Part shown: positions 1-64,000 of the stretch, piece by piece | Numbering within the stretch: the stretch's first letter is position 1 | Layout of the letters: each line of letters begins with the position of its first letter | Notes under the pieces: generated by a model | Database searches by the model: none | Told to the model about the DNA's origin: nothing | Seen by the model: only the letters and a program-made list of their open reading frames with translations | Program-made: the position numbers and the translations under genes | Assembly: GCF_019931145.1 (NCBI RefSeq) | Contig: NZ_JAIOUV010000008.1 | Location: 124,001-188,000 of the forward strand | Direction of reading: 5' to 3' | Length of the DNA: 64,000 nt | From: Marinicella meishanensis | Lineage (GTDB): Bacteria > Pseudomonadota > Gammaproteobacteria > Xanthomonadales > Marinicellaceae

Positions 1-376
1 CGGCAATGAATTCAGGCCCACAACTGAGCTTTTTGGCCAACGGTGAATTGGCATCAATGGCGCGCCAAAATGGGGTGATGGCGCTGAGGTTCTGGGTTTG
101 GGCCAGTTCCTCCAAGGCCGCTTCGGCCACAATGCGCAAAAAAATACCGGTGGTCACCGGACAGGTGTGATCGGCCGCATGGTCCTTCGCCAGTTGGGCC
201 CTGAGCTGTTTGGGCAAGATCAATTGACCGGGACGCAGTTGCCTGACAAAGGCATTGATTTCTTGCGGCGTGGAGATGTACATCAAACAACCGGCTGGCA
301 TCCCGGCAAACGCTTTGTCAATGTGCTTTTTCAGCGGCACCTTTGCTTGTGCCAACTTTTCAGTCCAACTTTTCAT
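1..376 (-). CDS. MGMT-family-like protein (partial, C-terminus off the left edge)
   Basis: An open frame begins at the ATG ending at 376 and stays open to the left edge (125 codons), so the gene is cut by the window. The N-terminus begins MKSWTEKLAQAKVPLKKHID and contains the block TCPVTTGIFLRIVAEAALEE followed by ITPFWR. These resemble small proteins usually annotated as MGMT-family (O6-methylguanine methyltransferase-like) proteins with a conserved Cys-Pro-(Ile/Val)-Thr-Thr-Gly segment. The biochemical role of that group is unclear to me, and this is not the PCHR motif of true Ada/Ogt enzymes. It is transcribed divergently from a 3-methyladenine glycosylase gene 93 bp away, which fits a DNA alkylation-repair context. 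I am confident that it is a gene and moderately confident of the family. Confidence 0.6.
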   Translation of the reverse strand, partial: MKSWTEKLAQAKVPLKKHIDKAFAGMPAGCLMYISTPQEINAFVRQLRPGQLILPKQLRAQLAKDHAADHTCPVTTGIFLRIVAEAALEELAQTQNLSAITPFWRAIDANSPLAKKLSCGPEFIA

Positions 377-469
377 GCATGACTCCAATGGGCTGGATTA
401 TGGGGGCAAAAATCATGGCTGATGTGCGATAATCTACTGACCACCCATCATCAACACATTGATCTTACC

Positions 470-1201
470 ATGAAACCTTTTGCCGAAATTCACGCCATGG
501 CCGCCGCCCGCAAAGGCGGGGATGCCGTTTTACAATCACTGCTGCCCAAAGTGCCCAGCGCCAAACAGTTGGCCCAAAAAGGCGATGACCGGTTTTTGGC
601 CATGATGTGCAAAGCCATCAACCAAGCCGGGTTCAATTGGACCGTGATCGAAAACAAATGGCCCCAATTCGAAGAGGCCTTTCATGGATTTGATGTACAG
701 CGCTTGGCATTCAAGCCACCTGAAGCATGGGAAGCCTATGTTCAGGACACCCGTGTGGTGCGCAACTGGTCAAAAATCAAAGCCCTGATGGAAAACGCCA
801 GTTTTGTCCACTTCACCGCCCAAGAACACGGCAGTTTTGCCCGATTCATCGCTGAGTGGCCATGCTCGGACCAAATCGGCTTGATGGCTTACCTGAAAAA
901 ACACGGCTCCAGATTGGGCGGCAACACCGGCTTTTGGTTCTTGCGATACGTCGGTAAGGATTGTTTCACCACCACCCACGACACCATCCAAGCAGTCAAA
1001 TGGGCGGGCTATGAAACCCATGACCATCCCACCTCCAAACGGGACCTCACCCAGGTGCAATTGGCCTTCAACACCTGGCACGAAGAAACCAATCTGCCCT
1101 ACACCCACCTGAGCCGCATTGCGGCCTATTCAAGCGGGGAAAACTACCCAGTTGCCGGCATCAAAGAGCAAATGAGCAAATTCAAGGCTGGAAGTGCCTG
1201 A
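470..1201 (+). CDS. tag: DNA-3-methyladenine glycosylase I
   Basis: 243-residue protein of the Tag family, which excises 3-methyladenine from alkylated DNA as the first step of base excision repair in the cytoplasm. Recognisable segments are FLAMMCKAINQAGFNWTVIE near the N-terminus (the Tag-type Phe/Trp pocket), SDQIGLMAYLKKHGSRLGG and the C-terminal LTQVQLAFNTWHEET. An ATG at 422 is also in frame, but it overlaps a -10-like GATAAT and adds 16 low-quality residues, so I prefer 470. It is divergent from the MGMT-like gene, so two alkylation-repair genes may share a control region (377-469). No cysteine-rich zinc tail like that of E. coli Tag is evident, so it belongs to the shorter variant subgroup. 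Confidence 0.8.
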   Translation: MKPFAEIHAMAAARKGGDAVLQSLLPKVPSAKQLAQKGDDRFLAMMCKAINQAGFNWTVIENKWPQFEEAFHGFDVQRLAFKPPEAWEAYVQDTRVVRNWSKIKALMENASFVHFTAQEHGSFARFIAEWPCSDQIGLMAYLKKHGSRLGGNTGFWFLRYVGKDCFTTTHDTIQAVKWAGYETHDHPTSKRDLTQVQLAFNTWHEETNLPYTHLSRIAAYSSGENYPVAGIKEQMSKFKAGSA

Positions 1202-1204
1202 TGA

Positions 1205-1555
1205 CAGACTTCTGACAAGATTGGAAGAATCATCTATGTGGATCGTCCGCTGAGCAAAAAAGAAAAGACGGGTGCCATGGTGGTTTATGCTGGCTTTGCC
1301 TTGATCAATTACTACATGATGAAAGCCCAAGCCACTTTCTAAGGCAGTATCTACCAACAAATTGACGCCATCAAAGACGAAGTCTGTTGCCAGGGCAATG
1401 CCGTGATAGCGCACATCGTCGGTTTACACCGTCAAAATGCCCAACAAATGTTGATGTTCAGCATCATCGCGGTGCATGTGGTGATGCTGTTGGTGATCGT
1501 TCTGTCCATCACTTTTGATAAAAAGAAACCAACCAACCCTTCAGCAAAGGACTGA
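1205..1555 (+). pseudogene. Small membrane protein ORF interrupted by an in-frame TAA
   Basis: A reading frame runs from just after the glycosylase gene to a TGA at 1553-1555, broken only by one TAA at 1340-1342. Before the stop it reads VDRPLSKKEKTGAMVVYAGF then ALINYYMMKAQATF. After the stop it continues GSIYQQIDAIKDEVCCQGN and ends in a clear hydrophobic helix (FSIIAVHVVMLLVIVLSITF) followed by a Lys-rich tail. Charged linker, helix and tail look like real protein, but no good ATG opens the 5' part, and I do not recognise a family. It is either a recently broken gene or an annotation-resistant small membrane protein starting downstream, for example at the ATGs near 1448. It ends inside a strong terminator hairpin. 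Confidence 0.4.
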
Positions 1556-1573
1556 TCTGAAGATCAGTCCTTT
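1546..1573. terminator. Bidirectional terminator hairpin
   Basis: A perfect 12-bp inverted repeat AAAGGACTGATC (1546-1557) and GATCAGTCCTTT (1562-1573) with a TGAA loop. The A-run on one side and T-run on the other suit termination from both directions. It lies between the convergent interrupted ORF and the RND efflux operon. Confidence 0.75.
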
Positions 1574-1587
1574 GCATTGATCATTGA

Positions 1588-4500
1588 TCAATCATTATCA
1601 GTCAATAACTGTTCATTGAATACATAGCCGGCGAAACTCAATCGATACATCAAACTGTACAAAACCGGGATAAATATCAAGGTAATCAAGGTGCCAAACA
1701 ACAAGCCCACCATGATGCTCACTGCCATGCCTTCCCACATTTCACCGCCGCTTAAGTACAACGGAATCAAACCAAGCACCGTGGTGAAAGTAGCCAAAAG
1801 GATCGGTCTGAAGCGTTGTAGACAAGCCACCACAATGGCGTCATTGACGGTCCTTCCCGCCTCTTTTTGCTCAATGCCAATGCGATCCAACAGCACGATG
1901 GCATTGTTGATCACAATACCTGCCAATGAGATCACACCCAAGAACGGCATGAACCCAAACGGTTCTTGGAAGATCAACAAACCAACAGTCACCCCAATGA
2001 TTCCCAGGGGAATGGTCAACAAGACCATGCCCACATGGCGAAAGGAATTGAATTGGATCATCAACAACAGCACAATGATGAATCCTGACAAAGGCAAGTA
2101 ACTGATCACAGACCCCATGCTTTCGGCGGTTTGTTCGGCATCACCACCCAACTTAAAGACATACCCTTCGGACCAAACATCATTTTGTTGTTGTTCCAAC
2201 CAGGGGGTGATCTCGGCGGTGATGGCTGAAGCATTGCCGGAGGCAGTCAGTTTGCTGGTGATGTTGATGGTGCGTTCCAAATCCAATCGCTTGATTTTGG
2301 AATACTGCCACTGAGGAATGATTTGCGCCACTTGTAACAGCGGCACACTGCGACCCGATGATTGGGCATACACATTCAAGGTCTCTAAAGATGCCAGACT
2401 TTGTTGTTGATTGACATCCGAGCGCATGATGATGGGGATGGTTTTATTGTCTTCACGGTATTCGCCGGTTTTGAATCCATCCAACACCGTTTTCAGTGAC
2501 GTGGCAATGTCCTGACTGGTCACGCCAGCCGCTTGGGCACGGTTTTGGTCAATGTCTATAAGAAACTTTTTGCTTTTGGGTCCCCAGTCGTCTTTGACAT
2601 TCTTGGTACCGGCAATTTTCGACAACTGCAGCTTGATGCTTTCTGCAATGATGGCCAATTGGTCTGGGTCATCTCCTGACACCTTGATTTCAATCGGTAG
2701 ACCGCCACCGCCACCGGCCAAGACTCCCACCTTGACTTCGGCATCAGGGAACGCATCAAAGCTGAAATCATCCAGGGCAGCAATCATGACATTGTTCACT
2801 TCGAAGGTTGATGTGTTGATCAGGATGTGGGCATAACTGGAATCGGCCTCTTCTTGGGCATAGCCCAAATCATAGGATTCTGGTCCTTTGCCGATGTATG
2901 AGGACCAGTCCACAATGCCGGTCGTTCGGGATTCTGTGACCAACAATTCATCTGCAATGTAGGCTTCGATGGCATTGACAATCGCTGCAGTGGATTCTAT
3001 TTTGGTTCCGGCCGCTAAATTCACATCTACGGTGATCATGTTGCGGTCACTGTCAGGGAAAAACAGGAATTGAATGTATCTGAATCCATTCAATGCGCCA
3101 ATGAACAGCACAAAAACCACCACAACCACGGTCACTTTGTGGTTCAATGCAACGAGGATGACCGACTTGTATAGGCCTTTCAAGCGCAGGATGATGCGAT
3201 CGACCCAACTCACTTGGGGTTGATTGGCATCGATTTTCAAAAACAGGTAACAGAATAAGGTAATCACAGTCAGTGCAATGATCCATGATGACAACAAGGC
3301 AATGCTGATCACCACAAAAATCGGCCCAACAATATCACCCATGGTGGTGGGCGACATGTAAAAGGCCAAAAAGGCCGCTGAAGTGGTTAAGGTTGAAATC
3401 AGCAAGGGCAAAAACAACTCACTGCAAGCTTCAACCGCTGCTGATTTGGCTTGCTTGCCATTTTCTATTTTGACCATGATGGTTTCGGCCACCACAATGG
3501 CATTGTCGACCAACATCCCCAAGGCCATGATCAATGCCGCCAAGGTCACCTGATTCAAACCAATGTTCATCACCCCCATCAACATCAATGTCATGATGGT
3601 CACGATCGGAATCAAGCTGGCGATGATCAAACCGGTTCGGATGCCCAAGAACAACAACATCACCAACAATACGATCGAAATGGCTTGGATCAAGTTCACC
3701 ACAAAATCATCTATCTTTACATCAATGTAATGATCCATTGAGGAAACTCGCGACAACTCCAAACCGATGGGCAGTTGGGTTTGCCAATGGCGAATGGTGG
3801 CATCCACCTGAACCCCCAAATCAATCACATTGGCATTGGCTTTGAGGTTGACATGCAAAGTCACAGCCCGTTGTCCGTTGAAGGAAACGATTTGTACCGG
3901 TGGATCAATGTAAGACTGGCTGACTTGAGCGATGTCACCCAATTGGATCAATTGGGTACCACCCTCACCGACCGGGATCAATAGATCACGGATGTCTGCC
4001 ACGTCATTGAAATTACCGGTGGGTTCCAGAATGACACGCTCATCACCCAGATTGATTTGCCCCCCCGAACTGACGATGTTGGTGGCCGCTATGAAATTCT
4101 TCAACATGTTGGCGGTTAAACCGTATTCATTGAGTTTGGCGTTGTTGAATTCAACAAAAACCCGCTCCTCTTGCAAACCACCCAACTCTACTTTGGCCGC
4201 CTCTGGAATTTTGATCAAGTCATCACGGATGTCATCGGCATATTCTTTCATCTGCGCATAACTGAAGCCATCAGATGTCAGGCCCACCACAATGCCATAC
4301 ACATCACCCACACCATCATCATTCAAATCAGGATCCACGCCTTCGGGTAAACCTTCGATGTTTTCTAACTTACGCCGCAAACGGTCCCACACCGCTTGTA
4401 AATCCTTGGCATTCACTTCATCTTTTAACGACACCGAAACCACTGACAATCCAGTTCTTGAGGTGCTGCTCACCTCTTTGAGTTCAGGCAGTTCCTGCGC

Positions 4501-4710
4501 CACTTGTTCAATTTTATCGGTCACCAGCTGTTCAACCCGTTCAGGGCTGGCACCAGGAAAAGACGAAACCACCGAAGCCACCCTGACCGTATACGGTGGC
4601 ATGCTGTCTCTGGATAAGGTTGAATAGATGGCCATGCCCATCATGATGATGCTGAACAGCACCAATAAAGTGATGCGATTTTTCTCAATCGCCAGCTGCG
4701 CTAAGTTCAT
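1588..4710 (-). CDS. Efflux RND transporter permease subunit (AcrB/HAE1-like)
   Basis: 1040-residue inner-membrane RND pump, the proton-driven engine of a tripartite efflux complex. The N-terminal helix (NRITLLVLFSIIMMGMAIYS) is followed by a periplasmic porter domain beginning SVVSSFPGASPERVEQLV, then the TM2-6 block, a second periplasmic half and the C-terminal TM8-12 block with PLGIIGVTVGLLIF. In TM4 the usual Asp-Asp relay pair reads MLVDNAIVVAETI, with Asn in the second place, as in some subgroups. Start: the ATG at 4710 (MNLAQLAIEKN) lies 1 nt after the adaptor stop codon, whereas the longer frame reaches back into the adaptor gene. It is the last gene of the efflux operon. Substrate is unknown. 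Confidence 0.93.
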   Translation of the reverse strand: MNLAQLAIEKNRITLLVLFSIIMMGMAIYSTLSRDSMPPYTVRVASVVSSFPGASPERVEQLVTDKIEQVAQELPELKEVSSTSRTGLSVVSVSLKDEVNAKDLQAVWDRLRRKLENIEGLPEGVDPDLNDDGVGDVYGIVVGLTSDGFSYAQMKEYADDIRDDLIKIPEAAKVELGGLQEERVFVEFNNAKLNEYGLTANMLKNFIAATNIVSSGGQINLGDERVILEPTGNFNDVADIRDLLIPVGEGGTQLIQLGDIAQVSQSYIDPPVQIVSFNGQRAVTLHVNLKANANVIDLGVQVDATIRHWQTQLPIGLELSRVSSMDHYIDVKIDDFVVNLIQAISIVLLVMLLFLGIRTGLIIASLIPIVTIMTLMLMGVMNIGLNQVTLAALIMALGMLVDNAIVVAETIMVKIENGKQAKSAAVEACSELFLPLLISTLTTSAAFLAFYMSPTTMGDIVGPIFVVISIALLSSWIIALTVITLFCYLFLKIDANQPQVSWVDRIILRLKGLYKSVILVALNHKVTVVVVVFVLFIGALNGFRYIQFLFFPDSDRNMITVDVNLAAGTKIESTAAIVNAIEAYIADELLVTESRTTGIVDWSSYIGKGPESYDLGYAQEEADSSYAHILINTSTFEVNNVMIAALDDFSFDAFPDAEVKVGVLAGGGGGLPIEIKVSGDDPDQLAIIAESIKLQLSKIAGTKNVKDDWGPKSKKFLIDIDQNRAQAAGVTSQDIATSLKTVLDGFKTGEYREDNKTIPIIMRSDVNQQQSLASLETLNVYAQSSGRSVPLLQVAQIIPQWQYSKIKRLDLERTINITSKLTASGNASAITAEITPWLEQQQNDVWSEGYVFKLGGDAEQTAESMGSVISYLPLSGFIIVLLLMIQFNSFRHVGMVLLTIPLGIIGVTVGLLIFQEPFGFMPFLGVISLAGIVINNAIVLLDRIGIEQKEAGRTVNDAIVVACLQRFRPILLATFTTVLGLIPLYLSGGEMWEGMAVSIMVGLLFGTLITLIFIPVLYSLMYRLSFAGYVFNEQLLTDND

Positions 4711-4711
4711 C

Positions 4712-5812
4712 TTATTGTCCAGCCTTGAGTTTGACCATTTGGCCATCCAGCAGGGTTTGCAACCCGGCTGTGGCAATCAATTGACCATTGGATAACCCAG
4801 CAGTGACTTCAAATCCTTCAGCGGTCAAGGCACCGATGGTGATGGCTTGTTTGCGGGCCACATGGTTCTCGCCTTGCTGCTCGAGTAAAAACACAAATTG
4901 ACCATTGGCATCTTCACCAACGGCTTTGGCCGGAACCAACAATTTGGGTTCCACATTGGACGCGTTGTCAGATGCAAAGGTAAAGCGCACATTAGCGGCC
5001 ATCCCTGAACGAATCTCTGAACTGGATTCCAGTACATTCACCACCACAGGATAGGTGCTGGTGCTGGCATCAATCGAAGGGGACAATTCTTTGACCACCC
5101 CGGCAAATGTTTGGTTTCCCAAGGACACAAAACTGACATCCACGGGCATATCCACTTGGATGTCGTTGATGATGCTTTCAGGAACGCCCAAGGCAATGTC
5201 CATTTGGGTCCCAGAGTTCAAAGTACCCACCACTTGACCGGCACTGACATTCTCGTTCAATTCAACATTGACCGAAGCCACTTCGCCATCAGCAGAAGCG
5301 TACAAATACCCGTAATTGATTTGGTCATTCTGGATGTCCACATTGCGCAAGGACGAGTTGTAGTCTTGTTGTGCGGTTCGATACACATCTTTGGCCGCTT
5401 CCAAGTCGCTCAATGAAGACCCCCCTTTTTCATACAGGGCTTTGATGCGATCCAGATTCAGTTTGGCTGTTTTCATTCTGGACTCTGAAGCGTTCTTGGC
5501 CGAGATAGAATTTTCATAATTCAGTTGGGCTTGGATGTTATCCAGTTTGCCCAACAAATCGCCTTTGGCCACTTTTTGACCCAAGGTCATGTTCAACTCG
5601 GACAAGATGCCGTTGCTGCGAAAACTGAGCTTGATGACTTGGTCTGATATGGAAGTCCCACTGATGGTTCGTTGTTTGTCTCCACCGGCAAAATTAACTT
5701 GCTGGTACAACACAGGTCGAATGACGGGCTCTTCTTTGATGGGTTCCTCCCCACATGCAGTTAACATCAAAGTAATGGCGGTGATTGTGAGGGTGTGTGG
5801 TATGTGCTTCAT
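4712..5812 (-). CDS. Efflux RND periplasmic adaptor subunit (lipoprotein)
   Basis: 366-residue membrane-fusion protein linking the RND pump to the outer-membrane channel. The N-terminus is a lipoprotein signal: hydrophobic ITAITLMLTAC with a lipobox ending in Cys20. A barrel-sandwich (lipoyl) half near residues 60-95 (LGQKVAKGDLLGKLD) leads into an alpha-helical hairpin rich in Ala, Lys and Asp (about 95-160), the second lipoyl half (YLYASADGEVASVNVELNEN), and beta-barrel and membrane-proximal domains. Its start ATG overlaps the end of the upstream TolC-fusion gene by 4 bp, and its stop lies 1 nt before the pump start, so the three genes are translationally coupled. Confidence 0.9.
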   Translation of the reverse strand: MKHIPHTLTITAITLMLTACGEEPIKEEPVIRPVLYQQVNFAGGDKQRTISGTSISDQVIKLSFRSNGILSELNMTLGQKVAKGDLLGKLDNIQAQLNYENSISAKNASESRMKTAKLNLDRIKALYEKGGSSLSDLEAAKDVYRTAQQDYNSSLRNVDIQNDQINYGYLYASADGEVASVNVELNENVSAGQVVGTLNSGTQMDIALGVPESIINDIQVDMPVDVSFVSLGNQTFAGVVKELSPSIDASTSTYPVVVNVLESSSEIRSGMAANVRFTFASDNASNVEPKLLVPAKAVGEDANGQFVFLLEQQGENHVARKQAITIGALTAEGFEVTAGLSNGQLIATAGLQTLLDGQMVKLKAGQ

Positions 5813-8178
5813 GGTCGGTTTGGCTCCCTTAATTGGGTGGCGTCTCGATTGAGGTATTGAAAGAATTCTGCTTTGAAAGCCTCATTTTCCGCTTGGCTGT
5901 TCAAGAAAAAGAAATAACCCAATGAACGTTCGAGTTGTAAGGCATTCAGTAAAAAGTTGTAAATCGCATTGGCTTTGGCCAATTGCGCATTGATGTAGTT
6001 GTTTTGGGCATCGATCAGTTGCACGATATTCACCGCACCGTTGGTGTAGGAGGTCATGGTCAAATCCAATGATTCTTTGGCTGTTTGTTCTGACACTTCG
6101 GACAATTGGATGTTGGACATTTCATTGACCAAACGCAACACCCCGGTTCTGATGTTCACATCGATGCTTTGTTCGGTGTTGATTATATTCACATCCAGTT
6201 GATCTCGTCGCAGGATCGCCGCTTGCAGATCGGTGTTGAATTGATTGCGACTGAATAAGGGGACAGAAACTGACAAGCCAACGGTGTAATTGTCATTCAG
6301 GAACGAGCCACCGATGGGTGGTTCGCTGCCAGCACCACTGCGGTCAAAGGTTTTGTTGTATTGCCCTTGCAAAGCCACTGTCGGCAAAAACCGGCGTTTA
6401 CCATTCAGCGTAATTTCTGCTTCAGCCGCCGCCAAATTATGCGCCAAGGCTTTGAGCTCAGGGGCATTCTGTTTGGCTTTCATGATGACAAATTCAATGA
6501 ATGGATTCCTGAGGGCTGGGTCATCCAACAATTCAGTCAAGAGGTTGTAGTTGTAATTTTCAAAAACACCTTGATCCAACTGCACATCTTTGATGTCTAT
6601 TTCGAAGTCAATCGGGTTGTTCAGCAGTTGGTTCAATTGGATGTAAGCTTGTTCCAGTTGATTCGATGCTTCCACCATCGCTTGGGTGTTTTGTGCTTTG
6701 GCACTTTGAAATCGCAGGGTATCGGACTTGCCGGATTGACCGATTTCAAAGCTTTGCTGGGCCAGCTTGAGGTTGTCTTTGGTCAACCTTAAATTCAACA
6801 ACTGAATCTGGGCATTGGTTTTTAAAATCAACACATTGAAATAGGCATTGATGGCTGCAAAAATGCTGTCCAATTCTTCGGTGTTGAATTGTTCTTGTTG
6901 GGCTTGCAACAAGCTTTTTTGGATCGAAATGTTGGCATTGGCCGCATTCGAATACAGGGTTTGAGAAATGGTCAAATTACCCGCACTGGAATATTCGGGA
7001 TTGGATCCGTTGCTGATGGCGGCCAAGTCCTGGTCGATGTAAGTGCCACTGAGAGAGGTGCTGATGTTGGGTTTGTAATTATTTCTGGAGGTGACCAAGT
7101 TTTGTGCTGCCAAATCCACATTGATTCTGGCCGCTTCCAACGACAAATTCTTGTCCAATACTTGTTCAATGACTTGAATCAAATTGTAATTGGACTCTGA
7201 CAGCACATTGTGAAACTCACCCACAAAATCTGTGTCTGCCAATAAACTGTATTTGATGGGTACGCCGATCGCTTCAGCGGTGTTGTAATTGATGGTCAGT
7301 TGTGAAGTATAATCAATGAACACCGGCATTTGGGACAGCGGCGTGCCTGATACATAGTCATCAACGGTCAAGGCAATCCGACGAAAAAATTGGTCAATGT
7401 CTCCAGCAGCCTGATGGGAGGCCATGATGCCCAGTTTGACTTGTTCGACCCCGTTGATGGTGAATGAAGGAATTTTGTGTTCAACCAATGCATTGGCCAA
7501 CAATTGAACTTCGTCTTGTTTTAAGAAAAAACCACCTGCCAGATACAGGGCATCGATGCCGACCAGCTGATCAACGATGTCATTGACTTGTTGGTAGGCA
7601 ATGATTTGATAATCAGAGTTCAGATCATTCAACACCGGACCAAACGTGTCTTTTAGGTGTAAAAATTGCACAATACCGGCGTCCACCACGATGCCAATGT
7701 TTTTGAAGTCAGTCAGTTGTTTGAGCTTGCTCAAATCTTCTTTGAATGACTCAGATTCGATCAAATAAGTGAAGTTTTTAATCCCAGAAGTCTTCTGAGT
7801 GATGTCCAGGTCATTGTAGTCCTGATTGATCGCACCGAACAAAATGGTCGGTTTACGATGAACGGTCTGTTTGCTGACCACCTCATTGGTGATGACCCCG
7901 AAAGCAATGATGATGTCAACCGGTGAATCCAACAACTGCTGGTAGTGCTGTTGTGCCTGTGACAACTGGTAGTTATTCACATACATTTGATCGGCAGGAA
8001 AGCGGATGTTGGCATCTTCACCAACCACTGCAGTGATTTCATTTTGCAGCTTTTGCAACAACACATCGGTTTCACTGGAACGATTGTCAACCATGAAACC
8101 GATGTCGTAAGTGTTTTTGGCCAAACTGCTGAATGATGTCGATATCATCACCAGCAAGAGAATCATGTGTCTAATCAT
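5809..8178 (-). CDS. Fusion of ABC-type substrate-binding domain and TolC-family outer-membrane factor
   Basis: 789-residue protein, about 330 residues longer than a normal TolC. After a signal peptide (MIRHMILLLVMISTSFSSLA) comes a periplasmic-binding-like domain (about 20-330) with the alternating beta-alpha pattern VDIIIAFGVITNEVV, KPTILFGAINQDYNDLD, NIGIVVDAG and IDALYLAGGFFL, resembling the ABC substrate-binding family of COG2984 type. Residues about 340-789 are a TolC-type outer-membrane efflux domain with two repeats (NLVTSRNNYKPNISTSLSGT and AEITLNGKRRFLPTVALQGQ). Starts at 8274 and 8256 are possible; the latter has AAGGA upstream. I prefer 8178, which begins the signal peptide and has a TATAAT just upstream. 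First gene of the operon with the adaptor and pump. Confidence 0.8.
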   Translation of the reverse strand: MIRHMILLLVMISTSFSSLAKNTYDIGFMVDNRSSETDVLLQKLQNEITAVVGEDANIRFPADQMYVNNYQLSQAQQHYQQLLDSPVDIIIAFGVITNEVVSKQTVHRKPTILFGAINQDYNDLDITQKTSGIKNFTYLIESESFKEDLSKLKQLTDFKNIGIVVDAGIVQFLHLKDTFGPVLNDLNSDYQIIAYQQVNDIVDQLVGIDALYLAGGFFLKQDEVQLLANALVEHKIPSFTINGVEQVKLGIMASHQAAGDIDQFFRRIALTVDDYVSGTPLSQMPVFIDYTSQLTINYNTAEAIGVPIKYSLLADTDFVGEFHNVLSESNYNLIQVIEQVLDKNLSLEAARINVDLAAQNLVTSRNNYKPNISTSLSGTYIDQDLAAISNGSNPEYSSAGNLTISQTLYSNAANANISIQKSLLQAQQEQFNTEELDSIFAAINAYFNVLILKTNAQIQLLNLRLTKDNLKLAQQSFEIGQSGKSDTLRFQSAKAQNTQAMVEASNQLEQAYIQLNQLLNNPIDFEIDIKDVQLDQGVFENYNYNLLTELLDDPALRNPFIEFVIMKAKQNAPELKALAHNLAAAEAEITLNGKRRFLPTVALQGQYNKTFDRSGAGSEPPIGGSFLNDNYTVGLSVSVPLFSRNQFNTDLQAAILRRDQLDVNIINTEQSIDVNIRTGVLRLVNEMSNIQLSEVSEQTAKESLDLTMTSYTNGAVNIVQLIDAQNNYINAQLAKANAIYNFLLNALQLERSLGYFFFLNSQAENEAFKAEFFQYLNRDATQLREPNRP

Positions 8179-8209
8179 GGATCGGTATTCAATTGGTAAT
8201 TGACTCAAC

Positions 8210-8215
8210 ATTATA
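8210..8215 (-). promoter_or_regulatory. Candidate -10 box of the efflux operon
   Basis: A consensus TATAAT on the minus strand, 32 bp upstream of the ATG at 8178. No convincing -35 is visible. If it is used, translation starts upstream of it (8256, 8274) are excluded, which supports the shorter TolC-fusion protein. Confidence 0.4.
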
Positions 8216-8307
8216 GCCAAGTCTGCATGTTTATTTATGGCATAATAAATTGACATCGCTGATCCTTTGACCATTCATGAATCCATTCCCTATCAGACGC
8301 AACGCAT

Positions 8308-8469
8308 ATGTTTTCTAACCAATACCTGGTAGGCTCCTTGTTGATAACCGCATGTGTGGTCTTTCATGTGATGGCATTGATGCTCTTGAGTCACCTATTA
8401 ACAAAAGCAGCCCAATGGTTTGAGGCCCATGCAGGCAATTGGTTGATGCTGAAAAAAATCACACTTTAA
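8308..8469 (+). pseudogene. N-terminal part of a small potassium channel, ended by an in-frame TAA
   Basis: 53 codons from ATG 8308 with one hydrophobic helix (LVGSLLITACVVFHVMALML). The frame is stopped by TAA at 8467-8469 and resumes in the same frame 3 nt later as the channel-pore gene at 8473. Two-helix potassium channel proteins of about 150 residues normally carry exactly such a helix before the pore module, so the two pieces together (8308-8760, 150 codons) would make one normal-length protein. It may be a nonsense mutation, or a genuine split with coupled re-initiation on the ATG that follows the stop. Confidence 0.55.
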
Positions 8470-8472
8470 GCC

Positions 8473-8760
8473 ATGGCTGTGTTGTACACCATATTGATTC
8501 ATGTCATTGAAATCGTGTTATGGGCATGGGCCTATTGGCGTTTGGGTGAATTCAATGACATTTCCCTAGCCATCTATTTTTCTACCGTCACCGCCACCAC
8601 ACTCGGCTATGGCGACCTAACTTTGTCTGCGGAACACCAACTTCTCAGCGGTTTCGAAGCCATCGGAGGATTGATTTTATTTGGTGTCAGCACGGCATTT
8701 TTCATCAAACTGATCGGTATCTTTTTTACCGAGCGTGGGGCACACAACCGCTTCAATTAG
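8473..8760 (+). CDS. Ion channel pore domain protein (K+ channel type)
   Basis: 95 residues: a hydrophobic helix (LIHVIEIVLWAWAYWRL), a pore loop with selectivity filter TVTATTLGYGDLTL, and a second helix (IGGLILFGVSTAFFIKLIGI). The TxGYGD filter is diagnostic of potassium-selective channels, which sit in the inner membrane as tetramers. It lacks the first helix of its family, which is encoded just upstream in the same frame beyond a TAA. The ATG lies 3 nt past that stop, a spacing that would allow translational coupling. No obvious partner gene is nearby. Whether the truncated pore protein assembles alone cannot be told from sequence. Confidence 0.75.
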   Translation: MAVLYTILIHVIEIVLWAWAYWRLGEFNDISLAIYFSTVTATTLGYGDLTLSAEHQLLSGFEAIGGLILFGVSTAFFIKLIGIFFTERGAHNRFN

Positions 8761-8886
8761 AATTTAAGTCATGCTGGTTTTGCTTGGAAGTCAGTCGATT
8801 TATGCCGCTAATTGACTCGGATCGATTGCAGCCAAGACTGTGGTCAGTTATCATCATTAATCGCGTTTACAAGAGGATCACAATCC

Positions 8887-10350
8887 ATGAAAAAAACATT
8901 GGCCGTGGGCATGATGATGGGGAGTTTGGCTGGGCAAGCCGCTGACTGGCAGGACAAGGTATCGGGCAAACTGCTCAGCCAAATTCATGGCGATGGTGAA
9001 GTGGAGTTGATCCTGCGCTTACACAGCCCGCCTTTGACCCAACCCACCAGCCAAGACCGGATTGAAAAAATCAATCAAGTCATTAACCAGTTGCAATCCG
9101 TAGCCAAGACATCACAACAACCGTTGTTGGACCACCTCAAAGCACAAGGCATTCCTTTCCAATCATTCTGGATCAGCAACGATGTGCTGATCACCGCGCC
9201 AGCAGCCAAAATCCCCGCTATTTTGGCTTTTGATTCGGTGGCCAAGGCCTTCAGCAATGAGCCCATTGCCATGGATTTGCCGCAACCGGGCTCCCCTACA
9301 GCCACCGCCGTGGACAGCCCCACTGCCATTGAATGGAACGTCAACATGGTCAACGCCCCCGACGTGTGGGCCTTGGGCCACACTGGCCAAAACGTGGTGG
9401 TCGCCGGACAAGACACCGGTTACGACTGGGAACACCCCGCCTTGATCAACAAATACCGGGGTTGGGACGGGCAAAATGCCGACCACAATTACAACTGGCA
9501 TGACAGCATCGGCTCCCCCACAGTGGTTTGTGGCAATGAACCGTGTGATGATCACAGCCATGGCTCCCACACCATGGGAACGGTGCTGGGCGACGATGGC
9601 AACGGCAATCAAATTGGCGTGGCGCCAGATGCCCGATGGATCGGCTGTCGCAACATGAATGTGGGTGATGGCACGCCCGCCACTTACACCGAATGCTTTC
9701 AATGGTTCTTGGCCCCCACTGACTTGACGGACAACAACCCCAATCCGGCCATGGCACCGCACATCATCAACAATTCCTGGGGATGCCCCAGCAGTGAAGG
9801 CTGCACCGATCCAGCGGTGCTGATGCCGGTGGTGGAGAACGTGGTGGCCGCCGGCATTTTGGTGGTTACCTCAGCCGGCAACAGCGGATCAGGCTGTAAC
9901 AGCGTGTCGACCCCAGCGGCCATCTATGACGCCAGCTTCACGGTGGGCTCCACCACCTCGGGTGATGAAATCGCTTTTTCCAGCAGCCGTGGCAACGTCA
10001 CCGTTGACGGCTCAGGCCGACCCAAGCCCGACATCACCGCACCCGGTGCTTCGGTCCGATCGGCCAACAACAGCGGTGGTTACTCGACTTTCAGCGGCAC
10101 CAGCATGGCCTCACCCAATGTCGCCGGTGTGGCCGCCTTGTTGATCTCTGCCAAACCCGAATTGGGCGGCAACCCCAAACTCTTGGAACACATCATGACC
10201 CGCACCGCGGTGCCCAAAACCACCAACCAAAGTTGTGGCGGCATCCCTGGTTCAGCGGTGCCCAACAACACCTATGGTCACGGCCGCATTGATGCCTTGG
10301 CGGCGGTCAATTATGCCCTGGACCTGATCTTCATCACCGATTTTGAATAA
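8887..10350 (+). CDS. Secreted S8 family serine peptidase (subtilase)
   Basis: 487-residue preproenzyme. A signal peptide (about 1-18, ending GQA) precedes an I9-like propeptide (about 25-130), then the subtilisin domain with Asp176 (VVVAGQDTGYDWEHPAL), His225 (HSHGSHTMGTVLG) and Ser406 (FSGTSMASPNVAGVAALL). The oxyanion Asn is in HIINNSWGCPS. Cysteine pairs suggest disulfides, consistent with an extracellular enzyme. The start is chosen for its signal peptide and the upstream AGAGGA at 8870-8876. The protein ends in a short tail DLIFITDFE after the catalytic domain; related tails occur on three other secreted proteins in this window. Nearest same-strand neighbour is a threonine aldolase 26 bp downstream. 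Confidence 0.9.
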   Translation: MKKTLAVGMMMGSLAGQAADWQDKVSGKLLSQIHGDGEVELILRLHSPPLTQPTSQDRIEKINQVINQLQSVAKTSQQPLLDHLKAQGIPFQSFWISNDVLITAPAAKIPAILAFDSVAKAFSNEPIAMDLPQPGSPTATAVDSPTAIEWNVNMVNAPDVWALGHTGQNVVVAGQDTGYDWEHPALINKYRGWDGQNADHNYNWHDSIGSPTVVCGNEPCDDHSHGSHTMGTVLGDDGNGNQIGVAPDARWIGCRNMNVGDGTPATYTECFQWFLAPTDLTDNNPNPAMAPHIINNSWGCPSSEGCTDPAVLMPVVENVVAAGILVVTSAGNSGSGCNSVSTPAAIYDASFTVGSTTSGDEIAFSSSRGNVTVDGSGRPKPDITAPGASVRSANNSGGYSTFSGTSMASPNVAGVAALLISAKPELGGNPKLLEHIMTRTAVPKTTNQSCGGIPGSAVPNNTYGHGRIDALAAVNYALDLIFITDFE

Positions 10351-10376
10351 CCACTGGATGAAGCCATGAGGATCTG

Positions 10377-11426
10377 ATGCGTTACTTGGGCATGCACAAA
10401 CACAGCCATGAACATTGGTTACAATTGATGAGCCAGTCCAAGTACAGTCAGTATGATCCTGACAGCTACAACGAAGGTCCTTTGTTGGATGAGCTGGAAA
10501 CCCGGGTGGCGGCTTTGCTTGGCAAACCCGATGCCATGTATTTCAACAAAGGCACCACCTGTCAGATGGCGGCTTTGAAAGCCCATTGCGAAGCCCAACA
10601 CAACAACCGGGTGATGCTGCACCCCCAATCACACATCGTGTTTGATGAACAAGACGCTTATCAGGCTTTGATGGGCTTGCAAGGGGTGATGGTGGGAGAA
10701 ACGGACCGACCTTTGACCCTGGCAGACATCAGTCAGCACCCCGAATCGGTGGCGGTGCTGGTCATTGAGCTGCCACTGCGGCGTGCGGGCTTCAAACTCA
10801 CGGCCTGGGATGAGTTGTTGAAAATACGCCTATGGTGTGACGAAAACCAAGTCATGCTGCACATGGACGGCGCCCGTTTGTGGGAGTCATCGCCCCATTA
10901 TGGCCATGCCTGGGCAGGCATCGCCCGTTTGTTCGACAGTGTGTACGTGTCCATGTACAAAGGCATTGGTGCCTTGTCGGGTGCGGTGCTGGCCGCCGAC
11001 AGTGACTTTTTGCAACGCTGTCAGGTGTGGCGAGACCGCCTGGGCTCCAACCTGTGGTGCACGTTTCCGACCTTGATCACGGCCTTGGAGGGCTTTGATC
11101 ACAACCTGCCACAAATCACCCATTGGGTGGCGCGCGCCAAAGAGATCGCTCAGGCTTTACAAGCCATTGATGCCCTGACAGTCGACAGCCCCCAAACCAA
11201 TGGCTTTCAAATTCGCACCCAAGGCGACTTGTACCCGATCAACAACAAACTCAAGGCCCTGTGTCGGGAACACGACATGCAGCCGTGTAAACCCTTTGCC
11301 CCGGTGCCCGACAGCGATGACTTGTTCACCGAGATTCAGGTCGGCCGTGAACACCAGGCCATCAAAACTTTTGAGCTGGTGGCCTTCTTTCGTGAATTAT
11401 TGGCCAGCCCTTCGAGCCCCGCATGA
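10377..11426 (+). CDS. ltaE: Threonine aldolase family protein (PLP-dependent)
   Basis: 349-residue fold-type I PLP enzyme of the beta-eliminating lyase / low-specificity threonine aldolase family, which cleaves L-threonine or L-allo-threonine to glycine and acetaldehyde. The phosphate/aldimine Asp region reads MLHMDGARLWES, and the Schiff-base lysine lies in SMYKGIGALSGAVL. The N-terminal SQYDPDSYNEGPLLDELE corresponds to the family's YGxD region, altered. The stop overlaps the start of the next gene (ATGA), so they are co-transcribed. The gene symbol is by family and substrate preference is not certain. Confidence 0.82.
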   Translation: MRYLGMHKHSHEHWLQLMSQSKYSQYDPDSYNEGPLLDELETRVAALLGKPDAMYFNKGTTCQMAALKAHCEAQHNNRVMLHPQSHIVFDEQDAYQALMGLQGVMVGETDRPLTLADISQHPESVAVLVIELPLRRAGFKLTAWDELLKIRLWCDENQVMLHMDGARLWESSPHYGHAWAGIARLFDSVYVSMYKGIGALSGAVLAADSDFLQRCQVWRDRLGSNLWCTFPTLITALEGFDHNLPQITHWVARAKEIAQALQAIDALTVDSPQTNGFQIRTQGDLYPINNKLKALCREHDMQPCKPFAPVPDSDDLFTEIQVGREHQAIKTFELVAFFRELLASPSSPA

Positions 11427-11911
11427 ACCAGCCCAACCTTCAGCCCGACCAAGAACATGCCCGCCCCCTGAGTTGGCTGGCCTACTTGAGCACTTTGCCC
11501 TTGTTGTTGGCTGTGTTGTTGGCCATGCACAAGCATTGGGACTGGTCGGGCTTCACCGGCATGCCCATGAGCTTTGCCCACATCAATGCCTACATCTATG
11601 CCCACAGTTATGGTGCCATGTTGCTGTGCCTGTCGGTGGGCATACAAATCGGCTGGTTGCTGCACCGCAGCCCCACCGCCGGGCTGATACTGGCTTATTT
11701 CTCGCTGCTGCCAGTGGCCTGGTTCAGCCAACAGTCCTACGCCGATTTATTGGGTGTGGGTTTGTTGACTTGTTGTTGGTTGGTCGCCAGTTTACTGGAC
11801 TGGCAAGTGGCCAGAACTGAAGCCCAAGCCGCCTGGTTGTGGCGACTCAAATGGCGCATCAACACCCTGGTGGTGGCCATGCTGCTCACCATCATGGGCT
11901 TGAATGGTTGA
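11423..11911 (+). CDS. DUF3429-like integral membrane protein
   Basis: 162 residues with about five hydrophobic helices: WLAYLSTLPLLLAVLLA, YGAMLLCLSVGIQIGWLL, LILAYFSLLPVAWFS, LLGVGLLTCCWLVASLLDW and INTLVVAMLLTIMG. Order and spacing, including the helix after the HSYGAM turn and the final Arg/Trp-rich loop, resemble the DUF3429 family of inner-membrane proteins of unknown function. It overlaps the aldolase stop by 4 bp and ends an apparent two-gene unit, convergent with the GGDEF/EAL gene. No function can be assigned. Confidence 0.7.
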   Translation: MNQPNLQPDQEHARPLSWLAYLSTLPLLLAVLLAMHKHWDWSGFTGMPMSFAHINAYIYAHSYGAMLLCLSVGIQIGWLLHRSPTAGLILAYFSLLPVAWFSQQSYADLLGVGLLTCCWLVASLLDWQVARTEAQAAWLWRLKWRINTLVVAMLLTIMGLNG

Positions 11912-11967
11912 TAACCAATCATGAACTGTGTTCGATTTCTCTGCATGAATGAAATGATCAGATGGGA

Positions 11968-14436
11968 TCAGTGCTTGTCAACTGATGTGTTGGCTACTGA
12001 GTCCAAAAGTTGACTGAGTTCCTGCGGTTTTCCAATGGCAAAACCTTGTCCATAATCGGCCCCGATTTCAATCAGCTTGAATTTGATGTCGTCAGACTCA
12101 ACGAATTCTGCCACGGTTTCGATGCCCATGACTTTGGCGATGTCGATGATAGACTTCACAAAGATCAAATCCACTTCATCCGTCAGCACATCACGAATGA
12201 ACATGCCATCAATTTTCACGGCACTGACGGGCAACTGTTTCAAATAACCAAACGAAGAAATTCCGCTGCCAAAATCATCCAGGGCAAACCGACACCCCAG
12301 CTTAATCAATCGATTCATGACTGTGCTGGCCAAGCCTATGTTTTGCATCACGGCGGTTTCAGTGATCTCGAAATTGATGGTACCTTGGGGCAATCCAGAA
12401 TCGTTGATCACCTGTTCCAAAAATGCCAAAAAATTAGAGTCTCCCAGGCTGAGCCCTGACAAATTCACCCAGTATTCGCCGGGCAGCAGTTCCGGGTTGT
12501 GTTGTAATGTTTGGATCAAGTGAACCACCACCCAACGATCAATTTTACCGCTCAATCCATACCTTTCAGCGGCCGGAATGAAAGCACCTGGCGGCACCAA
12601 GTCAGATTCTCCACCATTGTTCATGCGCAACAACACTTCATGTTTGTTGATCGCCTTGTGGGTTTGTAAGTCATTCACTGGCTGGACGAACAAGGTGAAT
12701 TGGTCTTGTTCAATGGCCTGATGAATTTTTTGCACCCACCGCATTTCTCCTTGTCGGTCAGTGATGTTTTGATCGGTTTCGCCGGCGGTGATGTAAACCT
12801 GGTTGCGCCCCATGTCTTTGGCGATGAAACAGGCGGCATCGGCTTGTTGCATCAGCACTGAATAAGATGCGGCAAATTCATCGATGATCACGGCACCGAT
12901 GCTGACCCCAACCCGGAAGACCTGCCCGTTCCAGTTGAACTCCCAATGTTCAATGACTTGCCGCAATCGTTCTGCCAGTTGTACCAACATGCTGTGGTCG
13001 CAATCAGCGAAAACCACCGCAAATTCATCGCCACCCAAACGAACCACCAAATCATTGGGCCGCATTTCTTGGCTCAGCACTTGTCCCAACTGCCGCAGCA
13101 ACTCATCACCAGCCGCATGACCACAGGTGTCATTCACGATTTTGAATTGATCCAAATCCAACAAGCACAAAGCATGCGATTTGGGTCCATCTTGCGCAAT
13201 GACATCATTGACGTGTTGTTTCAACACACGCCGATTGGCCAAGCCGGTTAACACATCATGTTTGGCCTGATATTCCAAGGTTGCCGACAACCGCTTGGAT
13301 TCAGTGATGTCCTGGAATTGCAACACTGCATACAGAAAATCACCCCGGTAATTTTTCACCGCTGACAAGCTGACCACCGCATGCAACAGTTTGCCGGTTG
13401 GGGTCATGCACTCCACTTCCCTTTGAAAGAAGCCGATGTCACCTTGTATCAATTGATCCAAGTTTTGTTCCACATCGGGCGCCGAATTGGGACCCAGTAT
13501 ATCCTGAAGATGGATCATGGACTGCTGATTGGTTTCCAGCATTCGATCCAAAGCCCGGTTGTGTTGTATGATGGATTTGTCTTCATTCACCAAGGCCATC
13601 CCAATCGGCGCATTCAAAAACGCCTGTTTGAATTTCTCTTCGCTGTCCTGTCGGGCTTGTTCTGACTTTTCACGTTCAGTAATTTGGATCCCCAACTCTT
13701 TGTTGCGCGCTTCCAATAACTGTGTCCGGCGCCTGATGATGTCTTCCATGTGGGCATCTTTTTGTGCCACCAAAGCCAACATGGCGTTGAAATCCTCAGT
13801 CAACTGTCCCACTTCATCTGGGTGGTGAAAAATGCCTCGGGTGTCATAACTTTTGGTTTGGGTGACTTGTTTGGCCACGGCTGACAGGTGCTGAATCGGT
13901 TTGGTGACATGCGACTGCATCCAAATGGAAAGTGCCAGTGATATGGCAACCGACAAGGCCATCATCATCAACAAGGTTTGCAGTGAATCAATCAAAGCTT
14001 CGTGCAATTCCGCATCGTGGAACTGAATCACAATGGTTGACACCTGACTCATGTCAATTTGGAATGACAATGACCGGTGGTGATTGTGCTGCCATAACAA
14101 GTCATAGAAATGGAACCCTTCAATCGGATCCAGTTGATGATACATCCGGTTGAATAACACCTGATCACCTCGGATCACTTGGACCGCTGTGATGGCTGGG
14201 TCTTCTGCCAATGCCGACATGATCACCGCCACTTCTTCCCAATCTTCAAACATCACCGCAGCAGTGCTGTTATTGGCCACCAATTGACCTTGAGTGCTGA
14301 TCCGGTTCAACAAAAACTCCTCAGCTTTGCTGGCCCCACCTTGCACCCAAAACACCCCAACCACCAACACCACAGATAGGGTGGCAAAAATGTTGATGAC
14401 CATCAATTTATGTTTTATTTTTAGTTTCGAAAACAC
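11968..14436 (-). CDS. Membrane GGDEF/EAL protein with HAMP and PAS domains
   Basis: About 822 residues. TM1 (LMVINIFATLSVVLVVGVFW), a periplasmic sensor segment of about 120 residues, TM2 (LMMMALSVAISLALSIWM) and HAMP (VTKPIQHLSAVAKQVTQ) lead into a short coiled coil, a PAS domain (FKQAFLNAPIGMALVNEDKS), GGDEF at residues 468-472 (RLGGDEFAVVF) and an EAL-type domain whose signature reads EVL at about 600 with DDFGSG near the C-terminus. The GGDEF motif is canonical and the EAL metal residues look largely present, so both c-di-GMP synthesis and breakdown are possible. The start is GTG 14436, 4 nt after the YfiR stop and preceded by a GGAG-type site; upstream in-frame codons lie inside yfiR. 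Confidence 0.88.
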   Translation of the reverse strand: MFSKLKIKHKLMVINIFATLSVVLVVGVFWVQGGASKAEEFLLNRISTQGQLVANNSTAAVMFEDWEEVAVIMSALAEDPAITAVQVIRGDQVLFNRMYHQLDPIEGFHFYDLLWQHNHHRSLSFQIDMSQVSTIVIQFHDAELHEALIDSLQTLLMMMALSVAISLALSIWMQSHVTKPIQHLSAVAKQVTQTKSYDTRGIFHHPDEVGQLTEDFNAMLALVAQKDAHMEDIIRRRTQLLEARNKELGIQITEREKSEQARQDSEEKFKQAFLNAPIGMALVNEDKSIIQHNRALDRMLETNQQSMIHLQDILGPNSAPDVEQNLDQLIQGDIGFFQREVECMTPTGKLLHAVVSLSAVKNYRGDFLYAVLQFQDITESKRLSATLEYQAKHDVLTGLANRRVLKQHVNDVIAQDGPKSHALCLLDLDQFKIVNDTCGHAAGDELLRQLGQVLSQEMRPNDLVVRLGGDEFAVVFADCDHSMLVQLAERLRQVIEHWEFNWNGQVFRVGVSIGAVIIDEFAASYSVLMQQADAACFIAKDMGRNQVYITAGETDQNITDRQGEMRWVQKIHQAIEQDQFTLFVQPVNDLQTHKAINKHEVLLRMNNGGESDLVPPGAFIPAAERYGLSGKIDRWVVVHLIQTLQHNPELLPGEYWVNLSGLSLGDSNFLAFLEQVINDSGLPQGTINFEITETAVMQNIGLASTVMNRLIKLGCRFALDDFGSGISSFGYLKQLPVSAVKIDGMFIRDVLTDEVDLIFVKSIIDIAKVMGIETVAEFVESDDIKFKLIEIGADYGQGFAIGKPQELSQLLDSVANTSVDKH

Positions 14437-14440
14437 CCCA

Positions 14441-14965
14441 TCACTCCATTTGTTTCGACAAACGCAATAGTTTTGAACTGATCTTATACTCACTGTTTGA
14501 GATCACTGCTCGATTGATGGCAAACCTCAGTTTCAAGTTGCGCACAAAGAATTGAATCGCCACATCGTTTTTCAACGCATCCCGCATGTCACTGATGGTC
14601 AATAAGCCGCCATGGGCTTGTTGAATGAGGTTGGATTGACTGGGATCGAACGTGGCGGCATCCAAATACAACATGTGACATTGTTGCAAATTGACTGGGT
14701 CTTCAATCACTTCAATGGCGCGCAATTGTTCATCGGAAAAACCATTCAATTTCCTCACTTCATCGATGATCGTGGCTTGGCTGAAAATACACAGGTGAAT
14801 GGATTCAGGTGCATCAACCCAAGTGGTGAATTTGGCAATGTTGACCAAGTATGCGGCTTTGAGTTTGGCTTCAAAATTATTTTCCGCTGCGGCCGGATTT
14901 ACCATCAAGCAAGAGATGCAAAACAAACACACAGGCCACCATCTGCCGCCTGATTGACGGTGCAT
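14441..14965 (-). CDS. YfiR family periplasmic protein (DUF4154)
   Basis: 174 residues with an N-terminal signal (WWPVCLFCISCLMVNPAAA). Family marks are AAYLVNIAKFTTW, the LLTISDM block, and the C-terminal LRFAINRAVISNSEYKISSK then LLRLSK. In Pseudomonas YfiR is a periplasmic repressor of the diguanylate cyclase YfiN. Here it lies between a TonB-dependent receptor and a membrane GGDEF/EAL protein, so I infer that it transmits a signal from one to the other. ATG 14965 is chosen. A TTG at 14998 preceded by AGGTG is a real alternative that would lengthen the signal's N-region by 11 residues. Confidence 0.85.
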   Translation of the reverse strand: MHRQSGGRWWPVCLFCISCLMVNPAAAENNFEAKLKAAYLVNIAKFTTWVDAPESIHLCIFSQATIIDEVRKLNGFSDEQLRAIEVIEDPVNLQQCHMLYLDAATFDPSQSNLIQQAHGGLLTISDMRDALKNDVAIQFFVRNLKLRFAINRAVISNSEYKISSKLLRLSKQME

Positions 14966-15013
14966 GAGCGATGATCGATTGGGGTCAAAAGTGATCAAGT
15001 GCTTGGCACCTGG

Positions 15014-17113
15014 TTAATGAGACCATTCATAATCAAAACCCACAAAAAATTCTCGACCCAGGGCGGAACCGTCGACACCTGTGAGGGTTTCAGTGTGCTT
15101 TTCATCGAACATGTTTTTGACGTACACATTCAAAGTCAAGGGCCGGTGAGTACCACTTAACTCGAATGGTAAGCGGTAACGGAGACGGACATTCAGCAGG
15201 GTGTTTGAAGCCACATCATGGGGTAAGCCATCACCAAACACGATGTCACTCCAAAACTGAGGGGCTCTGCTGCGATCTCGCCAACTCAGTTCGGCCATGG
15301 TTTTCAAATTGTCGGTGATTTGATATTGCAAACCCATGTTGATTTTGTGCTTTGGGGCATATGTGAACTCTATGGGCATGCCGTTGCTGTCCAACGCATT
15401 GCCTTGTTGTGTGTTGTTTTGGTAAGACCAATTGACATAGGCGTCCAAAGCCAAACTGGGCTTGGCTCGAAACTCAACTTCAAGTCCTTTGATTGTGGCA
15501 TCATTGGGGTGATTTTCAAAACCGATCACCCCGGCACCATAAGTCAACACAATGGGATCTGTGACTTGGTTGTAAAACAGGTCAATCTTGCCCTGGTATC
15601 GTTCATTGAATCGATATTCCAGTCCCACTTCTAAGCTGTCCACCTTTTCCAGCATCAAGTCTGGGTTGGGCTGAAAATGGGTGGGAGGAAAGGCAAACTG
15701 ACCGGCGGGTGATTGGGCGCCAAAAAAACGAATGTTCTGGTAGAGTTCGGTAAAAGATGGGTACCTGGCGGCACTGCTCCAACCAGCCCGCAAGGTCAAG
15801 TCGTCCAGCGCTTTGTGCACCACCGCAATCCTTGGAAACCACTCGGCATCAAACAACGAAGGCGATGTTTGGGCATCGTATCGAACCCCAGCCACCAGCT
15901 GGGTCTTGTCTTCATTCAAGGTCATGCGATCTTGGACAAAGACCGCACTTTTGGTGAAACTGTCAACAGCCCCGTCAATGTGGGCTTCAATCACTTGATC
16001 AAAACTGTCACCTGATGAAACCCGCCGACTTTCAATGCCCATGGTCAAATCATGGTTTTCCAGGGCATGCCAGCCAAGCTGGGCATTGAAAAACTTTTGA
16101 TAACCATGATCGATCGTGCCATTGAATGCTTCATTTTGCGACACGGCGTGGCACCCACCACAATGGGTGCCGTCGCGATCGGCATAAGAGGCATTGGCTT
16201 TGACAGACCAGGCTTGATTGTCTGCCGTGTGTTCATAACTGGCGGTGATGATGTTGATTTTTTGTGCCACTTCAGTGGTTGAGGAAAAACTGAAATCGGG
16301 TGGCACAATCAATTCACTGAATCCATCAAAATCATCTTGTCTGCGGTAATAAGACAACTGCAGATTTTGGTAGATCGCTTTGATGAAAAAATCTTCTCCA
16401 GAGGCCTCTTTGCCTTCCCAGAAGGCGGTGGGTAATTGCGTTCTTTCGGTTCTGGCTGAAATGAATAAGGAGCCGGCTTCACCCAACAGGGAGCCATGCG
16501 AAACACTGGCCGACAAGGTGTCACGGTCACCGGCCAACAAAGCGAAGCGGGTTTGCCGATACTCCTCGCCAGTGAGGGTCACGATGTTGATCACACCATT
16601 CAACGCATTTTCACCATACAAAGCGGAGCCTGGGCCTCGGATCACCTCCAAGTGCTTGACGTTCTCTAAATTGAAAAAATCAAAGCCTGGATGCTGTGGA
16701 AAGCCCCCCTTGTTCCAAGAATTGTAAGGAATGCCATCGATCAACAACAGCACCCGACTGGTGAATGGGTTGGAGCCGAAGCTTCTGATTTCGATGCTTT
16801 GGACCATGGGATTCCAGCGCACATGTACACCAGGAATTTGCCGCAACAATTCAGGAATGGTGTTGGCACCCGAATTTCTGATTTGGTCATAGGTGATGAC
16901 CGATACTGAACCTGGCGCATCGGCCAAGCGAGTGGTGCCTTTGGTGGGAGCCGACACTTCATAGTTGAGCAACTCTTCCAAACTCAGGCTCAACAGATCA
17001 TCCATCGAGGTTTCATCTGCCTTGGCCACTGCGACCATCCAGGCCAACCAGCACAACAAGAAGGCTCGAATCATGAGGCCATCAATGGCCTGCACGCGGC
17101 CAGACCGATTCAT
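15014..17113 (-). CDS. TonB-dependent outer-membrane receptor
   Basis: About 699 residues. After the signal (IRAFLLCWLAWMVAVAKA) comes a plug domain with APGSVSVITYDQIRNSGA, IPELLRQIPGVHV and VIRGPGSALYGENALNGVIN, then a 22-strand-type barrel. The C-terminus is FVGFDYEWSH, so the last residue is His rather than the usual aromatic. An extracellular-type loop holds a Cys-Gly-Gly-Cys-His motif (codons 16148-16162), unusual for this family. Start codons at 17113 and 17074 are both plausible; the latter begins the hydrophobic core directly. The gene heads a unit with yfiR and a GGDEF/EAL gene, an arrangement that suggests sensing of an imported or bound ligand coupled to c-di-GMP. Confidence 0.88.
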   Translation of the reverse strand: MNRSGRVQAIDGLMIRAFLLCWLAWMVAVAKADETSMDDLLSLSLEELLNYEVSAPTKGTTRLADAPGSVSVITYDQIRNSGANTIPELLRQIPGVHVRWNPMVQSIEIRSFGSNPFTSRVLLLIDGIPYNSWNKGGFPQHPGFDFFNLENVKHLEVIRGPGSALYGENALNGVINIVTLTGEEYRQTRFALLAGDRDTLSASVSHGSLLGEAGSLFISARTERTQLPTAFWEGKEASGEDFFIKAIYQNLQLSYYRRQDDFDGFSELIVPPDFSFSSTTEVAQKINIITASYEHTADNQAWSVKANASYADRDGTHCGGCHAVSQNEAFNGTIDHGYQKFFNAQLGWHALENHDLTMGIESRRVSSGDSFDQVIEAHIDGAVDSFTKSAVFVQDRMTLNEDKTQLVAGVRYDAQTSPSLFDAEWFPRIAVVHKALDDLTLRAGWSSAARYPSFTELYQNIRFFGAQSPAGQFAFPPTHFQPNPDLMLEKVDSLEVGLEYRFNERYQGKIDLFYNQVTDPIVLTYGAGVIGFENHPNDATIKGLEVEFRAKPSLALDAYVNWSYQNNTQQGNALDSNGMPIEFTYAPKHKINMGLQYQITDNLKTMAELSWRDRSRAPQFWSDIVFGDGLPHDVASNTLLNVRLRYRLPFELSGTHRPLTLNVYVKNMFDEKHTETLTGVDGSALGREFFVGFDYEWSH

Positions 17114-17458
17114 TATCACTTTCACACACTTTCCCCCTATACCTGAAACAGATACGATCACCGAAGACATGCATGAATGAACCCCATTATTGGATAGCCA
17201 ATGGGGCGATTGCAGGCATGTTTCGGCGCCCAACACTCACTTGTCTCATCAGTTTAACACAAATTTCATCAACAGCAGTTGGCTGATCCGCTGGCTATCA
17301 GCCCTGCAGCATATGGCTTCATGGCAGGGTCCTCGTCAAACCTGTCGATCCTGGCAGCCTGGCAAGTCCTTTATTTATCTTTATATTTCTTCATGCCCAT
17401 TTCATGCAGTGCCTGGGCCTTTGACTTAGGCTGTGGGTTCATTCAATAGGAGCCCATC
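17114..17458. other. Intergenic region between divergent TonB receptor and serine hydrolase genes
   Basis: No gene seen. It holds an inverted repeat GGCTGAT (17281-17287) / ATCAGCC (17297-17303) with a 9-nt loop, an AT-rich stretch near 17365-17390 that could hold a promoter for the serine hydrolase, and an AGGAG site just before its ATG. Confidence 0.4.
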
Positions 17459-18538
17459 ATGAAAATCCCTTACATCAATACCCCCATCATCCAAACGATG
17501 TTATCCGCCATGTTCTTGGTCAGTGTGTCCACCGGTCAAGCCAATGAAGCCTTCAATGAACTGACCGCGCAAATCAATGACCAGACTTATCAACAAATGA
17601 CCAGTGTGGTGGTCAACCACCAAGGGCAAATGATCTATGAACGGTATTTCAATGGCGCCGATGCCAACACCCAACATGACATGCGCTCAGCCAGTAAATC
17701 CATCACCTCTTTGGCCATAGGCTTGGCCATCCAAGATGGCTTGTTGACCGGCGTCGAACAAACGGTCGTGCCCTTGTTCCCTGACAAACAACCGCTGCGC
17801 AACCCCGACCCCAGAAAAACGGCCCTGCGCATCGAAGACTTGTTGACCATGAGCAGCGTGCTGGAGTGCAACGATTGGAATTCGGCCTCTCGCGGCCAGG
17901 AAGAGCGCATGTATTTGATCGAAGACTGGAGCGCCTTCATCCTGGGCCTGCCAATTCGGGGCATACCGCCGTGGGAGCAACCCGCAGCTGAGCGCAAGTA
18001 TGGCCGGGCATTTTCTTATTGCACCGGCGGTGTCCAACTGCTGGCTGATGTGGTGGAACGGGTCACCAAACAACCCATGTCTGGCTACCTGCAAACCAAG
18101 CTGTTCCAGCCGCTGGGCATCGCGCCACCGGTCTTCAGCCAAACCCCGTTGGGCGTGACCAATGGCGGCGGTGGCATGCGCATGACCTCAAGAGACTGGA
18201 TCAAAATCGGTCAATTGATGATGAACCAAGGCCAAGTCAATGGCCAAACGGTGCTCAATGCGGCTTGGATCAACGCCTCGTTCCAACGCCGCGCGGTGAT
18301 CGATGCCGAACGTGACATTGAATATGGTTACCTGTGGTGGATCAATGACTTCACGGTCAATGATCAAACCATCACCACCTTCGCCGCAGCCGGCAATGGC
18401 GGCAATTACCTGTTCATGATTCCAGAGTTCAAGGCTCAGGTCGTGATCACCAGCACCGCCTACAACACCCCATACATGCACCGACAATCCCAAGAAATCC
18501 TGACCAAGCACGTGATTCCCGTGCTGCTGGGTCGTTAG
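17459..18538 (+). CDS. Periplasmic serine hydrolase (beta-lactamase / class C fold)
   Basis: 359 residues with a signal peptide ending near GQA (about 28). The catalytic Ser-x-x-Lys is in MRSASKSITSLAIGLAIQDG, the Tyr-type second motif appears as FSYCTGGVQLLADVVERV, and the region RIEDLLTMSSVLECNDW is typical of the beta-lactamase-like serine hydrolase (S12) family. Members hydrolyse esters, D-amino peptides or beta-lactams, so the substrate cannot be inferred. A good site AGGAG lies 7 nt upstream of the ATG. Its stop codon overlaps the stop of the convergent regulator gene by 4 bp, and no terminator separates them. Confidence 0.85.
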   Translation: MKIPYINTPIIQTMLSAMFLVSVSTGQANEAFNELTAQINDQTYQQMTSVVVNHQGQMIYERYFNGADANTQHDMRSASKSITSLAIGLAIQDGLLTGVEQTVVPLFPDKQPLRNPDPRKTALRIEDLLTMSSVLECNDWNSASRGQEERMYLIEDWSAFILGLPIRGIPPWEQPAAERKYGRAFSYCTGGVQLLADVVERVTKQPMSGYLQTKLFQPLGIAPPVFSQTPLGVTNGGGGMRMTSRDWIKIGQLMMNQGQVNGQTVLNAAWINASFQRRAVIDAERDIEYGYLWWINDFTVNDQTITTFAAAGNGGNYLFMIPEFKAQVVITSTAYNTPYMHRQSQEILTKHVIPVLLGR

Positions 18539-20106
18539 GACTGCGGATCCAGAAACCCTGGGGGCAACCAGGCGGCACCCATCACCGCAGCCCGTTGTTG
18601 CCCCACATCCTGCTGCATCACCTGCAGCAAGTCCACCCATGCCGGCTTGTCGCGCAGTGATTCCAGCGGCGGCAACCAATGCAGCCAAGCCACATGCCGA
18701 TAGCCGGCATCATGGGCCAGTTGCAAGCGTGCCATGGCCGCCTCAAGTTCACCTTGCTGGGCCAGGAACTGAGCTTGGTAGACCCATTGATCGGGCCATT
18801 GTTGGGGTTCTGCCAAGGCCGCTGCAATGGCCGCTTCATCCTGCTGAGCTGGCGCCTGCAAAGCCCAAACCAACCACTGGGCCTGACTGTGCTCTGGATC
18901 CATGGCCAGCGCCGCCTGAAAGTGCTCAGCGGCTTGGCTCAGGTCACCGGCCTGCCAAGCCACCAAGCCCAACAAAACCGGCAACTCAGGCCGCTTCACT
19001 CCCCGTTGCATGGCTTGATCAATCACCGCAATGGCCTGGTCGGGTTGATTTTGGGCCAAGTAAAAGCGAGCCCGCTGATGGGTGGCAAAGACATTGTCTG
19101 GTGACAGCACATCGGCCTTGTGATACCACTGTTCAGCCAACACCGCAAAACCCAACAACTCCATGATTTGCGCCACCTGCAGGTGCAAATACAATTGATC
19201 GGTGTGCAACACCGACACGCAACGTTTCAGGGCGTCGGCCAAGCGGCCTTTTTTGCCGTACAAATAGGCCACTGAACTGATGGTTGAACTGTTCGTTGGG
19301 GCCAGTTCAATGGCTTTTTCATAGCCCACAATGGCTTGATCAATGTGGCCGTAGGCATCATCGGTGAAGGCCAAGGCGGCCCAGGCTTGCGCGTGGCTTG
19401 GATTGAGCTCGGTGGCCCTTTGGGCCAGCTGTTTGGCTTCTTGTAACAAGCGGTCCGGTTGATTGAATTTGGTGACTTGGTGTGACAAGGCGATGGACAA
19501 CCCGGTCAAGGCATTGACCTCAGAGGCATCCAGCTCCAAGGCTTGGCGGAACAAGCCCGCGGCCAGTTGACTGGACTGATGGGTGTGTTGATCCAGGTAA
19601 TCCCAGGCTTGATCGGTCAGTTCTTGGGCCGACACCTTGGCCGAAACCTGAGTGACCGCAAGCGGCGGCACTGGGTCTGGAACAGGTGGTCTGTTAAACC
19701 AACCAACAAGCAACAAGCCCAGCAACAAGGCCGCCGCCAAGGACCAGCCCAGCAGGCGCCAGGGTTTATTGTGTGGATGACGAAGCAACAGGGGTTGGCG
19801 CCAGCGATAGCCTTGATGACGGGCTGCCTGGATGTATTGGGCTGGATCCAGGCCAGCGGTACTCATGGCTTTGCGGATCAAAGCCATGCGCTGGGTCACG
19901 GTTTCCGGGCTGACCGCCACATCACCCCACACTTGATCGATCAATGTTTGGTGATCGACCGCCTGCGGATGGGCTTTGGCCACCGCCAACAGCACCTTGA
20001 ATGACAAGGGCGACAAAGGGACCTCACGCCCTTTGGTGGTGGCTTGTTGCGCCACTTCATCCAACCACAAATCACCGGTCACCCACAAAGCAGCTTGGTC
20101 TGGCAT
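18535..20106 (-). CDS. Membrane-anchored winged-helix/TPR transcriptional regulator (CadC/ToxR type)
   Basis: 523 residues. The N-terminal OmpR/ToxR-type winged helix (about 5-100) includes LSPLSFKVLLAVAKAHPQAV, a recognition helix around SPETVTQRMALIRKAM and the wing AARHQGYRW. A single transmembrane helix follows (LLGWSLAAALLLGLLLVGWF, about 115-138), then a Pro-rich linker and repeated 34-residue TPR-like units rich in Ala, Leu and Gln to the end. The DNA-binding domain is cytoplasmic and the TPR part presumably periplasmic. ATG 20106 is preferred to a GTG at 20121. A second protein with the same architecture is at 49567-51183. Targets are unknown; the convergent serine hydrolase is one candidate. 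Confidence 0.85.
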   Translation of the reverse strand: MPDQAALWVTGDLWLDEVAQQATTKGREVPLSPLSFKVLLAVAKAHPQAVDHQTLIDQVWGDVAVSPETVTQRMALIRKAMSTAGLDPAQYIQAARHQGYRWRQPLLLRHPHNKPWRLLGWSLAAALLLGLLLVGWFNRPPVPDPVPPLAVTQVSAKVSAQELTDQAWDYLDQHTHQSSQLAAGLFRQALELDASEVNALTGLSIALSHQVTKFNQPDRLLQEAKQLAQRATELNPSHAQAWAALAFTDDAYGHIDQAIVGYEKAIELAPTNSSTISSVAYLYGKKGRLADALKRCVSVLHTDQLYLHLQVAQIMELLGFAVLAEQWYHKADVLSPDNVFATHQRARFYLAQNQPDQAIAVIDQAMQRGVKRPELPVLLGLVAWQAGDLSQAAEHFQAALAMDPEHSQAQWLVWALQAPAQQDEAAIAAALAEPQQWPDQWVYQAQFLAQQGELEAAMARLQLAHDAGYRHVAWLHWLPPLESLRDKPAWVDLLQVMQQDVGQQRAAVMGAAWLPPGFLDPQS

Positions 20107-20196
20107 GGCAGCTTGAATCACTCAAAACAAATCGCTATTGTGCCCCATCTGCCGCTTGAAAACCAATGCCTTTGGGCATGATTCGGCGGGGCTGGT

Positions 20197-20943
20197 TTAT
20201 GGGCTCACCGGAATCATCACCTCATTGCGGCGGAAAAAAGGCGGGGTGATCGGCGGGTTGTAGCGGGCCAGTTCCGGTGGCCCGGTTGGGCTCAAGTTTT
20301 GTGCTGACAACCATGCCATCAGTTCTGCGGTTTTTTTCTGCACCTTTTTGTCCCCGGTGAACCCGGAGAAACGAATCACGGCATAGGTCTTGGGTGGGAT
20401 TTCACGCAGCTGCACCCGGGGGTTGTTGGGGGTGGGCAACGTGGCCATGGTGTATTCCCGAGGCATCACAAAATGCATGCGCCACTGGCTGTCATTTTGC
20501 CCATTGGCCAGATCATTGGCCTGGTCATTGGCTTCATTGTTGGCCTGGGCCATGGTCACCGGTGTGGTCATGGCAATTTTTTCTGCCCGCGCCGGTTGTT
20601 GTTGCATGGTCACCGGGGCGGTCATGCTGATTTTTTCACTGCCCCCTGTACCCCCAGAGCCAGAAGTCACGCCAGAAGCCACACCAGAAGCAACTGTGTT
20701 GTTGCCAAAAATAAAATCAGCAATCAAGCGAAAACCGCGATTTGAAGCCTGTTTCATGTCGCCATTGACCTCCACTTCGGCGATGATCATCGGTTCATAA
20801 GCACGCAACTCCATCTTACCTGAGCGTTCGAGCACTGCGTAAACGGGCTCTTCAATGGCCAAGGCTGTGGCCCACATGACATTGAGCCACAGCAACAAAA
20901 AGGCGGTTAATGAGCGAATTGGGGTAGGGACAGACATGGGCAT
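20197..20943 (-). CDS. SOUL family heme-binding-like protein, secreted
   Basis: About 248 residues with a signal peptide (SLTAFLLLWLNVMWATALA). SOUL-family marks are VYAVLERSGKMELRAYEPMI, NRGFRLIADFIFGNN, the KI(S/A)MT(A/T)PVTM blocks, and YAVIRFSGFTG near the C-terminus. Family proteins bind heme or related tetrapyrroles, but no ligand residue is certain here. The KI(S/A)MT block occurs twice, separated by a short Gln-rich link, and two low-complexity insertions (Ser/Gly/Val-rich, then Ala/Asn/Asp-rich) flank them, which looks like slippage expansion. ATGs at 20961, 20943 and 20937 are all in frame. A TATATT at 20964-20969 argues for one of the inner two. Confidence 0.8.
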   Translation of the reverse strand: MPMSVPTPIRSLTAFLLLWLNVMWATALAIEEPVYAVLERSGKMELRAYEPMIIAEVEVNGDMKQASNRGFRLIADFIFGNNTVASGVASGVTSGSGGTGGSEKISMTAPVTMQQQPARAEKIAMTTPVTMAQANNEANDQANDLANGQNDSQWRMHFVMPREYTMATLPTPNNPRVQLREIPPKTYAVIRFSGFTGDKKVQKKTAELMAWLSAQNLSPTGPPELARYNPPITPPFFRRNEVMIPVSP

Positions 20944-21076
20944 CACTTTTGGGAAAAACATTCAATATAGGCACCCGCCTGTCAAGACCGGATCAAAGCC
21001 TGGTGAAAATCACGTGTGCATGGCAGCGATTGGATGTTACAGCTTCATGACCCAATGACCGATCACCGACAGCCCA

Positions 21077-21559
21077 TCAAGGCTTGACTGGAATGTCAAA
21101 GTGCAACACCGCTTCTTGCTCGCCGAGGCGGTTGTACAAAGCGATGGGCGGTTCATCGCCCTGGTCGGCTTGCACATAAATCACCCAGGCACCGCGCGCC
21201 TGGGCGATGGGCTTGAGGGCATTGATCAGGGCCGTGGCGATGCCTTGACGGCGCCAGTCTGCATCGACCGCCAAATCATAGATATAAATTTCACTGCGGG
21301 CTTGTTCGAATTTTTTCAGTTCGTAAGCCGCCAAACCACCCACCACCTGTTGACCCACACAAGCCACCAAAGCCATGAAGGTGTCGCTGTGCAACAAAGA
21401 CTCGGTGTAAGCCCGGCTCGGCCGTTGGGCGCTGTAAGTTGCCTGATCGGCAAAGTTCACCGCAAAACAGTCCAGCAAACCGTCCATCAAGTCGATGCGG
21501 TTGGCGGTGATTGGCCGGATTTCAAAGGCGGCGGATTGGATATCGGTCGTTGCTGTCAT
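21077..21559 (-). CDS. AAC(3)-I-like GNAT acetyltransferase
   Basis: 160-residue GNAT protein whose core closely matches the AAC(3)-I aminoglycoside 3-N-acetyltransferase group: KFEQARSEIYIYDLAV, WRRQGIATALINALKPIA (the acetyl-CoA pyrophosphate loop Arg/Gln-x-x-Gly-Ile-Ala), WVIYVQADQGDEPPIALYN, and the C-terminal VLHFDI. That group acetylates gentamicin-type drugs. Chromosomal relatives may act on other amines, so resistance is not implied. The ATG at 21559 lies 11 nt after the gltX stop, and an in-frame TTG at 21568 is less likely. It is the last gene of the esterase-nfuA-gltX operon. There are no integron or transposon signs around it. Confidence 0.8.
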   Translation of the reverse strand: MTATTDIQSAAFEIRPITANRIDLMDGLLDCFAVNFADQATYSAQRPSRAYTESLLHSDTFMALVACVGQQVVGGLAAYELKKFEQARSEIYIYDLAVDADWRRQGIATALINALKPIAQARGAWVIYVQADQGDEPPIALYNRLGEQEAVLHFDIPVKP

Positions 21560-21570
21560 GACCGCCAAGC

Positions 21571-22974
21571 TCAGGCGAACTTGTTGTTGACGTGGTCCAA
21601 AGCCGCTTGCAAGCGGTTGATGGATTCGCTTTGTCCCAACACCTGCATGATGGCGTCATTGGCCGGACCCTGGGCTTGACCAGACAAGGCCAGACGCACT
21701 GGCATGCCCACTTTGCCAAATCCCACACCCAAATCAGCCACCACATCAGCGATCAACTGATGCAAATCGGCCTGCGCCCAATCCGCCACCGCTTGGCAGG
21801 CGGCGATCACCGCTTGCAGCGCTTCAATGGCCGATTCTTTGAAGGCCTTGGCTTCGGCTTTGTCGTCATAGCCATTGAGGGGTTGGTACAGGAACAGGCC
21901 CATATCAACCAGCTCATTGATGGTTTGAGCCCGGTCTTTGAACAGCTCGACCACCGCTGCCGTGTTGACCGTGGTGGGTAAATTCACCCCCAGGTGTTGC
22001 AGGCGACGCTCGACCAAGCCCACCAAGCGCAAGGAGTCGGCTTGTTGCAGGTATTGTTGATTGATCCAGTTCAATTTTTCCGTGTTGAAGGCACTGGGAG
22101 CCCGATTCACCCCTGACAGGTCAAACAATTCGATCATTTCGACTTTGCTGAACAATTCTTGATCACCATGCGACCAGCCCAAGCGCACCAGGTAATTCAA
22201 CACCGCTTCAGGCAAATACCCGTCTTCGGCGTATTGCATGACACTGACGGCACCATGGCGTTTGGACAAGCGCGCGCCGTCATCACCCAGGATCATGGGC
22301 ACGTGGGCAAATTCTGGCACCGGCATGTTCAAGGCATGGTAGATGTTGATTTGTCGGGGGGTGTTGTTGATGTGATCGTCACCGCGGATCACGTGGGTGA
22401 TGCCCATGTCGGCATCATCCACCACCACACTGAAATTGTAAGTTGGCATGCCGTCGGTCCGGGCAATGACCAAGTCATCCAACTCCTCATTGGCCACTGT
22501 GATGGTGCCGCGCACGTGATCGGTGAAGGTCACCGAACCACTTTTTGGGGTTTTGAATCGGACGATGGTTTGATCGGTTTTATTCAAACCAAGTTCGCGA
22601 CATTTGCCGTCATATCGAGGCTTTTCACCGTTTTTCATCTGCTGTTCACGGATTTTATCCAACCTTTCTTTGCTGCAATCACAGTGATAGGCTTGCCCAG
22701 CTACCAGCAATTCTTCGATTTTTTCCTGATAGCGGGCCAGGTTTTTGCTTTGAAACTTGACCGCCGAATCATGCTCCAGACCCAACCACTGCATGCCTTC
22801 AAAGATGGCATTCACCGACGCTTCGGTGGAGCGTTCGGTGTCGGTGTCTTCGATGCGTAATTCGAATTGACCGCCGTGGTGGCGGGCGTACAAATAGGAA
22901 AACAATGCGGTGCGGGCGCCGCCCACATGCAAATAGCCCGTTGGGCTGGGGGCAAATCGGGTGATCACTTTCAT
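21571..22974 (-). CDS. gltX: Glutamate--tRNA ligase
   Basis: 467-residue class I aminoacyl-tRNA synthetase that charges tRNA(Glu). The HIGH-type motif is in FAPSPTGYLHVGGARTALF and the KMSKS-type loop reads RLSKRHGAVSVMQ. Family blocks RIEDTDTERS, VIRGDDHINNTPRQINIY and the anticodon-binding C-terminal helical domain are present. Length is normal. A cysteine-containing segment (AYHCDCSKERLDKI, then RYDGKC) resembles the zinc-site region of GluRS1-type enzymes. It lies 37 nt after the phosphatase gene and 11 nt before the acetyltransferase gene. Confidence 0.97.
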   Translation of the reverse strand: MKVITRFAPSPTGYLHVGGARTALFSYLYARHHGGQFELRIEDTDTERSTEASVNAIFEGMQWLGLEHDSAVKFQSKNLARYQEKIEELLVAGQAYHCDCSKERLDKIREQQMKNGEKPRYDGKCRELGLNKTDQTIVRFKTPKSGSVTFTDHVRGTITVANEELDDLVIARTDGMPTYNFSVVVDDADMGITHVIRGDDHINNTPRQINIYHALNMPVPEFAHVPMILGDDGARLSKRHGAVSVMQYAEDGYLPEAVLNYLVRLGWSHGDQELFSKVEMIELFDLSGVNRAPSAFNTEKLNWINQQYLQQADSLRLVGLVERRLQHLGVNLPTTVNTAAVVELFKDRAQTINELVDMGLFLYQPLNGYDDKAEAKAFKESAIEALQAVIAACQAVADWAQADLHQLIADVVADLGVGFGKVGMPVRLALSGQAQGPANDAIMQVLGQSESINRLQAALDHVNNKFA

Positions 22975-23011
22975 GCGGTATGTGAGGTCCTCAGTGTTGA
23001 TTTAATGGGGG

Positions 23012-23527
23012 TCATTCGCCCAACAAAGCTTTGATGGCATCATTCAATTCTGTTTCTTCAGATTGAATGGCTTGTAAGGCTTCGGTGGCGGTTTTGTTCT
23101 GGTGCTTGATCAACCAAGCGGCATAGAGTTGACTGGCGCGGTTGCCAGAGCGGCAATGCAACAGCATTTTTTGCCCTTCATGGGCCTGCATGAAGTCGTT
23201 GAACTGAGCCAATTGCACCGGTGAATAAGCGTGTCCTTGACCGATTTCAATCAGCTCGTAGTTCATGTTGAACTTTTGTGCTTGGGCATCGGCGGCAAAA
23301 TCCAGTTGGTCCATTTCAGCCGCGGTGCGGGTGTTGACCACCACGGTCACTTCTTCGGCAGCCAGTTCATTGAAATCAGCGGCGCTGGGCTGCGGACCAA
23401 TCCAAATGTTGTCCGCCACTTGCTTGGCGCCGTCCAGGTAGCCCTTGGTGGCGTCTTCAGCAGCCACCAGGGTTGCCGTCAACACCAACGTAAGAAAAAA
23501 GAATTTTGCCATAAAGAATCTTGCCAT
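23012..23527 (-). CDS. Periplasmic tyrosine-phosphatase-like / DUF442 protein
   Basis: 171 residues with a signal peptide (FFFLTLVLTATLVAA). The fold is the DUF442 / beta-lactamase-hydrolase-like phosphatase type: NIWIGPQPSAADF near the start, VVVNTRTAAEMDQL, and the P-loop LLHCRSGNRASQLYAAWLI with the Cys-x5-Arg signature (Cys, then Arg in GNR). Proteins of this group act as phosphatases or sulfur-transfer partners, and the substrate is unknown. SD GGAG lies 8 nt before the ATG. Gene order is thioredoxin-TPR, this gene, gltX. Confidence 0.78.
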   Translation of the reverse strand: MARFFMAKFFFLTLVLTATLVAAEDATKGYLDGAKQVADNIWIGPQPSAADFNELAAEEVTVVVNTRTAAEMDQLDFAADAQAQKFNMNYELIEIGQGHAYSPVQLAQFNDFMQAHEGQKMLLHCRSGNRASQLYAAWLIKHQNKTATEALQAIQSEETELNDAIKALLGE

Positions 23528-23551
23528 GTTGTGCTCCGATTGCAGGCTTCA

Positions 23552-24379
23552 TCAATTGAGGATGGAACCCATGCGGCGGCGGTATTGAGCCGCCAGTTTG
23601 GGGTCGTTCAACAAGCTGAATGAAGCGATGAGTAATTGTTTGACTTCGGCTTGTGCGGTGTCTTTTTGCAACAGCGCCAACAAACCTTGGATCGCTGGCT
23701 CCACTTGGCCTTGGGCGATTTGCTGTTGATAAGTGGCCAATTGGTCGTCTTCGGTTGCCACCTGAGCCAATTGAATTTTGGCCTTGGCTTGGTCCGCTTC
23801 GGGCATTTTCAGTTGCGCATCGCTCAAAGAGTCATACACCGCTTGGGCCGCGGCCACGTTGTTCATCAACAAATGCACGTCCAGGGTCTGCCACACCGCC
23901 TGTTCAGCAGGCATCGCCGCCAAAACCTGTAAGGCGTCTTCATAAGCACCGGCATCAATCAAGGCCTGCACTTTGCTGTCAAGCACGGGCTCAGGGGCCG
24001 AGCCAGTCAAGGCCACATGGGGCTCCAACCAGGCCATGATTTCACTTTCGGGTTTGACCCCCATGAAATTATCAACGATTTGTCCGCCCATGAGCAAGGC
24101 CACCGTGGGCAGGCTTTGCACGCCCATTTGCTGGGCCAGCATTTGTTCCTGATCGGTGTTGACTTTGGCCAGTCGCAACTCACCCGGGTTTTTTTCAATG
24201 ATGCCATGCAGTATCGGCGTGAGGTTCTTACAGGGCTCACACCAGTCTGCCCAAAAATCCAAAATCACCGGCACGGATTTGGACTTTTCGATCACTTCGG
24301 CCATGAAAGTTTCGGCCGTCACATCGATGATGTCGGCTGGGTTGGCGTGGTCCATTGACCCGTGTTCGGCGTCTAACAT
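23552..24379 (-). CDS. cnoX: Thioredoxin-TPR protein (CnoX/YbbN-like chaperedoxin)
   Basis: 275 residues. The thioredoxin domain (about 15-120) has the active site WADWCEPCKNLTPIL and the cis-Pro in VQSLPTVALLM. The C-terminal half (about 140-275) is helical, with TPR-like repeats such as ALIDAGAYEDALQVLAAMPA. CnoX proteins protect unfolded clients under oxidative stress and hand them to GroEL. Here the active site keeps both cysteines, unlike the E. coli SxxC variant, so redox activity is expected. The ATG at 24379 has a near-perfect GGAGGT 7 nt upstream, which decides it over a TTG at 24397. It follows nfuA by 14 nt. Confidence 0.88.
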   Translation of the reverse strand: MLDAEHGSMDHANPADIIDVTAETFMAEVIEKSKSVPVILDFWADWCEPCKNLTPILHGIIEKNPGELRLAKVNTDQEQMLAQQMGVQSLPTVALLMGGQIVDNFMGVKPESEIMAWLEPHVALTGSAPEPVLDSKVQALIDAGAYEDALQVLAAMPAEQAVWQTLDVHLLMNNVAAAQAVYDSLSDAQLKMPEADQAKAKIQLAQVATEDDQLATYQQQIAQGQVEPAIQGLLALLQKDTAQAEVKQLLIASFSLLNDPKLAAQYRRRMGSILN

Positions 24380-24393
24380 GTCAATACCTCCGC

Positions 24394-24969
24394 TCAATAA
24401 TATGGGTTTTCACCCAGGGCATGGTCGGTGGCATCCAGCACTTCATTGATTTCTGGAAACGTGCTGGTGATTTGGGTTTGCATGCCTTGTGACAGGGTTT
24501 GTTTGGCCATGCCACAACCCTGGCAGCCGCCCCCAAATTCAATGTAGGCCTTGTCTTCCTCCACCGCCGTCAGTGACGCATGGCCACCGTGCGAGGCCAG
24601 CATCGGATTGATGGTGGCATCAATGAAATAAGACAGCCGTTCAAACAGCGGCGCATCATCATCTGGCGCCTGACCTTTGAGTTTCGGGGCCTTGATGTTC
24701 AATTGCCCACTGGCACCTTGAATTTCATAATCAATCGCGGCCTCTTCAAACCAAGGCTGATCATCTTTGGCCACATACAAGTTGAATGGGCCGAGGTCTT
24801 GCACCTCATACCCGTCATCCATCTCATCGGCTTCACAAAAGCCCAGGTGACAATCGGCCGCTGGGGTGCCGGGGTTTTGCACATCCACCTTCAGGTGCAG
24901 GTTGTCGATGTCTTGTTCCTTGATCACGCCGGCCAAAAACTCGATGGCCGATTCGCTGACTTTAATCAT
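24394..24969 (-). CDS. nfuA: Fe-S biogenesis protein NfuA
   Basis: 191-residue iron-sulfur carrier. The N-terminal half is a degenerate A-type carrier domain (LHLKVDVQNPGTPAADCHLG). The C-terminal Nfu domain has INPMLASHGGHASL and the cluster-binding Cys-x-x-Cys in FGGGCQGCGMAKQTL. It receives [4Fe-4S] clusters and transfers them to target enzymes in the cytosol, especially under oxidative stress. Its start overlaps the esterase stop by 4 bp (ATGA) and it precedes the thioredoxin-TPR gene, so a redox-maintenance theme runs through this operon. Confidence 0.95.
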   Translation of the reverse strand: MIKVSESAIEFLAGVIKEQDIDNLHLKVDVQNPGTPAADCHLGFCEADEMDDGYEVQDLGPFNLYVAKDDQPWFEEAAIDYEIQGASGQLNIKAPKLKGQAPDDDAPLFERLSYFIDATINPMLASHGGHASLTAVEEDKAYIEFGGGCQGCGMAKQTLSQGMQTQITSTFPEINEVLDATDHALGENPYY

Positions 24970-25982
24970 TGGATCTTCTCGTACAAAAAGGGTAAGGACT
25001 CATCCAGGCGGTAGTCGATGCCGGAATGGGTGCCGTTGAATTCATTGTATGTGTGTTCGATGTCTGCTTTTTCAAGCTTTTTCGACAGCTGACGCATGCC
25101 ATAATGAATGAAATATTGATCACGAAATCCGCAGTCCATGAACAAGCCCTTCAGTTGCCGTAAGGCTGGGATTGATTGGTCCACCCGTTGCACCGGATCG
25201 TGGGCCAACCAGCGTTGCCAGCGGACCTCATCCAAGGCACAGGTTTGCAGGTCAAAGGGCAACACCCAGTCATCCACATTGGCCTCGTCATAGGTGGCGG
25301 CCATGCAGATGTGCATCATGGCCAAGATGTGTGAACCCATGATCTTTTTGGACTTCCAGAAACGCTTGACCAATTTTTTCACGTCGCCATCGAATTGAGC
25401 CAAGACATCGGCCACCGCCGGGAAATCCCGTTGGTACAACAGATCGAAACCGGCATCGCCCGATTGGTTGGCCACTGCCCCCCACTGTCCTGGAAAATCC
25501 ATGGCAAAGCGGATCGCGGCAAAACCACCGGAGGATTTGCCCAACACCGCCCGGTGCTCGGCCCCTGGTTTCACTGCATACATCTGCTCCACCAACGGAA
25601 TCAACTCTTGGTGGATGTGGCTGGCATAGGCCCCCATGCCGGGCGCATCCAGGTATTGGTTACCACCCAGTCGGGTAAAACATTCTGGAAACACCACAAT
25701 GGTCGGTCCCATCTGGCCTTCAGCGATCAATCGATTGAGCCGCTCGGGAAAGCTTTCACCAAAAGCCCGCCAGGCGACCATGCCTTGACCGCTGTTGGTG
25801 TACGCCGCCAAATAATACATCACCGGATAGGCTTGTTGGGCATCGTAACCGGGTGGCAGATACACCGGCACCCGGCGTCGGCGGGGATCACCCAAGGGGT
25901 TGTTTTTCAACAATTCCGAAGTGATTTCCAAATGATCAATGGTCCCCGCAGGGTATGACTGGGTCTGGTTGTGGATCGACAT
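24966..25982 (-). CDS. Alpha/beta-hydrolase esterase (putative esterase family)
   Basis: 338 residues, no signal peptide. The nucleophile elbow is in RAVLGKSSGGFAAIRFAMDF, with a probable catalytic His in NEFNGTHSGIDYRLDESL. The early block RRVPVYLPPGYDAQQAYPVM and YYLAAYTNS are typical of the esterase-D / enterochelin-esterase-like family. Substrate is unknown; the cytosolic location and operon with nfuA and a chaperedoxin do not point to one. First gene of a six-gene operon on the minus strand. Confidence 0.82.
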   Translation of the reverse strand: MSIHNQTQSYPAGTIDHLEITSELLKNNPLGDPRRRRVPVYLPPGYDAQQAYPVMYYLAAYTNSGQGMVAWRAFGESFPERLNRLIAEGQMGPTIVVFPECFTRLGGNQYLDAPGMGAYASHIHQELIPLVEQMYAVKPGAEHRAVLGKSSGGFAAIRFAMDFPGQWGAVANQSGDAGFDLLYQRDFPAVADVLAQFDGDVKKLVKRFWKSKKIMGSHILAMMHICMAATYDEANVDDWVLPFDLQTCALDEVRWQRWLAHDPVQRVDQSIPALRQLKGLFMDCGFRDQYFIHYGMRQLSKKLEKADIEHTYNEFNGTHSGIDYRLDESLPFLYEKIQ

Positions 25983-26053
25983 GGCCTGTGCCCGAATTCA
26001 AAGCCAGCCATTTTAACCGATGCGGGGCACAACTTACACCACCGACCGCCATG

Positions 26054-26084
26054 AAAAACCCCCAGACAATCGCTTGCCTGGGGG
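26054..26084 (-). terminator. Rho-independent terminator of the metzincin gene
   Basis: Stem CCCCCAG-A-CAA (26059-26069) / TTG-C-CTGGGGG (26074-26084) with a TCGC loop and one mismatch, followed on the minus strand by TTTTT (26054-26058). It lies 46 bp past the stop codon of the minus-strand peptidase gene. Confidence 0.75.
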
Positions 26085-26130
26085 CCACTCTACCAACACC
26101 CAATGGGTGCCAATTTGGAGCAGAGGATGG

Positions 26131-27387
26131 TTACCGGAAACCGGCCACAGTGGACGCCCGCACGGCGTGGACCCGTGAATTGTCACTGAAACTGGCGGTG
26201 CCGATGGGCCGGCCGCCGAAAGTCAGGTTGGGCGTGGAAAATCCGGCGATGCGCGGTTGCGGGTTCGAGCTGACGGCCATCACGGTGCGGAAGTTACCGG
26301 GTACCGAGACAAAACCATGGCCGTAACTGAAGGGCGTGGTGTTGGGGTCGTTGTCATGCCGCGCCCCAAACAAGTGCCCAGCTTCATGCACAAAGGTGAA
26401 ATTGGTGCAGTCATGATCCACCAGGAAAAAAGCCCGCCCTTGCGATGCACCGATGGCATCGGCTTGACCACACAGGCCTTGGTTGCGCAAGGTGGTGGTC
26501 ACCAACACCACCAAATCGGCACCCGTTTGGTTGCGCAAAGAACCGGGCACATTGTCCAAATAACCGTCATTGGTGCGGCGCAAGCGTGACAACATGTTGG
26601 TCGACGAGGTGTTCAACTCGGCCCCAGCCCGATACAAGCCGGCGTTGCGCATCTCCAAATCCAGGCGGTTGTTGCTGTACACTTGATTGGATTGGGTGAT
26701 GAAAAAACGCATGGCGTCAACCGCGGAGGAAACCCCGCCGGCGTCGTCGATGGCTTGGTCGGTGATCAACTGAATCACATCCACCACATTAGACGCCGCC
26801 TTGGTTTGGGCCAAAGGCTCCAGGGATTTGGGGCTGTCCCAGTCGATGGGAAACTGGTCTTTAGGGGTGTCATCGGCGTGACTCAAGACACTGAAATCCC
26901 GCTTCATCAACAGGTATTCGCCACCGGCTTCCAAGGTGCGGATTTCGTAAACCAAATCGTCAATGATGATTTGTCCAAAAACACGGTCACCATGGACCAT
27001 GAACACCGCTTGGTGGGGATTGATGACACTCGGATCGTCAATCGGCTTCAACGCTTTGTTCATGCCCAAGTCAATTTCACCCACCCAGGCATAGGCCTCG
27101 TCGTCGATGGCGTAGGTGTCAATTTGTTGGGTGTCCAATTGCAGGTCCGCCGCAAAATTCAATGTCAGTGAACGGTTGTCGGCTTGCAAAGCCGCCACGT
27201 TCAAACCAATGGTTTCGATGTACTCAACGCTGTCATTGGCTTGCATCGCCTGGATCACCGTGGACTTGGCTTGCAGCCCCTCCACGGTTTTGGTGGTCGG
27301 GTAAAACAAATCCACTTGGGCCTGGGCCGCAAAAGCGGCAGCACTTGACAGCAGGCCTATGGCCGCCATTTGTTTCATGTGATTCAT
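26131..27387 (-). CDS. Secreted zinc metallopeptidase (M12 reprolysin-type metzincin)
   Basis: 418 residues: signal peptide (AAIGLLSSAAAFAAQAQ), a propeptide-like N-terminal half, and a metzincin catalytic domain. The zinc motif is FVHEAGHLFGARHDND (His at about 334, HExxHxxGxxHD) and the Met-turn is FRTVMAVSSN. The region VDVIQLITDQAIDDAGG then NNRLDLEMRNAG is typical of bacterial reprolysin-like peptidases. A strong GAGGAG lies 7 nt before the ATG. It has its own terminator and stands alone, divergent from fabR. No C-terminal tail motif of the DLIF type is present. Confidence 0.9.
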   Translation of the reverse strand: MNHMKQMAAIGLLSSAAAFAAQAQVDLFYPTTKTVEGLQAKSTVIQAMQANDSVEYIETIGLNVAALQADNRSLTLNFAADLQLDTQQIDTYAIDDEAYAWVGEIDLGMNKALKPIDDPSVINPHQAVFMVHGDRVFGQIIIDDLVYEIRTLEAGGEYLLMKRDFSVLSHADDTPKDQFPIDWDSPKSLEPLAQTKAASNVVDVIQLITDQAIDDAGGVSSAVDAMRFFITQSNQVYSNNRLDLEMRNAGLYRAGAELNTSSTNMLSRLRRTNDGYLDNVPGSLRNQTGADLVVLVTTTLRNQGLCGQADAIGASQGRAFFLVDHDCTNFTFVHEAGHLFGARHDNDPNTTPFSYGHGFVSVPGNFRTVMAVSSNPQPRIAGFSTPNLTFGGRPIGTASFSDNSRVHAVRASTVAGFR

Positions 27388-27783
27388 GATGAACTCCTCT
27401 ATTATTTTTATGGTTGGGAGGTCAAAACAGCGAAGGTCCCGTCTTGGGACGCAATAACCGACACAGGCACACGGTGGCTGTGTTCAAGGTTGGATGTTGT
27501 CAGCATCCAAGATTGTGGGTAAAGCGACACTCCATTGATTGGTTCTCTGTTTCAACCAATCAATCGGTGCTGGGATCTGTATTATTGTTGTGTGATTCCG
27601 CAACACCGCTCTGTTGATTTGCACCCTCAGGCACAAACCAAATGTCATTGTGACAGCCAAACGCAGCCCTTTATGTTAACGGCATCACATTAATGACAAA
27701 CAGATGACAGCGATACCGCACCACAAGACTTGCGCCTGGTTTCGTGAGTTGATAACCTAACTGCTTTTCAACACAAAAAATTT
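27388..27783. other. Intergenic region between the metzincin gene and fabR
   Basis: No gene seen in about 396 bp. It contains two palindromes: TGTCA-TTG-TGACA (27643-27655) and a CRP-like TGTTA-N6-TCACA (27674-27689), so it is probably a shared control region of the divergent genes. Confidence 0.5.
27674..27689. promoter_or_regulatory. CRP-like binding site
   Basis: TGTTA-N6-TCACA matches the consensus TGTGA-N6-TCACA with one mismatch in the left arm. It is 95 bp upstream of fabR and 285 bp upstream of the metzincin gene. A crp gene lies at 41152-41880. Prediction from pattern only. Confidence 0.35.
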
Positions 27784-28398
27784 TTGGCCACCTCTCGATC
27801 ACAACAAAAAGAACGCACCCGTCGCGCCATCATCGATGCGGCCATTGGGCAACTCAGTGAAAGCAAAAGTTTTGCCAGCTTGAGTCTGCGTGAGGTGGCG
27901 CGTGAAGCCGGCATTGCCCCGACTTCGTTTTACCGCCATTTCAAAGACATGGAAGAACTGGGGCTGACTTTGGTCGATGAATCGGGTTTGGCCTTGCGCC
28001 AAGTGATGCGCAAAGCCCGCCAACGGATGAAGAAGAAAGGCAGCGTCATTGCCACCTCAGTGAAAACATTCATGGAATTCACCCGGGCCAATCCCAACAT
28101 TTTCCGCATCTTGTTTCACGAACGGTCTGGCACCACCCGAGCCTTGCGCGATGCCGTGGCCCGAGAGATTCAATATTTTGTGGTGGAGTTGACCGACTAC
28201 ATCCTGGCCGCCGGCTTTCATCAAGAATCGGCCCATGCCCAGGCCGAAGCCATGGTGGCGGTGATTTTCAATGCCGGTGCCGAATCGATCGACAGCAAAC
28301 CCGTGCGTCGCACCGAATTGGAACAGCGGGCGATCGAACAATTGCGCTACATCGCCGCCGGCGCGGCTGCCATGCACCAGGTCGAACCTGCCAAATAA
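27784..28398 (+). CDS. fabR: FabR/DesT-type TetR family repressor of unsaturated fatty acid synthesis
   Basis: 204 residues. The N-terminal helix-turn-helix [20 protein letters not shown] then [18 protein letters not shown] is almost the FabR consensus. [39 protein letters not shown] and [16 protein letters not shown] follow E. coli FabR along its length. FabR and DesT sense acyl-chain composition and repress unsaturated fatty acid genes. It sits directly upstream of a ferredoxin reductase and desaturase with a matching operator. The start is a TTG (27784) with no evident SD and an A/T-rich leader, so expression is probably weak. Confidence 0.9.
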
Positions 28399-28516
28399 AG
28401 TAAATTCACCCAAAATAAGCGCACAAGCGTAACTTTTCTTCCAATTATTTCAATTCAATTTATCCATTTAATTCAGTTAGATAACTAATTAATGAGTAAT
28501 TCTAATACCGAAGTCA

Positions 28517-28544
28517 TTGAAATTTCACAATTTAAGAGTACACT
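28517..28544 (+). promoter_or_regulatory. Promoter of the reductase-desaturase operon
   Basis: TTGAAA (28517-28522), 16-bp spacer, TACACT (28539-28544). The -10 lies inside the FabR-type palindrome. ATG 28580 is about 30 bp downstream. Confidence 0.5.
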
Positions 28545-28552
28545 TGTACGCT
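28535..28552. promoter_or_regulatory. FabR/DesT operator
   Basis: 18-bp palindrome AGAGTACA-CT-TGTACGCT (one mismatch between the arms). It matches the FabR-type half-site TGTACGCT as I recall it. It overlaps the -10 box and is 27 bp upstream of the reductase ATG, a classic repressor position. The fabR-like gene is immediately upstream. Confidence 0.75.
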
Positions 28553-28579
28553 AAACAAACATCAGTTTCAAACACCCAC

Positions 28580-29683
28580 ATGTCACGATCATTGTCGGCC
28601 AAATCCATGTCATCATGGTTGAGCCAAGCCTTAACCAATCAGCGACGCTGGGGCGATTACCTGGCACCGTTCAGGCCCTGGTGGCAACCCCAAAAATCAG
28701 CCAATCTACATGGCACTCGGGTGGTGTCGGTGCGCGCCGAAAGCGACCGGGTACACACCTATGTGCTGCAACCGGACCGCCGTTGGCCGGGTTTTGTCGC
28801 CGGACAGCACGTCGCGGTTCAAGTCGAACTCAATGGCCGCCTTTACTGGCGCACATTCAGCCTGTCGCAGGCACCCAGCCATTGGCAACAAACCGGCCTG
28901 ATAGAGCTGACCATCCAGACCCAACCACAGGGCACAGTGACACCCCAATTACCGACTTTGCTGACAGCAGGATCCCGGCTGCGCATCACCCCAGCCCATG
29001 GGCGATTCACTGCCCCCAAAACCACCGCCAAAGCCTTGATGATTGCCGGCGGCAGTGGCATCACCCCAATCCGTTCCATGTTGCAACAATGGGTCCATCA
29101 AAACCCAACACATGACATCACCTTGCTGTACTACAACGCCGGTCGTGAGCCCTTGTTCAAAGCTGAATGGTCTGCCTTAGAACAATCCATGCCCCATTTT
29201 CGGGCGGTCATGATCGACACCGAAACCAGCGGCTTGATCCAGCCCCAACAACTGTTGTCGCATTGCCCGGATTTATCGCAACGCGAGGTGTTCATGTGTG
29301 GCCCAGCCGGAATGATGCAGGCAGCCCACGAACAATTGCTTGGGCTGGGGCTTGACCCTGCACAACTGCACCAGGAATCATTTGGCCAAGCAGCGGTCAT
29401 CCCTGCCAATGCAGGGCATGATGGGGAACCGGTTTCGGTACACTTCTCCCAGTCCAACAAGTCCATCAACAGCACCGGATCACACACCTTGCTGCAATTG
29501 GCTGAACAGGCCGACACCCTACCCAACAGCGGTTGTCGAGCGGGCATTTGTCATCAATGCAAATGCCGCAAAACCAAGGGCTTGGTTTACAACACGCTGA
29601 CCCAACAACATTCGGACACGGGACCAGAAGACATCCAGCTGTGTGTGTCGATCCCGCTTGGCCCGGTTTCCCTGGAGCTGTGA
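28580..29683 (+). CDS. Ferredoxin reductase with C-terminal 2Fe-2S domain (desaturase electron donor)
   Basis: 367 residues. The FAD domain has WRTFSLSQAPSHWQQTG (RxxS-type flavin motif). The NAD(P) domain has ALMIAGGSGITPIRSML and EVFMCGPAGMM. The C-terminal plant-type ferredoxin domain has the cluster ligands in SGCRAGICHQCKC plus a later Cys in DIQLCVS. It passes electrons from NAD(P)H to the desaturase encoded 1 nt downstream, as in the Pseudomonas DesC/DesB pair. The ATG at 28580 is chosen because upstream in-frame codons would put coding sequence over the promoter and operator. No membrane segment. Confidence 0.9.
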   Translation: MSRSLSAKSMSSWLSQALTNQRRWGDYLAPFRPWWQPQKSANLHGTRVVSVRAESDRVHTYVLQPDRRWPGFVAGQHVAVQVELNGRLYWRTFSLSQAPSHWQQTGLIELTIQTQPQGTVTPQLPTLLTAGSRLRITPAHGRFTAPKTTAKALMIAGGSGITPIRSMLQQWVHQNPTHDITLLYYNAGREPLFKAEWSALEQSMPHFRAVMIDTETSGLIQPQQLLSHCPDLSQREVFMCGPAGMMQAAHEQLLGLGLDPAQLHQESFGQAAVIPANAGHDGEPVSVHFSQSNKSINSTGSHTLLQLAEQADTLPNSGCRAGICHQCKCRKTKGLVYNTLTQQHSDTGPEDIQLCVSIPLGPVSLEL

Positions 29684-30777
29684 TGAGTCAACAAACCATC
29701 AATTACCAACAATTGGCCGCTGACCTGAATGCCATCAAAGCGGCCACCTGGCAACAAGTCGGCACCGCCGATGCCCAATACATCAGGCGGCTGATTCGTT
29801 GGCAACGCGGCGCCGAAATCCTCGGTCGCATCACCTTGATGTTGGGCTTTTTCAGCCTGTGGTGGTTGCTGCCAGGCATGCTGTTGTTGGCCTGGGCCAA
29901 AATTGTCGACAACATGGAAATTGGCCACAATGTACTGCACGGCCAATACGATTGGATGAACGACCCACTGATCAACAGCCAAACTTATGAGTGGGACATT
30001 GCGGCAGACGCCGGATCATGGCGCCGCATCCACAACCACGAACACCACACCTATACCAACATCATCGGCAAAGACCGGGATTTTGGCTACGGCTTGTTGC
30101 GCATGAGTGATGACTTGGCCTGGCGGCCCAAAAACCGTTGGCAATTCATCACTTATCTGAATTTGAGCCTGCTGTTTGAATGGGGTGTGGCCTACCACGA
30201 ATTGGCTGCAGAACGCGTGTTCAAAGGCCGCAAAAAAGCCAACCGCACCAGCGCCTTGAGTGATGACGCCTTGAAACGCATGTTTTTCAGCAAAGCGGCC
30301 CGGCAATTGTTCAAAGACTATGTGTTTTTCCCGTTGTTGGCCGGCCCCTTGTTTGTGCCGGTGCTGCTGGCCAATCTGGGCGCCAATTTGATCCGCAACC
30401 TGTGGACCTCAACCATCATTTTTTGTGGCCATTTCACCGAGGATGTGCAGACCTTCCACGCCGATGATTGCGCCAACGAATCTCAAGGGCAGTGGTATCA
30501 CCGGCAGATGCTCGGTTCATCCAACCTCACCGGCAGCCGCTGGTTTCACCTGATGACCGGACATCTGAGCTGCCAAATTGAACACCATTTGTTTCCTGAC
30601 ATCCCAGCCCGCCGCTACCCCGCCATGGCGGCCCAAGTTGAAGCGGTGGCCAACAAACACGGGATTCCGTACAACAGCGGTTCGTTTTGGACCCAATACC
30701 GCGCCGTGTTGCAGCGCTTGTGGCGTTATTCTTGGCCAGACAAAGCAGTCAAAGAACCCAGCCAGCCGTCGGCCTGA
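29683..30777 (+). CDS. Membrane acyl-lipid/acyl-CoA fatty acid desaturase
   Basis: 364 residues with the three histidine boxes of membrane di-iron desaturases: HNVLHGQYDW, HNHEHHTYTN and CQIEHHLFPDIP. Two hydrophobic hairpins are visible (LGRITLMLGFFSLWWLLPGM then LLLAWAKIVDN; YVFFPLLAGPLFVPVLLANL). It introduces a double bond into acyl chains aerobically, adjusting membrane fluidity. The start overlaps the reductase stop by 1 nt (TGATG), so the pair is translationally coupled and probably repressed by the FabR homologue. The Gln in the third box (QIEHH) fits front-end or DesB-like groups, but regioselectivity cannot be read from sequence. Confidence 0.92.
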   Translation: MSQQTINYQQLAADLNAIKAATWQQVGTADAQYIRRLIRWQRGAEILGRITLMLGFFSLWWLLPGMLLLAWAKIVDNMEIGHNVLHGQYDWMNDPLINSQTYEWDIAADAGSWRRIHNHEHHTYTNIIGKDRDFGYGLLRMSDDLAWRPKNRWQFITYLNLSLLFEWGVAYHELAAERVFKGRKKANRTSALSDDALKRMFFSKAARQLFKDYVFFPLLAGPLFVPVLLANLGANLIRNLWTSTIIFCGHFTEDVQTFHADDCANESQGQWYHRQMLGSSNLTGSRWFHLMTGHLSCQIEHHLFPDIPARRYPAMAAQVEAVANKHGIPYNSGSFWTQYRAVLQRLWRYSWPDKAVKEPSQPSA

Positions 30778-30786
30778 CCGGCGGCG

Positions 30787-32403
30787 TCACTGTTCGGTGA
30801 TGGTGGCAAAGAAACTGTCTTGATTCCATTGCGGCCTCTCGGCATCATTGGCCACTTCCAGGGCAATGGCCCGGTTGATTTCAACGAATTTGGCGGCCAC
30901 TTCATAATTGATCGGCAAATCCAACTGGTCTGAGGGTTGGTGGTAATGTTTGACCATGAATTCCTGACTGGAAATCTCATGCGCTTCAAATTTCATGCCC
31001 ACTTTATCGGCCGTTACCAAGAACACCGCCGGGATGCCTTGCTTGACGAAACTGTATTGATCGCTGCGCACAAAAATGTTTTGTTCCGGCATCGGATCTG
31101 GGATCAAATGCATGTCGTTCTTGGCCACCGCCGACTCAATCACGCCCCACAAACTGCTGTGCTGGGCACCAAAACCAATCAACTGATCAAAGGCATTGGT
31201 CAGCACCGGCATGTCCAAATTGACATTGGCCACGATGTTGTTCAATGGCACGGTCGGGTTGTGGGCAAAGTAGTCGGAGCCCAACAGCCCCTTTTCTTCG
31301 GCCGTGACCATGGCCAACAAGATCGATCGTTTGGGTCGATCTTGGCTTTGGGTGATCAGATGGGCCATTTCCAACAAGGTGGCCACCCCGGCGGCATTGT
31401 CCATGGCGCCGTTGTTGATTTTGTCACCGAGCTCAATGTGTTCCGACACGCCAATGTGATCGGTGTGCGCGCTGAGCAGCACGTATTCATTTTTCAACAC
31501 CGGGTCAGAGCCCTCCAAGACGCCAATCACATTGGGGCTGGTGACCGAAGAATGGCTTGATTGGTAGCTGATTTTGGCGCGGATGCCCATGGCTTGACCC
31601 ACCGGTTTCTCACCGGCTTCTATCTGTACAAACAATCGGTCCAAGTCCATGCCTGCCAATTTGAACAACTGCTGACCGGCATCCATGCTCAAAGAGGCCG
31701 AACCTTGGATTTCAGGAAATCCATTTTGTACCTGGCCTTGATCATCCACCCAGCGAATGCGGGGTTTGTCGATGTAATCTTTGGCCTTGGCAAAAGCAAA
31801 CACCTTCTCAGTCACTGGCGTCCACACCGAAACGACCCCAATGGCGCCGCGTTTGACCAAAGCTTCGGTTTTCTTGCGGGAGTAATGCGCGCCCACTTCA
31901 CTGGGAAAATGATTGGGCTTGCCACTGAGAATCACCGCGATTTTACCGGCCACATCCACTTGATCAAAATCACTGTATTCCAAATAGGGCGCATCGATGC
32001 CAAACCCGGCAAACACCAACTCCCCTTCAACGGCCGATTCGGTGCGGTTGATGTTGGCAGCGACCATGAATTCATCCAAAAAGCTCAACTCAATCGCCTC
32101 ATCACCTCGCAATAAAGTCATTTGCGGCGAGTCGGTAGCCAACCAAGCCGACTTGAATTCAATGCGCTGCATATAGCCCTCATCGCCGGCAGGCATGATG
32201 CCCATCTTGGCAAATTCAGTGGCGATGTATTGGGCGGCCACTTCGTGCCCAACGCTGCCGGTGTCTCGGCCTCGCAACAAGTCAGAAGCCAGAAAGTCCA
32301 TGTGCGCCGCAAAACGTTGCGCGGTGTTGGGGTGGTCGGCAACGGCCGGTTGGCTGAGCAGCCAACAGCAGCTCAAAGTCAAAAAGGTCAGTGATTTATT
32401 CAT
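30787..32403 (-). CDS. Secreted M28 family zinc aminopeptidase with PA domain
   Basis: 538 residues with a signal peptide (LTFLTLSCCWLLSQPAVA). A protease-associated insertion (about 120-250) precedes the M28 catalytic core: zinc ligands in LLSAHTDHIGV (His), INNGAMDNAAGVATLLEMAH (bridging Asp), VTAEEKGLLGSDYF (catalytic Glu pair), ANVNLDMP (Asp) and VKHYHQPSDQ (His). Family members release N-terminal amino acids in the periplasm or outside. Convergent with the desaturase gene, 9 bp apart with no terminator. Confidence 0.9.
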   Translation of the reverse strand: MNKSLTFLTLSCCWLLSQPAVADHPNTAQRFAAHMDFLASDLLRGRDTGSVGHEVAAQYIATEFAKMGIMPAGDEGYMQRIEFKSAWLATDSPQMTLLRGDEAIELSFLDEFMVAANINRTESAVEGELVFAGFGIDAPYLEYSDFDQVDVAGKIAVILSGKPNHFPSEVGAHYSRKKTEALVKRGAIGVVSVWTPVTEKVFAFAKAKDYIDKPRIRWVDDQGQVQNGFPEIQGSASLSMDAGQQLFKLAGMDLDRLFVQIEAGEKPVGQAMGIRAKISYQSSHSSVTSPNVIGVLEGSDPVLKNEYVLLSAHTDHIGVSEHIELGDKINNGAMDNAAGVATLLEMAHLITQSQDRPKRSILLAMVTAEEKGLLGSDYFAHNPTVPLNNIVANVNLDMPVLTNAFDQLIGFGAQHSSLWGVIESAVAKNDMHLIPDPMPEQNIFVRSDQYSFVKQGIPAVFLVTADKVGMKFEAHEISSQEFMVKHYHQPSDQLDLPINYEVAAKFVEINRAIALEVANDAERPQWNQDSFFATITEQ

Positions 32404-32674
32404 GGTGTGGTCAGGGTCATTGATGCTCAGCGATGTTCCCTGTTGGGACCAACGCCGATGGGTGGGTAATCCCGCGGACCTTGGTATGGCATGCGGTCAA
32501 GTGCATGCCCGGGCTGGCGGACTCATGGTGCTTCAAAAGCATAACGGCCCAACGCACAAAAGAGAATAGTACACAAGTCATGTTCATGGGCACCTGAATT
32601 TGTGAAGTCGCGACATGCAAAGCCAGCGGGATTCAGTTAGAATCAGGCCACTTTTTCTGCAGCAGGCGTCTTTG

Positions 32675-34132
32675 ATGAATCATTTGACCCCCTTTACATT
32701 GATCCTGGCCACCGGCTTGGTGAACGTCTCTCCAGCCATGGCCGGTGGCGGCATTCCGTTGACCAACGACGATCTGAACATCGAAACCGCCATCAACAGC
32801 GCCGGCTCGGTGCTGGATGTGTTGGGTAACGACGACTCCGGTACCGGTGACAATTTCAAAGAAGTGATCGCGGTCTGCGCCACTGGCACACCCGACGCCA
32901 TGTGTACCAACAACAGCTACAGCAACGCCACTGGCGCGGTCAACATCAACGGTGCCGGTGATGACAACAACGTCTCCTTCACCTCGAACAGCAACACCGC
33001 CGCCACTTTTGATTTCAAGTACGTGATGCAAAACAGCGCCATGAACACCGGTTCAGCAGAAGTCTCTGCTGCCCTTAATTTCATCGAAGTCAATGCCCTG
33101 TCAGACGCCGGCAACCAAACCTGCGATGGCACCGAATGCACCCTGCGAGAAGCCTTCAGCTATGCCGCCAATGACGGTCAGCCCACCACCGTGAAGTTCC
33201 GGCGCGACTTGACCGGCACCATCACTTTAACTGCTCCCTTGGAAGTGACCTCCATTGACTTGACGGTACAAGGACCAGGCCCTGGCCAAATCGCCGTGTC
33301 CGGTGACGACAGCCATCGGGTGTTGTTGGTCCCTGCCAACAGTGAGCGGTTTTTTCTCAGTGGCTTGAGCCTCACCGAAGGCCGCACCCAAGGCGGTCAA
33401 TCCGGCGCTGGCATGTTGATCGACGGGGCCACCGACACCCAAATTGAAAACGTCAAAATCAGTGGCAATGTGTCGGCCGCATCAGGGGGTGGCTTGTATG
33501 TCAACAATGCCGGACTGAGCTTGACCAACTCAGAAATCAGTTTCAATCAGGCTGGACTGAATGGTGGCGGGGTTGGCGTGGCTGGCGGCTTGGGCCATGA
33601 CGTGACTTTGGAAAACACCACCATCAGCCACAACCTGGCAGGCAGCCAAGGTGATGGCATACACATCAATTCAAACAGTGGACAGAACGTCTTGTTGCGC
33701 TTCGTCACGGCGGCCTTCAATGGCGATCAAAGCGAAGCCAATCGGGTTGGCGCCAATGGCAACATCATCATCGAAGCCAGTGTGTTCTCCCCCTTGTTGA
33801 CGGTGCTTAATGACAACAACATCATCAACAATTCCATCATCGAAGCCTATGCGGGCAGCGATGTCTTGGGCGACAACAACAGCCTGAATGTGGGTGGCTT
33901 GCTGCTCAGTCCTTTGATCGAATTCAATGACGCCGGGGTGGCCGTTCATTCATTTGGACCAGACAGTTTGTTGTACAACCACGTCGACGACATGGCCGGT
34001 AATGCCGGCTGCGGCACCTTGGTGGTCACTGATCAAGTTGGCAACAACCGCCCGGTGGCCGGTGACTGCGACGCCGGTGCCTACGAATACAATCTGGCCA
34101 ACGATGTGATCTGGGCCTTTGATTTCGACTGA
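32675..34132 (+). CDS. Secreted CSLREA-domain, parallel beta-helix protein
   Basis: 485 residues. Signal peptide LTPFTLILATGLVNVSPAMA, then a cadherin-like segment (SVLDVLGNDDSG), the CSLREA-type motif CDGTECTLREAFSYAA (about 148-165), and a right-handed beta-helix with repeated short strands (IENVKISGNVSAASGGGLYV, LTNSEISFNQAGLNGGG). It ends with a choice-of-anchor-type block NNRPVAGDCDAGAYEY. The last residues are DVIWAFDFD, a tail like those of three other secreted proteins here. Proteins of this kind are cell-surface or adhesive; no enzyme motif is seen. ATG 32675 begins the signal peptide, and a longer in-frame start lacks one. Confidence 0.82.
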   Translation: MNHLTPFTLILATGLVNVSPAMAGGGIPLTNDDLNIETAINSAGSVLDVLGNDDSGTGDNFKEVIAVCATGTPDAMCTNNSYSNATGAVNINGAGDDNNVSFTSNSNTAATFDFKYVMQNSAMNTGSAEVSAALNFIEVNALSDAGNQTCDGTECTLREAFSYAANDGQPTTVKFRRDLTGTITLTAPLEVTSIDLTVQGPGPGQIAVSGDDSHRVLLVPANSERFFLSGLSLTEGRTQGGQSGAGMLIDGATDTQIENVKISGNVSAASGGGLYVNNAGLSLTNSEISFNQAGLNGGGVGVAGGLGHDVTLENTTISHNLAGSQGDGIHINSNSGQNVLLRFVTAAFNGDQSEANRVGANGNIIIEASVFSPLLTVLNDNNIINNSIIEAYAGSDVLGDNNSLNVGGLLLSPLIEFNDAGVAVHSFGPDSLLYNHVDDMAGNAGCGTLVVTDQVGNNRPVAGDCDAGAYEYNLANDVIWAFDFD

Positions 34133-34142
34133 TGCCCTGCCC

Positions 34143-36728
34143 TTATGGACTCATGTCATGGGCGAAGATCAAGTCATTGACCACATTCACCTGGACGGTG
34201 GCCGGGCTGTAATTGCCCTGATCGTCGGTCACCCAATAGCGGAATTGATCGGTACCCACATAATCATAATCTGACACATATTCTACGCGACCGTTTTCCC
34301 GCAGGTAAACGTGCCCATGGCCCGGTTGAAAAATGCCATCAATGCGCATGGCATCGGCCTCAGGGTCCTGGTCGTTGTGCAACAAATCAATCAACACCGG
34401 ACGGGCGGTGCTGGCAGTGGCCCAATCATCTGTTGGCACCGGTGGCAAGCTGCTCAAATCGATCATGCCGGCTTGAAACGCATCACGCCAAGCATGAAAC
34501 TGATTGCCCAAAATGGCGTCGACATCGGGACCCAGCAAGGTTTTCAGACCCAATTTGTGCACCGTGCCGGTGGCCCGTTCGGTGAAAAATTCCTCGACCA
34601 CCACATAAGGTGTGCCACCGGCGGTGCGGCGATAGCCGTCTTGTTCGGTGGTGCCAATCATGTCCATCACCGGCACCCCCACATCATCGGTACCAGCCGG
34701 AACCGGGGTGGCTCCGATGTGATCGGTTTTGCTGCCCACCCAAGGCAAACCAGAGCCGGCACTGGTGGCTGGAGACAGGAATTCATACACCCCACCATTG
34801 ATGTTCACATCGAACTGACCAGGCACCAAATCCGCTGCCATTAACACTTGATCCAGTGACGGATCATAGAACTCCATTGGCAGGGGCACTTGATCGAACG
34901 TCACATCAATCAATACGTATTGATTGGCCTCAGGCGGGGTCGGGCTGGTGTAATCTTTGCTGAGGATCACGCCCACTGGCATGTCCTGGATGTGCGCGCC
35001 ATTGATCACCATGTCGCTGGTGTTGGTGCCAAACTCGATGCCAAAAGCGGCGCTGCTGAAGGGCTCAGGGGTTTTGCCAATGACGTCAAAATTTTCCAAC
35101 AAATAATGGGCGGTGTACTCCATCGCCGATCCCGCCCGCACTTCCCAGGCGGTGAAATTTTTGAAATGGCTGTGCACATCGTGTTGTTGGTTGGGGTTGG
35201 CCTTCACCACATACAGGCCGACCGTTGAGGCAAAGCTTTCATTGCCATCGAATGACAACACCGGCGCATCATCCACCCCAGTCAGGCCGTTGCGATTCAA
35301 TGCCTCTGGCAGCATGAAAGCCGATCCTGGAAAGGGCAGCATTCCGGTGCCCCGATGCAAGTAAACAAAACCGTGGTTGACACTGGCGGCGATGTTGTTG
35401 ATGCTGCGCACCATGCGGCCTTGGAACCAAAAACCGTCGCCGGTGCGCCCCATGTCAAACAACTCACGGTCGTTGCCGTTTTTCGGATTGAAGGCACTGT
35501 TGCCCTCGGCTTTGATCGCCAAATTGTCTGTCCAGGTACCGATTTCATTGCCGGTCTCGGCCACAAAACCCGCCCCAAAGGTGTCAAACGACACGTTGTT
35601 TTGGAAGGTGGCGTTGCTGTCATGGTGCACATATCCCCACCCGGGCGAACCAAACACCGCATTGCCAATGGCGATCGCCGGTTGTTCTGGATTGGCGATG
35701 CCTTTGCGGTGCAAGTGAAAAGCATAACGGCCCCGCACGTTGCTGGTTGGGGTGATGGGATCGAAGTCGGCTGCTTCCAAAGTCAAGAACGATTTGTCGG
35801 TGCGGCCCAATTGCCAGAATGACGCATAACGCACATCCACCGGGGCATCCTGCATGAACATCACATGACCACGGCGGTGGGTGGCGGTGCTTTCAGGGTC
35901 TTCGGTGGCGAAGGTGACGTTGCGGCTCATGTTGGCCACCGAGGTTTTCAAGTCAGCTCTGGGGGTGAAGTGGTCATGCACCAAGGCCTGGTCCAAAGTG
36001 ATGGTGGCGCCATTGATGGCGGCGATGGTCACCACTTCATCCTGGGTACCGTGGTAGCGCACCGACTGGATGCTGTTGTCCCATTTCCAGCCTGAATATT
36101 TGGTGCCTGCCACCACCAGGGTGTCGCCCACTGACCAATTGTGCGGTGCGGCGGCCAGCACCAACTGGTTGTGTCCCGCCAAGGGATCAACCGCGACTTT
36201 CAAATGGGGGGTTTTGTGGGCGCCATGTATCTGCACCGGTCCATTGGCCAACAGACCACGGCCCATCAAAGCGGGGTCTTTGACCACATCCAAATCGCCC
36301 AAATCACGAAACAACACCGTCACCGACACGCCCGCATCGACCGGCTGCTGCGCTGTGCCCACCAACAAGCGACCACTGCTTTCAATCAACAAGGTGTCTA
36401 CCCGCATCTCACTGGATTGGTCGGTGGCAAAACGCAATTGGCCATCGACCCGGACCGCCCGCAGCGGCATGGCATTGATTTGGTCATACAACACCTGCAC
36501 GCCAGCTGGTATCAGCACCCAAGCCTCGGCCGTTGGCACTTGTCCGCCTGACCAGGTGTTGGGATCGAACCAGGAGCCGTTGTTGACCGCGGTGTGGGTG
36601 ATGTCTTGGTTGTCAATCAAACCACGCATGGCGGTTTCGTGTTGGTGCTGTTGCGCAATGGCGATCGACCAGCTCATCAGCAACAAACAACACCAGCCCC
36701 AATGGGCGCCTTTCATTTTTAATTTCAT
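34143..36728 (-). CDS. Large secreted G8-domain protein (CEMIP/TMEM2-like) with cadherin-like C-terminus
   Basis: 861 residues. A signal peptide (WGWCCLLLMSWSIAIA) leads to a G8 domain (GSWFDPNTWSGGQVPTAEAW and following, about 50-160), then a long beta-helix region with GRYAFHLHRKGI and LAIKAEGNSAFNPKNG, as in the hyaluronan-handling CEMIP/TMEM2 group. Near the C-terminus lies a cadherin-like repeat (DLLHNDQDPEADAMRIDGIF; YVGTDQFRYWVTDDQGNYSP). The chain ends DLIFAHDMSP, a tail related to those of neighbouring secreted proteins. A role in polysaccharide binding or cleavage is inference. ATG 36728 is preferred to an upstream GTG. The 10-bp gap to the convergent beta-helix gene has no terminator. 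Confidence 0.82.
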   Translation of the reverse strand: MKLKMKGAHWGWCCLLLMSWSIAIAQQHQHETAMRGLIDNQDITHTAVNNGSWFDPNTWSGGQVPTAEAWVLIPAGVQVLYDQINAMPLRAVRVDGQLRFATDQSSEMRVDTLLIESSGRLLVGTAQQPVDAGVSVTVLFRDLGDLDVVKDPALMGRGLLANGPVQIHGAHKTPHLKVAVDPLAGHNQLVLAAAPHNWSVGDTLVVAGTKYSGWKWDNSIQSVRYHGTQDEVVTIAAINGATITLDQALVHDHFTPRADLKTSVANMSRNVTFATEDPESTATHRRGHVMFMQDAPVDVRYASFWQLGRTDKSFLTLEAADFDPITPTSNVRGRYAFHLHRKGIANPEQPAIAIGNAVFGSPGWGYVHHDSNATFQNNVSFDTFGAGFVAETGNEIGTWTDNLAIKAEGNSAFNPKNGNDRELFDMGRTGDGFWFQGRMVRSINNIAASVNHGFVYLHRGTGMLPFPGSAFMLPEALNRNGLTGVDDAPVLSFDGNESFASTVGLYVVKANPNQQHDVHSHFKNFTAWEVRAGSAMEYTAHYLLENFDVIGKTPEPFSSAAFGIEFGTNTSDMVINGAHIQDMPVGVILSKDYTSPTPPEANQYVLIDVTFDQVPLPMEFYDPSLDQVLMAADLVPGQFDVNINGGVYEFLSPATSAGSGLPWVGSKTDHIGATPVPAGTDDVGVPVMDMIGTTEQDGYRRTAGGTPYVVVEEFFTERATGTVHKLGLKTLLGPDVDAILGNQFHAWRDAFQAGMIDLSSLPPVPTDDWATASTARPVLIDLLHNDQDPEADAMRIDGIFQPGHGHVYLRENGRVEYVSDYDYVGTDQFRYWVTDDQGNYSPATVQVNVVNDLIFAHDMSP

Positions 36729-36852
36729 TGGTTTCACCACAGTACCACATGTTAGACCATCTCAGCCATTGAATATGTGATTGTCATCCCATCATGGCCT
36801 GCTGACAAGCCCCGACGGCAAAGATCAGAGAAACATCATGCCGCCATCAGTT

Positions 36853-37755
36853 TCAGGCTTCGTCAAGTGGCAACAAGCGATCAAACTCTGGTGGTGTGGG
36901 CGCTTGCCAGACATGCTGATCAAAAGCCAATTCAGCCGCATGCAAGTACAAAGCCCGTGGCAGCTGTGGCGCCGCGGTGCCATAATGAGCATCGCCCAAC
37001 ACCGGTACGCCCAAGGTTTGGGCGTGGACCCGGATTTGGTGGGTTCTGCCGCTGCGGATCTGGCACCGCACCAGGGTCATTTGAGCATCCCATCTGAGGG
37101 GGGTGAACTCGGTGTGGGCGGATTGTCCTGCGGTGCTGGGGATCACGGTTCTGATGCCCTCAACCCGATGTCCGGTATCCAATGATAAGTCAACGGTTTT
37201 GGCCGAGTCCAAAACCCCATTAAGGATCGCCAAGTAAGTCTTCTTGACCTGCTGTTGTTGCAAAGCCGCCTGGAATCGGGTCAGCGATTGTCTGGATTTG
37301 GTCAACAACAAACAACCACTGGTGTCTTTGTCCAAGCGGTGGGCCAATTGCAATGAGGCCTCATTGGACCACGAGTTGGCCACTTCGATGACCCCAACTG
37401 GATGACCCGAGCCAGCATGCACCGGCCAGCCTGCCGGTTTGTTCAGCACCAAATAATTGGCATCTTCATACAGCACCTGCTGTTGCAATGATCGGCGCTG
37501 TTGAGCAGACACTGCGGGGGTCGGACGGGCCGCATAGAACACCGGTGGCGGCACCCGAATTTGATCGCCCTCGGCGATGCGGGCATCGGGTTTGACGCGT
37601 TTACCATTGATGCGAACCTGACCTTTTCTGATCAATTTATACAGCTCGTTTTTGCGCCACGACTTGGCTTGCTTCAATAAATAATTATCCAGCCGCTGGC
37701 CCGCGTCATCAGCGGTCGCACTGTAGATGGGTTTTTTGCCAGATTTGTGGTCCAT
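36853..37755 (-). CDS. rluC: 23S rRNA pseudouridine synthase RluC
   Basis: 300 residues. An N-terminal S4 RNA-binding domain (GQRLDNYLLKQAKSWRKNEL, then LIRKGQVRINGKRVKPDARI) precedes the RluA-type catalytic domain with the Asp motif AHRLDKDTSGCLLLTKS and the late block CQIRSGRTHQIRVHAQTLG. RluC makes three pseudouridines in 23S rRNA helices near the peptidyl-transferase centre. It is divergent from rne, the same arrangement as in E. coli, which supports the assignment. The ATG at 37755 is used because longer in-frame N-termini run into the shared rne promoter region. Confidence 0.93.
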   Translation of the reverse strand: MDHKSGKKPIYSATADDAGQRLDNYLLKQAKSWRKNELYKLIRKGQVRINGKRVKPDARIAEGDQIRVPPPVFYAARPTPAVSAQQRRSLQQQVLYEDANYLVLNKPAGWPVHAGSGHPVGVIEVANSWSNEASLQLAHRLDKDTSGCLLLTKSRQSLTRFQAALQQQQVKKTYLAILNGVLDSAKTVDLSLDTGHRVEGIRTVIPSTAGQSAHTEFTPLRWDAQMTLVRCQIRSGRTHQIRVHAQTLGVPVLGDAHYGTAAPQLPRALYLHAAELAFDQHVWQAPTPPEFDRLLPLDEA

Positions 37756-38267
37756 ATTGCGGTGTTTTAACAGATAATCCTGTGCTTCGGAGAAAAAAAT
37801 GTTAAAATCTCGCGGATCTTGCAGCCTGTGGCTGACAAGAAGATGACACACCGGTCGTGCCAAGGTCCAAGACCCGCACTGACCAACGGTTAGATTTTAA
37901 ACGGTTTGGTTCCAAGGATAAGACATGCTGGTCATGGTGGAACGCAGAATCATTGGATTGATGAGAAACCACAACTGATTGGAACAAGTCCATTTCAGTG
38001 CGGTTGGTGCAAGAGTCACCGACCTGAGAATAACATGAATCAGGTGAGCTTGCTCTCACCCGCGATAAGCGACTGCGAACACCGCGAGTGGTTTCGAAGA
38101 CACACACTGGGCACAACTCGGTAACGACTGACTTGAGCCACTTCAAAAACCGCGACATCGATCATTCAGCACCACCAGTCCTGGCATTGAACCGGGCTGG
38201 CGGGCCATGTTTTATGCTTATTTGGCATCACTGAAACGTTCTTCGTTCCTGCTAAAAAGGAACTCAG
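37756..38267 (+). promoter_or_regulatory. Long rluC/rne intergenic region and presumed rne leader
   Basis: 512 bp with no convincing gene. A TTAAAAT near 37803 could be a -10, giving an rne leader of more than 400 nt. Stem-loops seen include GGTGAG/CTCACC (38043-38060) and the ribosome-site hairpin at 38245-38263. In E. coli the long rne leader mediates autoregulation by RNase E. A similar role is inferred here from position and structure, not from sequence identity. Confidence 0.5.
38245..38263 (+). promoter_or_regulatory. Hairpin sequestering the rne ribosome binding site
   Basis: GTTCCT (38245-38250), 7-nt loop, AGGAAC (38258-38263). The right arm is the Shine-Dalgarno AGGAA, 5 nt before ATG 38268, so pairing would hide it. 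Confidence 0.6.
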
Positions 38268-41078
38268 ATGAAAAGAATGTTAATCAATGCAACGCACACG
38301 GATGAAATTCGTGTGGCCATTGCAGATGGACAAAAACTCTACGATTTAGACATCGACTCAGCGGGTCACTACCGCAAAAAAGGCAACATCTACAAAGCCA
38401 AAATCACCCGCATTGAACCCTCCCTGGAAGCCTGTTTTGTGAACTACGGTTCCGAAAGACATGGGTTCTTACCATACAAGGAAATCAGCCCCGCTTATTG
38501 CAAACAAGCCCCCAAAGGCAAAGCCCGTTTGCCGATCAATGAAGCCCTGAAAGAGGGCGATGAAATCATCGTGCAGGTCAACAAAGAAGAACGCGGCAAC
38601 AAAGGGGCGGCCTTGAGCACCTACATTTCATTGGCCGGTCGCTACCTGGTTTATATGCCAGGCAACCACCGTGCCGGTGGCATCTCACGGCAAATTCGCG
38701 GCGAAAAACGTGCCACCTTACAAGACATCATGCGGCGCCTGGAGATCCCCAAAAACGATGGGGTGATCATCCGCACAGCAGGCTTGGGCCGCACCTTCGA
38801 AGAACTGCACTGGGATTTCAACTATCTGAAACAAGTTTGGGAAGCGATCCAAACCACTGCCAGTCAGAAGAAAGGACCGTTTTTCATTTATCAGGAAAGT
38901 GACCTGTTCATCCGTGCCTTGCGTGACTACCTGCAACCTGACATTGGTGAGATTCTGATTGATGACCGAGAGTCTTATGAAAAGGCTCGTGAATTCATGC
39001 AGCAGGTGATGCCGCACAATTTGAAAAAGTTGTCCTATTACAATGACAACACCCCACTGTTTTCCCGCTACCAAATTGAACGCCAAATTCAATCGGCCTT
39101 TGAACGGGAAGTGAAGCTGCCCTCCGGTGGTGCCCTGGTAATCGACCAAACCGAAGCCTTGTTGTCAATTGACATCAACTCGGCCAAAGCCACCAAAGGC
39201 ATCGATGTCGAGACCACCGCCCTACACACCAACCTGGAAGCCGCCGATGAAATTGCCCGCCAATTGAAAATCCGTGACTTGGGTGGCTTGGTGGTGATTG
39301 ATTTCATCGACATGCGCAACAACAAAAACCAGCGCGAAGTGGAAAACCGCATGCGAGATGCGGCCGAATCCGACCGCGCTCGGGTCCAAATCGGCAAGAT
39401 TTCAAAATTCGGTTTGTTGGAAATGTCGCGACAACGACTGCGCTCATCCATTTCTGATTCCAGTCAGGTGACCTGCCCGACTTGTGGCGGCCATGGCTTC
39501 ATCCGTTCCATGGATTCGCTGGTCATCTCAATCATTCGCTTGACCGAAGAAGAAATGATCAAACCCAAAACTGGTCGCGTGGTGATCCAGGCACCGGTGG
39601 AAACCACCAACAAAATCCTCAACGAAAAGCGCACCGAACTGTCCGACATGGAAGCCCGACACGGGGTCCAGGTCAATGTCATCTCCAATGACAACCTGAG
39701 CTTCCCTGATTTCCATGTGCAAAGATTGAACACCAATGAATCGCACATCAGCATCGATAAAATTGAATTGGTCAAACCGGAAGATTGCCACAAACCCGTG
39801 GCCTTGGATCCACCGGCGCCGACCAAAGAATCACCGGCCTTGCGCATGGTCAAACCCGATGTACAAGCACCCAAACGGTCATTGAGCCTGGCCATCTCGT
39901 CTTGGTTCAAATCTTTGTTTGCGAAAAACAATGGCAACCAAACCAAAAATAAACGCCCAGCCAACAACAAGCAACGCAAAAAACCCGCACACAACAATAA
40001 CCAGCGGGGACAAAAGCCAGGCCAAAAACCGGCCAACAACCAAAACCACAAACAACAAGGCGCCAAACAAGGCCAAAGAGGCCAGGCACAAAAGCCCAAC
40101 CAAAAGCAAGGCAAGCAAGCCAATCAACAACAAAAACAGGGTCAACAGAAGCAAAAGCAGAACCAAAAGGCCAATCAAAATCAAGCAGGCAAAGGACCCA
40201 AAGGCGGCAACCAACAACAGCCGAACAAAGGTCAAAAAAACCAGCAGTCACAGCAAGCCAAGGGCAAGCAGTCCGCTGACCAACAGCAGCCGAAACAAAA
40301 ACAGGCGACCAACAAGCCACAAAAAGGACCACAACAAAAGCAACAACCGGCCCAGAAACAGCCGCACAAAGGCCCCAAGCAACAGCCCAACAAAGTCACT
40401 GCTGAAGCAGACATTGACGCCAATACAGCGAAGAAAATGACCCGGCCATTGGGCAGCGTGGCTGATTTGGCGGCCAAGAAGGATCCCATTGTGCCTTCTG
40501 GTGCCATGAAAAACCGCCCCATCGACCAAATTGATGTGGACAGCAAGGTGCAGCAAGCGGCGCAAAGCAAAGACAGCGATCAACAGCCAGCAATCAAATC
40601 TGCTGACAAGCAAGTTGTCGCCAAGCAGCCAGCCGATAACAAACCTGCTGAGCAAAAGCCCGTTGATAAGCAGCCAGCTGATCAAAAGCCAGCTGATCAA
40701 AAGCCAGCCGATCAAAAGCCAGCCGATCAAAAGCCAGCCGATCAAAAGCCAGCCGATCAAAAGCCAGCCGATCAGAAGCCAGTCGACAAGAAGCCAGTCG
40801 ACAAGAAGCCAGCTGATAAGCAGCCAGCCGACAAGCAGCCAGCCGACAAGCAGCCAGCCGACAAGCAGCCAGCCGACAAGCAGCCAGCCGACAAGCAGCC
40901 AGCCGACAAGAAGCCAGCCGACAAGAAGCCAGCCGACAAGCAGCCAGCCGACAAGAAGCCAGCCGACAAGAAGCCAGCCGACAAGCAGCCAGCGGTTGAC
41001 AACAAGCCCAAAACAGATTCGGCGATCACCGCTCAGATGATCAAACCGGGTTTGTACAAAGCCCAAAAGTCTGACTGA
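38268..41078 (+). CDS. rne: Ribonuclease E
   Basis: 936 residues. The catalytic half (1 to about 510) begins MKRMLINATHTDEIRVAIAD, with an S1 domain (IYKAKITRIEPSLEACFVNY), the DNase-like fold with metal Asp residues in LLSIDINSAKATKG and VVIDFIDMRN, and the Zn-link CPTCGGHG. An amphipathic stretch LSLAISSWFKSLFAK (about 537-552) matches the position of the membrane-targeting helix of E. coli RNase E. The rest is a disordered scaffold: a Lys/Gln/Asn-rich stretch (about 555-710), then 24 pentapeptide repeats, then a short unique end (AQMIKPGLYKAQKSD). RNase E starts mRNA decay and processes rRNA/tRNA. The scaffold would bind RNA and degradosome partners, but binding motifs are not recognisable. 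Confidence 0.96.
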   Translation: MKRMLINATHTDEIRVAIADGQKLYDLDIDSAGHYRKKGNIYKAKITRIEPSLEACFVNYGSERHGFLPYKEISPAYCKQAPKGKARLPINEALKEGDEIIVQVNKEERGNKGAALSTYISLAGRYLVYMPGNHRAGGISRQIRGEKRATLQDIMRRLEIPKNDGVIIRTAGLGRTFEELHWDFNYLKQVWEAIQTTASQKKGPFFIYQESDLFIRALRDYLQPDIGEILIDDRESYEKAREFMQQVMPHNLKKLSYYNDNTPLFSRYQIERQIQSAFEREVKLPSGGALVIDQTEALLSIDINSAKATKGIDVETTALHTNLEAADEIARQLKIRDLGGLVVIDFIDMRNNKNQREVENRMRDAAESDRARVQIGKISKFGLLEMSRQRLRSSISDSSQVTCPTCGGHGFIRSMDSLVISIIRLTEEEMIKPKTGRVVIQAPVETTNKILNEKRTELSDMEARHGVQVNVISNDNLSFPDFHVQRLNTNESHISIDKIELVKPEDCHKPVALDPPAPTKESPALRMVKPDVQAPKRSLSLAISSWFKSLFAKNNGNQTKNKRPANNKQRKKPAHNNNQRGQKPGQKPANNQNHKQQGAKQGQRGQAQKPNQKQGKQANQQQKQGQQKQKQNQKANQNQAGKGPKGGNQQQPNKGQKNQQSQQAKGKQSADQQQPKQKQATNKPQKGPQQKQQPAQKQPHKGPKQQPNKVTAEADIDANTAKKMTRPLGSVADLAAKKDPIVPSGAMKNRPIDQIDVDSKVQQAAQSKDSDQQPAIKSADKQVVAKQPADNKPAEQKPVDKQPADQKPADQKPADQKPADQKPADQKPADQKPADQKPVDKKPVDKKPADKQPADKQPADKQPADKQPADKQPADKQPADKKPADKKPADKQPADKKPADKKPADKQPAVDNKPKTDSAITAQMIKPGLYKAQKSD
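40623..40994 (+). repeat. 15-bp tandem repeat in the rne C-terminus
   Basis: 24 in-frame units of 15 bp plus a partial one. They encode pentapeptides of the form (K/Q/N)(K/Q)P(A/V)(D/E). Typical units are AAGCCAGCCGATCAA and CAGCCAGCCGACAAG; the first block is mainly QKPAD and the later block KQPAD or KKPAD. Near identity of units suggests recent slippage expansion. Confidence 0.95.
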
Positions 41079-41099
41079 CCCTGAGGTCATCACAGACAC

Positions 41100-41131
41100 A
41101 AAAAAAGCCTGGTCATGAGCCAGGCTTTTTT
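41100..41131. terminator. Bidirectional terminator between rne and crp
   Basis: AAAAAAGCCTGG (41101-41112) / CCAGGCTTTTTT (41120-41131) with a 7-nt loop. A-run and T-run at the ends serve both the rne transcript and the convergent crp transcript. Confidence 0.9.
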
Positions 41132-41151
41132 GTGGATCTGGTTTTTTGCGG

Positions 41152-41880
41152 TCAGTTGATGGCAGGTTTGTCCTGACGGTCGTGCAACACCACAATGGTG
41201 TGCCCTTTGACGGCCAAATTACCCTGCTCCTGCAAATCTTTCAGCACCCGCCCAGCCATTTCCCGCGAACAGCCCACGATGCGGGACAGTTCCTGGCGTG
41301 AGATCTTGATCTGGGTGCCATCGGGATGCGACAGCGCGTTGGGTTCTTTACACAAATCCAACAAGGTCCGCGCGATGCGACCGGTCACGTCCAAGAACGC
41401 CAAACGGTGCACTTTGCGTGAAGTTTGCAACAAGCGATGTGTTAATTGGGTGCCTATGGCATACAAGATGTGCTTGGCATCGTCTTTCAAATCGGTTTCA
41501 AACAATTGGCCCAAACGCAAGTAACCAATTTCAGCCACTTCGGTTTTTTCTTTCGACTTGACCATCACCTCACGGCGCTCGGTTTTCATGAACAAGCCCA
41601 TTTCACCAATGAAATCGCCCTTGTTCAAATAAGCCAGCACCAACTCTTTGCCTTCATCGTTTTCATAAGAAATGGTGACCGAGCCACTGACGATGTAATA
41701 CAAGGTGTTGGCCAAATCACCCGGACGAATGATGGTGGTTTTGTTGGGAAATTTGCGGCGATGACACATCGATAAAAATCGATTCAAAGACTCCACGTTC
41801 AGTTTAAAAAAACTGGAGTTTTGAAAGCGTTCGCTTAAATACAATTCATCAAATGTGGCTTCGTTAAATGCGTCAGACAT
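41152..41880 (-). CDS. crp: Crp/Clp-type global regulator
   Basis: 242 residues. The cyclic-nucleotide domain (about 30-140) contains IIRPGDLANTLYYIVSGSV and the binding loop GDFIGEMGLFMKTERREVMV. The long helix LLQTSRKVHRLAFLDVTGRI and HTH ISRQELSRIVGCSREMAGRV follow E. coli CRP closely. In the phosphate pocket the Arg equivalent to Arg82 is kept, but the Ser83 position is Glu. Thr127/Ser128 equivalents are kept. Ligand could thus be cAMP, or c-di-GMP as for Xanthomonas Clp. SD AGAGGA lies just upstream of the ATG. Separated from rne by a bidirectional terminator. Confidence 0.92.
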   Translation of the reverse strand: MSDAFNEATFDELYLSERFQNSSFFKLNVESLNRFLSMCHRRKFPNKTTIIRPGDLANTLYYIVSGSVTISYENDEGKELVLAYLNKGDFIGEMGLFMKTERREVMVKSKEKTEVAEIGYLRLGQLFETDLKDDAKHILYAIGTQLTHRLLQTSRKVHRLAFLDVTGRIARTLLDLCKEPNALSHPDGTQIKISRQELSRIVGCSREMAGRVLKDLQEQGNLAVKGHTIVVLHDRQDKPAIN

Positions 41881-41917
41881 GTTGTTTCCTCTTTTCTGTC
41901 TTGCATCACTGAAGCAA

Positions 41918-41933
41918 CAACACCCCGGTGTTG
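41918..41933. promoter_or_regulatory. Palindrome upstream of crp
   Basis: CAACACC-CC-GGTGTTG, a perfect 7-bp inverted repeat with a 2-nt centre, 38 bp upstream of the crp ATG and 51 bp after the chorismatase stop. It could be an operator or a terminator stem; no T-run follows. Confidence 0.35.
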
Positions 41934-41983
41934 CAAGAACACTACACTTACCCCTTGCTCATGATTCTAACCGTTTTCCTGGC

Positions 41984-42910
41984 TTATTGGAATACTGCTT
42001 CACATTCAATCAGCAGGTTTTCTCGACAAATGTCGCCTTCAGAAATCAGGAACGAATCGATCTGGTGGGCTTGCAAGCGATGAATCACACCATCCACCTG
42101 GTCCCGGTCCCGCAAATAAAATCGAAACAAACCCGCACCCAACTTGGTGGTCAAGTCACTTTGGCCCAGCAACGCCTGCACATTGGCCAAGCACTCATTC
42201 AATTGGGAGAACAAGTCATCGGGGTGTTGGGTTTGGTGACCAACCACACTGGCCGTGCCGCTGCACAACAGCAAGGAGCCGCATTGCATGGCGCGGGAGA
42301 ATCGCGGTTGTTTCGGTGAATATTGTTTGGGGTATTGCCAAGCCGATACTTGCCGTTGATTCTCCACCACCTGGCCAGCGTGCTGGCTGAATAAAAAAGT
42401 GAACACATTGTGTCCTTGGTGACCGCCGATGGCGGTGGCGGCTGGGTTGGGCTGTTGCAACAAAGCCAGATCCTCCAACACTTGATAACGGGCCACACAG
42501 AAAGTTTGGTACCGTTCCTGACCACCTTCAATCTGGTTGATGCGATCAATGAAATTCCAGGTCCGCAGTAAATGCGGGTAACCCAAAGCCGCGGCCTGGG
42601 TGTAGGCGTCGCGATACACCGCACTCACCTCATCGGCCAAAGCCAAGGCCGTGCCTTGGTAGCTGATGACCAGGTGTTCCTGGCTCTGACACACTTGCAT
42701 GGTGGCTTGGTTGCCCGTGGCCAGCACGGTCACAGGACTGCCATCAAACCACTGCTCCTGATAGCCCTCTGATTGGGCCAAAATGGCCAGCGGCACCCGT
42801 TGCACCCAAGCCTCATCTTGCCCCGCCGATGACGGTGGGTAAACCAACAGCGGATCGGCCTGTGGCTGGCTGCTGACTTGCAATGAATGGCTGGCTTGTT
42901 TGGGGCTCAT
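41984..42910 (-). CDS. XanB2-like chorismatase (hydroxybenzoate synthase)
   Basis: 308 residues of the chorismatase / pteridine-dependent-deoxygenase-like family. Family blocks are LLRTWNFIDRINQIEGGQER, YQTFCVARYQVLED, AATAIGGHQGHNVFTFLF, VENQRQVSAWQYPKQY, FSRAMQCGSLLLCSGTASVV followed by GHQTQH, and a final EAVFQ. In Xanthomonas, XanB2 hydrolyses chorismate to 3- and 4-hydroxybenzoate, feeding xanthomonadin-type pigments and ubiquinone, and replaces UbiC. A similar role is likely. ATG 42910 is used over a TTG at 42919. It is on the same strand as crp and divergent from cysS. Confidence 0.85.
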   Translation of the reverse strand: MSPKQASHSLQVSSQPQADPLLVYPPSSAGQDEAWVQRVPLAILAQSEGYQEQWFDGSPVTVLATGNQATMQVCQSQEHLVISYQGTALALADEVSAVYRDAYTQAAALGYPHLLRTWNFIDRINQIEGGQERYQTFCVARYQVLEDLALLQQPNPAATAIGGHQGHNVFTFLFSQHAGQVVENQRQVSAWQYPKQYSPKQPRFSRAMQCGSLLLCSGTASVVGHQTQHPDDLFSQLNECLANVQALLGQSDLTTKLGAGLFRFYLRDRDQVDGVIHRLQAHQIDSFLISEGDICRENLLIECEAVFQ

Positions 42911-43094
42911 GTCTGACAATGGGTGCTTGTTTTGGCGGCGCTTTCGCTTGTCTGTATTTCGGGGCTGCCATTATCGTCAATTCACCCCCATTTAACAATG
43001 GCGACTGGAAAATATTCAGCACATGTTGGACAATTTCACCCGCGAAGCTTTATCATTCATTTAAAATACGCAACTCGTTCAAACAAGCAAACCC

Positions 43095-44474
43095 ATGGCA
43101 TTACATTTACACAACAGCCTCACCGGCGAGAAAGAATTGTTCACCCCGATCGACCCCAATCGCGTGACCATGTATTTGTGTGGCCCGACGGTGTATAACT
43201 ACGCCCACATCGGCAACGCCCGCCCGGCTGTGGTGTTTGATGTACTGAATCGCTTGCTGCGCCACCACTATCCGCATGTGGTGTTCGCCCGCAACATCAC
43301 CGACATCGACGACAAAATCAACAATTCGGCCAAAGCAACCGGCCGTTCGATCAAAGACATCTCAGCAGAATATGCCCAGGCCTACAACGAAGACCTCAAA
43401 CAATTGGGCGTGTTGATGCCGGATGTGGAACCCTATGCCACCGATCACGTGGCCGAGATGATCACCATGATCGAAACCTTGATCGAAAAAGGCCATGCCT
43501 ATGCCGCCGACGGCCATGTGTTGTTCGATGTCACCACCTATGACCGTTATGGCGAATTGTCCAAGCGCTCGCTGGAGGACATGTTGGCTGGTGCCCGCGT
43601 GGAAGTGGCCAGCTACAAACGCAATCCTGGAGATTTTGTGCTGTGGAAGCCCTCTGATGCCACTTTGCCCGGTTGGGACAGCCCTTGGGGCCGTGGTCGA
43701 CCCGGTTGGCACATCGAATGTTCGGCCATGGCCGCCAAACATTTGGCCGACACCATCGACATCCATTGTGGCGGCAAGGACCTGATCTTTCCGCACCATG
43801 AGAACGAAGTGGCACAAAGCTGTTGTGCCAATGACACCCACAACTTTGCCAACTACTGGGTGCACAATGGCTTCATCACCATGAGCGATCAGAAAATGTC
43901 CAAATCCTTGGGCAACATCCAACTGATCCGCGAAGTGTTGGCCGAAATCAAAGGCGAAGTGGCCCGCTGGGTGTTGCTCAGTGCGCATTACCGCCAATCG
44001 GTCAACTGGACCCCAGACACCGTGGCCCAGGCCGAAAAAACCATCGACCGCATCTACCGCACCTTGTCAGATGTAAAACACCTTGCCGTGGATGATGCCG
44101 TGGGCATCGATACCGAGTTGCTGGCCGCGTTGGACGATGATTTGAACACCCCCATTGCGTTTGCTCGAATCAACCAGCTGGCCAAAACCCTGGCCAATGC
44201 CAAGGATGCCGCTACGCAATCGCGGCTCAAATCCACCTTGCTGCACAGCAGCGCCTTGTTGGGCGTGCTGCAAACCGATCCGACGGTCTGGTTCGCCGAC
44301 AAACAAGCCGGTGGTGAAGACATCAAATCTCAGGTTGAACAACTGATCCAAGACCGTGACCAGGCCCGCGCCGAGAAAAACTGGGCCCGCTCCGATGAAA
44401 TCCGCGATCAACTGGACACCATGGGCGTGGTGTTGGAAGATTCACCCGAAGGCACCCGCTGGAGCATGAAATGA
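43095..44474 (+). CDS. cysS: Cysteine--tRNA ligase
   Basis: 459-residue class I synthetase. The zinc Cys and HIGH motif are in MYLCGPTVYNYAHIGNARPA. Other marks are FARNITDIDDKI, GRPGWHIECSAMAAKHLADT, GGKDLIFPHHENE and the KMSKS loop SDQKMSKSLGNIQL. A C-terminal anticodon-binding helical domain ends WARSDEIRDQLDTMG and EDSPEGTRW. Length is normal. The stop overlaps the sufE start by 4 bp, coupling cysteine charging to a cysteine-sulfur acceptor. Confidence 0.97.
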   Translation: MALHLHNSLTGEKELFTPIDPNRVTMYLCGPTVYNYAHIGNARPAVVFDVLNRLLRHHYPHVVFARNITDIDDKINNSAKATGRSIKDISAEYAQAYNEDLKQLGVLMPDVEPYATDHVAEMITMIETLIEKGHAYAADGHVLFDVTTYDRYGELSKRSLEDMLAGARVEVASYKRNPGDFVLWKPSDATLPGWDSPWGRGRPGWHIECSAMAAKHLADTIDIHCGGKDLIFPHHENEVAQSCCANDTHNFANYWVHNGFITMSDQKMSKSLGNIQLIREVLAEIKGEVARWVLLSAHYRQSVNWTPDTVAQAEKTIDRIYRTLSDVKHLAVDDAVGIDTELLAALDDDLNTPIAFARINQLAKTLANAKDAATQSRLKSTLLHSSALLGVLQTDPTVWFADKQAGGEDIKSQVEQLIQDRDQARAEKNWARSDEIRDQLDTMGVVLEDSPEGTRWSMK

Positions 44475-44902
44475 ATTACGAGATGAACAAACAGTTGGGT
44501 CCGGAACAACTGGAAATCGTTGACACTTTTGACATGTTTGATGATTGGCTGGAAAAGTACCAGTACATCATTGACCTGGGCAAACAACTGGAACCCATGG
44601 ATGAATCACTGAAAATTGACGCCAACATCCTGCACGGCTGCCAGTCACAGGTGTGGTTGGTACACGAATTCAAAGACGGCAAACTGCACTTCCAAGCCAA
44701 CTCCGATGCCGCCATCGTCTCAGGCTTGATCCACCTGGTGATGACCATCTACTCTGGACAAACCCCAGCCACCATCATCAAAACCGAACCCGATTTCATC
44801 GAACTGATCGGCCTCTCCTCCCACCTGTCTTCCACCCGCTCCAACGGCCTCAATGCCATGATCGAAAAAATCCAGGCCACGGCCCGGCGGGCGTATGTTT
44901 GA
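44471..44902 (+). CDS. sufE: SufE family sulfur acceptor
   Basis: 143 residues. The sulfur-accepting Cys is in NILHGCQSQVWLV. FDMFDDWLEKYQYIIDLGKQ and IIKTEPDFIELIGLSSHLSS then TRSNGLNAMI match SufE/CsdE. It accepts persulfide from a cysteine desulfurase for Fe-S cluster assembly. No desulfurase gene is adjacent, so SufE versus CsdE cannot be decided. Its ATG overlaps the end of cysS (ATGA), and no other suf gene is in the window. Confidence 0.9.
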   Translation: MNYEMNKQLGPEQLEIVDTFDMFDDWLEKYQYIIDLGKQLEPMDESLKIDANILHGCQSQVWLVHEFKDGKLHFQANSDAAIVSGLIHLVMTIYSGQTPATIIKTEPDFIELIGLSSHLSSTRSNGLNAMIEKIQATARRAYV

Positions 44903-44953
44903 GACAAGCCGCATTGAACGACTGACGAAAGCGAGTAAGCAGGTCTCTATACT

Positions 44954-45502
44954 TTATTCTTGAGAAGGCTTACGCAGTACTTCAACCATGCTCCCGTCAC
45001 AACCTTTGATTTTCAAACCATTGATAAACACATAAGGCTCATCTTCATTAAATTCGTTGTGTTGGCGAACATATGAAACCTCAGGAACCAACGGTTCTTC
45101 AGTCACCCACTCCCTTCGAAGTGTGGCAGATTGACTGCAATAATGAATGTAGTCATGATGAAGGTTGGCTCTGAGCAGTTCCCCGGTTGATCTGACTATA
45201 AAAAAGGCAAAGTCAGTCAGTCCACTGTTCGACACACCCAATAAAAACTTACCTTCACCAAACGCAACGATTTGATCAAATGTCAGACCCTTCAGAACCG
45301 CTTCTTGATTTCCATCATGCAAAATAATGACTGAATAATCGGGATACTGGTTATTTTCTGTGGCATCCACCACCCTGATCACCTCGGTTTGTCCGAAGGT
45401 AAATGAGTCTTGCTGTTTTTGTTGCTCGAAGTACCAAGAATCCGCAAATACAAAGCCCCATACAAAGGGCATGAATATCAGTGTGACCAGCATTTTCATC
45501 AT
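44954..45502 (-). CDS. Secreted protein of unknown function
   Basis: 182 residues with a signal peptide (MLVTLIFMPFVWGFVFA). The mature part is about 160 residues, with beta-strand-like alternation (YPDYSVIILHDGNQEAVLKG, FGEGKFLLGVSNSG) and two cysteines (HYCSQSA and IKGCDGS) that may form a disulfide. No family recognised. Two adjacent ATGs (45502, 45499) follow a GGGAT. Lower GC than neighbours such as cysS, and next to a repeat-rich stretch, so it may be accessory. Convergent with sufE, 51 bp apart. Confidence 0.65.
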   Translation of the reverse strand: MMKMLVTLIFMPFVWGFVFADSWYFEQQKQQDSFTFGQTEVIRVVDATENNQYPDYSVIILHDGNQEAVLKGLTFDQIVAFGEGKFLLGVSNSGLTDFAFFIVRSTGELLRANLHHDYIHYCSQSATLRREWVTEEPLVPEVSYVRQHNEFNEDEPYVFINGLKIKGCDGSMVEVLRKPSQE

Positions 45503-45603
45503 CAATCCCAGTATCTTTTTTCATTGAATTTATTGGGGGATGGATGAAATTTCAATATTTGGTACAAGCAGCCGGGATTCAAATTCTCATATGTATCAAT
45601 CAC

Positions 45604-45632
45604 AATGGATCCCGGATCAAGTCCGGGATGAC
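45604..45632 (-). repeat. Dispersed palindromic repeat, short form
   Basis: AATGG then stem ATCCCGGA (45609-45616), loop TCAAG, stem TCCGGGAT (45622-45629), then GAC. Same orientation as the copy at 46064-46094. Family frame: GTCAT, stem, CTTGA-like loop, stem, GGATCC-type end (read on the minus strand here). Confidence 0.8.
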
Positions 45633-45665
45633 GGGACATGACTATTCTTGAAATCTTTAATATTC

Positions 45666-45744
45666 GTCATCCTCGGGCTTGGCTTACATGGATGTAAGTC
45701 CTAGAATCGAGACGGGATCGGAGATCTTGACCCGGGGATCCATT
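45666..45744 (+). repeat. Dispersed palindromic repeat, long form
   Basis: Begins GTCATCCTCGGGCTTG (45666-45681) and ends CCCGGGGATCCATT (45731-45744), with about 49 bp inserted at the hairpin loop. A second long-form copy with nearly the same insert is at 62159-62236. Confidence 0.8.
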
Positions 45745-45758
45745 TTAGTTCGAAGCTG

Positions 45759-46046
45759 TTAAACAAAATCCTCAAAGAGGTCTTGCCAACTGGGATTGAA
45801 ATTTTCGATCAATTCCAGCTTCCATACCCGCTGCCATTTTTTCAATTGCTTTTCCCGCTTGATGGCTTCATACATGTCGCCATGCAATTCATAATAAACC
45901 AATCGGTGGGTTTGGTATTTATTTGAAAAACCCTTCACCACATCCGTGCGCTGTTGGTAAACGAGTTGGATCAAGTCACTGGTGACGCCGATGTAAAGGG
46001 TTCCTCGTTCTTTGTTCGTTAAAATGTAAACTGCTGGTGTTTTCAT
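45759..46046 (-). CDS. Small GIY-YIG nuclease family protein
   Basis: 95 residues. The GIY-YIG core is VYILTNKERGTLYIGVTSDL, followed by a variant of the usual Arg region (LIQLVYQQRTDVVKGFSNKY, where the common Arg after the second motif position reads Gln), then THRLVYYELHGDMYEAIKRE and KQLKKWQRVWKLELIE. This stand-alone class is common in bacteria and its role is unknown. Relatives of the domain are homing or repair endonucleases. The gene lies 14 bp from a long-form palindromic repeat downstream and 17 bp from a short form upstream, in inverted order. The AAAGG before the ATG directly abuts it, so initiation is poor. Confidence 0.88.
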   Translation of the reverse strand: MKTPAVYILTNKERGTLYIGVTSDLIQLVYQQRTDVVKGFSNKYQTHRLVYYELHGDMYEAIKREKQLKKWQRVWKLELIENFNPSWQDLFEDFV

Positions 46047-46063
46047 CCTTTGGGCTAAATCAC

Positions 46064-46094
46064 AATGGATCCCCGGGGCAAGCCCGAGGATGAC
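46064..46094 (-). repeat. Dispersed palindromic repeat, short form
   Basis: AATGG, stem ATCCCCGGG, loop GCAAG, stem CCCGAGGAT (one mismatch), GAC. Inverted relative to the long form at 45666-45744. Confidence 0.8.
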
Positions 46095-46307
46095 GGTAGA
46101 TGGATGGTAAACAAATCATGAGATCAAGCTCAATGGACAGGCAGTCCATTTATTCTGATTCTGCTGACATGCAATTCTCTTCGTCATGGCTAACCACTTA
46201 TCGGTGTGAAACGATGACCTTTGGATCGGCGGCGGCCCGCCGGCAAAGGCACATCTGAATCAATTGGCCAACGAGCCGCCGGCGGTCTAAGCATTCATTG
46301 GAACCAC

Positions 46308-46333
46308 AAAAAAGGGCACCTGAGTGCCCTTTT
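46308..46333 (-). terminator. Terminator copy belonging to a lost gene
   Basis: AAAAGGGCAC (46310-46319), CTGA loop, GTGCCCTTTT (46324-46333), with an A-run extending left to 46308 (U-run on the minus strand). Identical stem and loop to the terminator of the subtilase at 53116-53142. Confidence 0.7.
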
Positions 46334-46356
46334 GATTCTCCTAACGTTTGATCTCA

Positions 46357-46420
46357 TCACTGGAATTCGATGCGCCAGGAATCGATGTTATCGGTGCTTT
46401 GAGTGCTGTTTCTATGGCAC
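46357..46420 (-). pseudogene. 3' remnant of an S8 peptidase gene (P-domain end)
   Basis: On the minus strand this reads QSTDNIDSWRIEFQ then stop, matching the end IDSWSIEFQ of the intact subtilase at 53166. The stop-to-terminator layout is the same in both places. Upstream of about 46420 the similarity is lost and no catalytic domain remains. This is what is left of a deleted paralogue, or of a recombination between the two loci. Confidence 0.6.
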
Positions 46421-46603
46421 TGAATGGACGTGTTTAAGTACCGCGCACACTGGACATTTAGGGGGTGGTGGGCTGGCTTGCGTGAGACTGCTTGAGCACA
46501 ATCACATGATGAAACTCAGGTATGGAGTTAGGCAAGGAACTTCGATGAACTGAAGGGGAAATCAAGTTGCACCATGATCCTTGCCGTAACTACCAACCAA
46601 ACT

Positions 46604-47926
46604 TCATTCACCGATCAAAGTCTGACAAAACACATCGGGGACACTCCGCTCCAGTTCGAAAGAACCAGACGGTCCGCCAATAATTTCGTAGCTGAACTCG
46701 GCCGAGGAACATGTGGTGAATTTCAGCATTGCCGTGCCGATGGCCTGGGTGTCTGTGACACTGATTTCATTGAATTGGCCGCCAGTGGTGTTGAAGATTT
46801 CAGCATTGATCATGTCATCATCAATCCCGCCTTGAAGGGTCAACCACCGCAATTCACCCGGTATCTGATCATCATAGGTGAACCAGGCCGCAAAGAACGA
46901 ATTGATGTCGGTTTTGATGTCAACCATGAGCCCTTGACTGGCAATATCAAGGTTGTGCCAAGCGCCGGTCATGCCATCGTTTGGCTCGATACCAGGTTCT
47001 ACCTCAACAGGTTCTGGTAATTCAATCACCCTTATCACATTGGGAGAAATTTCATCGTTGGTACCAATGGTCAAAGAATCGTTCACATACAGCAAAGCAC
47101 CATCTGGGCTCAAATCAATGCCATTGGGCAATGAGAAACTTGCCTCAAGGGCCTCACCGTCGGCATTGCCCTGCTCGCCTGATCCTGCTATCACAGTCAA
47201 CTCGCCTTGCAGCGACAATGAAAACACTTGATGGGTGGCATTGCTGACCAAATACAACTGACCATTGCCAAAAGTGATGTGGCCGTTGCCACCTGCGGGT
47301 TTGCTTGAACTGCCTGGCGTCCTGGCAAAAAAGGTGGCGCTTCCGTCTGGCGTGATTTTGGTGATGATGCCATTGGAAAAATTGACGGCATAGAGGTTGT
47401 CGGCATCATCGATGGTCAAACCATTGGGACAAGCGAACAGCGACGAGGCTGAGAACACAGAAACGGCCCCATTGGGCGTGACTTTTGAAATCGAATTGTT
47501 ACCGCAATTATTCACGAACAGATCGCCATTGGAGTCAAAGGCCAAGCCGATGGGCACAGCGATGCCGCCATTTCGCGCATAGGGTGTGCGGTTGCCATTG
47601 GCGTCAATGCGATCAACCCCCAACACACCGCCATTGGATTGATACAGCGCCCCATCAGGCCCAAAAGTGTTGCCAGTGGCACTGGCAAAGCCGGTGGCAA
47701 AAACCGAGACGTCTCCAGTGGGTGTCACCCGCAACACATTGGCCCCATTGGCTTGGTTCAGTCGAACGCCGTAATCAGCCACAAAAATATCTCCATTGGG
47801 CGCCACAGCGATGTCACCGCTGGCTTGAATGGTTGGTGTTAAGGTACTGACTTGCCTGGCCTTCAAGGAAAAACTGGCAAAAGCACACAAACCAATCATG
47901 GCCACCGTGTTTAAAATCAACTTCAT
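46604..47926 (-). CDS. Secreted NHL-repeat protein with shared C-terminal domain
   Basis: 440 residues. Signal peptide (LNTVAMIGLCAFASFSLKA), then an NHL/SMP-30-like beta-propeller (about 30-290) of repeats such as IAVAPNGDIFVADYG, GLAFDSNGDLFVNNCGNNSI and GLTIDDADNLYAVNFSNGII. The last about 130 residues form a separate domain (TGAWHNLDIASQGLMVDI, FFAAWFTYDDQIPGELRWLT, KFTTCSSAEFSYEI, PDVFCQ). That domain recurs in the next gene and in the M23 peptidase at 51279. No catalytic residues are recognised. Its start overlaps the stop of the upstream metallo-hydrolase gene by 4 bp, so the two are co-translated. Confidence 0.8.
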   Translation of the reverse strand: MKLILNTVAMIGLCAFASFSLKARQVSTLTPTIQASGDIAVAPNGDIFVADYGVRLNQANGANVLRVTPTGDVSVFATGFASATGNTFGPDGALYQSNGGVLGVDRIDANGNRTPYARNGGIAVPIGLAFDSNGDLFVNNCGNNSISKVTPNGAVSVFSASSLFACPNGLTIDDADNLYAVNFSNGIITKITPDGSATFFARTPGSSSKPAGGNGHITFGNGQLYLVSNATHQVFSLSLQGELTVIAGSGEQGNADGEALEASFSLPNGIDLSPDGALLYVNDSLTIGTNDEISPNVIRVIELPEPVEVEPGIEPNDGMTGAWHNLDIASQGLMVDIKTDINSFFAAWFTYDDQIPGELRWLTLQGGIDDDMINAEIFNTTGGQFNEISVTDTQAIGTAMLKFTTCSSAEFSYEIIGGPSGSFELERSVPDVFCQTLIGE

Positions 47927-49224
47927 AACGTCACCTCCATCAATGGTTGGTCAAAGACAATGGCGTCAGGGAAATGAACTTGGATGTTGTTCAAATCCGA
48001 CTGGTTGCCAGCCCTGATATGCGATGCGATGATCAAGGCGTCGGGAAAAAACTCGGCCACCAACGCCGCATTGGCTTGACTCACCAATGTATTGAACATG
48101 GGTAATATGATCGCATCCACAGGACCTTCAAATGCGTCAACAATGGCTTGAAAGTTATCCGCTGCATAATCCACATCACCCATATGTATGATCCGCTTTC
48201 CTGCCATTTCCACCACATAGACGTTGTTTTCGATCCCAGAAAAATCAAACCCAAACTGATTGAAATGCCGGGTTTCGATGGTGGTGATTTTGATGCCACC
48301 CAGTTGTCTGGAACTGGACTCAAACCGATTCAGGCTGGTGCCGTCCACTTGGCTGCCCAGTGCCGTGAAAAAAGACCTTGTGTCTTCCGGCACGAACAAA
48401 GTACTGGCACTGTTCTGATTGATGAAGTCAGCCACTGGAGCGATGTTGAAATGATCTGAGTGCTGGTGAGAAATGGTGACGGCCACCACCTGATCGAATG
48501 GCTCATTCATGTCTCTGATGGTGTTTTGGGTCGACACCGGCACATTGATCCAGGGGTTCGAATAATTTCCAATCCCATCCAAAACAACCGATTCATTGCC
48601 GTCAGTGACCAGCACCCCTTCGTTACCCAAATACAGCACTTTGACTTCGGTGATGGGTTGCGATGCCACAAAAGGTTGGCAGAAACTGTCAGGAGTCAAT
48701 CGGCTCAACTGCATGACTCCGGACTGTTCTGCCCCATTGGGCAGTCTGAAACTGTAGCTCATTGAACCATTGAAACAGTCACTGAATGACAGTTGTGCGG
48801 TACCCACTTCGGATAACCCAGTTGCCACTGAACTGGCAAACAAACCATCGGATGAGAGTCCCACTGTTAAATCAGCGCTGACCCCATCATAAGGGCCATA
48901 AACAGTGAGCCAAAATTGCTCCTCTGCCCCCACTGACTTCGAGGCGCTTGCTGGCTCTGGATCATAGGTGAACCAAGCAGCAAACACAAAACCCAAATCA
49001 TCATTGATGTCGAATAAAAATCCTTGCGAGTCGGCACCCAACACCCCCCAAGCACCAGCAAGACCCGGGTTAATGGGGATCTGGTTTTCCGCATCAAGCG
49101 AGAATAGATTGGCTGCTGTGCGGCTGGCGGGGTCACCCTTAAATTCTGGACCAAAGCCAGTTGCATGGGCAGCACCCAGCAACAATAAGAACATTAAGAT
49201 CACGGTATTTTTTGACATATTCAT
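47923..49224 (-). CDS. Secreted metallo-beta-lactamase-fold hydrolase with shared N-terminal domain
   Basis: 433 residues. Signal peptide (TVILMFLLLLGAAHA). Residues about 50-185 carry the shared domain (LAGAWGVLGADSQGFLFDIN, FAAWFTYDPEPASA, FSDCFNGSMSYSF, PDSFCQPF). Residues about 200-433 are a metallo-beta-lactamase-like domain with VTISHQHSDHFNIAPVADFI (HxHxDH), RHFNQFGFDFS, KRIIHMGDVDYAADNF and IIASHIRAG, a layout like the UlaG/YtxF-type beta-lactamase-superfamily enzymes. Probable zinc hydrolase of unknown substrate, extracytoplasmic. ATG 49224 or 49218. It is the first gene of the pair with the NHL protein and divergent from a membrane regulator gene. Confidence 0.82.
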   Translation of the reverse strand: MNMSKNTVILMFLLLLGAAHATGFGPEFKGDPASRTAANLFSLDAENQIPINPGLAGAWGVLGADSQGFLFDINDDLGFVFAAWFTYDPEPASASKSVGAEEQFWLTVYGPYDGVSADLTVGLSSDGLFASSVATGLSEVGTAQLSFSDCFNGSMSYSFRLPNGAEQSGVMQLSRLTPDSFCQPFVASQPITEVKVLYLGNEGVLVTDGNESVVLDGIGNYSNPWINVPVSTQNTIRDMNEPFDQVVAVTISHQHSDHFNIAPVADFINQNSASTLFVPEDTRSFFTALGSQVDGTSLNRFESSSRQLGGIKITTIETRHFNQFGFDFSGIENNVYVVEMAGKRIIHMGDVDYAADNFQAIVDAFEGPVDAIILPMFNTLVSQANAALVAEFFPDALIIASHIRAGNQSDLNNIQVHFPDAIVFDQPLMEVTL

Positions 49225-49566
49225 CTGACATGATTGTTGATTAATGAGATCTCGATTATGTCGTTCGAACCTGACTTTTGGGTGTGCTTTTCAATTGAAA
49301 AATGTGGCAAAAACATCTTTGTTTTGTGGAGATTTTGATGTGAGTCTCGTTAATCTACCGCCTCAATGGTCAGTTTGACAGTCACTTACAAGGCTTTCTG
49401 CTGTCAGGTACTGGCCGAACACAAAGACCGCCTAAGGCTCCACCTTGGCATCACCGCAATTTTGGCCGAAAAAAAACTATAATAGGCATGAATGTGCGTT
49501 GCCAATCTCTTTGAGTGGCCTGTTTTTTTATGCCATTTTTAGCATGACCATGGGTGAATCAATTCA
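49225..49566. other. Intergenic control region between divergent secreted-hydrolase and regulator genes
   Basis: 342 bp with no gene. A TATAAT at 49478-49483 is a plausible -10 for the regulator gene (ATG 49567), but no -35 at good spacing is seen. A T-rich run near 49523-49530 follows it. Confidence 0.4.
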
Positions 49567-51183
49567 ATGAATACCGAACGAAACAAAGCTGATGCTTGGC
49601 ACTCAAATCAATTCAGTTTTTGCCCCAGCTTGGGCAGTATATTCAGAGATGGAGAATTTGTTCACATCAGCCCAAAAGCTTCAGCGGTGCTGGCCTTGTT
49701 GTGTGAAAACAGTCCCAGAATAGTCAGCAAATTTGAGATTCTCGATGCCGTTTGGCCCAATCAAGAAATCCTTGATACGGCAGTGGCAGACATCATCAGA
49801 ACCATCAGAGCTGCTTTGAAAGAACAACAAAAAGGCGATCTGATGGTGACAGTCCCCAAACAGGGATACAAAATCAATGTCAAATTATCACCCATTGACA
49901 TTGCTGGATTCGAAAAACTCGGTGAGGCCGAAAACCAACAAAAAACAACAACAAGACACCCTTTGCGCATTGTGGCAATGACCTCATTAACCCTGGTTTT
50001 GTTGGGTTTGTTGGTCTACTCAAAATCCAACCATGAAACGGTCATTTTTGATTCATCTTTTGCTTCAGAGCTGTCCAGAGCGAAAACCTTATATGAACAA
50101 TACACCCGAATCAGTAACAGGGATGCCATTGACATCTTAGAGAAGTTGTTGGAAACAGAGCCCCATGACCCACAATTAATGAGTTTGCTGTCCGATGCCT
50201 ATTCACAACAGGTGGATCGTTTCAATGACTTCAGCAAGGACTGGGTGGAAATGGCCTTGGATTTGTCAAACCAAAACATTGCCATCAACCCAAACGTTGC
50301 CGAGGCCTGGAAGTCTCTGGGTTTGGCTTACGCGGTGAATGGCCAATTGGATGACGCCAAATCGGCATACCTCAAAGCCATTCAACTCAACCCCAATTAT
50401 TACACTGCCATCCTCAATCGTGCTTACATTGAAACCATCCAAGGCAATTTTTCTGCGGCATTGGCCATCTATAAAGAACAATTGGATGTCGATCAATCCA
50501 ACCCATACATCTATTTACACATTGCCAATTGTTACCGTGATTTGGGTTTTTATGGGGTGGCCAATGAGTGGTATGAAATTGGCATGGACTTGAAACCCAG
50601 TCAAGTCATCGATAAGTTGGACTATTACATGAATCATGTGTATCTGGGCAAATTTGACTTGATTGCAACAGAATTGAATCAAAGTCAATTTTCAGAATCT
50701 GAGATCTTACCCTACAAACAATTGTTTCATTTGCTGAAACTGGCTGCTGAAAACGACCCAATCGCCACACAAGAGTTCTACCAATCCATCACTTTGGCAG
50801 ACTATCAAAACAATGTTTTTTTGCATGAGTTGATCAACCTCTTTCTGCCCAATATGAAAGAAACCTCAGAATATGAAGCCTTACTGCAACTGGTTTTCAG
50901 ATTCAAAGCGCGGTATTTAAGCAGGATTGAATCAGGTCACCATGTGCCTTTGTATTACATCAATTTAGCCATCATCGAGTACCACACAGGTCAAGAAGAA
51001 CAAGCCATACAATGGTTTGATCAAGCCATTGATTTGGGGTTCAGGAAACTGGATTACTTGTTATTAATAAAGCCTTTTGGCGCTGACCCCAGTAAAGAAA
51101 TCAAGACCAGATATCAGCGCATTGAGAAACTCTTGAAGAAAGAAAAGGAACAAGCCATCCGCATCGGCATTGGCTTTGCCTAA
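49567..51183 (+). CDS. Membrane-anchored winged-helix/TPR transcriptional regulator
   Basis: 538 residues with the same plan as the regulator at 18535-20106. The OmpR/ToxR-type winged helix (about 15-108) contains ISPKASAVLALLCENSPRIV, KFEILDAVWPNQEILDTAV, ADIIRTIRAALKEQ and the wing TVPKQGYKINV. One transmembrane helix (IVAMTSLTLVLLGLLVYS, about 138-156) follows, then TPR units (NVAEAWKSLGLAYAVNGQLD; NYYTAILNRAYIETIQGNFS). Signal and targets are unknown. Its divergent neighbours, the secreted metallo-hydrolase and NHL genes, are the obvious candidates. Confidence 0.87.
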   Translation: MNTERNKADAWHSNQFSFCPSLGSIFRDGEFVHISPKASAVLALLCENSPRIVSKFEILDAVWPNQEILDTAVADIIRTIRAALKEQQKGDLMVTVPKQGYKINVKLSPIDIAGFEKLGEAENQQKTTTRHPLRIVAMTSLTLVLLGLLVYSKSNHETVIFDSSFASELSRAKTLYEQYTRISNRDAIDILEKLLETEPHDPQLMSLLSDAYSQQVDRFNDFSKDWVEMALDLSNQNIAINPNVAEAWKSLGLAYAVNGQLDDAKSAYLKAIQLNPNYYTAILNRAYIETIQGNFSAALAIYKEQLDVDQSNPYIYLHIANCYRDLGFYGVANEWYEIGMDLKPSQVIDKLDYYMNHVYLGKFDLIATELNQSQFSESEILPYKQLFHLLKLAAENDPIATQEFYQSITLADYQNNVFLHELINLFLPNMKETSEYEALLQLVFRFKARYLSRIESGHHVPLYYINLAIIEYHTGQEEQAIQWFDQAIDLGFRKLDYLLLIKPFGADPSKEIKTRYQRIEKLLKKEKEQAIRIGIGFA

Positions 51184-51278
51184 GCTGGTTTGTAACGCCC
51201 ACCTGGTCTGTGCTCACCATCAAGCTTGTAAAAGTAGATGTGCGCCTGTTGTGCATTGGCACAAATCACAGCCTGGTT

Positions 51279-52949
51279 TCATTCACAAGGCTTGCCAACG
51301 ATTTTTTGAATGGGAATTGAACCCGATAAGTTTTCTGCGAAGATGTCGTATTTGACCAAGCCAAAATTACAATCGTAGAACTCGATTTCAATGGTTCCAT
51401 AGGAAGCGGGCTCTGAAACCTCCACCTGATTGGCCTGATCAAAAAAGCCACTTTTGACGTTTAAAATATCCAACCTGGCTTTGTTTCCTGAAAAATCACC
51501 ACTGGCTGCCAACCACCTTTGGTCCGTATGACCAACTGTGTTGTTGATCGCTGCCGATGATCCGGTTTGTTTGGATTGAAAAGTGAACCAAGTCATGAAA
51601 AACAAGTGCGACACTTCAATGTTAAATCCTCGACCACCGGAAATGGGGTTGAACCAATTGCCATTGATGGCATCGGTGATGATGAAATCATTGTTTGGTT
51701 TGTCATAATCAACCACATGCACTTTGAAGTAATCGATGTACCCTTCTTCATCGATCGCGGCAATGCTGAAATTTAAATTGCGGTATTGCTGGCTTGAGAC
51801 CGGGGGAACAGTCAGTACTTGTCCGTTCAATTTGAATTCAGATGGGGCGCCTATGAGTTGATACCTCAGGTTTCCACTCAGCCCCAATTCAACCAACTGA
51901 TGGGTTTGTGCCGCACCATTGATGACGAAAGATTTACCAGACACGGGGTAAAACCGGGGTGCATATTGGGTGGTTTCTTGCACCACAAAATGTTGCTGAT
52001 ATTGGCTGCCTTGGTCATTTTCAATCAGCAGTGTCCAAACACCTTTGGCCGCCTCCTCATTGACCATGAATGGCACAGCGTCCACATACCACCCATATCG
52101 ACGCTTGGTGCTCAAGGTGTAATTGCTGGTGTAGAATCTGTCGCCACTTGGATCCAATACAATCATTGTCAACTGATCTCCCACATTGCCTTGGAATTGA
52201 GCCCAAATGGCTATCATCGCTTCGTCTGAAGCGATACCAACAGGCTGTATCAATCGTTCTTTCAAAGGCACCAAGGGGCCAAATTGATACACACCCTGGA
52301 ACCCCATTTCTAAAGTCACTCCGGCATCCAGGACCCGCAAAGGATCATCCGATACATAGTCAATTTGATTTTCCCACAACCCTTCATGGGGATTACAATT
52401 GCCGGCAAACGGGTCCACCGCGTCACTGAAGTTCTGAGAATTGTTAACTTGAAAGTGGAGGTGAGGTATGGGTGTATTGCCTGAACTGGCGACATAACCC
52501 AATAGTTGGCCTTGCTCAACCCGATCACCCACTTGCACTGTGATGGAGTCTTTGCGCATGTGCCAATACAAAGCATATTGTCCGTCATCATGCCGAATCC
52601 AGACACCATTGCCTGTGCCATCGTAAGGTGGCCAAAAATTGCGGTCCGGTTGGTTGCTGGTTGCTGATGTCACGACCCCTGACTGGGCCGCAACCACCCC
52701 AACCTCTTGGTCTGAATCCCGAAAGGAGTTGACCGCCATGTCAGTGCCATGATGGCCATCATACCCATGTGTGGTTCCACAACTGTGGTCACGGAAAAAA
52801 TTGCTTGTTGGGTTTTGATCCATGTAATTTGAAATATAGGTTTTGTTGTGGATTTCATGGTTTAAAGGCCAAACCAAGGGTCCTTGAGCCAAAACAGAAC
52901 TGGATGCCAAGGCGAAAAAAATGATCATGGGGTTGAGTTTGTTGAACAT
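51279..52949 (-). CDS. Secreted M23 family metallopeptidase with shared C-terminal domain
   Basis: 556 residues. Signal peptide (MIIFFALASSSVLAQG), then an M23/LytM-type domain (about 30-190): zinc ligands in YDGHHGTDMAVNSF and IPHLHFQVNNSQ, plus YALYWHMRKDSI. A middle Ig-like region (about 200-400) follows. The C-terminal about 130 residues (INGNWFNPISGGRGFNIEVS, FFMTWFTFQSKQTG, RWLAASGDFSG, EFYDCNFGLVKYDI, GKPCE) match the domain of the NHL and metallo-hydrolase proteins. M23 enzymes cut peptidoglycan cross-links or Gly-rich proteins. ATG 52949 is chosen; longer in-frame N-termini lack a signal and run through the neighbour's terminator. Confidence 0.87.
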   Translation of the reverse strand: MFNKLNPMIIFFALASSSVLAQGPLVWPLNHEIHNKTYISNYMDQNPTSNFFRDHSCGTTHGYDGHHGTDMAVNSFRDSDQEVGVVAAQSGVVTSATSNQPDRNFWPPYDGTGNGVWIRHDDGQYALYWHMRKDSITVQVGDRVEQGQLLGYVASSGNTPIPHLHFQVNNSQNFSDAVDPFAGNCNPHEGLWENQIDYVSDDPLRVLDAGVTLEMGFQGVYQFGPLVPLKERLIQPVGIASDEAMIAIWAQFQGNVGDQLTMIVLDPSGDRFYTSNYTLSTKRRYGWYVDAVPFMVNEEAAKGVWTLLIENDQGSQYQQHFVVQETTQYAPRFYPVSGKSFVINGAAQTHQLVELGLSGNLRYQLIGAPSEFKLNGQVLTVPPVSSQQYRNLNFSIAAIDEEGYIDYFKVHVVDYDKPNNDFIITDAINGNWFNPISGGRGFNIEVSHLFFMTWFTFQSKQTGSSAAINNTVGHTDQRWLAASGDFSGNKARLDILNVKSGFFDQANQVEVSEPASYGTIEIEFYDCNFGLVKYDIFAENLSGSIPIQKIVGKPCE

Positions 52950-53115
52950 GTGAGCCTGAAACGTATTAATCACTTCGATCTTACGATCAGTCAGGCAAAT
53001 TCCTTTGTTGAAAACTTGGAAGAAGGGTGTTGTTTGTGTGTGAATCAGCGGCATAACCACCCAATTTGTAGCCAACTGATTGGTTTTGTGCTCAGAAGTG
53101 ACCAAAGATTGGAAC

Positions 53116-53142
53116 AAAAAAAGGGCACCTGAGTGCCCTTTT
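53116..53142 (-). terminator. Terminator of the second subtilase gene
   Basis: AAAAGGGCAC (53119-53128), CTGA loop, GTGCCCTTTT (53133-53142), with a seven-base A-run on the left giving U-run termination for minus-strand transcripts. It is 23 bp past the stop codon. An identical hairpin is at 46308-46333. Confidence 0.85.
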
Positions 53143-53165
53143 GATCCTTCCTAATGGTTTTCTCA

Positions 53166-55382
53166 TCACTGGAATTCGATGCTCCAGGAATCGATGTAGC
53201 CGGTGTCTTGGGCGGCGCGGTCTTTGACCCGGAGGCGCCATTCTCCCGACGCGCTGACGCTGGCCGCGTTGATGGTGGTGGTCTTGCTCAAGTTGTCCGC
53301 ACTGTCGTTGCTGTTGGTGCGGCTGTGCAAGGTGGCGGTGGCGCCATTGGGCGCAATCAAATCCACTTCCAAGTCACCACGCCAGGTGTGCACAATGGCA
53401 AACGACACTTCGACGGTGCCGGCATTGCCCGAACGGTTGACGTTGATCGAACTGGTGATGCCGGTGGCGTTGTTGTCCGGAATGTTGACGTTGCTGGTGT
53501 TTTGGAAGAAGTCTTGCTCAGACGACCCGGCGGTGTAACTGCCCACCAAGCTGACGCCCGAGTACGGATCATAGCCATGGATCATCACATGATAGGTACC
53601 GGCTTGCACATTGGTGATGTCACAGGTTTCGTTGTTACCGGTCAACCAGGGGCGACAATCACGCACCGACAAGGTCGGCTCGGCCCCATAACGCACATAC
53701 AGATCGGCATCGCCTGAGCCACCGCTGATGCTGAAACTCAAATCAGTCGCTCCAGCAGGCACTGCCAAAGTGAAACGGCGTTCGCTGCCATCAGCACCGG
53801 ACAAACCGGTCACGGCCACGCCGTTGGTCAACTCGGTGTCACCCGGTGGGGGTGGATCGGTGTCCAGTGAAGCAATTGCCGCAGCGGCATTGGCATAGCC
53901 CGCGCCACAAATCGAGGTGGTGCATTGGTGGTCTGACACATTGGCGAATGAGTCGGCCGTGTCTTTGATCACCTGTTCCACTTCGGCTGGGGTCAGGGTG
54001 CCATCAACCGATTTGATCAAGGCGGCCAAACCGGCCACATGGGGGGCGGCCATCGAGGTGCCCTGTGACCAATCATAGCTGTTGCTGCCAGGACTGGTGG
54101 TGCCCGTATTATAGGTCGACAGGATCATGTCGGTGGTGCGCACGGTGCCACCACGACAGTCACTGGCTGAAGTGGGCGCCGCATCGGTGATGGGGTCACA
54201 CAAATCGCCGCCGGGCGCGGTGATGTCAATCGCCGAACCAAAGTTGGAATAATACGCCCGAGAACCATCGCGGGCTCCGGCCGCCACCGAAATCACATTG
54301 GCACAGTTGCCCGGTGGGTAACCGTCACTGGAATTGTCGTTACCCGCGGCCACCACCACGGTGGCCCCGGCACTGACCGCGGCATTGATGGCACTGGCAT
54401 AGGTGCTGGAGCACGGTGATGGCACCGTTGAACCCAAACTCATGTTGATCACATCGGCTGGGTTGGGGTTGTTGGGCACGCCGCTGACTGACAGACCGGC
54501 CGCCCAGCGCACGCCATCGGCGATGTCAGACAGCGAACCACCACAGGTTCCCAACACCCGCACGGGCACCAGGTTGACATTCCAAGCCACACCGGCGACC
54601 CCACTGTTGTTGTCCGAAACCGCAGCCACGGTACCAGCCACGTGTGTCCCATGCCAAGATGAATCCTGGGCGGGATTGTCACCACATTGGTTTTCGGTGA
54701 CCCAATCACCCGGGTCCTGGGCGTTGCTGTCACGGCCATTGCCATCATTGGCCACCGAAGTGGACGAAATCATGTCGTATTCTCCAACCACATTACCGAC
54801 CAAGTCAGGATGCGGGCGATAGCCGGTGTCCAACACCGCCACAGTGACCGCGGTCGAACCGGTGGTTTCGTCCCAAGCACCAGGCAATTTCATGCCACCG
54901 ACCGAATTGGAATAGTGCCACTGTTCGTTGTAGCGCGAATCATTGGGGGTGCGGTAAGCGACCATCCAAGCATCGATTTCGGCGTATTCCACATCGTCGC
55001 GTTGGCTGATCTCATCCACCACCTTTTGTAAATCAGCCGTGGTGGCTTGTTGTTTCAAGTGCACCGTTAACACCTCGGCATCACCCGACATCATGCGTTT
55101 GAACGACAGGGGCACGCCCAGCGCTTTACTCAGTTGTGCGGTTTTGTTTGTGGCCTCCGCTGCTGAGGCTGATTTTTCACTGGCTTTGTACTTAACAATG
55201 ATGTTGCTAGCCAGGGGATGGGCCTCCGCGCCAAAAGCATGCAACGTGCTGCCTTGCACCGTCATCGGCGTCAGACTTGGGTGTGATAAATAATCAGGGT
55301 CATCCTGAGCCATGAGTTGGGTGCTGATTGCCGCACACAAGGAAAGCAGGACCGGTTTGGTCACCTGTTGTTTTTGAAACAT
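53166..55382 (-). CDS. Secreted S8 subtilase with PPC and P-domain
   Basis: 738 residues. Signal peptide (KPVLLSLCAAISTQLMAQ), I9-like propeptide (about 45-140), and catalytic domain with Asp185 (VAVLDTGYRPHPDL), His244 (SSWHGTHVAGTVAAVSD) and Ser443 (QGTSMAAPHVAGLAALIKS). A PPC domain follows (RRFTLAVPAGATDLSFSISG; GDADLYVRYG), then a proprotein-convertase P domain (GITSSINVNRSGNAGTVEVS; VKDRAAQDTGYIDSWSIEFQ). Both C-terminal domains are typical of extracellular peptidases of marine gammaproteobacteria and are often removed after secretion. The ATG at 55382 has GAGGAG 12 nt upstream. It lacks the DLIF-type tail of the first subtilase. Confidence 0.92.
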   Translation of the reverse strand: MFQKQQVTKPVLLSLCAAISTQLMAQDDPDYLSHPSLTPMTVQGSTLHAFGAEAHPLASNIIVKYKASEKSASAAEATNKTAQLSKALGVPLSFKRMMSGDAEVLTVHLKQQATTADLQKVVDEISQRDDVEYAEIDAWMVAYRTPNDSRYNEQWHYSNSVGGMKLPGAWDETTGSTAVTVAVLDTGYRPHPDLVGNVVGEYDMISSTSVANDGNGRDSNAQDPGDWVTENQCGDNPAQDSSWHGTHVAGTVAAVSDNNSGVAGVAWNVNLVPVRVLGTCGGSLSDIADGVRWAAGLSVSGVPNNPNPADVINMSLGSTVPSPCSSTYASAINAAVSAGATVVVAAGNDNSSDGYPPGNCANVISVAAGARDGSRAYYSNFGSAIDITAPGGDLCDPITDAAPTSASDCRGGTVRTTDMILSTYNTGTTSPGSNSYDWSQGTSMAAPHVAGLAALIKSVDGTLTPAEVEQVIKDTADSFANVSDHQCTTSICGAGYANAAAAIASLDTDPPPPGDTELTNGVAVTGLSGADGSERRFTLAVPAGATDLSFSISGGSGDADLYVRYGAEPTLSVRDCRPWLTGNNETCDITNVQAGTYHVMIHGYDPYSGVSLVGSYTAGSSEQDFFQNTSNVNIPDNNATGITSSINVNRSGNAGTVEVSFAIVHTWRGDLEVDLIAPNGATATLHSRTNSNDSADNLSKTTTINAASVSASGEWRLRVKDRAAQDTGYIDSWSIEFQ

Positions 55383-55617
55383 GATGAAATGTACTCCTCT
55401 TTTTTTGGTTGTAATTATGCATCGGATTGTAGGCCAAGCAGGGCCTGCTTTAATCCGAGCAACCATGCTGTCATGTCAATCCCGTTAAAAATGTGAAGGA
55501 ATTCACAAGATATTCAATCCAATGACTACTTTGGCTTTGAACGATTGATTTTTTGAATCACACCAGGATTTGATGGCGTCCACCATCGGCCGCATCCGCT
55601 GCAGTCGCTGTTTGATA

Positions 55618-55623
55618 TATAAT
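55618..55623 (+). promoter_or_regulatory. Candidate -10 box of nagZ
   Basis: Consensus TATAAT only 7 bp before the ATG at 55631. If it is used, the message would start at or very near that ATG (leaderless), or translation would begin at the in-frame ATG 55643. Confidence 0.4.
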
Positions 55624-55630
55624 CTGCGAC

Positions 55631-56686
55631 ATGACATACATCATGACCGGAATCGAAGGATTCGAACTCACCAAGCAAGACCTGCACAACCTCAACCACC
55701 CACTGACTTGTGGGGTGATCCTGTTCAAGCGCAATTTCCACAGTCACCCGCAACTGACGGCATTGATCCGCCAGATCCGTGCGTTGAAAGGCCAACAGTT
55801 CCTGCTGGCGGTGGATCAAGAAGGGGGACGGGTGGTCCGTTTTGGCTTGCCCTTCACGCAACTGCCGCCCTTGGGTTTGCTGGGCAAAACCTATGCCCAG
55901 GACCGTGACTGGGCCAAAACCCTGACCCACCTGCATGCCTGGTTGATGGCCAGCGAATTGCTCAGCGTCGGGGTGGACTTGAGTTTTGCCCCGGTGCTGG
56001 ATCTGGACAACGGCAGCGATGTGATTGGGGATCGTGCGTTTGCCACCGAACCCGATCTGGTCACTGAGCTGGGTGGCATCTATTGTGCGGGCATGCAAGC
56101 TGCGGGCATGAAAACCACCGCCAAACACTACCCGGGTCATGGCACCGTCAAAGCCGATTCGCATTTTGCATTGCCGCAGGATGACCGCCCCCGTGAAGCG
56201 CTGTTTGAACACGACATGCTGCCGTTCAGTCGCCTGATTCCGACTGGCTGCATCGATGCCATGATGTTGTCGCATGTGATTTACAACCAGGTGTGTGAAT
56301 TGCCGGCTGGTTACTCAGCCGTGTGGCAACAACAGATTTTGCGTCAGCAACAACAGTTCAAGGGGGTTTCGATCAGCGATGATTTGGGCATGAAAGCCGC
56401 CGAATGCGTGGGCGACATTCACCAAAGGTACCAGGCTTGTGTCTCCGCCGACATCGACTTGACCTTGGTTTGCGAAGCAGAATTGTGCACCGAATTGTAT
56501 TCAAACAATCGTTTGAAATATTTGCCCAACAACAAGCAAAAATTGCTTAAAATAATGCGCTTACAAGGCCACTCCACCTTGGACACCGGGCGTCCCTTTT
56601 GGGAACAAATGCGTTGGCAACAAGCCCGCAAAGCCTTGGTGACCTTATTGGCCCAGATTTCGGCAACACACAAAACACAGACATAA
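55631..56686 (+). CDS. nagZ: Beta-N-acetylhexosaminidase NagZ
   Basis: 351-residue GH3 enzyme of the cytoplasm that removes GlcNAc from anhydro-muropeptides in peptidoglycan recycling. Family marks are CGVILFKRNF, FLLAVDQEGGRVVRFG, the substrate loop KTTAKHYPGHGTVKADSHFA (catalytic Asp/His pair region) and VSISDDLGMKAA with the nucleophile Asp. Length is normal. The ATG at 55643 (MTGIEGFELT) is an alternative start, given the closeness of the TATAAT. Eight bp before fadH, so probably one transcript. Confidence 0.95.
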   Translation: MTYIMTGIEGFELTKQDLHNLNHPLTCGVILFKRNFHSHPQLTALIRQIRALKGQQFLLAVDQEGGRVVRFGLPFTQLPPLGLLGKTYAQDRDWAKTLTHLHAWLMASELLSVGVDLSFAPVLDLDNGSDVIGDRAFATEPDLVTELGGIYCAGMQAAGMKTTAKHYPGHGTVKADSHFALPQDDRPREALFEHDMLPFSRLIPTGCIDAMMLSHVIYNQVCELPAGYSAVWQQQILRQQQQFKGVSISDDLGMKAAECVGDIHQRYQACVSADIDLTLVCEAELCTELYSNNRLKYLPNNKQKLLKIMRLQGHSTLDTGRPFWEQMRWQQARKALVTLLAQISATHKTQT

Positions 56687-56694
56687 ACCGACCC

Positions 56695-58704
56695 ATGACA
56701 AACCAGCACTACCCGCACCTTTTCCAACCCCTGAAAGTGGGCAACAAAACCATCAACAACCGCGTGTTGATGGGCTCCATGCACACCGGCCTGGAAGACC
56801 GGCCGAAAAACTACCCCAAACTGGCCGAGTATTTCAAACAACGGGCTGCTGGTGAAGCCGGCATCATCGTCACCGGCGGCATCGCCCCCAACATCGCCGG
56901 CTGGGTTGGCCCGTTTTCTGGTTTTTTGAAATATGGTTTTCAGGTCAAACGACACCGCTTGGTGACCGAAGCAGTCCACAGCGTGGGTGGTTTGATCTGC
57001 ATGCAGATTTTGCACTCCGGACGCTATGGCTACCACCCGTTCAATGTGTCGGCCACCGACAAACAATCACCCATCACCCCATTCAAACCGAAAAAACTGA
57101 GCGACAAAAAAATCCACAAACAGATCAAGGATTTCGTCAATTGCGCACGCTTGGCACAAAAAGCCCACTACGATGGCGTGGAGATCATGGGTTCTGAAGG
57201 TTACCTGATCAACCAGTTCATTTCACCGCGCACCAATGACCGCGATGACGACTGGGGTGGCTCATATGAAAACCGCACCCGCTTTGCCTTGGAGATCGTT
57301 AAGCAAACCCGCGCTGCGGTGGGTGAGGACTTCATCATCATTTTTCGCTTGTCGATGTTGGAGCTGGTCAACAACGGTTCTTCCATCGATGAAGTGATTC
57401 GTCTCGCCCAAGATTTGGAGCAAGCCGGGGTCAGCATCATCAACACCGGCATCGGCTGGCACGAAGCCCGGGTGCCGACCATCGCCACCATGGTGCCCCG
57501 TGCCGGTTTTGCCTGGGTCACCGAGTTGATCAAACAAGCCGTCAGCGTGCCGCTGGTGACCACCAACCGCATCAACCACCCACAAGTGGCCGAGGACATC
57601 ATTGCTTCCGGCAAAGCCGACATGGTATCCATGGCGCGCCCTTTCTTGGCCGATCCTGAGCTGGTGAAAAAGTCCCGCTTAGGCCAAGCACAAGACATCA
57701 ACATCTGCATTGGCTGTAACCAAGCCTGCCTGGATCATGTGTTCAAAAACCAAATGGCCAGTTGTCTGGTCAACCCGGCCGCATGCCACGAGACCGAATT
57801 CGAAAAACAACCCACCCAAAAATCCAAAAACATTGCCGTGGTGGGCGCCGGTATGGCCGGTTTGTCTTGTGCCACCACCTTGGCTGAACGTGGTCACCAA
57901 GTGACCTTGTTTGAAGCATCTGACAAAATCGGCGGCCAATTCAATCTGGCCGCAGCCATTCCCGGCAAAGAAGAATTCGTCCACACCATCAACTACTTCA
58001 GTCATTTGTTGGACAAGCATGGCGTGACCTTGAAGTTGAACCACCCCGCCACCGCAAGCGATCTGGACGGTTTTGATGAGGTGGTGATCGCTTCGGGCGT
58101 GGTGCCACGGGTGCCAGGCATCGAAGGCATCGACCATGACAAAGTCATTTTATATCACGACCTGCTCAGCGGCCGCAAAAAGGCCGGTCATAAAGTGGCG
58201 GTCATTGGGGCCGGTGGCATCGGATTTGATGTGTCCGAGTACCTGTCGGTTGAAAACCCGGATCAAGCGCAAACCATTGATGAATTTTGTGCCGAATGGG
58301 GCATCGACCAATCGATCCAAGCCCCGGGCGGCTTGGTCAAGGCCCACGATGAAAAATCAGCCCGTGAAATCACCATGTTGCAACGCAAAACCAGCAAACC
58401 CGGCAAAGGCCTGGGCAAGACCACCGGCTGGATCCATCGACTGAGCTTGAAAAAGAAGGGGATCAAAACCCTCACTGGTGTTCAATACCACAAAATCGAT
58501 GACCAAGGCTTGCACATCACCGTCAAAGAACAGCCCCAGGTGCTTGACGTGGATCACGTGGTCATCTGTGCCGGTCAGTTGTCGAACAAAGACCTGTACC
58601 AAACCGACGACCATTTTCACATCATCGGCGGTGCCGATGTGGCCGCCGAATTGGACGCCAAGCGTGCCATCAAACAAGGCACCGAATTGGGCTTGAAACT
58701 TTAA
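56695..58704 (+). CDS. fadH: NADPH-dependent 2,4-dienoyl-CoA reductase
   Basis: 669 residues. The N-terminal OYE-type FMN barrel (FQPLKVGNKTINNRVLMGSM; GEAGIIVTGGIAP; EIMGSEGYLINQFISP) leads to a [4Fe-4S] site CIGCNQACLDHVF plus CLVNPAAC. The C-terminal FAD/NADPH half has VVGAGMAGLSCATTLAERGH, VTLFEASDKIGGQFNLA and VAVIGAGGIGFDVSEYL. It reduces dienoyl-CoA during degradation of unsaturated fatty acids. The four cluster cysteines match E. coli FadH in spacing. ATG 56695 begins the protein; a longer frame overlaps nagZ. Confidence 0.95.
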   Translation: MTNQHYPHLFQPLKVGNKTINNRVLMGSMHTGLEDRPKNYPKLAEYFKQRAAGEAGIIVTGGIAPNIAGWVGPFSGFLKYGFQVKRHRLVTEAVHSVGGLICMQILHSGRYGYHPFNVSATDKQSPITPFKPKKLSDKKIHKQIKDFVNCARLAQKAHYDGVEIMGSEGYLINQFISPRTNDRDDDWGGSYENRTRFALEIVKQTRAAVGEDFIIIFRLSMLELVNNGSSIDEVIRLAQDLEQAGVSIINTGIGWHEARVPTIATMVPRAGFAWVTELIKQAVSVPLVTTNRINHPQVAEDIIASGKADMVSMARPFLADPELVKKSRLGQAQDINICIGCNQACLDHVFKNQMASCLVNPAACHETEFEKQPTQKSKNIAVVGAGMAGLSCATTLAERGHQVTLFEASDKIGGQFNLAAAIPGKEEFVHTINYFSHLLDKHGVTLKLNHPATASDLDGFDEVVIASGVVPRVPGIEGIDHDKVILYHDLLSGRKKAGHKVAVIGAGGIGFDVSEYLSVENPDQAQTIDEFCAEWGIDQSIQAPGGLVKAHDEKSAREITMLQRKTSKPGKGLGKTTGWIHRLSLKKKGIKTLTGVQYHKIDDQGLHITVKEQPQVLDVDHVVICAGQLSNKDLYQTDDHFHIIGGADVAAELDAKRAIKQGTELGLKL

Positions 58705-58707
58705 CCC

Positions 58708-58867
58708 ATGGTTGGGTGGACTCCGCCCACCACAATGAAATCGTGCAGCCATACCTTGTCAATGATGGGCCAATCCCATCTCTGGATTGCCATCCTTTTT
58801 TGGGCTCTTCATCCTGTGCTCAAGCCCAAGATCAACCCATTGTGATGGGCGAAACCCAAGCCCCCAT
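58708..58867. repeat. Degenerate GGTGGGC/GATGGGC palindromic repeats
   Basis: Downstream of fadH lie TTGGGTGGACTCCGCCCACC (58712-58731) and GATGGGCGAAACCCAAGC (58844-58861). They resemble the cluster at 60863-60920 and look like copies of a second dispersed repeat family, distinct from the GTCAT/GGATCC family. Confidence 0.5.
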
Positions 58868-58878
58868 CGGCTTTGTGC

Positions 58879-58884
58879 TACAAT
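58879..58884 (+). promoter_or_regulatory. Candidate -10 box of the secreted pair
   Basis: TACAAT, 31 bp upstream of the proposed CTG start at 58910 and before the site AAAGG (58899-58903). No clear -35. Confidence 0.35.
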
Positions 58885-58909
58885 AATCACACGAGAACAA
58901 AGGTGTGTA

Positions 58910-59176
58910 CTGATCAAACAGATTTTTATTACCATTTTGATTGCTGCGGGCTTGTCATTGGGGCAAGCTCAAGTCAATGGCACGGCCAAGATTGAACGGC
59001 ATGTGATCGCCAATGGCGGAGGCCAGTCTGCTGGTGGCTCTGTGGCCGTGACCGGCACCATCGCACAACCAGCTGCCAATCAACTGAGCACCGCAGGCCC
59101 CTATGCTTTACAAGGTGGGTTTTGGTCTGAACACATGATCAGTGACGTGATATTTAAAACTGGCTTCGGGCCATGA
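58910..59176 (+). CDS. Small secreted protein with GGxW-type ending and no canonical start codon
   Basis: About 88 residues. Signal peptide IKQIFITILIAAGLSLGQAQ, then IERHVIANGGGQSAGGSVAV, TGTIAQPAANQLSTAGPYAL and QGGFW. This pattern is found in short extracellular proteins of unknown role. The end is DVIFKTGFGP, a tail shared with other secreted proteins here. No ATG, GTG or TTG lies at the right place. AAAGG at 58899-58903 is 6 nt before an in-frame CTG (58910) and 9 nt before ATC (58913), where an ATG would be expected. The nearest conventional in-frame start is a TTG at 58787, which puts about 40 non-signal residues in front. First gene of a pair with the TLDc protein, 7 bp apart. Confidence 0.6.
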   Translation: MIKQIFITILIAAGLSLGQAQVNGTAKIERHVIANGGGQSAGGSVAVTGTIAQPAANQLSTAGPYALQGGFWSEHMISDVIFKTGFGP

Positions 59177-59183
59177 AGCGGGG

Positions 59184-60467
59184 ATGAAAATGAAACATGT
59201 TATCCGTGGGTTATTCTGTTGGTTGTTGCTGCAACCTGTTCATGCCGATCCAGTCGGCACAGGATTTACCTACCAAGGTCAATTGACCATCAACGGGGCC
59301 ACCACCACCGGGGTCTACGACTTCAGTTTTGAATTGCATGACGCGGCGCAGTCTGGCCAGTCTTTGGGCCTGGTCATTGTCGAAGACTTGGCTGTCAACA
59401 ATTCCATTTTCACCACTGAGTTGGATTTTGGCGATGCCCCATTCATGGGCGAACAACTGTGGTTAGAAATTGGGGTGCGAGACGGTGGCAGTGTCGGTGG
59501 ATTCCAACAAATGCTGCCACGCCAAAAACTCAATGCCTCACCCTACGCCATCCAGTCCCAATTCATTGCTGATGATGCCGTGGGCAGCCTGCAAATTGTC
59601 GATGGCAGCATCGGTACAAGCGACATTGCCAACCAAAGCATCACCACCCCGCTGTTGGCAGACAGCGCGGTTGCAGCCAACCAACTGGCCAATGCCGCGG
59701 TGGGCACCAGCAAGCTGGAAAATGCCGCCGTGACCACAGTCAAAATAGCCGACGCCGCCATCACCCAAAGCAAATTGGCCGATGATGCAGTGGGCGCCGA
59801 TCAAGTCATGCCATCCGAAGTGCAGCTGCGGGTTGCCAACACATGTTCGGTCGGCAGCTTCATCCAAAGCATCAACCCAGACGGCAGTGTGGTGTGTGGC
59901 TCAGCCGAGCCGCCGGCCGAACCCATGGCTGGCAGTGTGTTGTTGTCACCAACCCAACAACAACAGCTCAACCGCTGGGCCGGTAATGAAAATCAATTGT
60001 GGCAACGGTGTTACCAGTTAACGGTTGATGGCGCCAGTTCAGCCACTTTTCATAGCCAGTGTGACAACCGTGGACCGTCGATCTCAATCATGCAAAAGTC
60101 CGACGGTCACTTATTTGGGGGTTACACCCAAAATTCCTGGTCAGGCTCCTTCGGATACCGAGGCCATGACCCGGCTTTTCTGTTTGTCTTGAACCCCACC
60201 ACTGAACGTTTTCCCTCGGGCTATTACTATGATCGCAGCACTTACAGCCACATCAATTACGGCACCACATTTGGCAACGGTCATGACATTTACATCAATA
60301 CTTCTATGCAACTGGCTTACTGTAACTTCCCCTATACCTATTCATGCGACGGGGTCAGCGGGGCTTCTCCCAACAACGCTTGCTCCCAACGACTGTGTGG
60401 CCTCAATGCTGGCGTTACTGTGAATGAAACTTTGACCGAACTGGAAGTGTGGATCATGCAGGAATGA
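59184..60467 (+). CDS. Secreted protein with pentad-repeat stalk and C-terminal TLDc-like domain
   Basis: 427 residues. Signal peptide (IRGLFCWLLLQPVHA), an N-terminal beta-domain (GTGFTYQGQLTINGATTTGV to about 120), then about 70 residues of imperfect five-residue repeats with small side chains (DDAVGSLQIVDGSIGTSDIA; AVAANQLANAAVGTSKL), as in fibre-like stalks. Residues about 270-427 resemble a TLDc domain: WQRCYQLTVDGASSATFHSQ, CDNRGPSISIMQKSDGHLFG, GYTQNSWSGSFGYRGHDPAF, and late GTTFGNGHDIYI. TLDc is best known from eukaryotic Oxr1 and TBC proteins, and its biochemical role is unsettled. ATG 59184 or 59190. Co-transcribed with the small secreted protein upstream. Confidence 0.72.
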   Translation: MKMKHVIRGLFCWLLLQPVHADPVGTGFTYQGQLTINGATTTGVYDFSFELHDAAQSGQSLGLVIVEDLAVNNSIFTTELDFGDAPFMGEQLWLEIGVRDGGSVGGFQQMLPRQKLNASPYAIQSQFIADDAVGSLQIVDGSIGTSDIANQSITTPLLADSAVAANQLANAAVGTSKLENAAVTTVKIADAAITQSKLADDAVGADQVMPSEVQLRVANTCSVGSFIQSINPDGSVVCGSAEPPAEPMAGSVLLSPTQQQQLNRWAGNENQLWQRCYQLTVDGASSATFHSQCDNRGPSISIMQKSDGHLFGGYTQNSWSGSFGYRGHDPAFLFVLNPTTERFPSGYYYDRSTYSHINYGTTFGNGHDIYINTSMQLAYCNFPYTYSCDGVSGASPNNACSQRLCGLNAGVTVNETLTELEVWIMQE

Positions 60468-60509
60468 CAGCCAACAGGCTGCTGTGGGTGTTAAGATAAG
60501 TCTTTTTTG

Positions 60510-60821
60510 ATGACAACACCCATGAACCCAACCACCCTCGACAACTTACCCCTGATCAAAGCCCGTGTACTGGATCGCCTGATCGATCACCTGGACCAGC
60601 ACAAAGAAGTGCAAAATATCGACCTGATGATCCTGGCCAAATTCTGCCGCAACTGCCTGTCCAAATGGATGGTCGCCGAAGCCGAAGCTTTGGGTGAAAC
60701 CCTGGGCATTGAAGACGCCCGCCGCAGCGTCTACAAAATGGATTACGCCGAGTGGAAAGCCAAACACCAGACCGAAGCCACCCCCGAACAGCTGGCCCAA
60801 TTCCAACAATCCCAAAAATAA
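60510..60821 (+). CDS. DUF1244 family protein
   Basis: 103 residues, no signal peptide. The core ILAKFCRNCLSKWMVAEAEA and the C-terminal VYKMDYAEWKAKHQTEATPE identify the DUF1244 family, small cytosolic proteins of unknown function common in proteobacteria, with a conserved Cys-Arg-Asn-Cys. ATGs at 60510 and 60522 are both possible. Stands alone between the TLDc gene and a repeat cluster. Confidence 0.88.
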   Translation: MTTPMNPTTLDNLPLIKARVLDRLIDHLDQHKEVQNIDLMILAKFCRNCLSKWMVAEAEALGETLGIEDARRSVYKMDYAEWKAKHQTEATPEQLAQFQQSQK

Positions 60822-60862
60822 TCAATTCTGCCGATCTCCGAACCGCATAAGGCGTCACCAAC

Positions 60863-60920
60863 CATGATGATGGGCGAAGCCCAACCTACGCTCTGTGGGG
60901 TGGGCTTTGCCCACCCCAAA
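60863..60920. repeat. GATGGGC / GTGGGCTTTGCCCAC palindromic repeat cluster
   Basis: Contains GATGGGCGAAGCCCAACC (60869-60886) and GGGGTGGGCTTTGCCCACCC (about 60897-60916), each with an internal inverted repeat. Related copies are at 58708-58867. Confidence 0.6.
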
Positions 60921-60954
60921 TAAGCGCACCGTGCCTGTCGAGTCCCTATCGGTT

Positions 60955-60982
60955 GTCATCCTGCGGCTTGACCGCAGGATCC
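60955..60982 (+). repeat. Dispersed palindromic repeat (GTCAT...GGATCC family)
   Basis: GTC, stem ATCCTGCGG (60958-60966), loop CTTGA, stem CCGCAGGAT (60972-60980), CC. The 9-bp stem is perfect and differs in sequence from other copies while loop and ends are conserved. Confidence 0.85.
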
Positions 60983-61040
60983 AGGCAGGTAATACTTGCA
61001 GCCTCTACAGGTCATCTAACAGCCGACATTCAAACCACCT

Positions 61041-61068
61041 GGATTCTGTGGTCAAGCCACAGAATGAC
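61041..61068 (-). repeat. Dispersed palindromic repeat, inverted partner
   Basis: GG, stem ATTCTGTGG (61043-61051), loop TCAAG, stem CCACAGAAT (61057-61065), GAC. Inverted to the copy at 60955-60982, so the two form a paired unit 58 bp apart. Confidence 0.85.
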
Positions 61069-61119
61069 ACAGTTTGTGGTAATGAATAATCTGAATAGGA
61101 TTCTTCATTGGAACCTTTT

Positions 61120-61980
61120 TCACCGATTGAACACCACCGTTCTGACCCCGTTAATCAGCACCCGGTGTTCGGCATGCCACTTGACCGCGCGGTTCAGCAC
61201 CATGGCTTCGATGTCACGGCCGATGTTGGTCAACTCTTCGGGTGAATTGGCGTGGGAAACCCGTTCCACCGCCTGCTCAATGATGGGTCCTTCGTCCAGA
61301 TCAGCGGTGACATAATGGGCGGTGGCGCCAATTTGTTTGACCCCGCGATGGAATGCCTGATGATACGGCCTGGCGCCAACAAAACCCGGTAAAAAGGAGT
61401 GATGGATGTTGATGATGCGACCGGCCAGTAGTTCACACAGCCCGGGAGACAAGATTTGCATATAGCGGGCCAGCACCAACAAATCCGCGCCACTGTCTTG
61501 ATACACCATGAGCAGCTTGGCCTCTTGCTCGGCTTTCTGGTCCTTTTCGATCGGCAGATAATGGTAAGTCAGACCGTACCACTCGGCCATTTTTTCCATG
61601 ATCCGATGGTTCGACACCACCCCCACCACCTCAATGGGTAAGCTTTGGTTGCGCCAGGCATTGAGCATGGCATTCAAGCAATGCCCCCAGTTGGACACCG
61701 CGATCAACACCTTGGGCCGGTGATATCGGTCGTGCATTTGCCAGCGCATGCGCATGCGCTCAGCCACTGGTGCAAAGGCCTGACGGATCGTGCTCAAAGT
61801 CTGTTCAGTACCGGCATTCTCCAACACGGTGCGCATGAAAAACAAATTGGTGTGCGGGTCTTCATGCTGCGATGACTCGATGATGTTGAATTGCTGGTCA
61901 GCGAAATGGTTGGCCACCGCCGCCACCACGCCAATTTGGTCCGGACAGCTGAGTTTTAAGATGATTTGTTGTTGGGCCAT
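61120..61980 (-). CDS. purU: Formyltetrahydrofolate deformylase
   Basis: 286 residues. An N-terminal ACT domain (ILKLSCPDQIGVVAAVANHF, about 5-80) precedes a formyltransferase-fold domain with VLIAVSNWGHCLNAMLNAWR, PIEVVGVVSNHRIMEKMAEW, RIINIHHSFLPGFVGARPYH and ATAHYVTADLDEGPIIEQ. The conserved Asn, His and Asp of the catalytic site are in these last two blocks. It hydrolyses 10-formyl-THF to THF and formate, balancing one-carbon pools. ATG 61980 is chosen over GTG 61986. A single-gene unit on the minus strand. Confidence 0.95.
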   Translation of the reverse strand: MAQQQIILKLSCPDQIGVVAAVANHFADQQFNIIESSQHEDPHTNLFFMRTVLENAGTEQTLSTIRQAFAPVAERMRMRWQMHDRYHRPKVLIAVSNWGHCLNAMLNAWRNQSLPIEVVGVVSNHRIMEKMAEWYGLTYHYLPIEKDQKAEQEAKLLMVYQDSGADLLVLARYMQILSPGLCELLAGRIINIHHSFLPGFVGARPYHQAFHRGVKQIGATAHYVTADLDEGPIIEQAVERVSHANSPEELTNIGRDIEAMVLNRAVKWHAEHRVLINGVRTVVFNR

Positions 61981-62158
61981 GTGCACGCTTGTTCCATCCT
62001 TAAAAGGCGTATATTACAAACCACACCAACATTCATCAATAGCCACCAGAGCTACAATGCAAAAAGAAAGACTCTGGGTACCGGCACCCGTTTTCACTGG
62101 GGGCAGGCTCTTCGCCGGTAAATCGTCAAGGATAATGTTGACTTTAACTTCCAAAACC

Positions 62159-62236
62159 ATCATCCTCGGGCTTGGCTTACATGGACCTAAGTCCTTGAAT
62201 CGAGACAGGATCGGAGATCGTGAACCGTGGATCCAC
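62159..62236 (+). repeat. Dispersed palindromic repeat, long form
   Basis: Second long-form copy: CATCCTCGGGCTTGGCTTAC at the left (62161-62180) and a GGATCCA-type right end near 62229-62235, with an insert almost identical to that at 45682-45730. It lies in the 368-bp gene-free stretch between purU and the lipoprotein gene. Confidence 0.8.
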
Positions 62237-62348
62237 TGGTTAAACATTCAGGAGAACATTGACTTCACATCAATTGAAACTGGAACTTTGGATATTTCAC
62301 CACACTTGATTATTCGGCACCAAACAACGCGGCTGTTCCTGTGCGTAA

Positions 62349-62870
62349 CTACTGATAAATGAAATCAATGTGGTTGGTGATTTCGGCCGAAATGTGTTGA
62401 ATCGAAACCCACTCCATATCGAATGGCACGCCCATGGCATGGGCAAAGTCTCCGGCTTTGATGTGGACGTTGCCATCATCAAATCGCACACTCAATTGGC
62501 TGATGCTTTCGCCCAACTCGATCATGGACTCAAACCAAACGTCTTCCCCTGACACCACCATCAGGTCTATCGTGGGGCCAGGCTGGGTGCCATATTCTAT
62601 GGTTAAGTAATGGTCTCGCTTCAGGTCCTTCAAGACCACAGCCAAGCGCGGTTCATCGTCTTCATCGCTGGATTCAATCACCGGTTTGATGGAGAAATCA
62701 AGGTTCAACCCAGCCAAATATTTGGCCTCAAAAAAGAACTCTTCATAATTACTGGGAGACAATTTTTGAGCAATGACCGCATCGTATTGCTCAGTCGGTA
62801 CCGCCTCTGGTGCTTCAAACTGACACCCTGTCAACAACAAGACCCACACCATGAGCATGCCCAACCTCAT
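62349..62870 (-). CDS. Lipoprotein of unknown function
   Basis: 173 residues. A lipoprotein signal LMVWVLLLTGCQFEA has a lipobox Leu-Thr-Gly-Cys at about residue 16. The mature part is acidic and strand-rich (DLMVVSGEDVWFESMIELGE; LSVRFDDGNVHIKAGDFAHA). No family recognised. Its ATG overlaps the stop of the upstream TPR gene by 4 bp, so the two probably act together in the envelope. Confidence 0.75.
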   Translation of the reverse strand: MRLGMLMVWVLLLTGCQFEAPEAVPTEQYDAVIAQKLSPSNYEEFFFEAKYLAGLNLDFSIKPVIESSDEDDEPRLAVVLKDLKRDHYLTIEYGTQPGPTIDLMVVSGEDVWFESMIELGESISQLSVRFDDGNVHIKAGDFAHAMGVPFDMEWVSIQHISAEITNHIDFIYQ

Positions 62871-64000
62871 AACTTCTCCTGCAGCAACTTGGCTTTGATG
62901 TGGACAATTTCATGGGTTTCTGAGTCCTCAGTGAAGCGCACCAAATCGGCCAATGCACTGGCAAAAAAGTTGCCATCCTCGCCTTTGATGTAAGCATAAT
63001 AGGCATCCAGAAAATCCAGGTCAGTTTGCTGCGCTTTTTTCAGCAACTCAAATGCCGCCTCATATTGCCCTTGTTGGATGTGGATGCGAGCCAGCATGGT
63101 CCACTCATAGGCCAGATCCGTGTTATCAGAAAATGCCATGGCCGCTTCGACCGTCTGTTGCGCCTGCTCGTAGTCCCCCAATTGATACCAGGCCGTGGCC
63201 AAATTGTTGCGCAACAACACCGAATCAAAGCCCCGATCCAAAGCCATTTGGAAAACTTCACTGGCTCGTTGCATTTTGTTTGACTTGATTAAATTGAAGC
63301 CGTAGTTGTTATAAGTCGCCCGATCCGGGTCTTTGCTGTCCAAAATCTCTTGAAACAAGGTTTCCGCCGCATCCAGCTGTCCCAGCTCATCCAAAATGGT
63401 GGCCTTGAGGAACATGTTGTAGCGTTGTGGCTGATTCAGCTCGATGGCCTGGTTGATGGCCTTGAGGGCAGCCTCATACGATTCCATGTCATACCAGGCT
63501 TTGGCTTGCCCTTCGTAATAGTCACCGTCACTGGGGTCTTCGGCAATGGCTAAGGTGAAATCATGCAATGCCATCTGCGGAGAATCGTCATTGATATACG
63601 CCCAACCGCGGCGCTCCAACATCACCCCCTTGTTGCCATGCTGCAAGCCCAAAGTGGCGTAGTTGATGGCATCCAATGGCCGGTCCATCAAGGTGGAGAT
63701 GTGACTCAGCTGGTAATATGTTTCCCAAAAGAAATCAATGAATTGGCGTGCGGTGTGCATGTCTTGCAAAGCCTGATCGTAATCACCCAGCTGTTTGTAT
63801 CGCCACCCCCTGGAATAATACAGACGATCGTTTTGGGGCGAGATGGCAATGGCCCGGTCATAATAGGCAATGGCGGTGTGATAAGCGCCCAATTCAGAAT
63901 GGGCCATGGCTTGGTGGCTCAACACACAAACTTGATTGGCATCGACTGCTGTGATGGCACCCAGCATGGTCAAGGTTTGCTGATAATCTGCGCTTTCATA
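62867..64000 (-). CDS. TPR-repeat protein (partial, N-terminus off the right edge)
   Basis: At least 377 residues; the frame is open to the right edge and the true start is outside the window. The visible chain is a run of 34-residue tetratricopeptide repeats, for example AYHTAIAYYDRAIAISPQND, YDQALQDMHTARQFIDFFWE, ATYNNYGFNLIKSNKMQRAS and EVFQMALDRGFDSVLLRNNL. TPR arrays mediate protein-protein binding; there is no enzymatic motif. It is coupled by a 4-bp overlap to a downstream lipoprotein gene. Confidence 0.85.
   Translation of the reverse strand, partial: YESADYQQTLTMLGAITAVDANQVCVLSHQAMAHSELGAYHTAIAYYDRAIAISPQNDRLYYSRGWRYKQLGDYDQALQDMHTARQFIDFFWETYYQLSHISTLMDRPLDAINYATLGLQHGNKGVMLERRGWAYINDDSPQMALHDFTLAIAEDPSDGDYYEGQAKAWYDMESYEAALKAINQAIELNQPQRYNMFLKATILDELGQLDAAETLFQEILDSKDPDRATYNNYGFNLIKSNKMQRASEVFQMALDRGFDSVLLRNNLATAWYQLGDYEQAQQTVEAAMAFSDNTDLAYEWTMLARIHIQQGQYEAAFELLKKAQQTDLDFLDAYYAYIKGEDGNFFASALADLVRFTEDSETHEIVHIKAKLLQEKL

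Follow-up and report, generated by a model that had tools for sequence, protein, structure and literature searches.

A stand-alone GIY-YIG nuclease gene of Marinicella meishanensis lies between inverted copies of a CGTC-tagged palindromic repeat (REP), and many of its relatives in other bacteria are placed in the same way. The association between this kind of nuclease and inverted REPs is as good as certain. We consider, with a probability of roughly 70%, that a widespread minimal element has decayed at this locus; in such an element the nuclease would be the dedicated partner of a cognate REP family, would cut the REP hairpin and would leave the copying to the host. The nuclease is likely to be dedicated to its repeats in this way, and it is the best candidate for an enzyme partner of the CGTC REPs. 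That it also moves its repeats is the best single explanation but unproven, and movement is what we infer. Throughout, the window means the whole 64-kb stretch of DNA that was analysed; the features concerned are collected in Table 1.

Table 1. The nuclease gene and the repeats of the 64-kb window.
Feature	Position	Strand	Basis
GIY-YIG nuclease-like gene, stand-alone, 95 aa; Arg28 replaced by Leu, His32 by Gln	45759..46046	-	ORF list, Pfam, alignment, AlphaFold model
CGTC-tagged REP upstream of the gene, 30 bp, composed of an outermost CGTC tag, a 9-bp stem with a 5-nt loop, and a CCA tail	46066..46095	-	sequence and folding
Long-loop variant of the CGTC-tagged REP, 78 bp, downstream of the gene and in inverted orientation to the upstream REP; its tag is also outermost	45665..45742	+	sequence and folding
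Extra REP just beyond the downstream REP; right end GACG	45606..45633	-	sequence
Solo long-loop REP of the same family, without an adjoining GIY-YIG gene	62158..62235	+	degenerate-motif search, sequence

The open reading frame of the nuclease begins with an ATG start codon, and its product belongs to the GIY-YIG superfamily by its Pfam match (E 9e-11; 42.3 bits compared with a cut-off of 22.6). GIY-YIG is the sole Pfam domain of the protein, and a search of the NCBIfam profiles returned no family for it. The preliminary description had placed the gene between inverted repeats with exact outer arms of 16 bp; this arrangement is confirmed, and the arms are one base longer, with positions 45665-45681 and 46079-46095 being exact inverted complements over 17 bp. 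In the window, a degenerate version of this 17-mer has three matches at up to two mismatches (two exact and the one at 62158 with 1 mismatch); 0.13 would be expected, none of 100 shuffles of the 64-kb window reaches three, and chance is a poor account of these matches. The upstream REP has the tag, the 8-9 bp stem, the 4-5 nt loop and the CCA tail by which CGTC REPs are defined in the accessible text of PMC3733652. The downstream REP departs from this definition and consists of the two halves of a plain REP with 44 bp between them, within which lies a second small palindrome. Because a second, gene-free copy occurs in the window, the long-loop REP should be considered a repeat form in its own right. 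The same solitary copy means that the repeat exists without the gene, as the preliminary description had also stated, and in the 4.0-Mb genome the repeat core has 48 copies when up to 2 mismatches are allowed, compared with 1 for a reversed control. The extra REP has GACG on its right-hand side and was therefore assigned to the minus strand. Half-REPs that break off in the loop (CTTG), with other sequence following, recur at L229, at L232 and at window positions 45665-45681 and 62158-62174, as if breakpoints clustered at the hairpin loop.

Among 53 aligned proteins of the family, Tyr7, Tyr18, Gly20, Glu65, Asn84, several basic residues and a block of the form REK..K.W.R.WK and N..W are invariant. 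Arg28 and His32 are kept in 52 of the 53, and the window protein is the sole exception. The central Arg of an active GIY-YIG enzyme is a Leu in this protein, and the reading frame is otherwise intact. Because both Arg28 and His32 are missing, the window copy is probably dead or repurposed; with its otherwise intact frame, it has most likely been inactivated recently, or else it is a form that only binds. Its closest relative on the protein tree, L037 of genome G016, retains the Arg and has CTTGA-type repeats nearby, and despite this matching repeat type it is not bracketed by the strict inverted-repeat test described below. The AlphaFold model of the window protein has a mean pLDDT of 91, and the nearest solved folds, both weak matches, are UPF0213 (E 0.0025) and Slx1-Slx4 (E 0.03); a profile match to PDB 1zg2 gives 1.5e-4. 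According to the accessible text of PMC8287910 and PMC9071465, branched DNA is the substrate of Slx1-type nucleases, and by analogy an Slx1-like fold would be compatible with a hairpin substrate. In the accessible text of PMC1564403, which classes GIY-YIG proteins, the stand-alone prokaryotic members are grouped with Slx1, and the word stem "palindrom-" is absent.

The Pfam GIY-YIG profile detects six genes in the genome of the window, and four of these sit among repeats. Flanking inverted repeats are absent from UvrC (L002, judged by eye) and from a 99-aa gene, L003, that overlaps its neighbour. A second, degenerate copy, a pseudogene at C9:201724-201924, lies between inverted REPs of the kind that brackets the window gene. 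The gene L004 at C12:172206 lies within an array of another palindrome, CCCGACCCCGATCGGGAAT, which the genome matches at 28 places when up to 3 mismatches are allowed; ten of these places fall within C12:171539-173050. The longest inverted match around L004 is 9 bp, so that it is not bracketed by the strict test, and its label as repeat type A, which was taken from one nearby repeat, is doubtful because its own array has the CCCGACCCCGATCGGGAAT form. A degenerate gene at C14:80029 (L001/L196) lies among TTCGAC/CTGAGC repeats, and the second GIY-YIG subfamily to which it belongs (the SYYTGHTDNLE type, with L197, L198, L200 and L202) seems to occur near such repeats. With a query that was partly guessed, this motif has 4-16 matches in the 350-bp flanks of the SYYTGHTDNLE-type loci compared with 0-2 in 23 other loci, which perhaps represents a second nuclease-repeat pairing. 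A search for GIY-YIG remnants in 12 other repeat regions of the genome gave none that were useful (best E 0.98).

The association is general. Bracketing was scored by comparing the 300 bp on one side of a gene with the 300 bp on the other and taking the longest exact inverted match, with a strict threshold of at least 14 bp. The relatives were the best 80 of 556 loci, a sample leaning to close relatives, which by record title come from Proteobacteria, Nitrospirae, Planctomycetota, Chloroflexi, a Leptolyngbya and others; 10 were dropped for flanks shorter than 300 bp. The 70 tested loci include 38 that are bracketed and 32 that fail the strict test, whereas among the 409 other ORFs of these loci 7 are bracketed (Fisher p 8e-30), a contrast inflated by near-copies among the loci (e.g. 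L101/L109/L139, L145/L149 and L021/L156). Five of the seven bracketed other ORFs start less than 500 bp from the nuclease gene. The palindromes beside these relatives mostly have the form (C)GTCAT-stem-loop-stem-ATCCA. A further sample from the window's genus, family and order comprised 88 loci among the matches listed, with only some of the UvrC genes and with L001, L006 and loci with flanks shorter than 100 bp left out, and was scored against a family profile built from hand-picked proteins. At 90 bits or more, 21 of 45 loci are bracketed (26 of 45 at a threshold of at least 12 bp), and between 40 and 90 bits 1 of 7; below 40 bits, a group with 12 UvrC and other small GIY-YIG proteins, 1 of 36 is bracketed, and this one, L076, is a 66-aa partial gene with CTGAGCGGAG repeats. 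UvrC and the less related small GIY-YIG genes were rejected as carriers of the repeats on this count.

Plasmid loci are bracketed in 8 of 11 cases, the 11 having been taken from 33 records and some representing one site in several strains. The class sample, which consisted of 28 of the 79 nuclease matches listed, with two dropped and four contributed by G141, gives 14 of 26. This sample was not blind: L238-L245 were picked first, when repeats beside some of them or high repeat numbers in their genomes had already been seen, and the other 20 were taken largely on their score, although repeat counts were known by then; if the eight loci chosen with repeats in view are left out, the figure is 9 of 18. 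The enrichment of the repeat near other GIY-YIG genes, on which the preliminary description had made its proposal depend, is thus found in the relatives and in the genus, family and order sample as well as in the class sample. Upstream tags point outward: across 73 of the best 80 of 556 loci (7 dropped), the nearest upstream tag is outward in 44 and inward in 14 (p=1e-4), the downstream tag shows no significant orientation (40:27, p=0.14), and both tags are outward in 29. Dispersed repeat pairs in five genomes, among the matches listed, are outward in 17, inward in 6 and on the same strand in 21 cases, and G137 has the reversed trend among the matches listed (2 outward vs 5 inward).

Several observations on individual loci belong here. 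The genes L029, L032 and L042, which form one clade, are bracketed (14-15 bp) by GTCATTGCGAGGAG-type repeats. On the Planktothrix agardhii plasmid p1 (L185), a nuclease of the family has a type IIL restriction enzyme gene on one side and drmA of a DISARM system on the other, with GTCATTCTGAG repeats around it. Nuclease proteins are identical (L021/L156) or very close (L122/L152) across records labelled as different groups, which reflects either recent transfer or mis-binned contigs. The plasmid records NZ_CP119140.1, NZ_AP026896.1 and CP090106.1 (2.2-4.9 Mb) look, on their size alone, like mislabelled chromosomes or large replicons.

Repeat type follows protein clade. Thirty loci of the window's family were labelled with five repeat classes, and the 413 non-syntenic protein pairs from different genomes have a mean identity of 63% where the repeat type is the same (99 pairs) and 52% where it differs (314 pairs; permutation p=0.0002). 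The nearest protein has the same repeat type in 23 of the 30 labelled loci. On a tree of 116 labelled proteins, repeat type requires 17 changes compared with a shuffled mean of 36.6, and 0 of 200 shuffles is as low, a result that near-copies inflate; types C and E taken alone do not cluster on this tree. Loci with flanks fitting none of the repeat-type patterns (51 of 167) were left out of both the tree and the pair tests. Six genomes have at least two labelled nucleases, and the labels differ within the genome in five of them (G014, G016, G019, G004 and G001); the sixth, G000, rests on a doubtful label. The specificity of enzyme for cognate repeat that is expected of REPtrons is seen here as co-variation at the sequence level only.

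Nuclease and repeat also co-occur across genomes. Among 232 genomes of the class, the nuclease (E 1e-12) is present in 57 and type-A repeats (exact GTCATNCCNGCGNANGCNGGNATC) in 76, with both in 41, the nuclease only in 16, the type-A repeat only in 35 and neither in 140 (odds ratio 10, p 2e-12, kinship ignored). In eight of the 232 genomes, at least 10 type-A repeats occur without any match to the nuclease at E 1e-12. The repeat-rich genomes G119, G128, G153 and G231, which have no match, share a genus code with the match-bearing G236, G241, G259 and G111, and the match in G259 is a fragment only. A strong nuclease match (E 1e-25) occurs without a type-A repeat in 11 genomes, type A being the sole repeat counted.

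A RAYT or other HUH transposase in the same cells might be thought to mobilise the CGTC REPs in trans, and genes matching Y1_Tnp are indeed frequent, with 43 matches in 12 of the 15 genomes that have at least 14 type-A repeats. We took 30 of the 43 matches, of which 29 were testable, and 12 of the 29 are bracketed by some inverted repeat; therefore, the method also detects the known kind of system. However, a type-A CGTC REP lies within 300 bp at 1 of 29 Y1_Tnp loci compared with 17 of 26 GIY-YIG loci (12 of 18 without the eight pre-seen loci), and no Y1_Tnp-type gene is flanked by CGTC units in the accessible text of PMC3733652. Furthermore, G109 (265 type-A repeats) and G250 (59) have a GIY-YIG gene and no Y1_Tnp match. 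One genome, G128, has at least 10 type-A repeats and a match to neither enzyme. RAYT/IS200-type genes are thus disfavoured as partners of the type-A repeats, and we regard mobilisation in trans as highly improbable.

The module is present or absent at conserved sites on related plasmids. Plasmid AZO_p3 of Azospirillum lipoferum has the gene, together with four CGTC REPs, in the interval from sufB to sufC. This gap measures 617 bp, and its counterparts in three relatives of 95.5-96.5% identity measure 91, 87 and 129 bp; 11 other Azospirillum records with both genes, four of them inspected, align over 78-80% of the query, which is consistent with absence of the module. On Sphingobium plasmids, fnrL and a regulator flank the module, with a gap of 457-464 bp in three strains, and the gap is 105-111 bp in strains TomTYG72, TomTYG64 and TomTYG74. 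The latter two have a single symmetric REP where the other strains have REP-gene-REP, and this REP reads as the outer halves of both ends fused; it may be a precursor site or the product of a collapse in which an element lost the stretch between short direct repeats. A symmetric REP with a CGTC tag on either end, resembling these single-REP sites, is also seen in the genome of the window (L228:411-442). At the inspected Azospirillum sites and in TomTYG72 the alignment contains no REP. In Shinella, two inspected strains have the module and two do not. The insertion boundaries examined show no clear target duplication, and the differences between strains at these sites may be gains or losses.

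The locus of the window gene yielded no clean empty site, because the neighbouring ORFs are also not found beside sufE in the congeners. The pair cysS-sufE was found in 14 congener loci, and neither the GIY-YIG gene nor its two neighbouring ORFs occur within about 1.5 kb beyond sufE in them (far less in L254 and L258). In the congener G006, a different family member with 50% identity to the window protein (L036, C1:198952) is found on the contig of sufE (C1:203255), about 4 kb past that gene, which may be chance or a shared hot spot. The empty sites called for by the preliminary description are therefore available from the Azospirillum, Sphingobium and Shinella plasmid sets but not from the locus of the window gene. 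Its suggestion of a GIY-YIG counterpart of the REP-associated transposases gains support from the enrichment and from presence and absence, although mobilisation is inferred and the copy that prompted the suggestion is probably dead.

CGTC REPs might simply gather in permissive intergenic DNA, where an acquired nuclease gene would sit by chance and without a functional tie, and it is true that the repeats often form arrays and that the neighbourhood of the window gene was not found beside sufE in congener loci. However, bracketing is rare for the other ORFs of the loci sampled (the best 80 of 556), and most of the ORFs that have it lie close to the nuclease gene; less related GIY-YIG genes, UvrC included, are nearly free of bracketing; and repeat type tracks protein clade over non-syntenic loci. 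We consider such a passenger gene improbable. A host-beneficial role, in which a structure-specific nuclease resolves REP cruciforms and the flanking REPs regulate its own gene, would suit the weak resemblance of the fold to Slx1, a nuclease of branched DNA, and the possibility, raised in the accessible text of PMC3733652, that REPs act as RNA elements. The patchy presence of the gene (57 of 232 genomes), its broken copies and its presence or absence between related plasmids look selfish instead, and we believe that maintenance is rather unlikely.

Alternatively, the nuclease might cut uninterrupted REP sites so that repair inserts its gene, as in homing; the repeats would then be targets spread by something else. 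The single symmetric REP at the site of REP-gene-REP in TomTYG64 and TomTYG74 and the similar REP in the genome of the window would suit such a process. However, the inspected Azospirillum sites and TomTYG72 have no REP in the alignment, deletion between short direct repeats inside two REPs could also leave a symmetric REP, and the co-variation of repeat and nuclease type is left unexplained. Homing is unlikely on this evidence, and we prefer the reading in which repeats and nuclease are dedicated partners.

Under this preferred reading, the minimal element would consist of one Slx1-like GIY-YIG gene of about 95 aa between inverted CGTC-tagged REPs with their tags outermost, and the nuclease would serve its cognate REP family as RAYT transposases serve the GTAG REPs, although the enzyme folds are unrelated. 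The palindrome would become single-stranded or be extruded, on the lagging strand or as a cruciform; the nuclease would recognise the hairpin and the unpaired CGTC tag and cut there; and host replication and repair would then copy material into the break or out of it, be it a REP, an inverted pair of REPs or the complete unit with its gene. GIY-YIG enzymes hydrolyse DNA and are not known to join it; therefore, joining would be supplied by the host. Whether the CGTC REPs as a whole, and perhaps also the GTCATTGCGAGGAG and TTCGAC/CTGAGC types, are bacterial mobile palindromes propagated by Slx1-like GIY-YIG nucleases is, in our judgement, an even bet. If so, REP-enzyme systems would have arisen at least twice, by convergence from two unrelated nuclease folds, the Slx1-like fold would have acquired a new use, and a unit of 350-500 bp whose single gene has 95 codons would rank with the smallest self-propagating elements of bacteria. 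The analysis also yields a concrete candidate enzyme with many repeat partners, together with ready presence/absence sites.

GTAG and CGTC REPs were defined in 2013 (PMC3733652). According to the accessible text of that study, CGTC REPs occur in five phyla and are not associated with transposase genes; what spreads them was left open, one hypothesis being that enzyme-bearing elements vanished early, and the term "GIY-YIG" has 0 occurrences in that text. We found no earlier report of a GIY-YIG/REP link in the literature covered, which leaves out preprints and most subscription papers. The GIY-YIG family, the CGTC REPs and the REP/RAYT systems were already known. The repeats described here resemble the CGTC REPs of Di Nocera 2013, including Neisseria dRS3 and Rickettsia RPE-4/6, in the tag, the 8-9 bp stem, the 4-5 nt loop, the CCA tail and the frequent dimers; those of the accessible text of PMC3733652 are without a dedicated transposase, whereas ours are tied to a nuclease gene. 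The protein shares its fold and domain size with the prokaryotic Slx1-like/UPF0213 GIY-YIG proteins (PDB 1zg2 and 1ywl) but differs in the REK..K.W.R.WK and N..W block, and the less related small GIY-YIG proteins lack the repeat association. With the free-standing GIY-YIG homing endonucleases it has in common a selfish-looking stand-alone gene; in contrast, it carries no further Pfam domain, and its unit has palindromic-repeat ends rather than one conserved target gene.

The closest parallel is the REP/RAYT system (REPtrons, REPINs). In both cases, a single small nuclease gene lies between inverted palindromic repeats, the repeat family is dispersed without the gene, several enzyme-repeat pairs occur per genome, and the tag lies outside the hairpin. 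The enzyme is GIY-YIG (Slx1-like) here and HUH/Y1 there, the tag is CGTC here and GTAG there, and no joining chemistry is expected of a GIY-YIG enzyme, unlike in REP/RAYT. Of the features that define a REPtron, the flanking of the gene by inverted REPs and the dispersal of repeats without the gene were found, whereas an HUH/Y1 transposase gene (Pfam detects GIY-YIG only) and a GTAG tag were looked for and are absent. Because these two features are absent, the GIY-YIG/REP unit is not a member of the REP/RAYT systems, but it is a unit that works like one.
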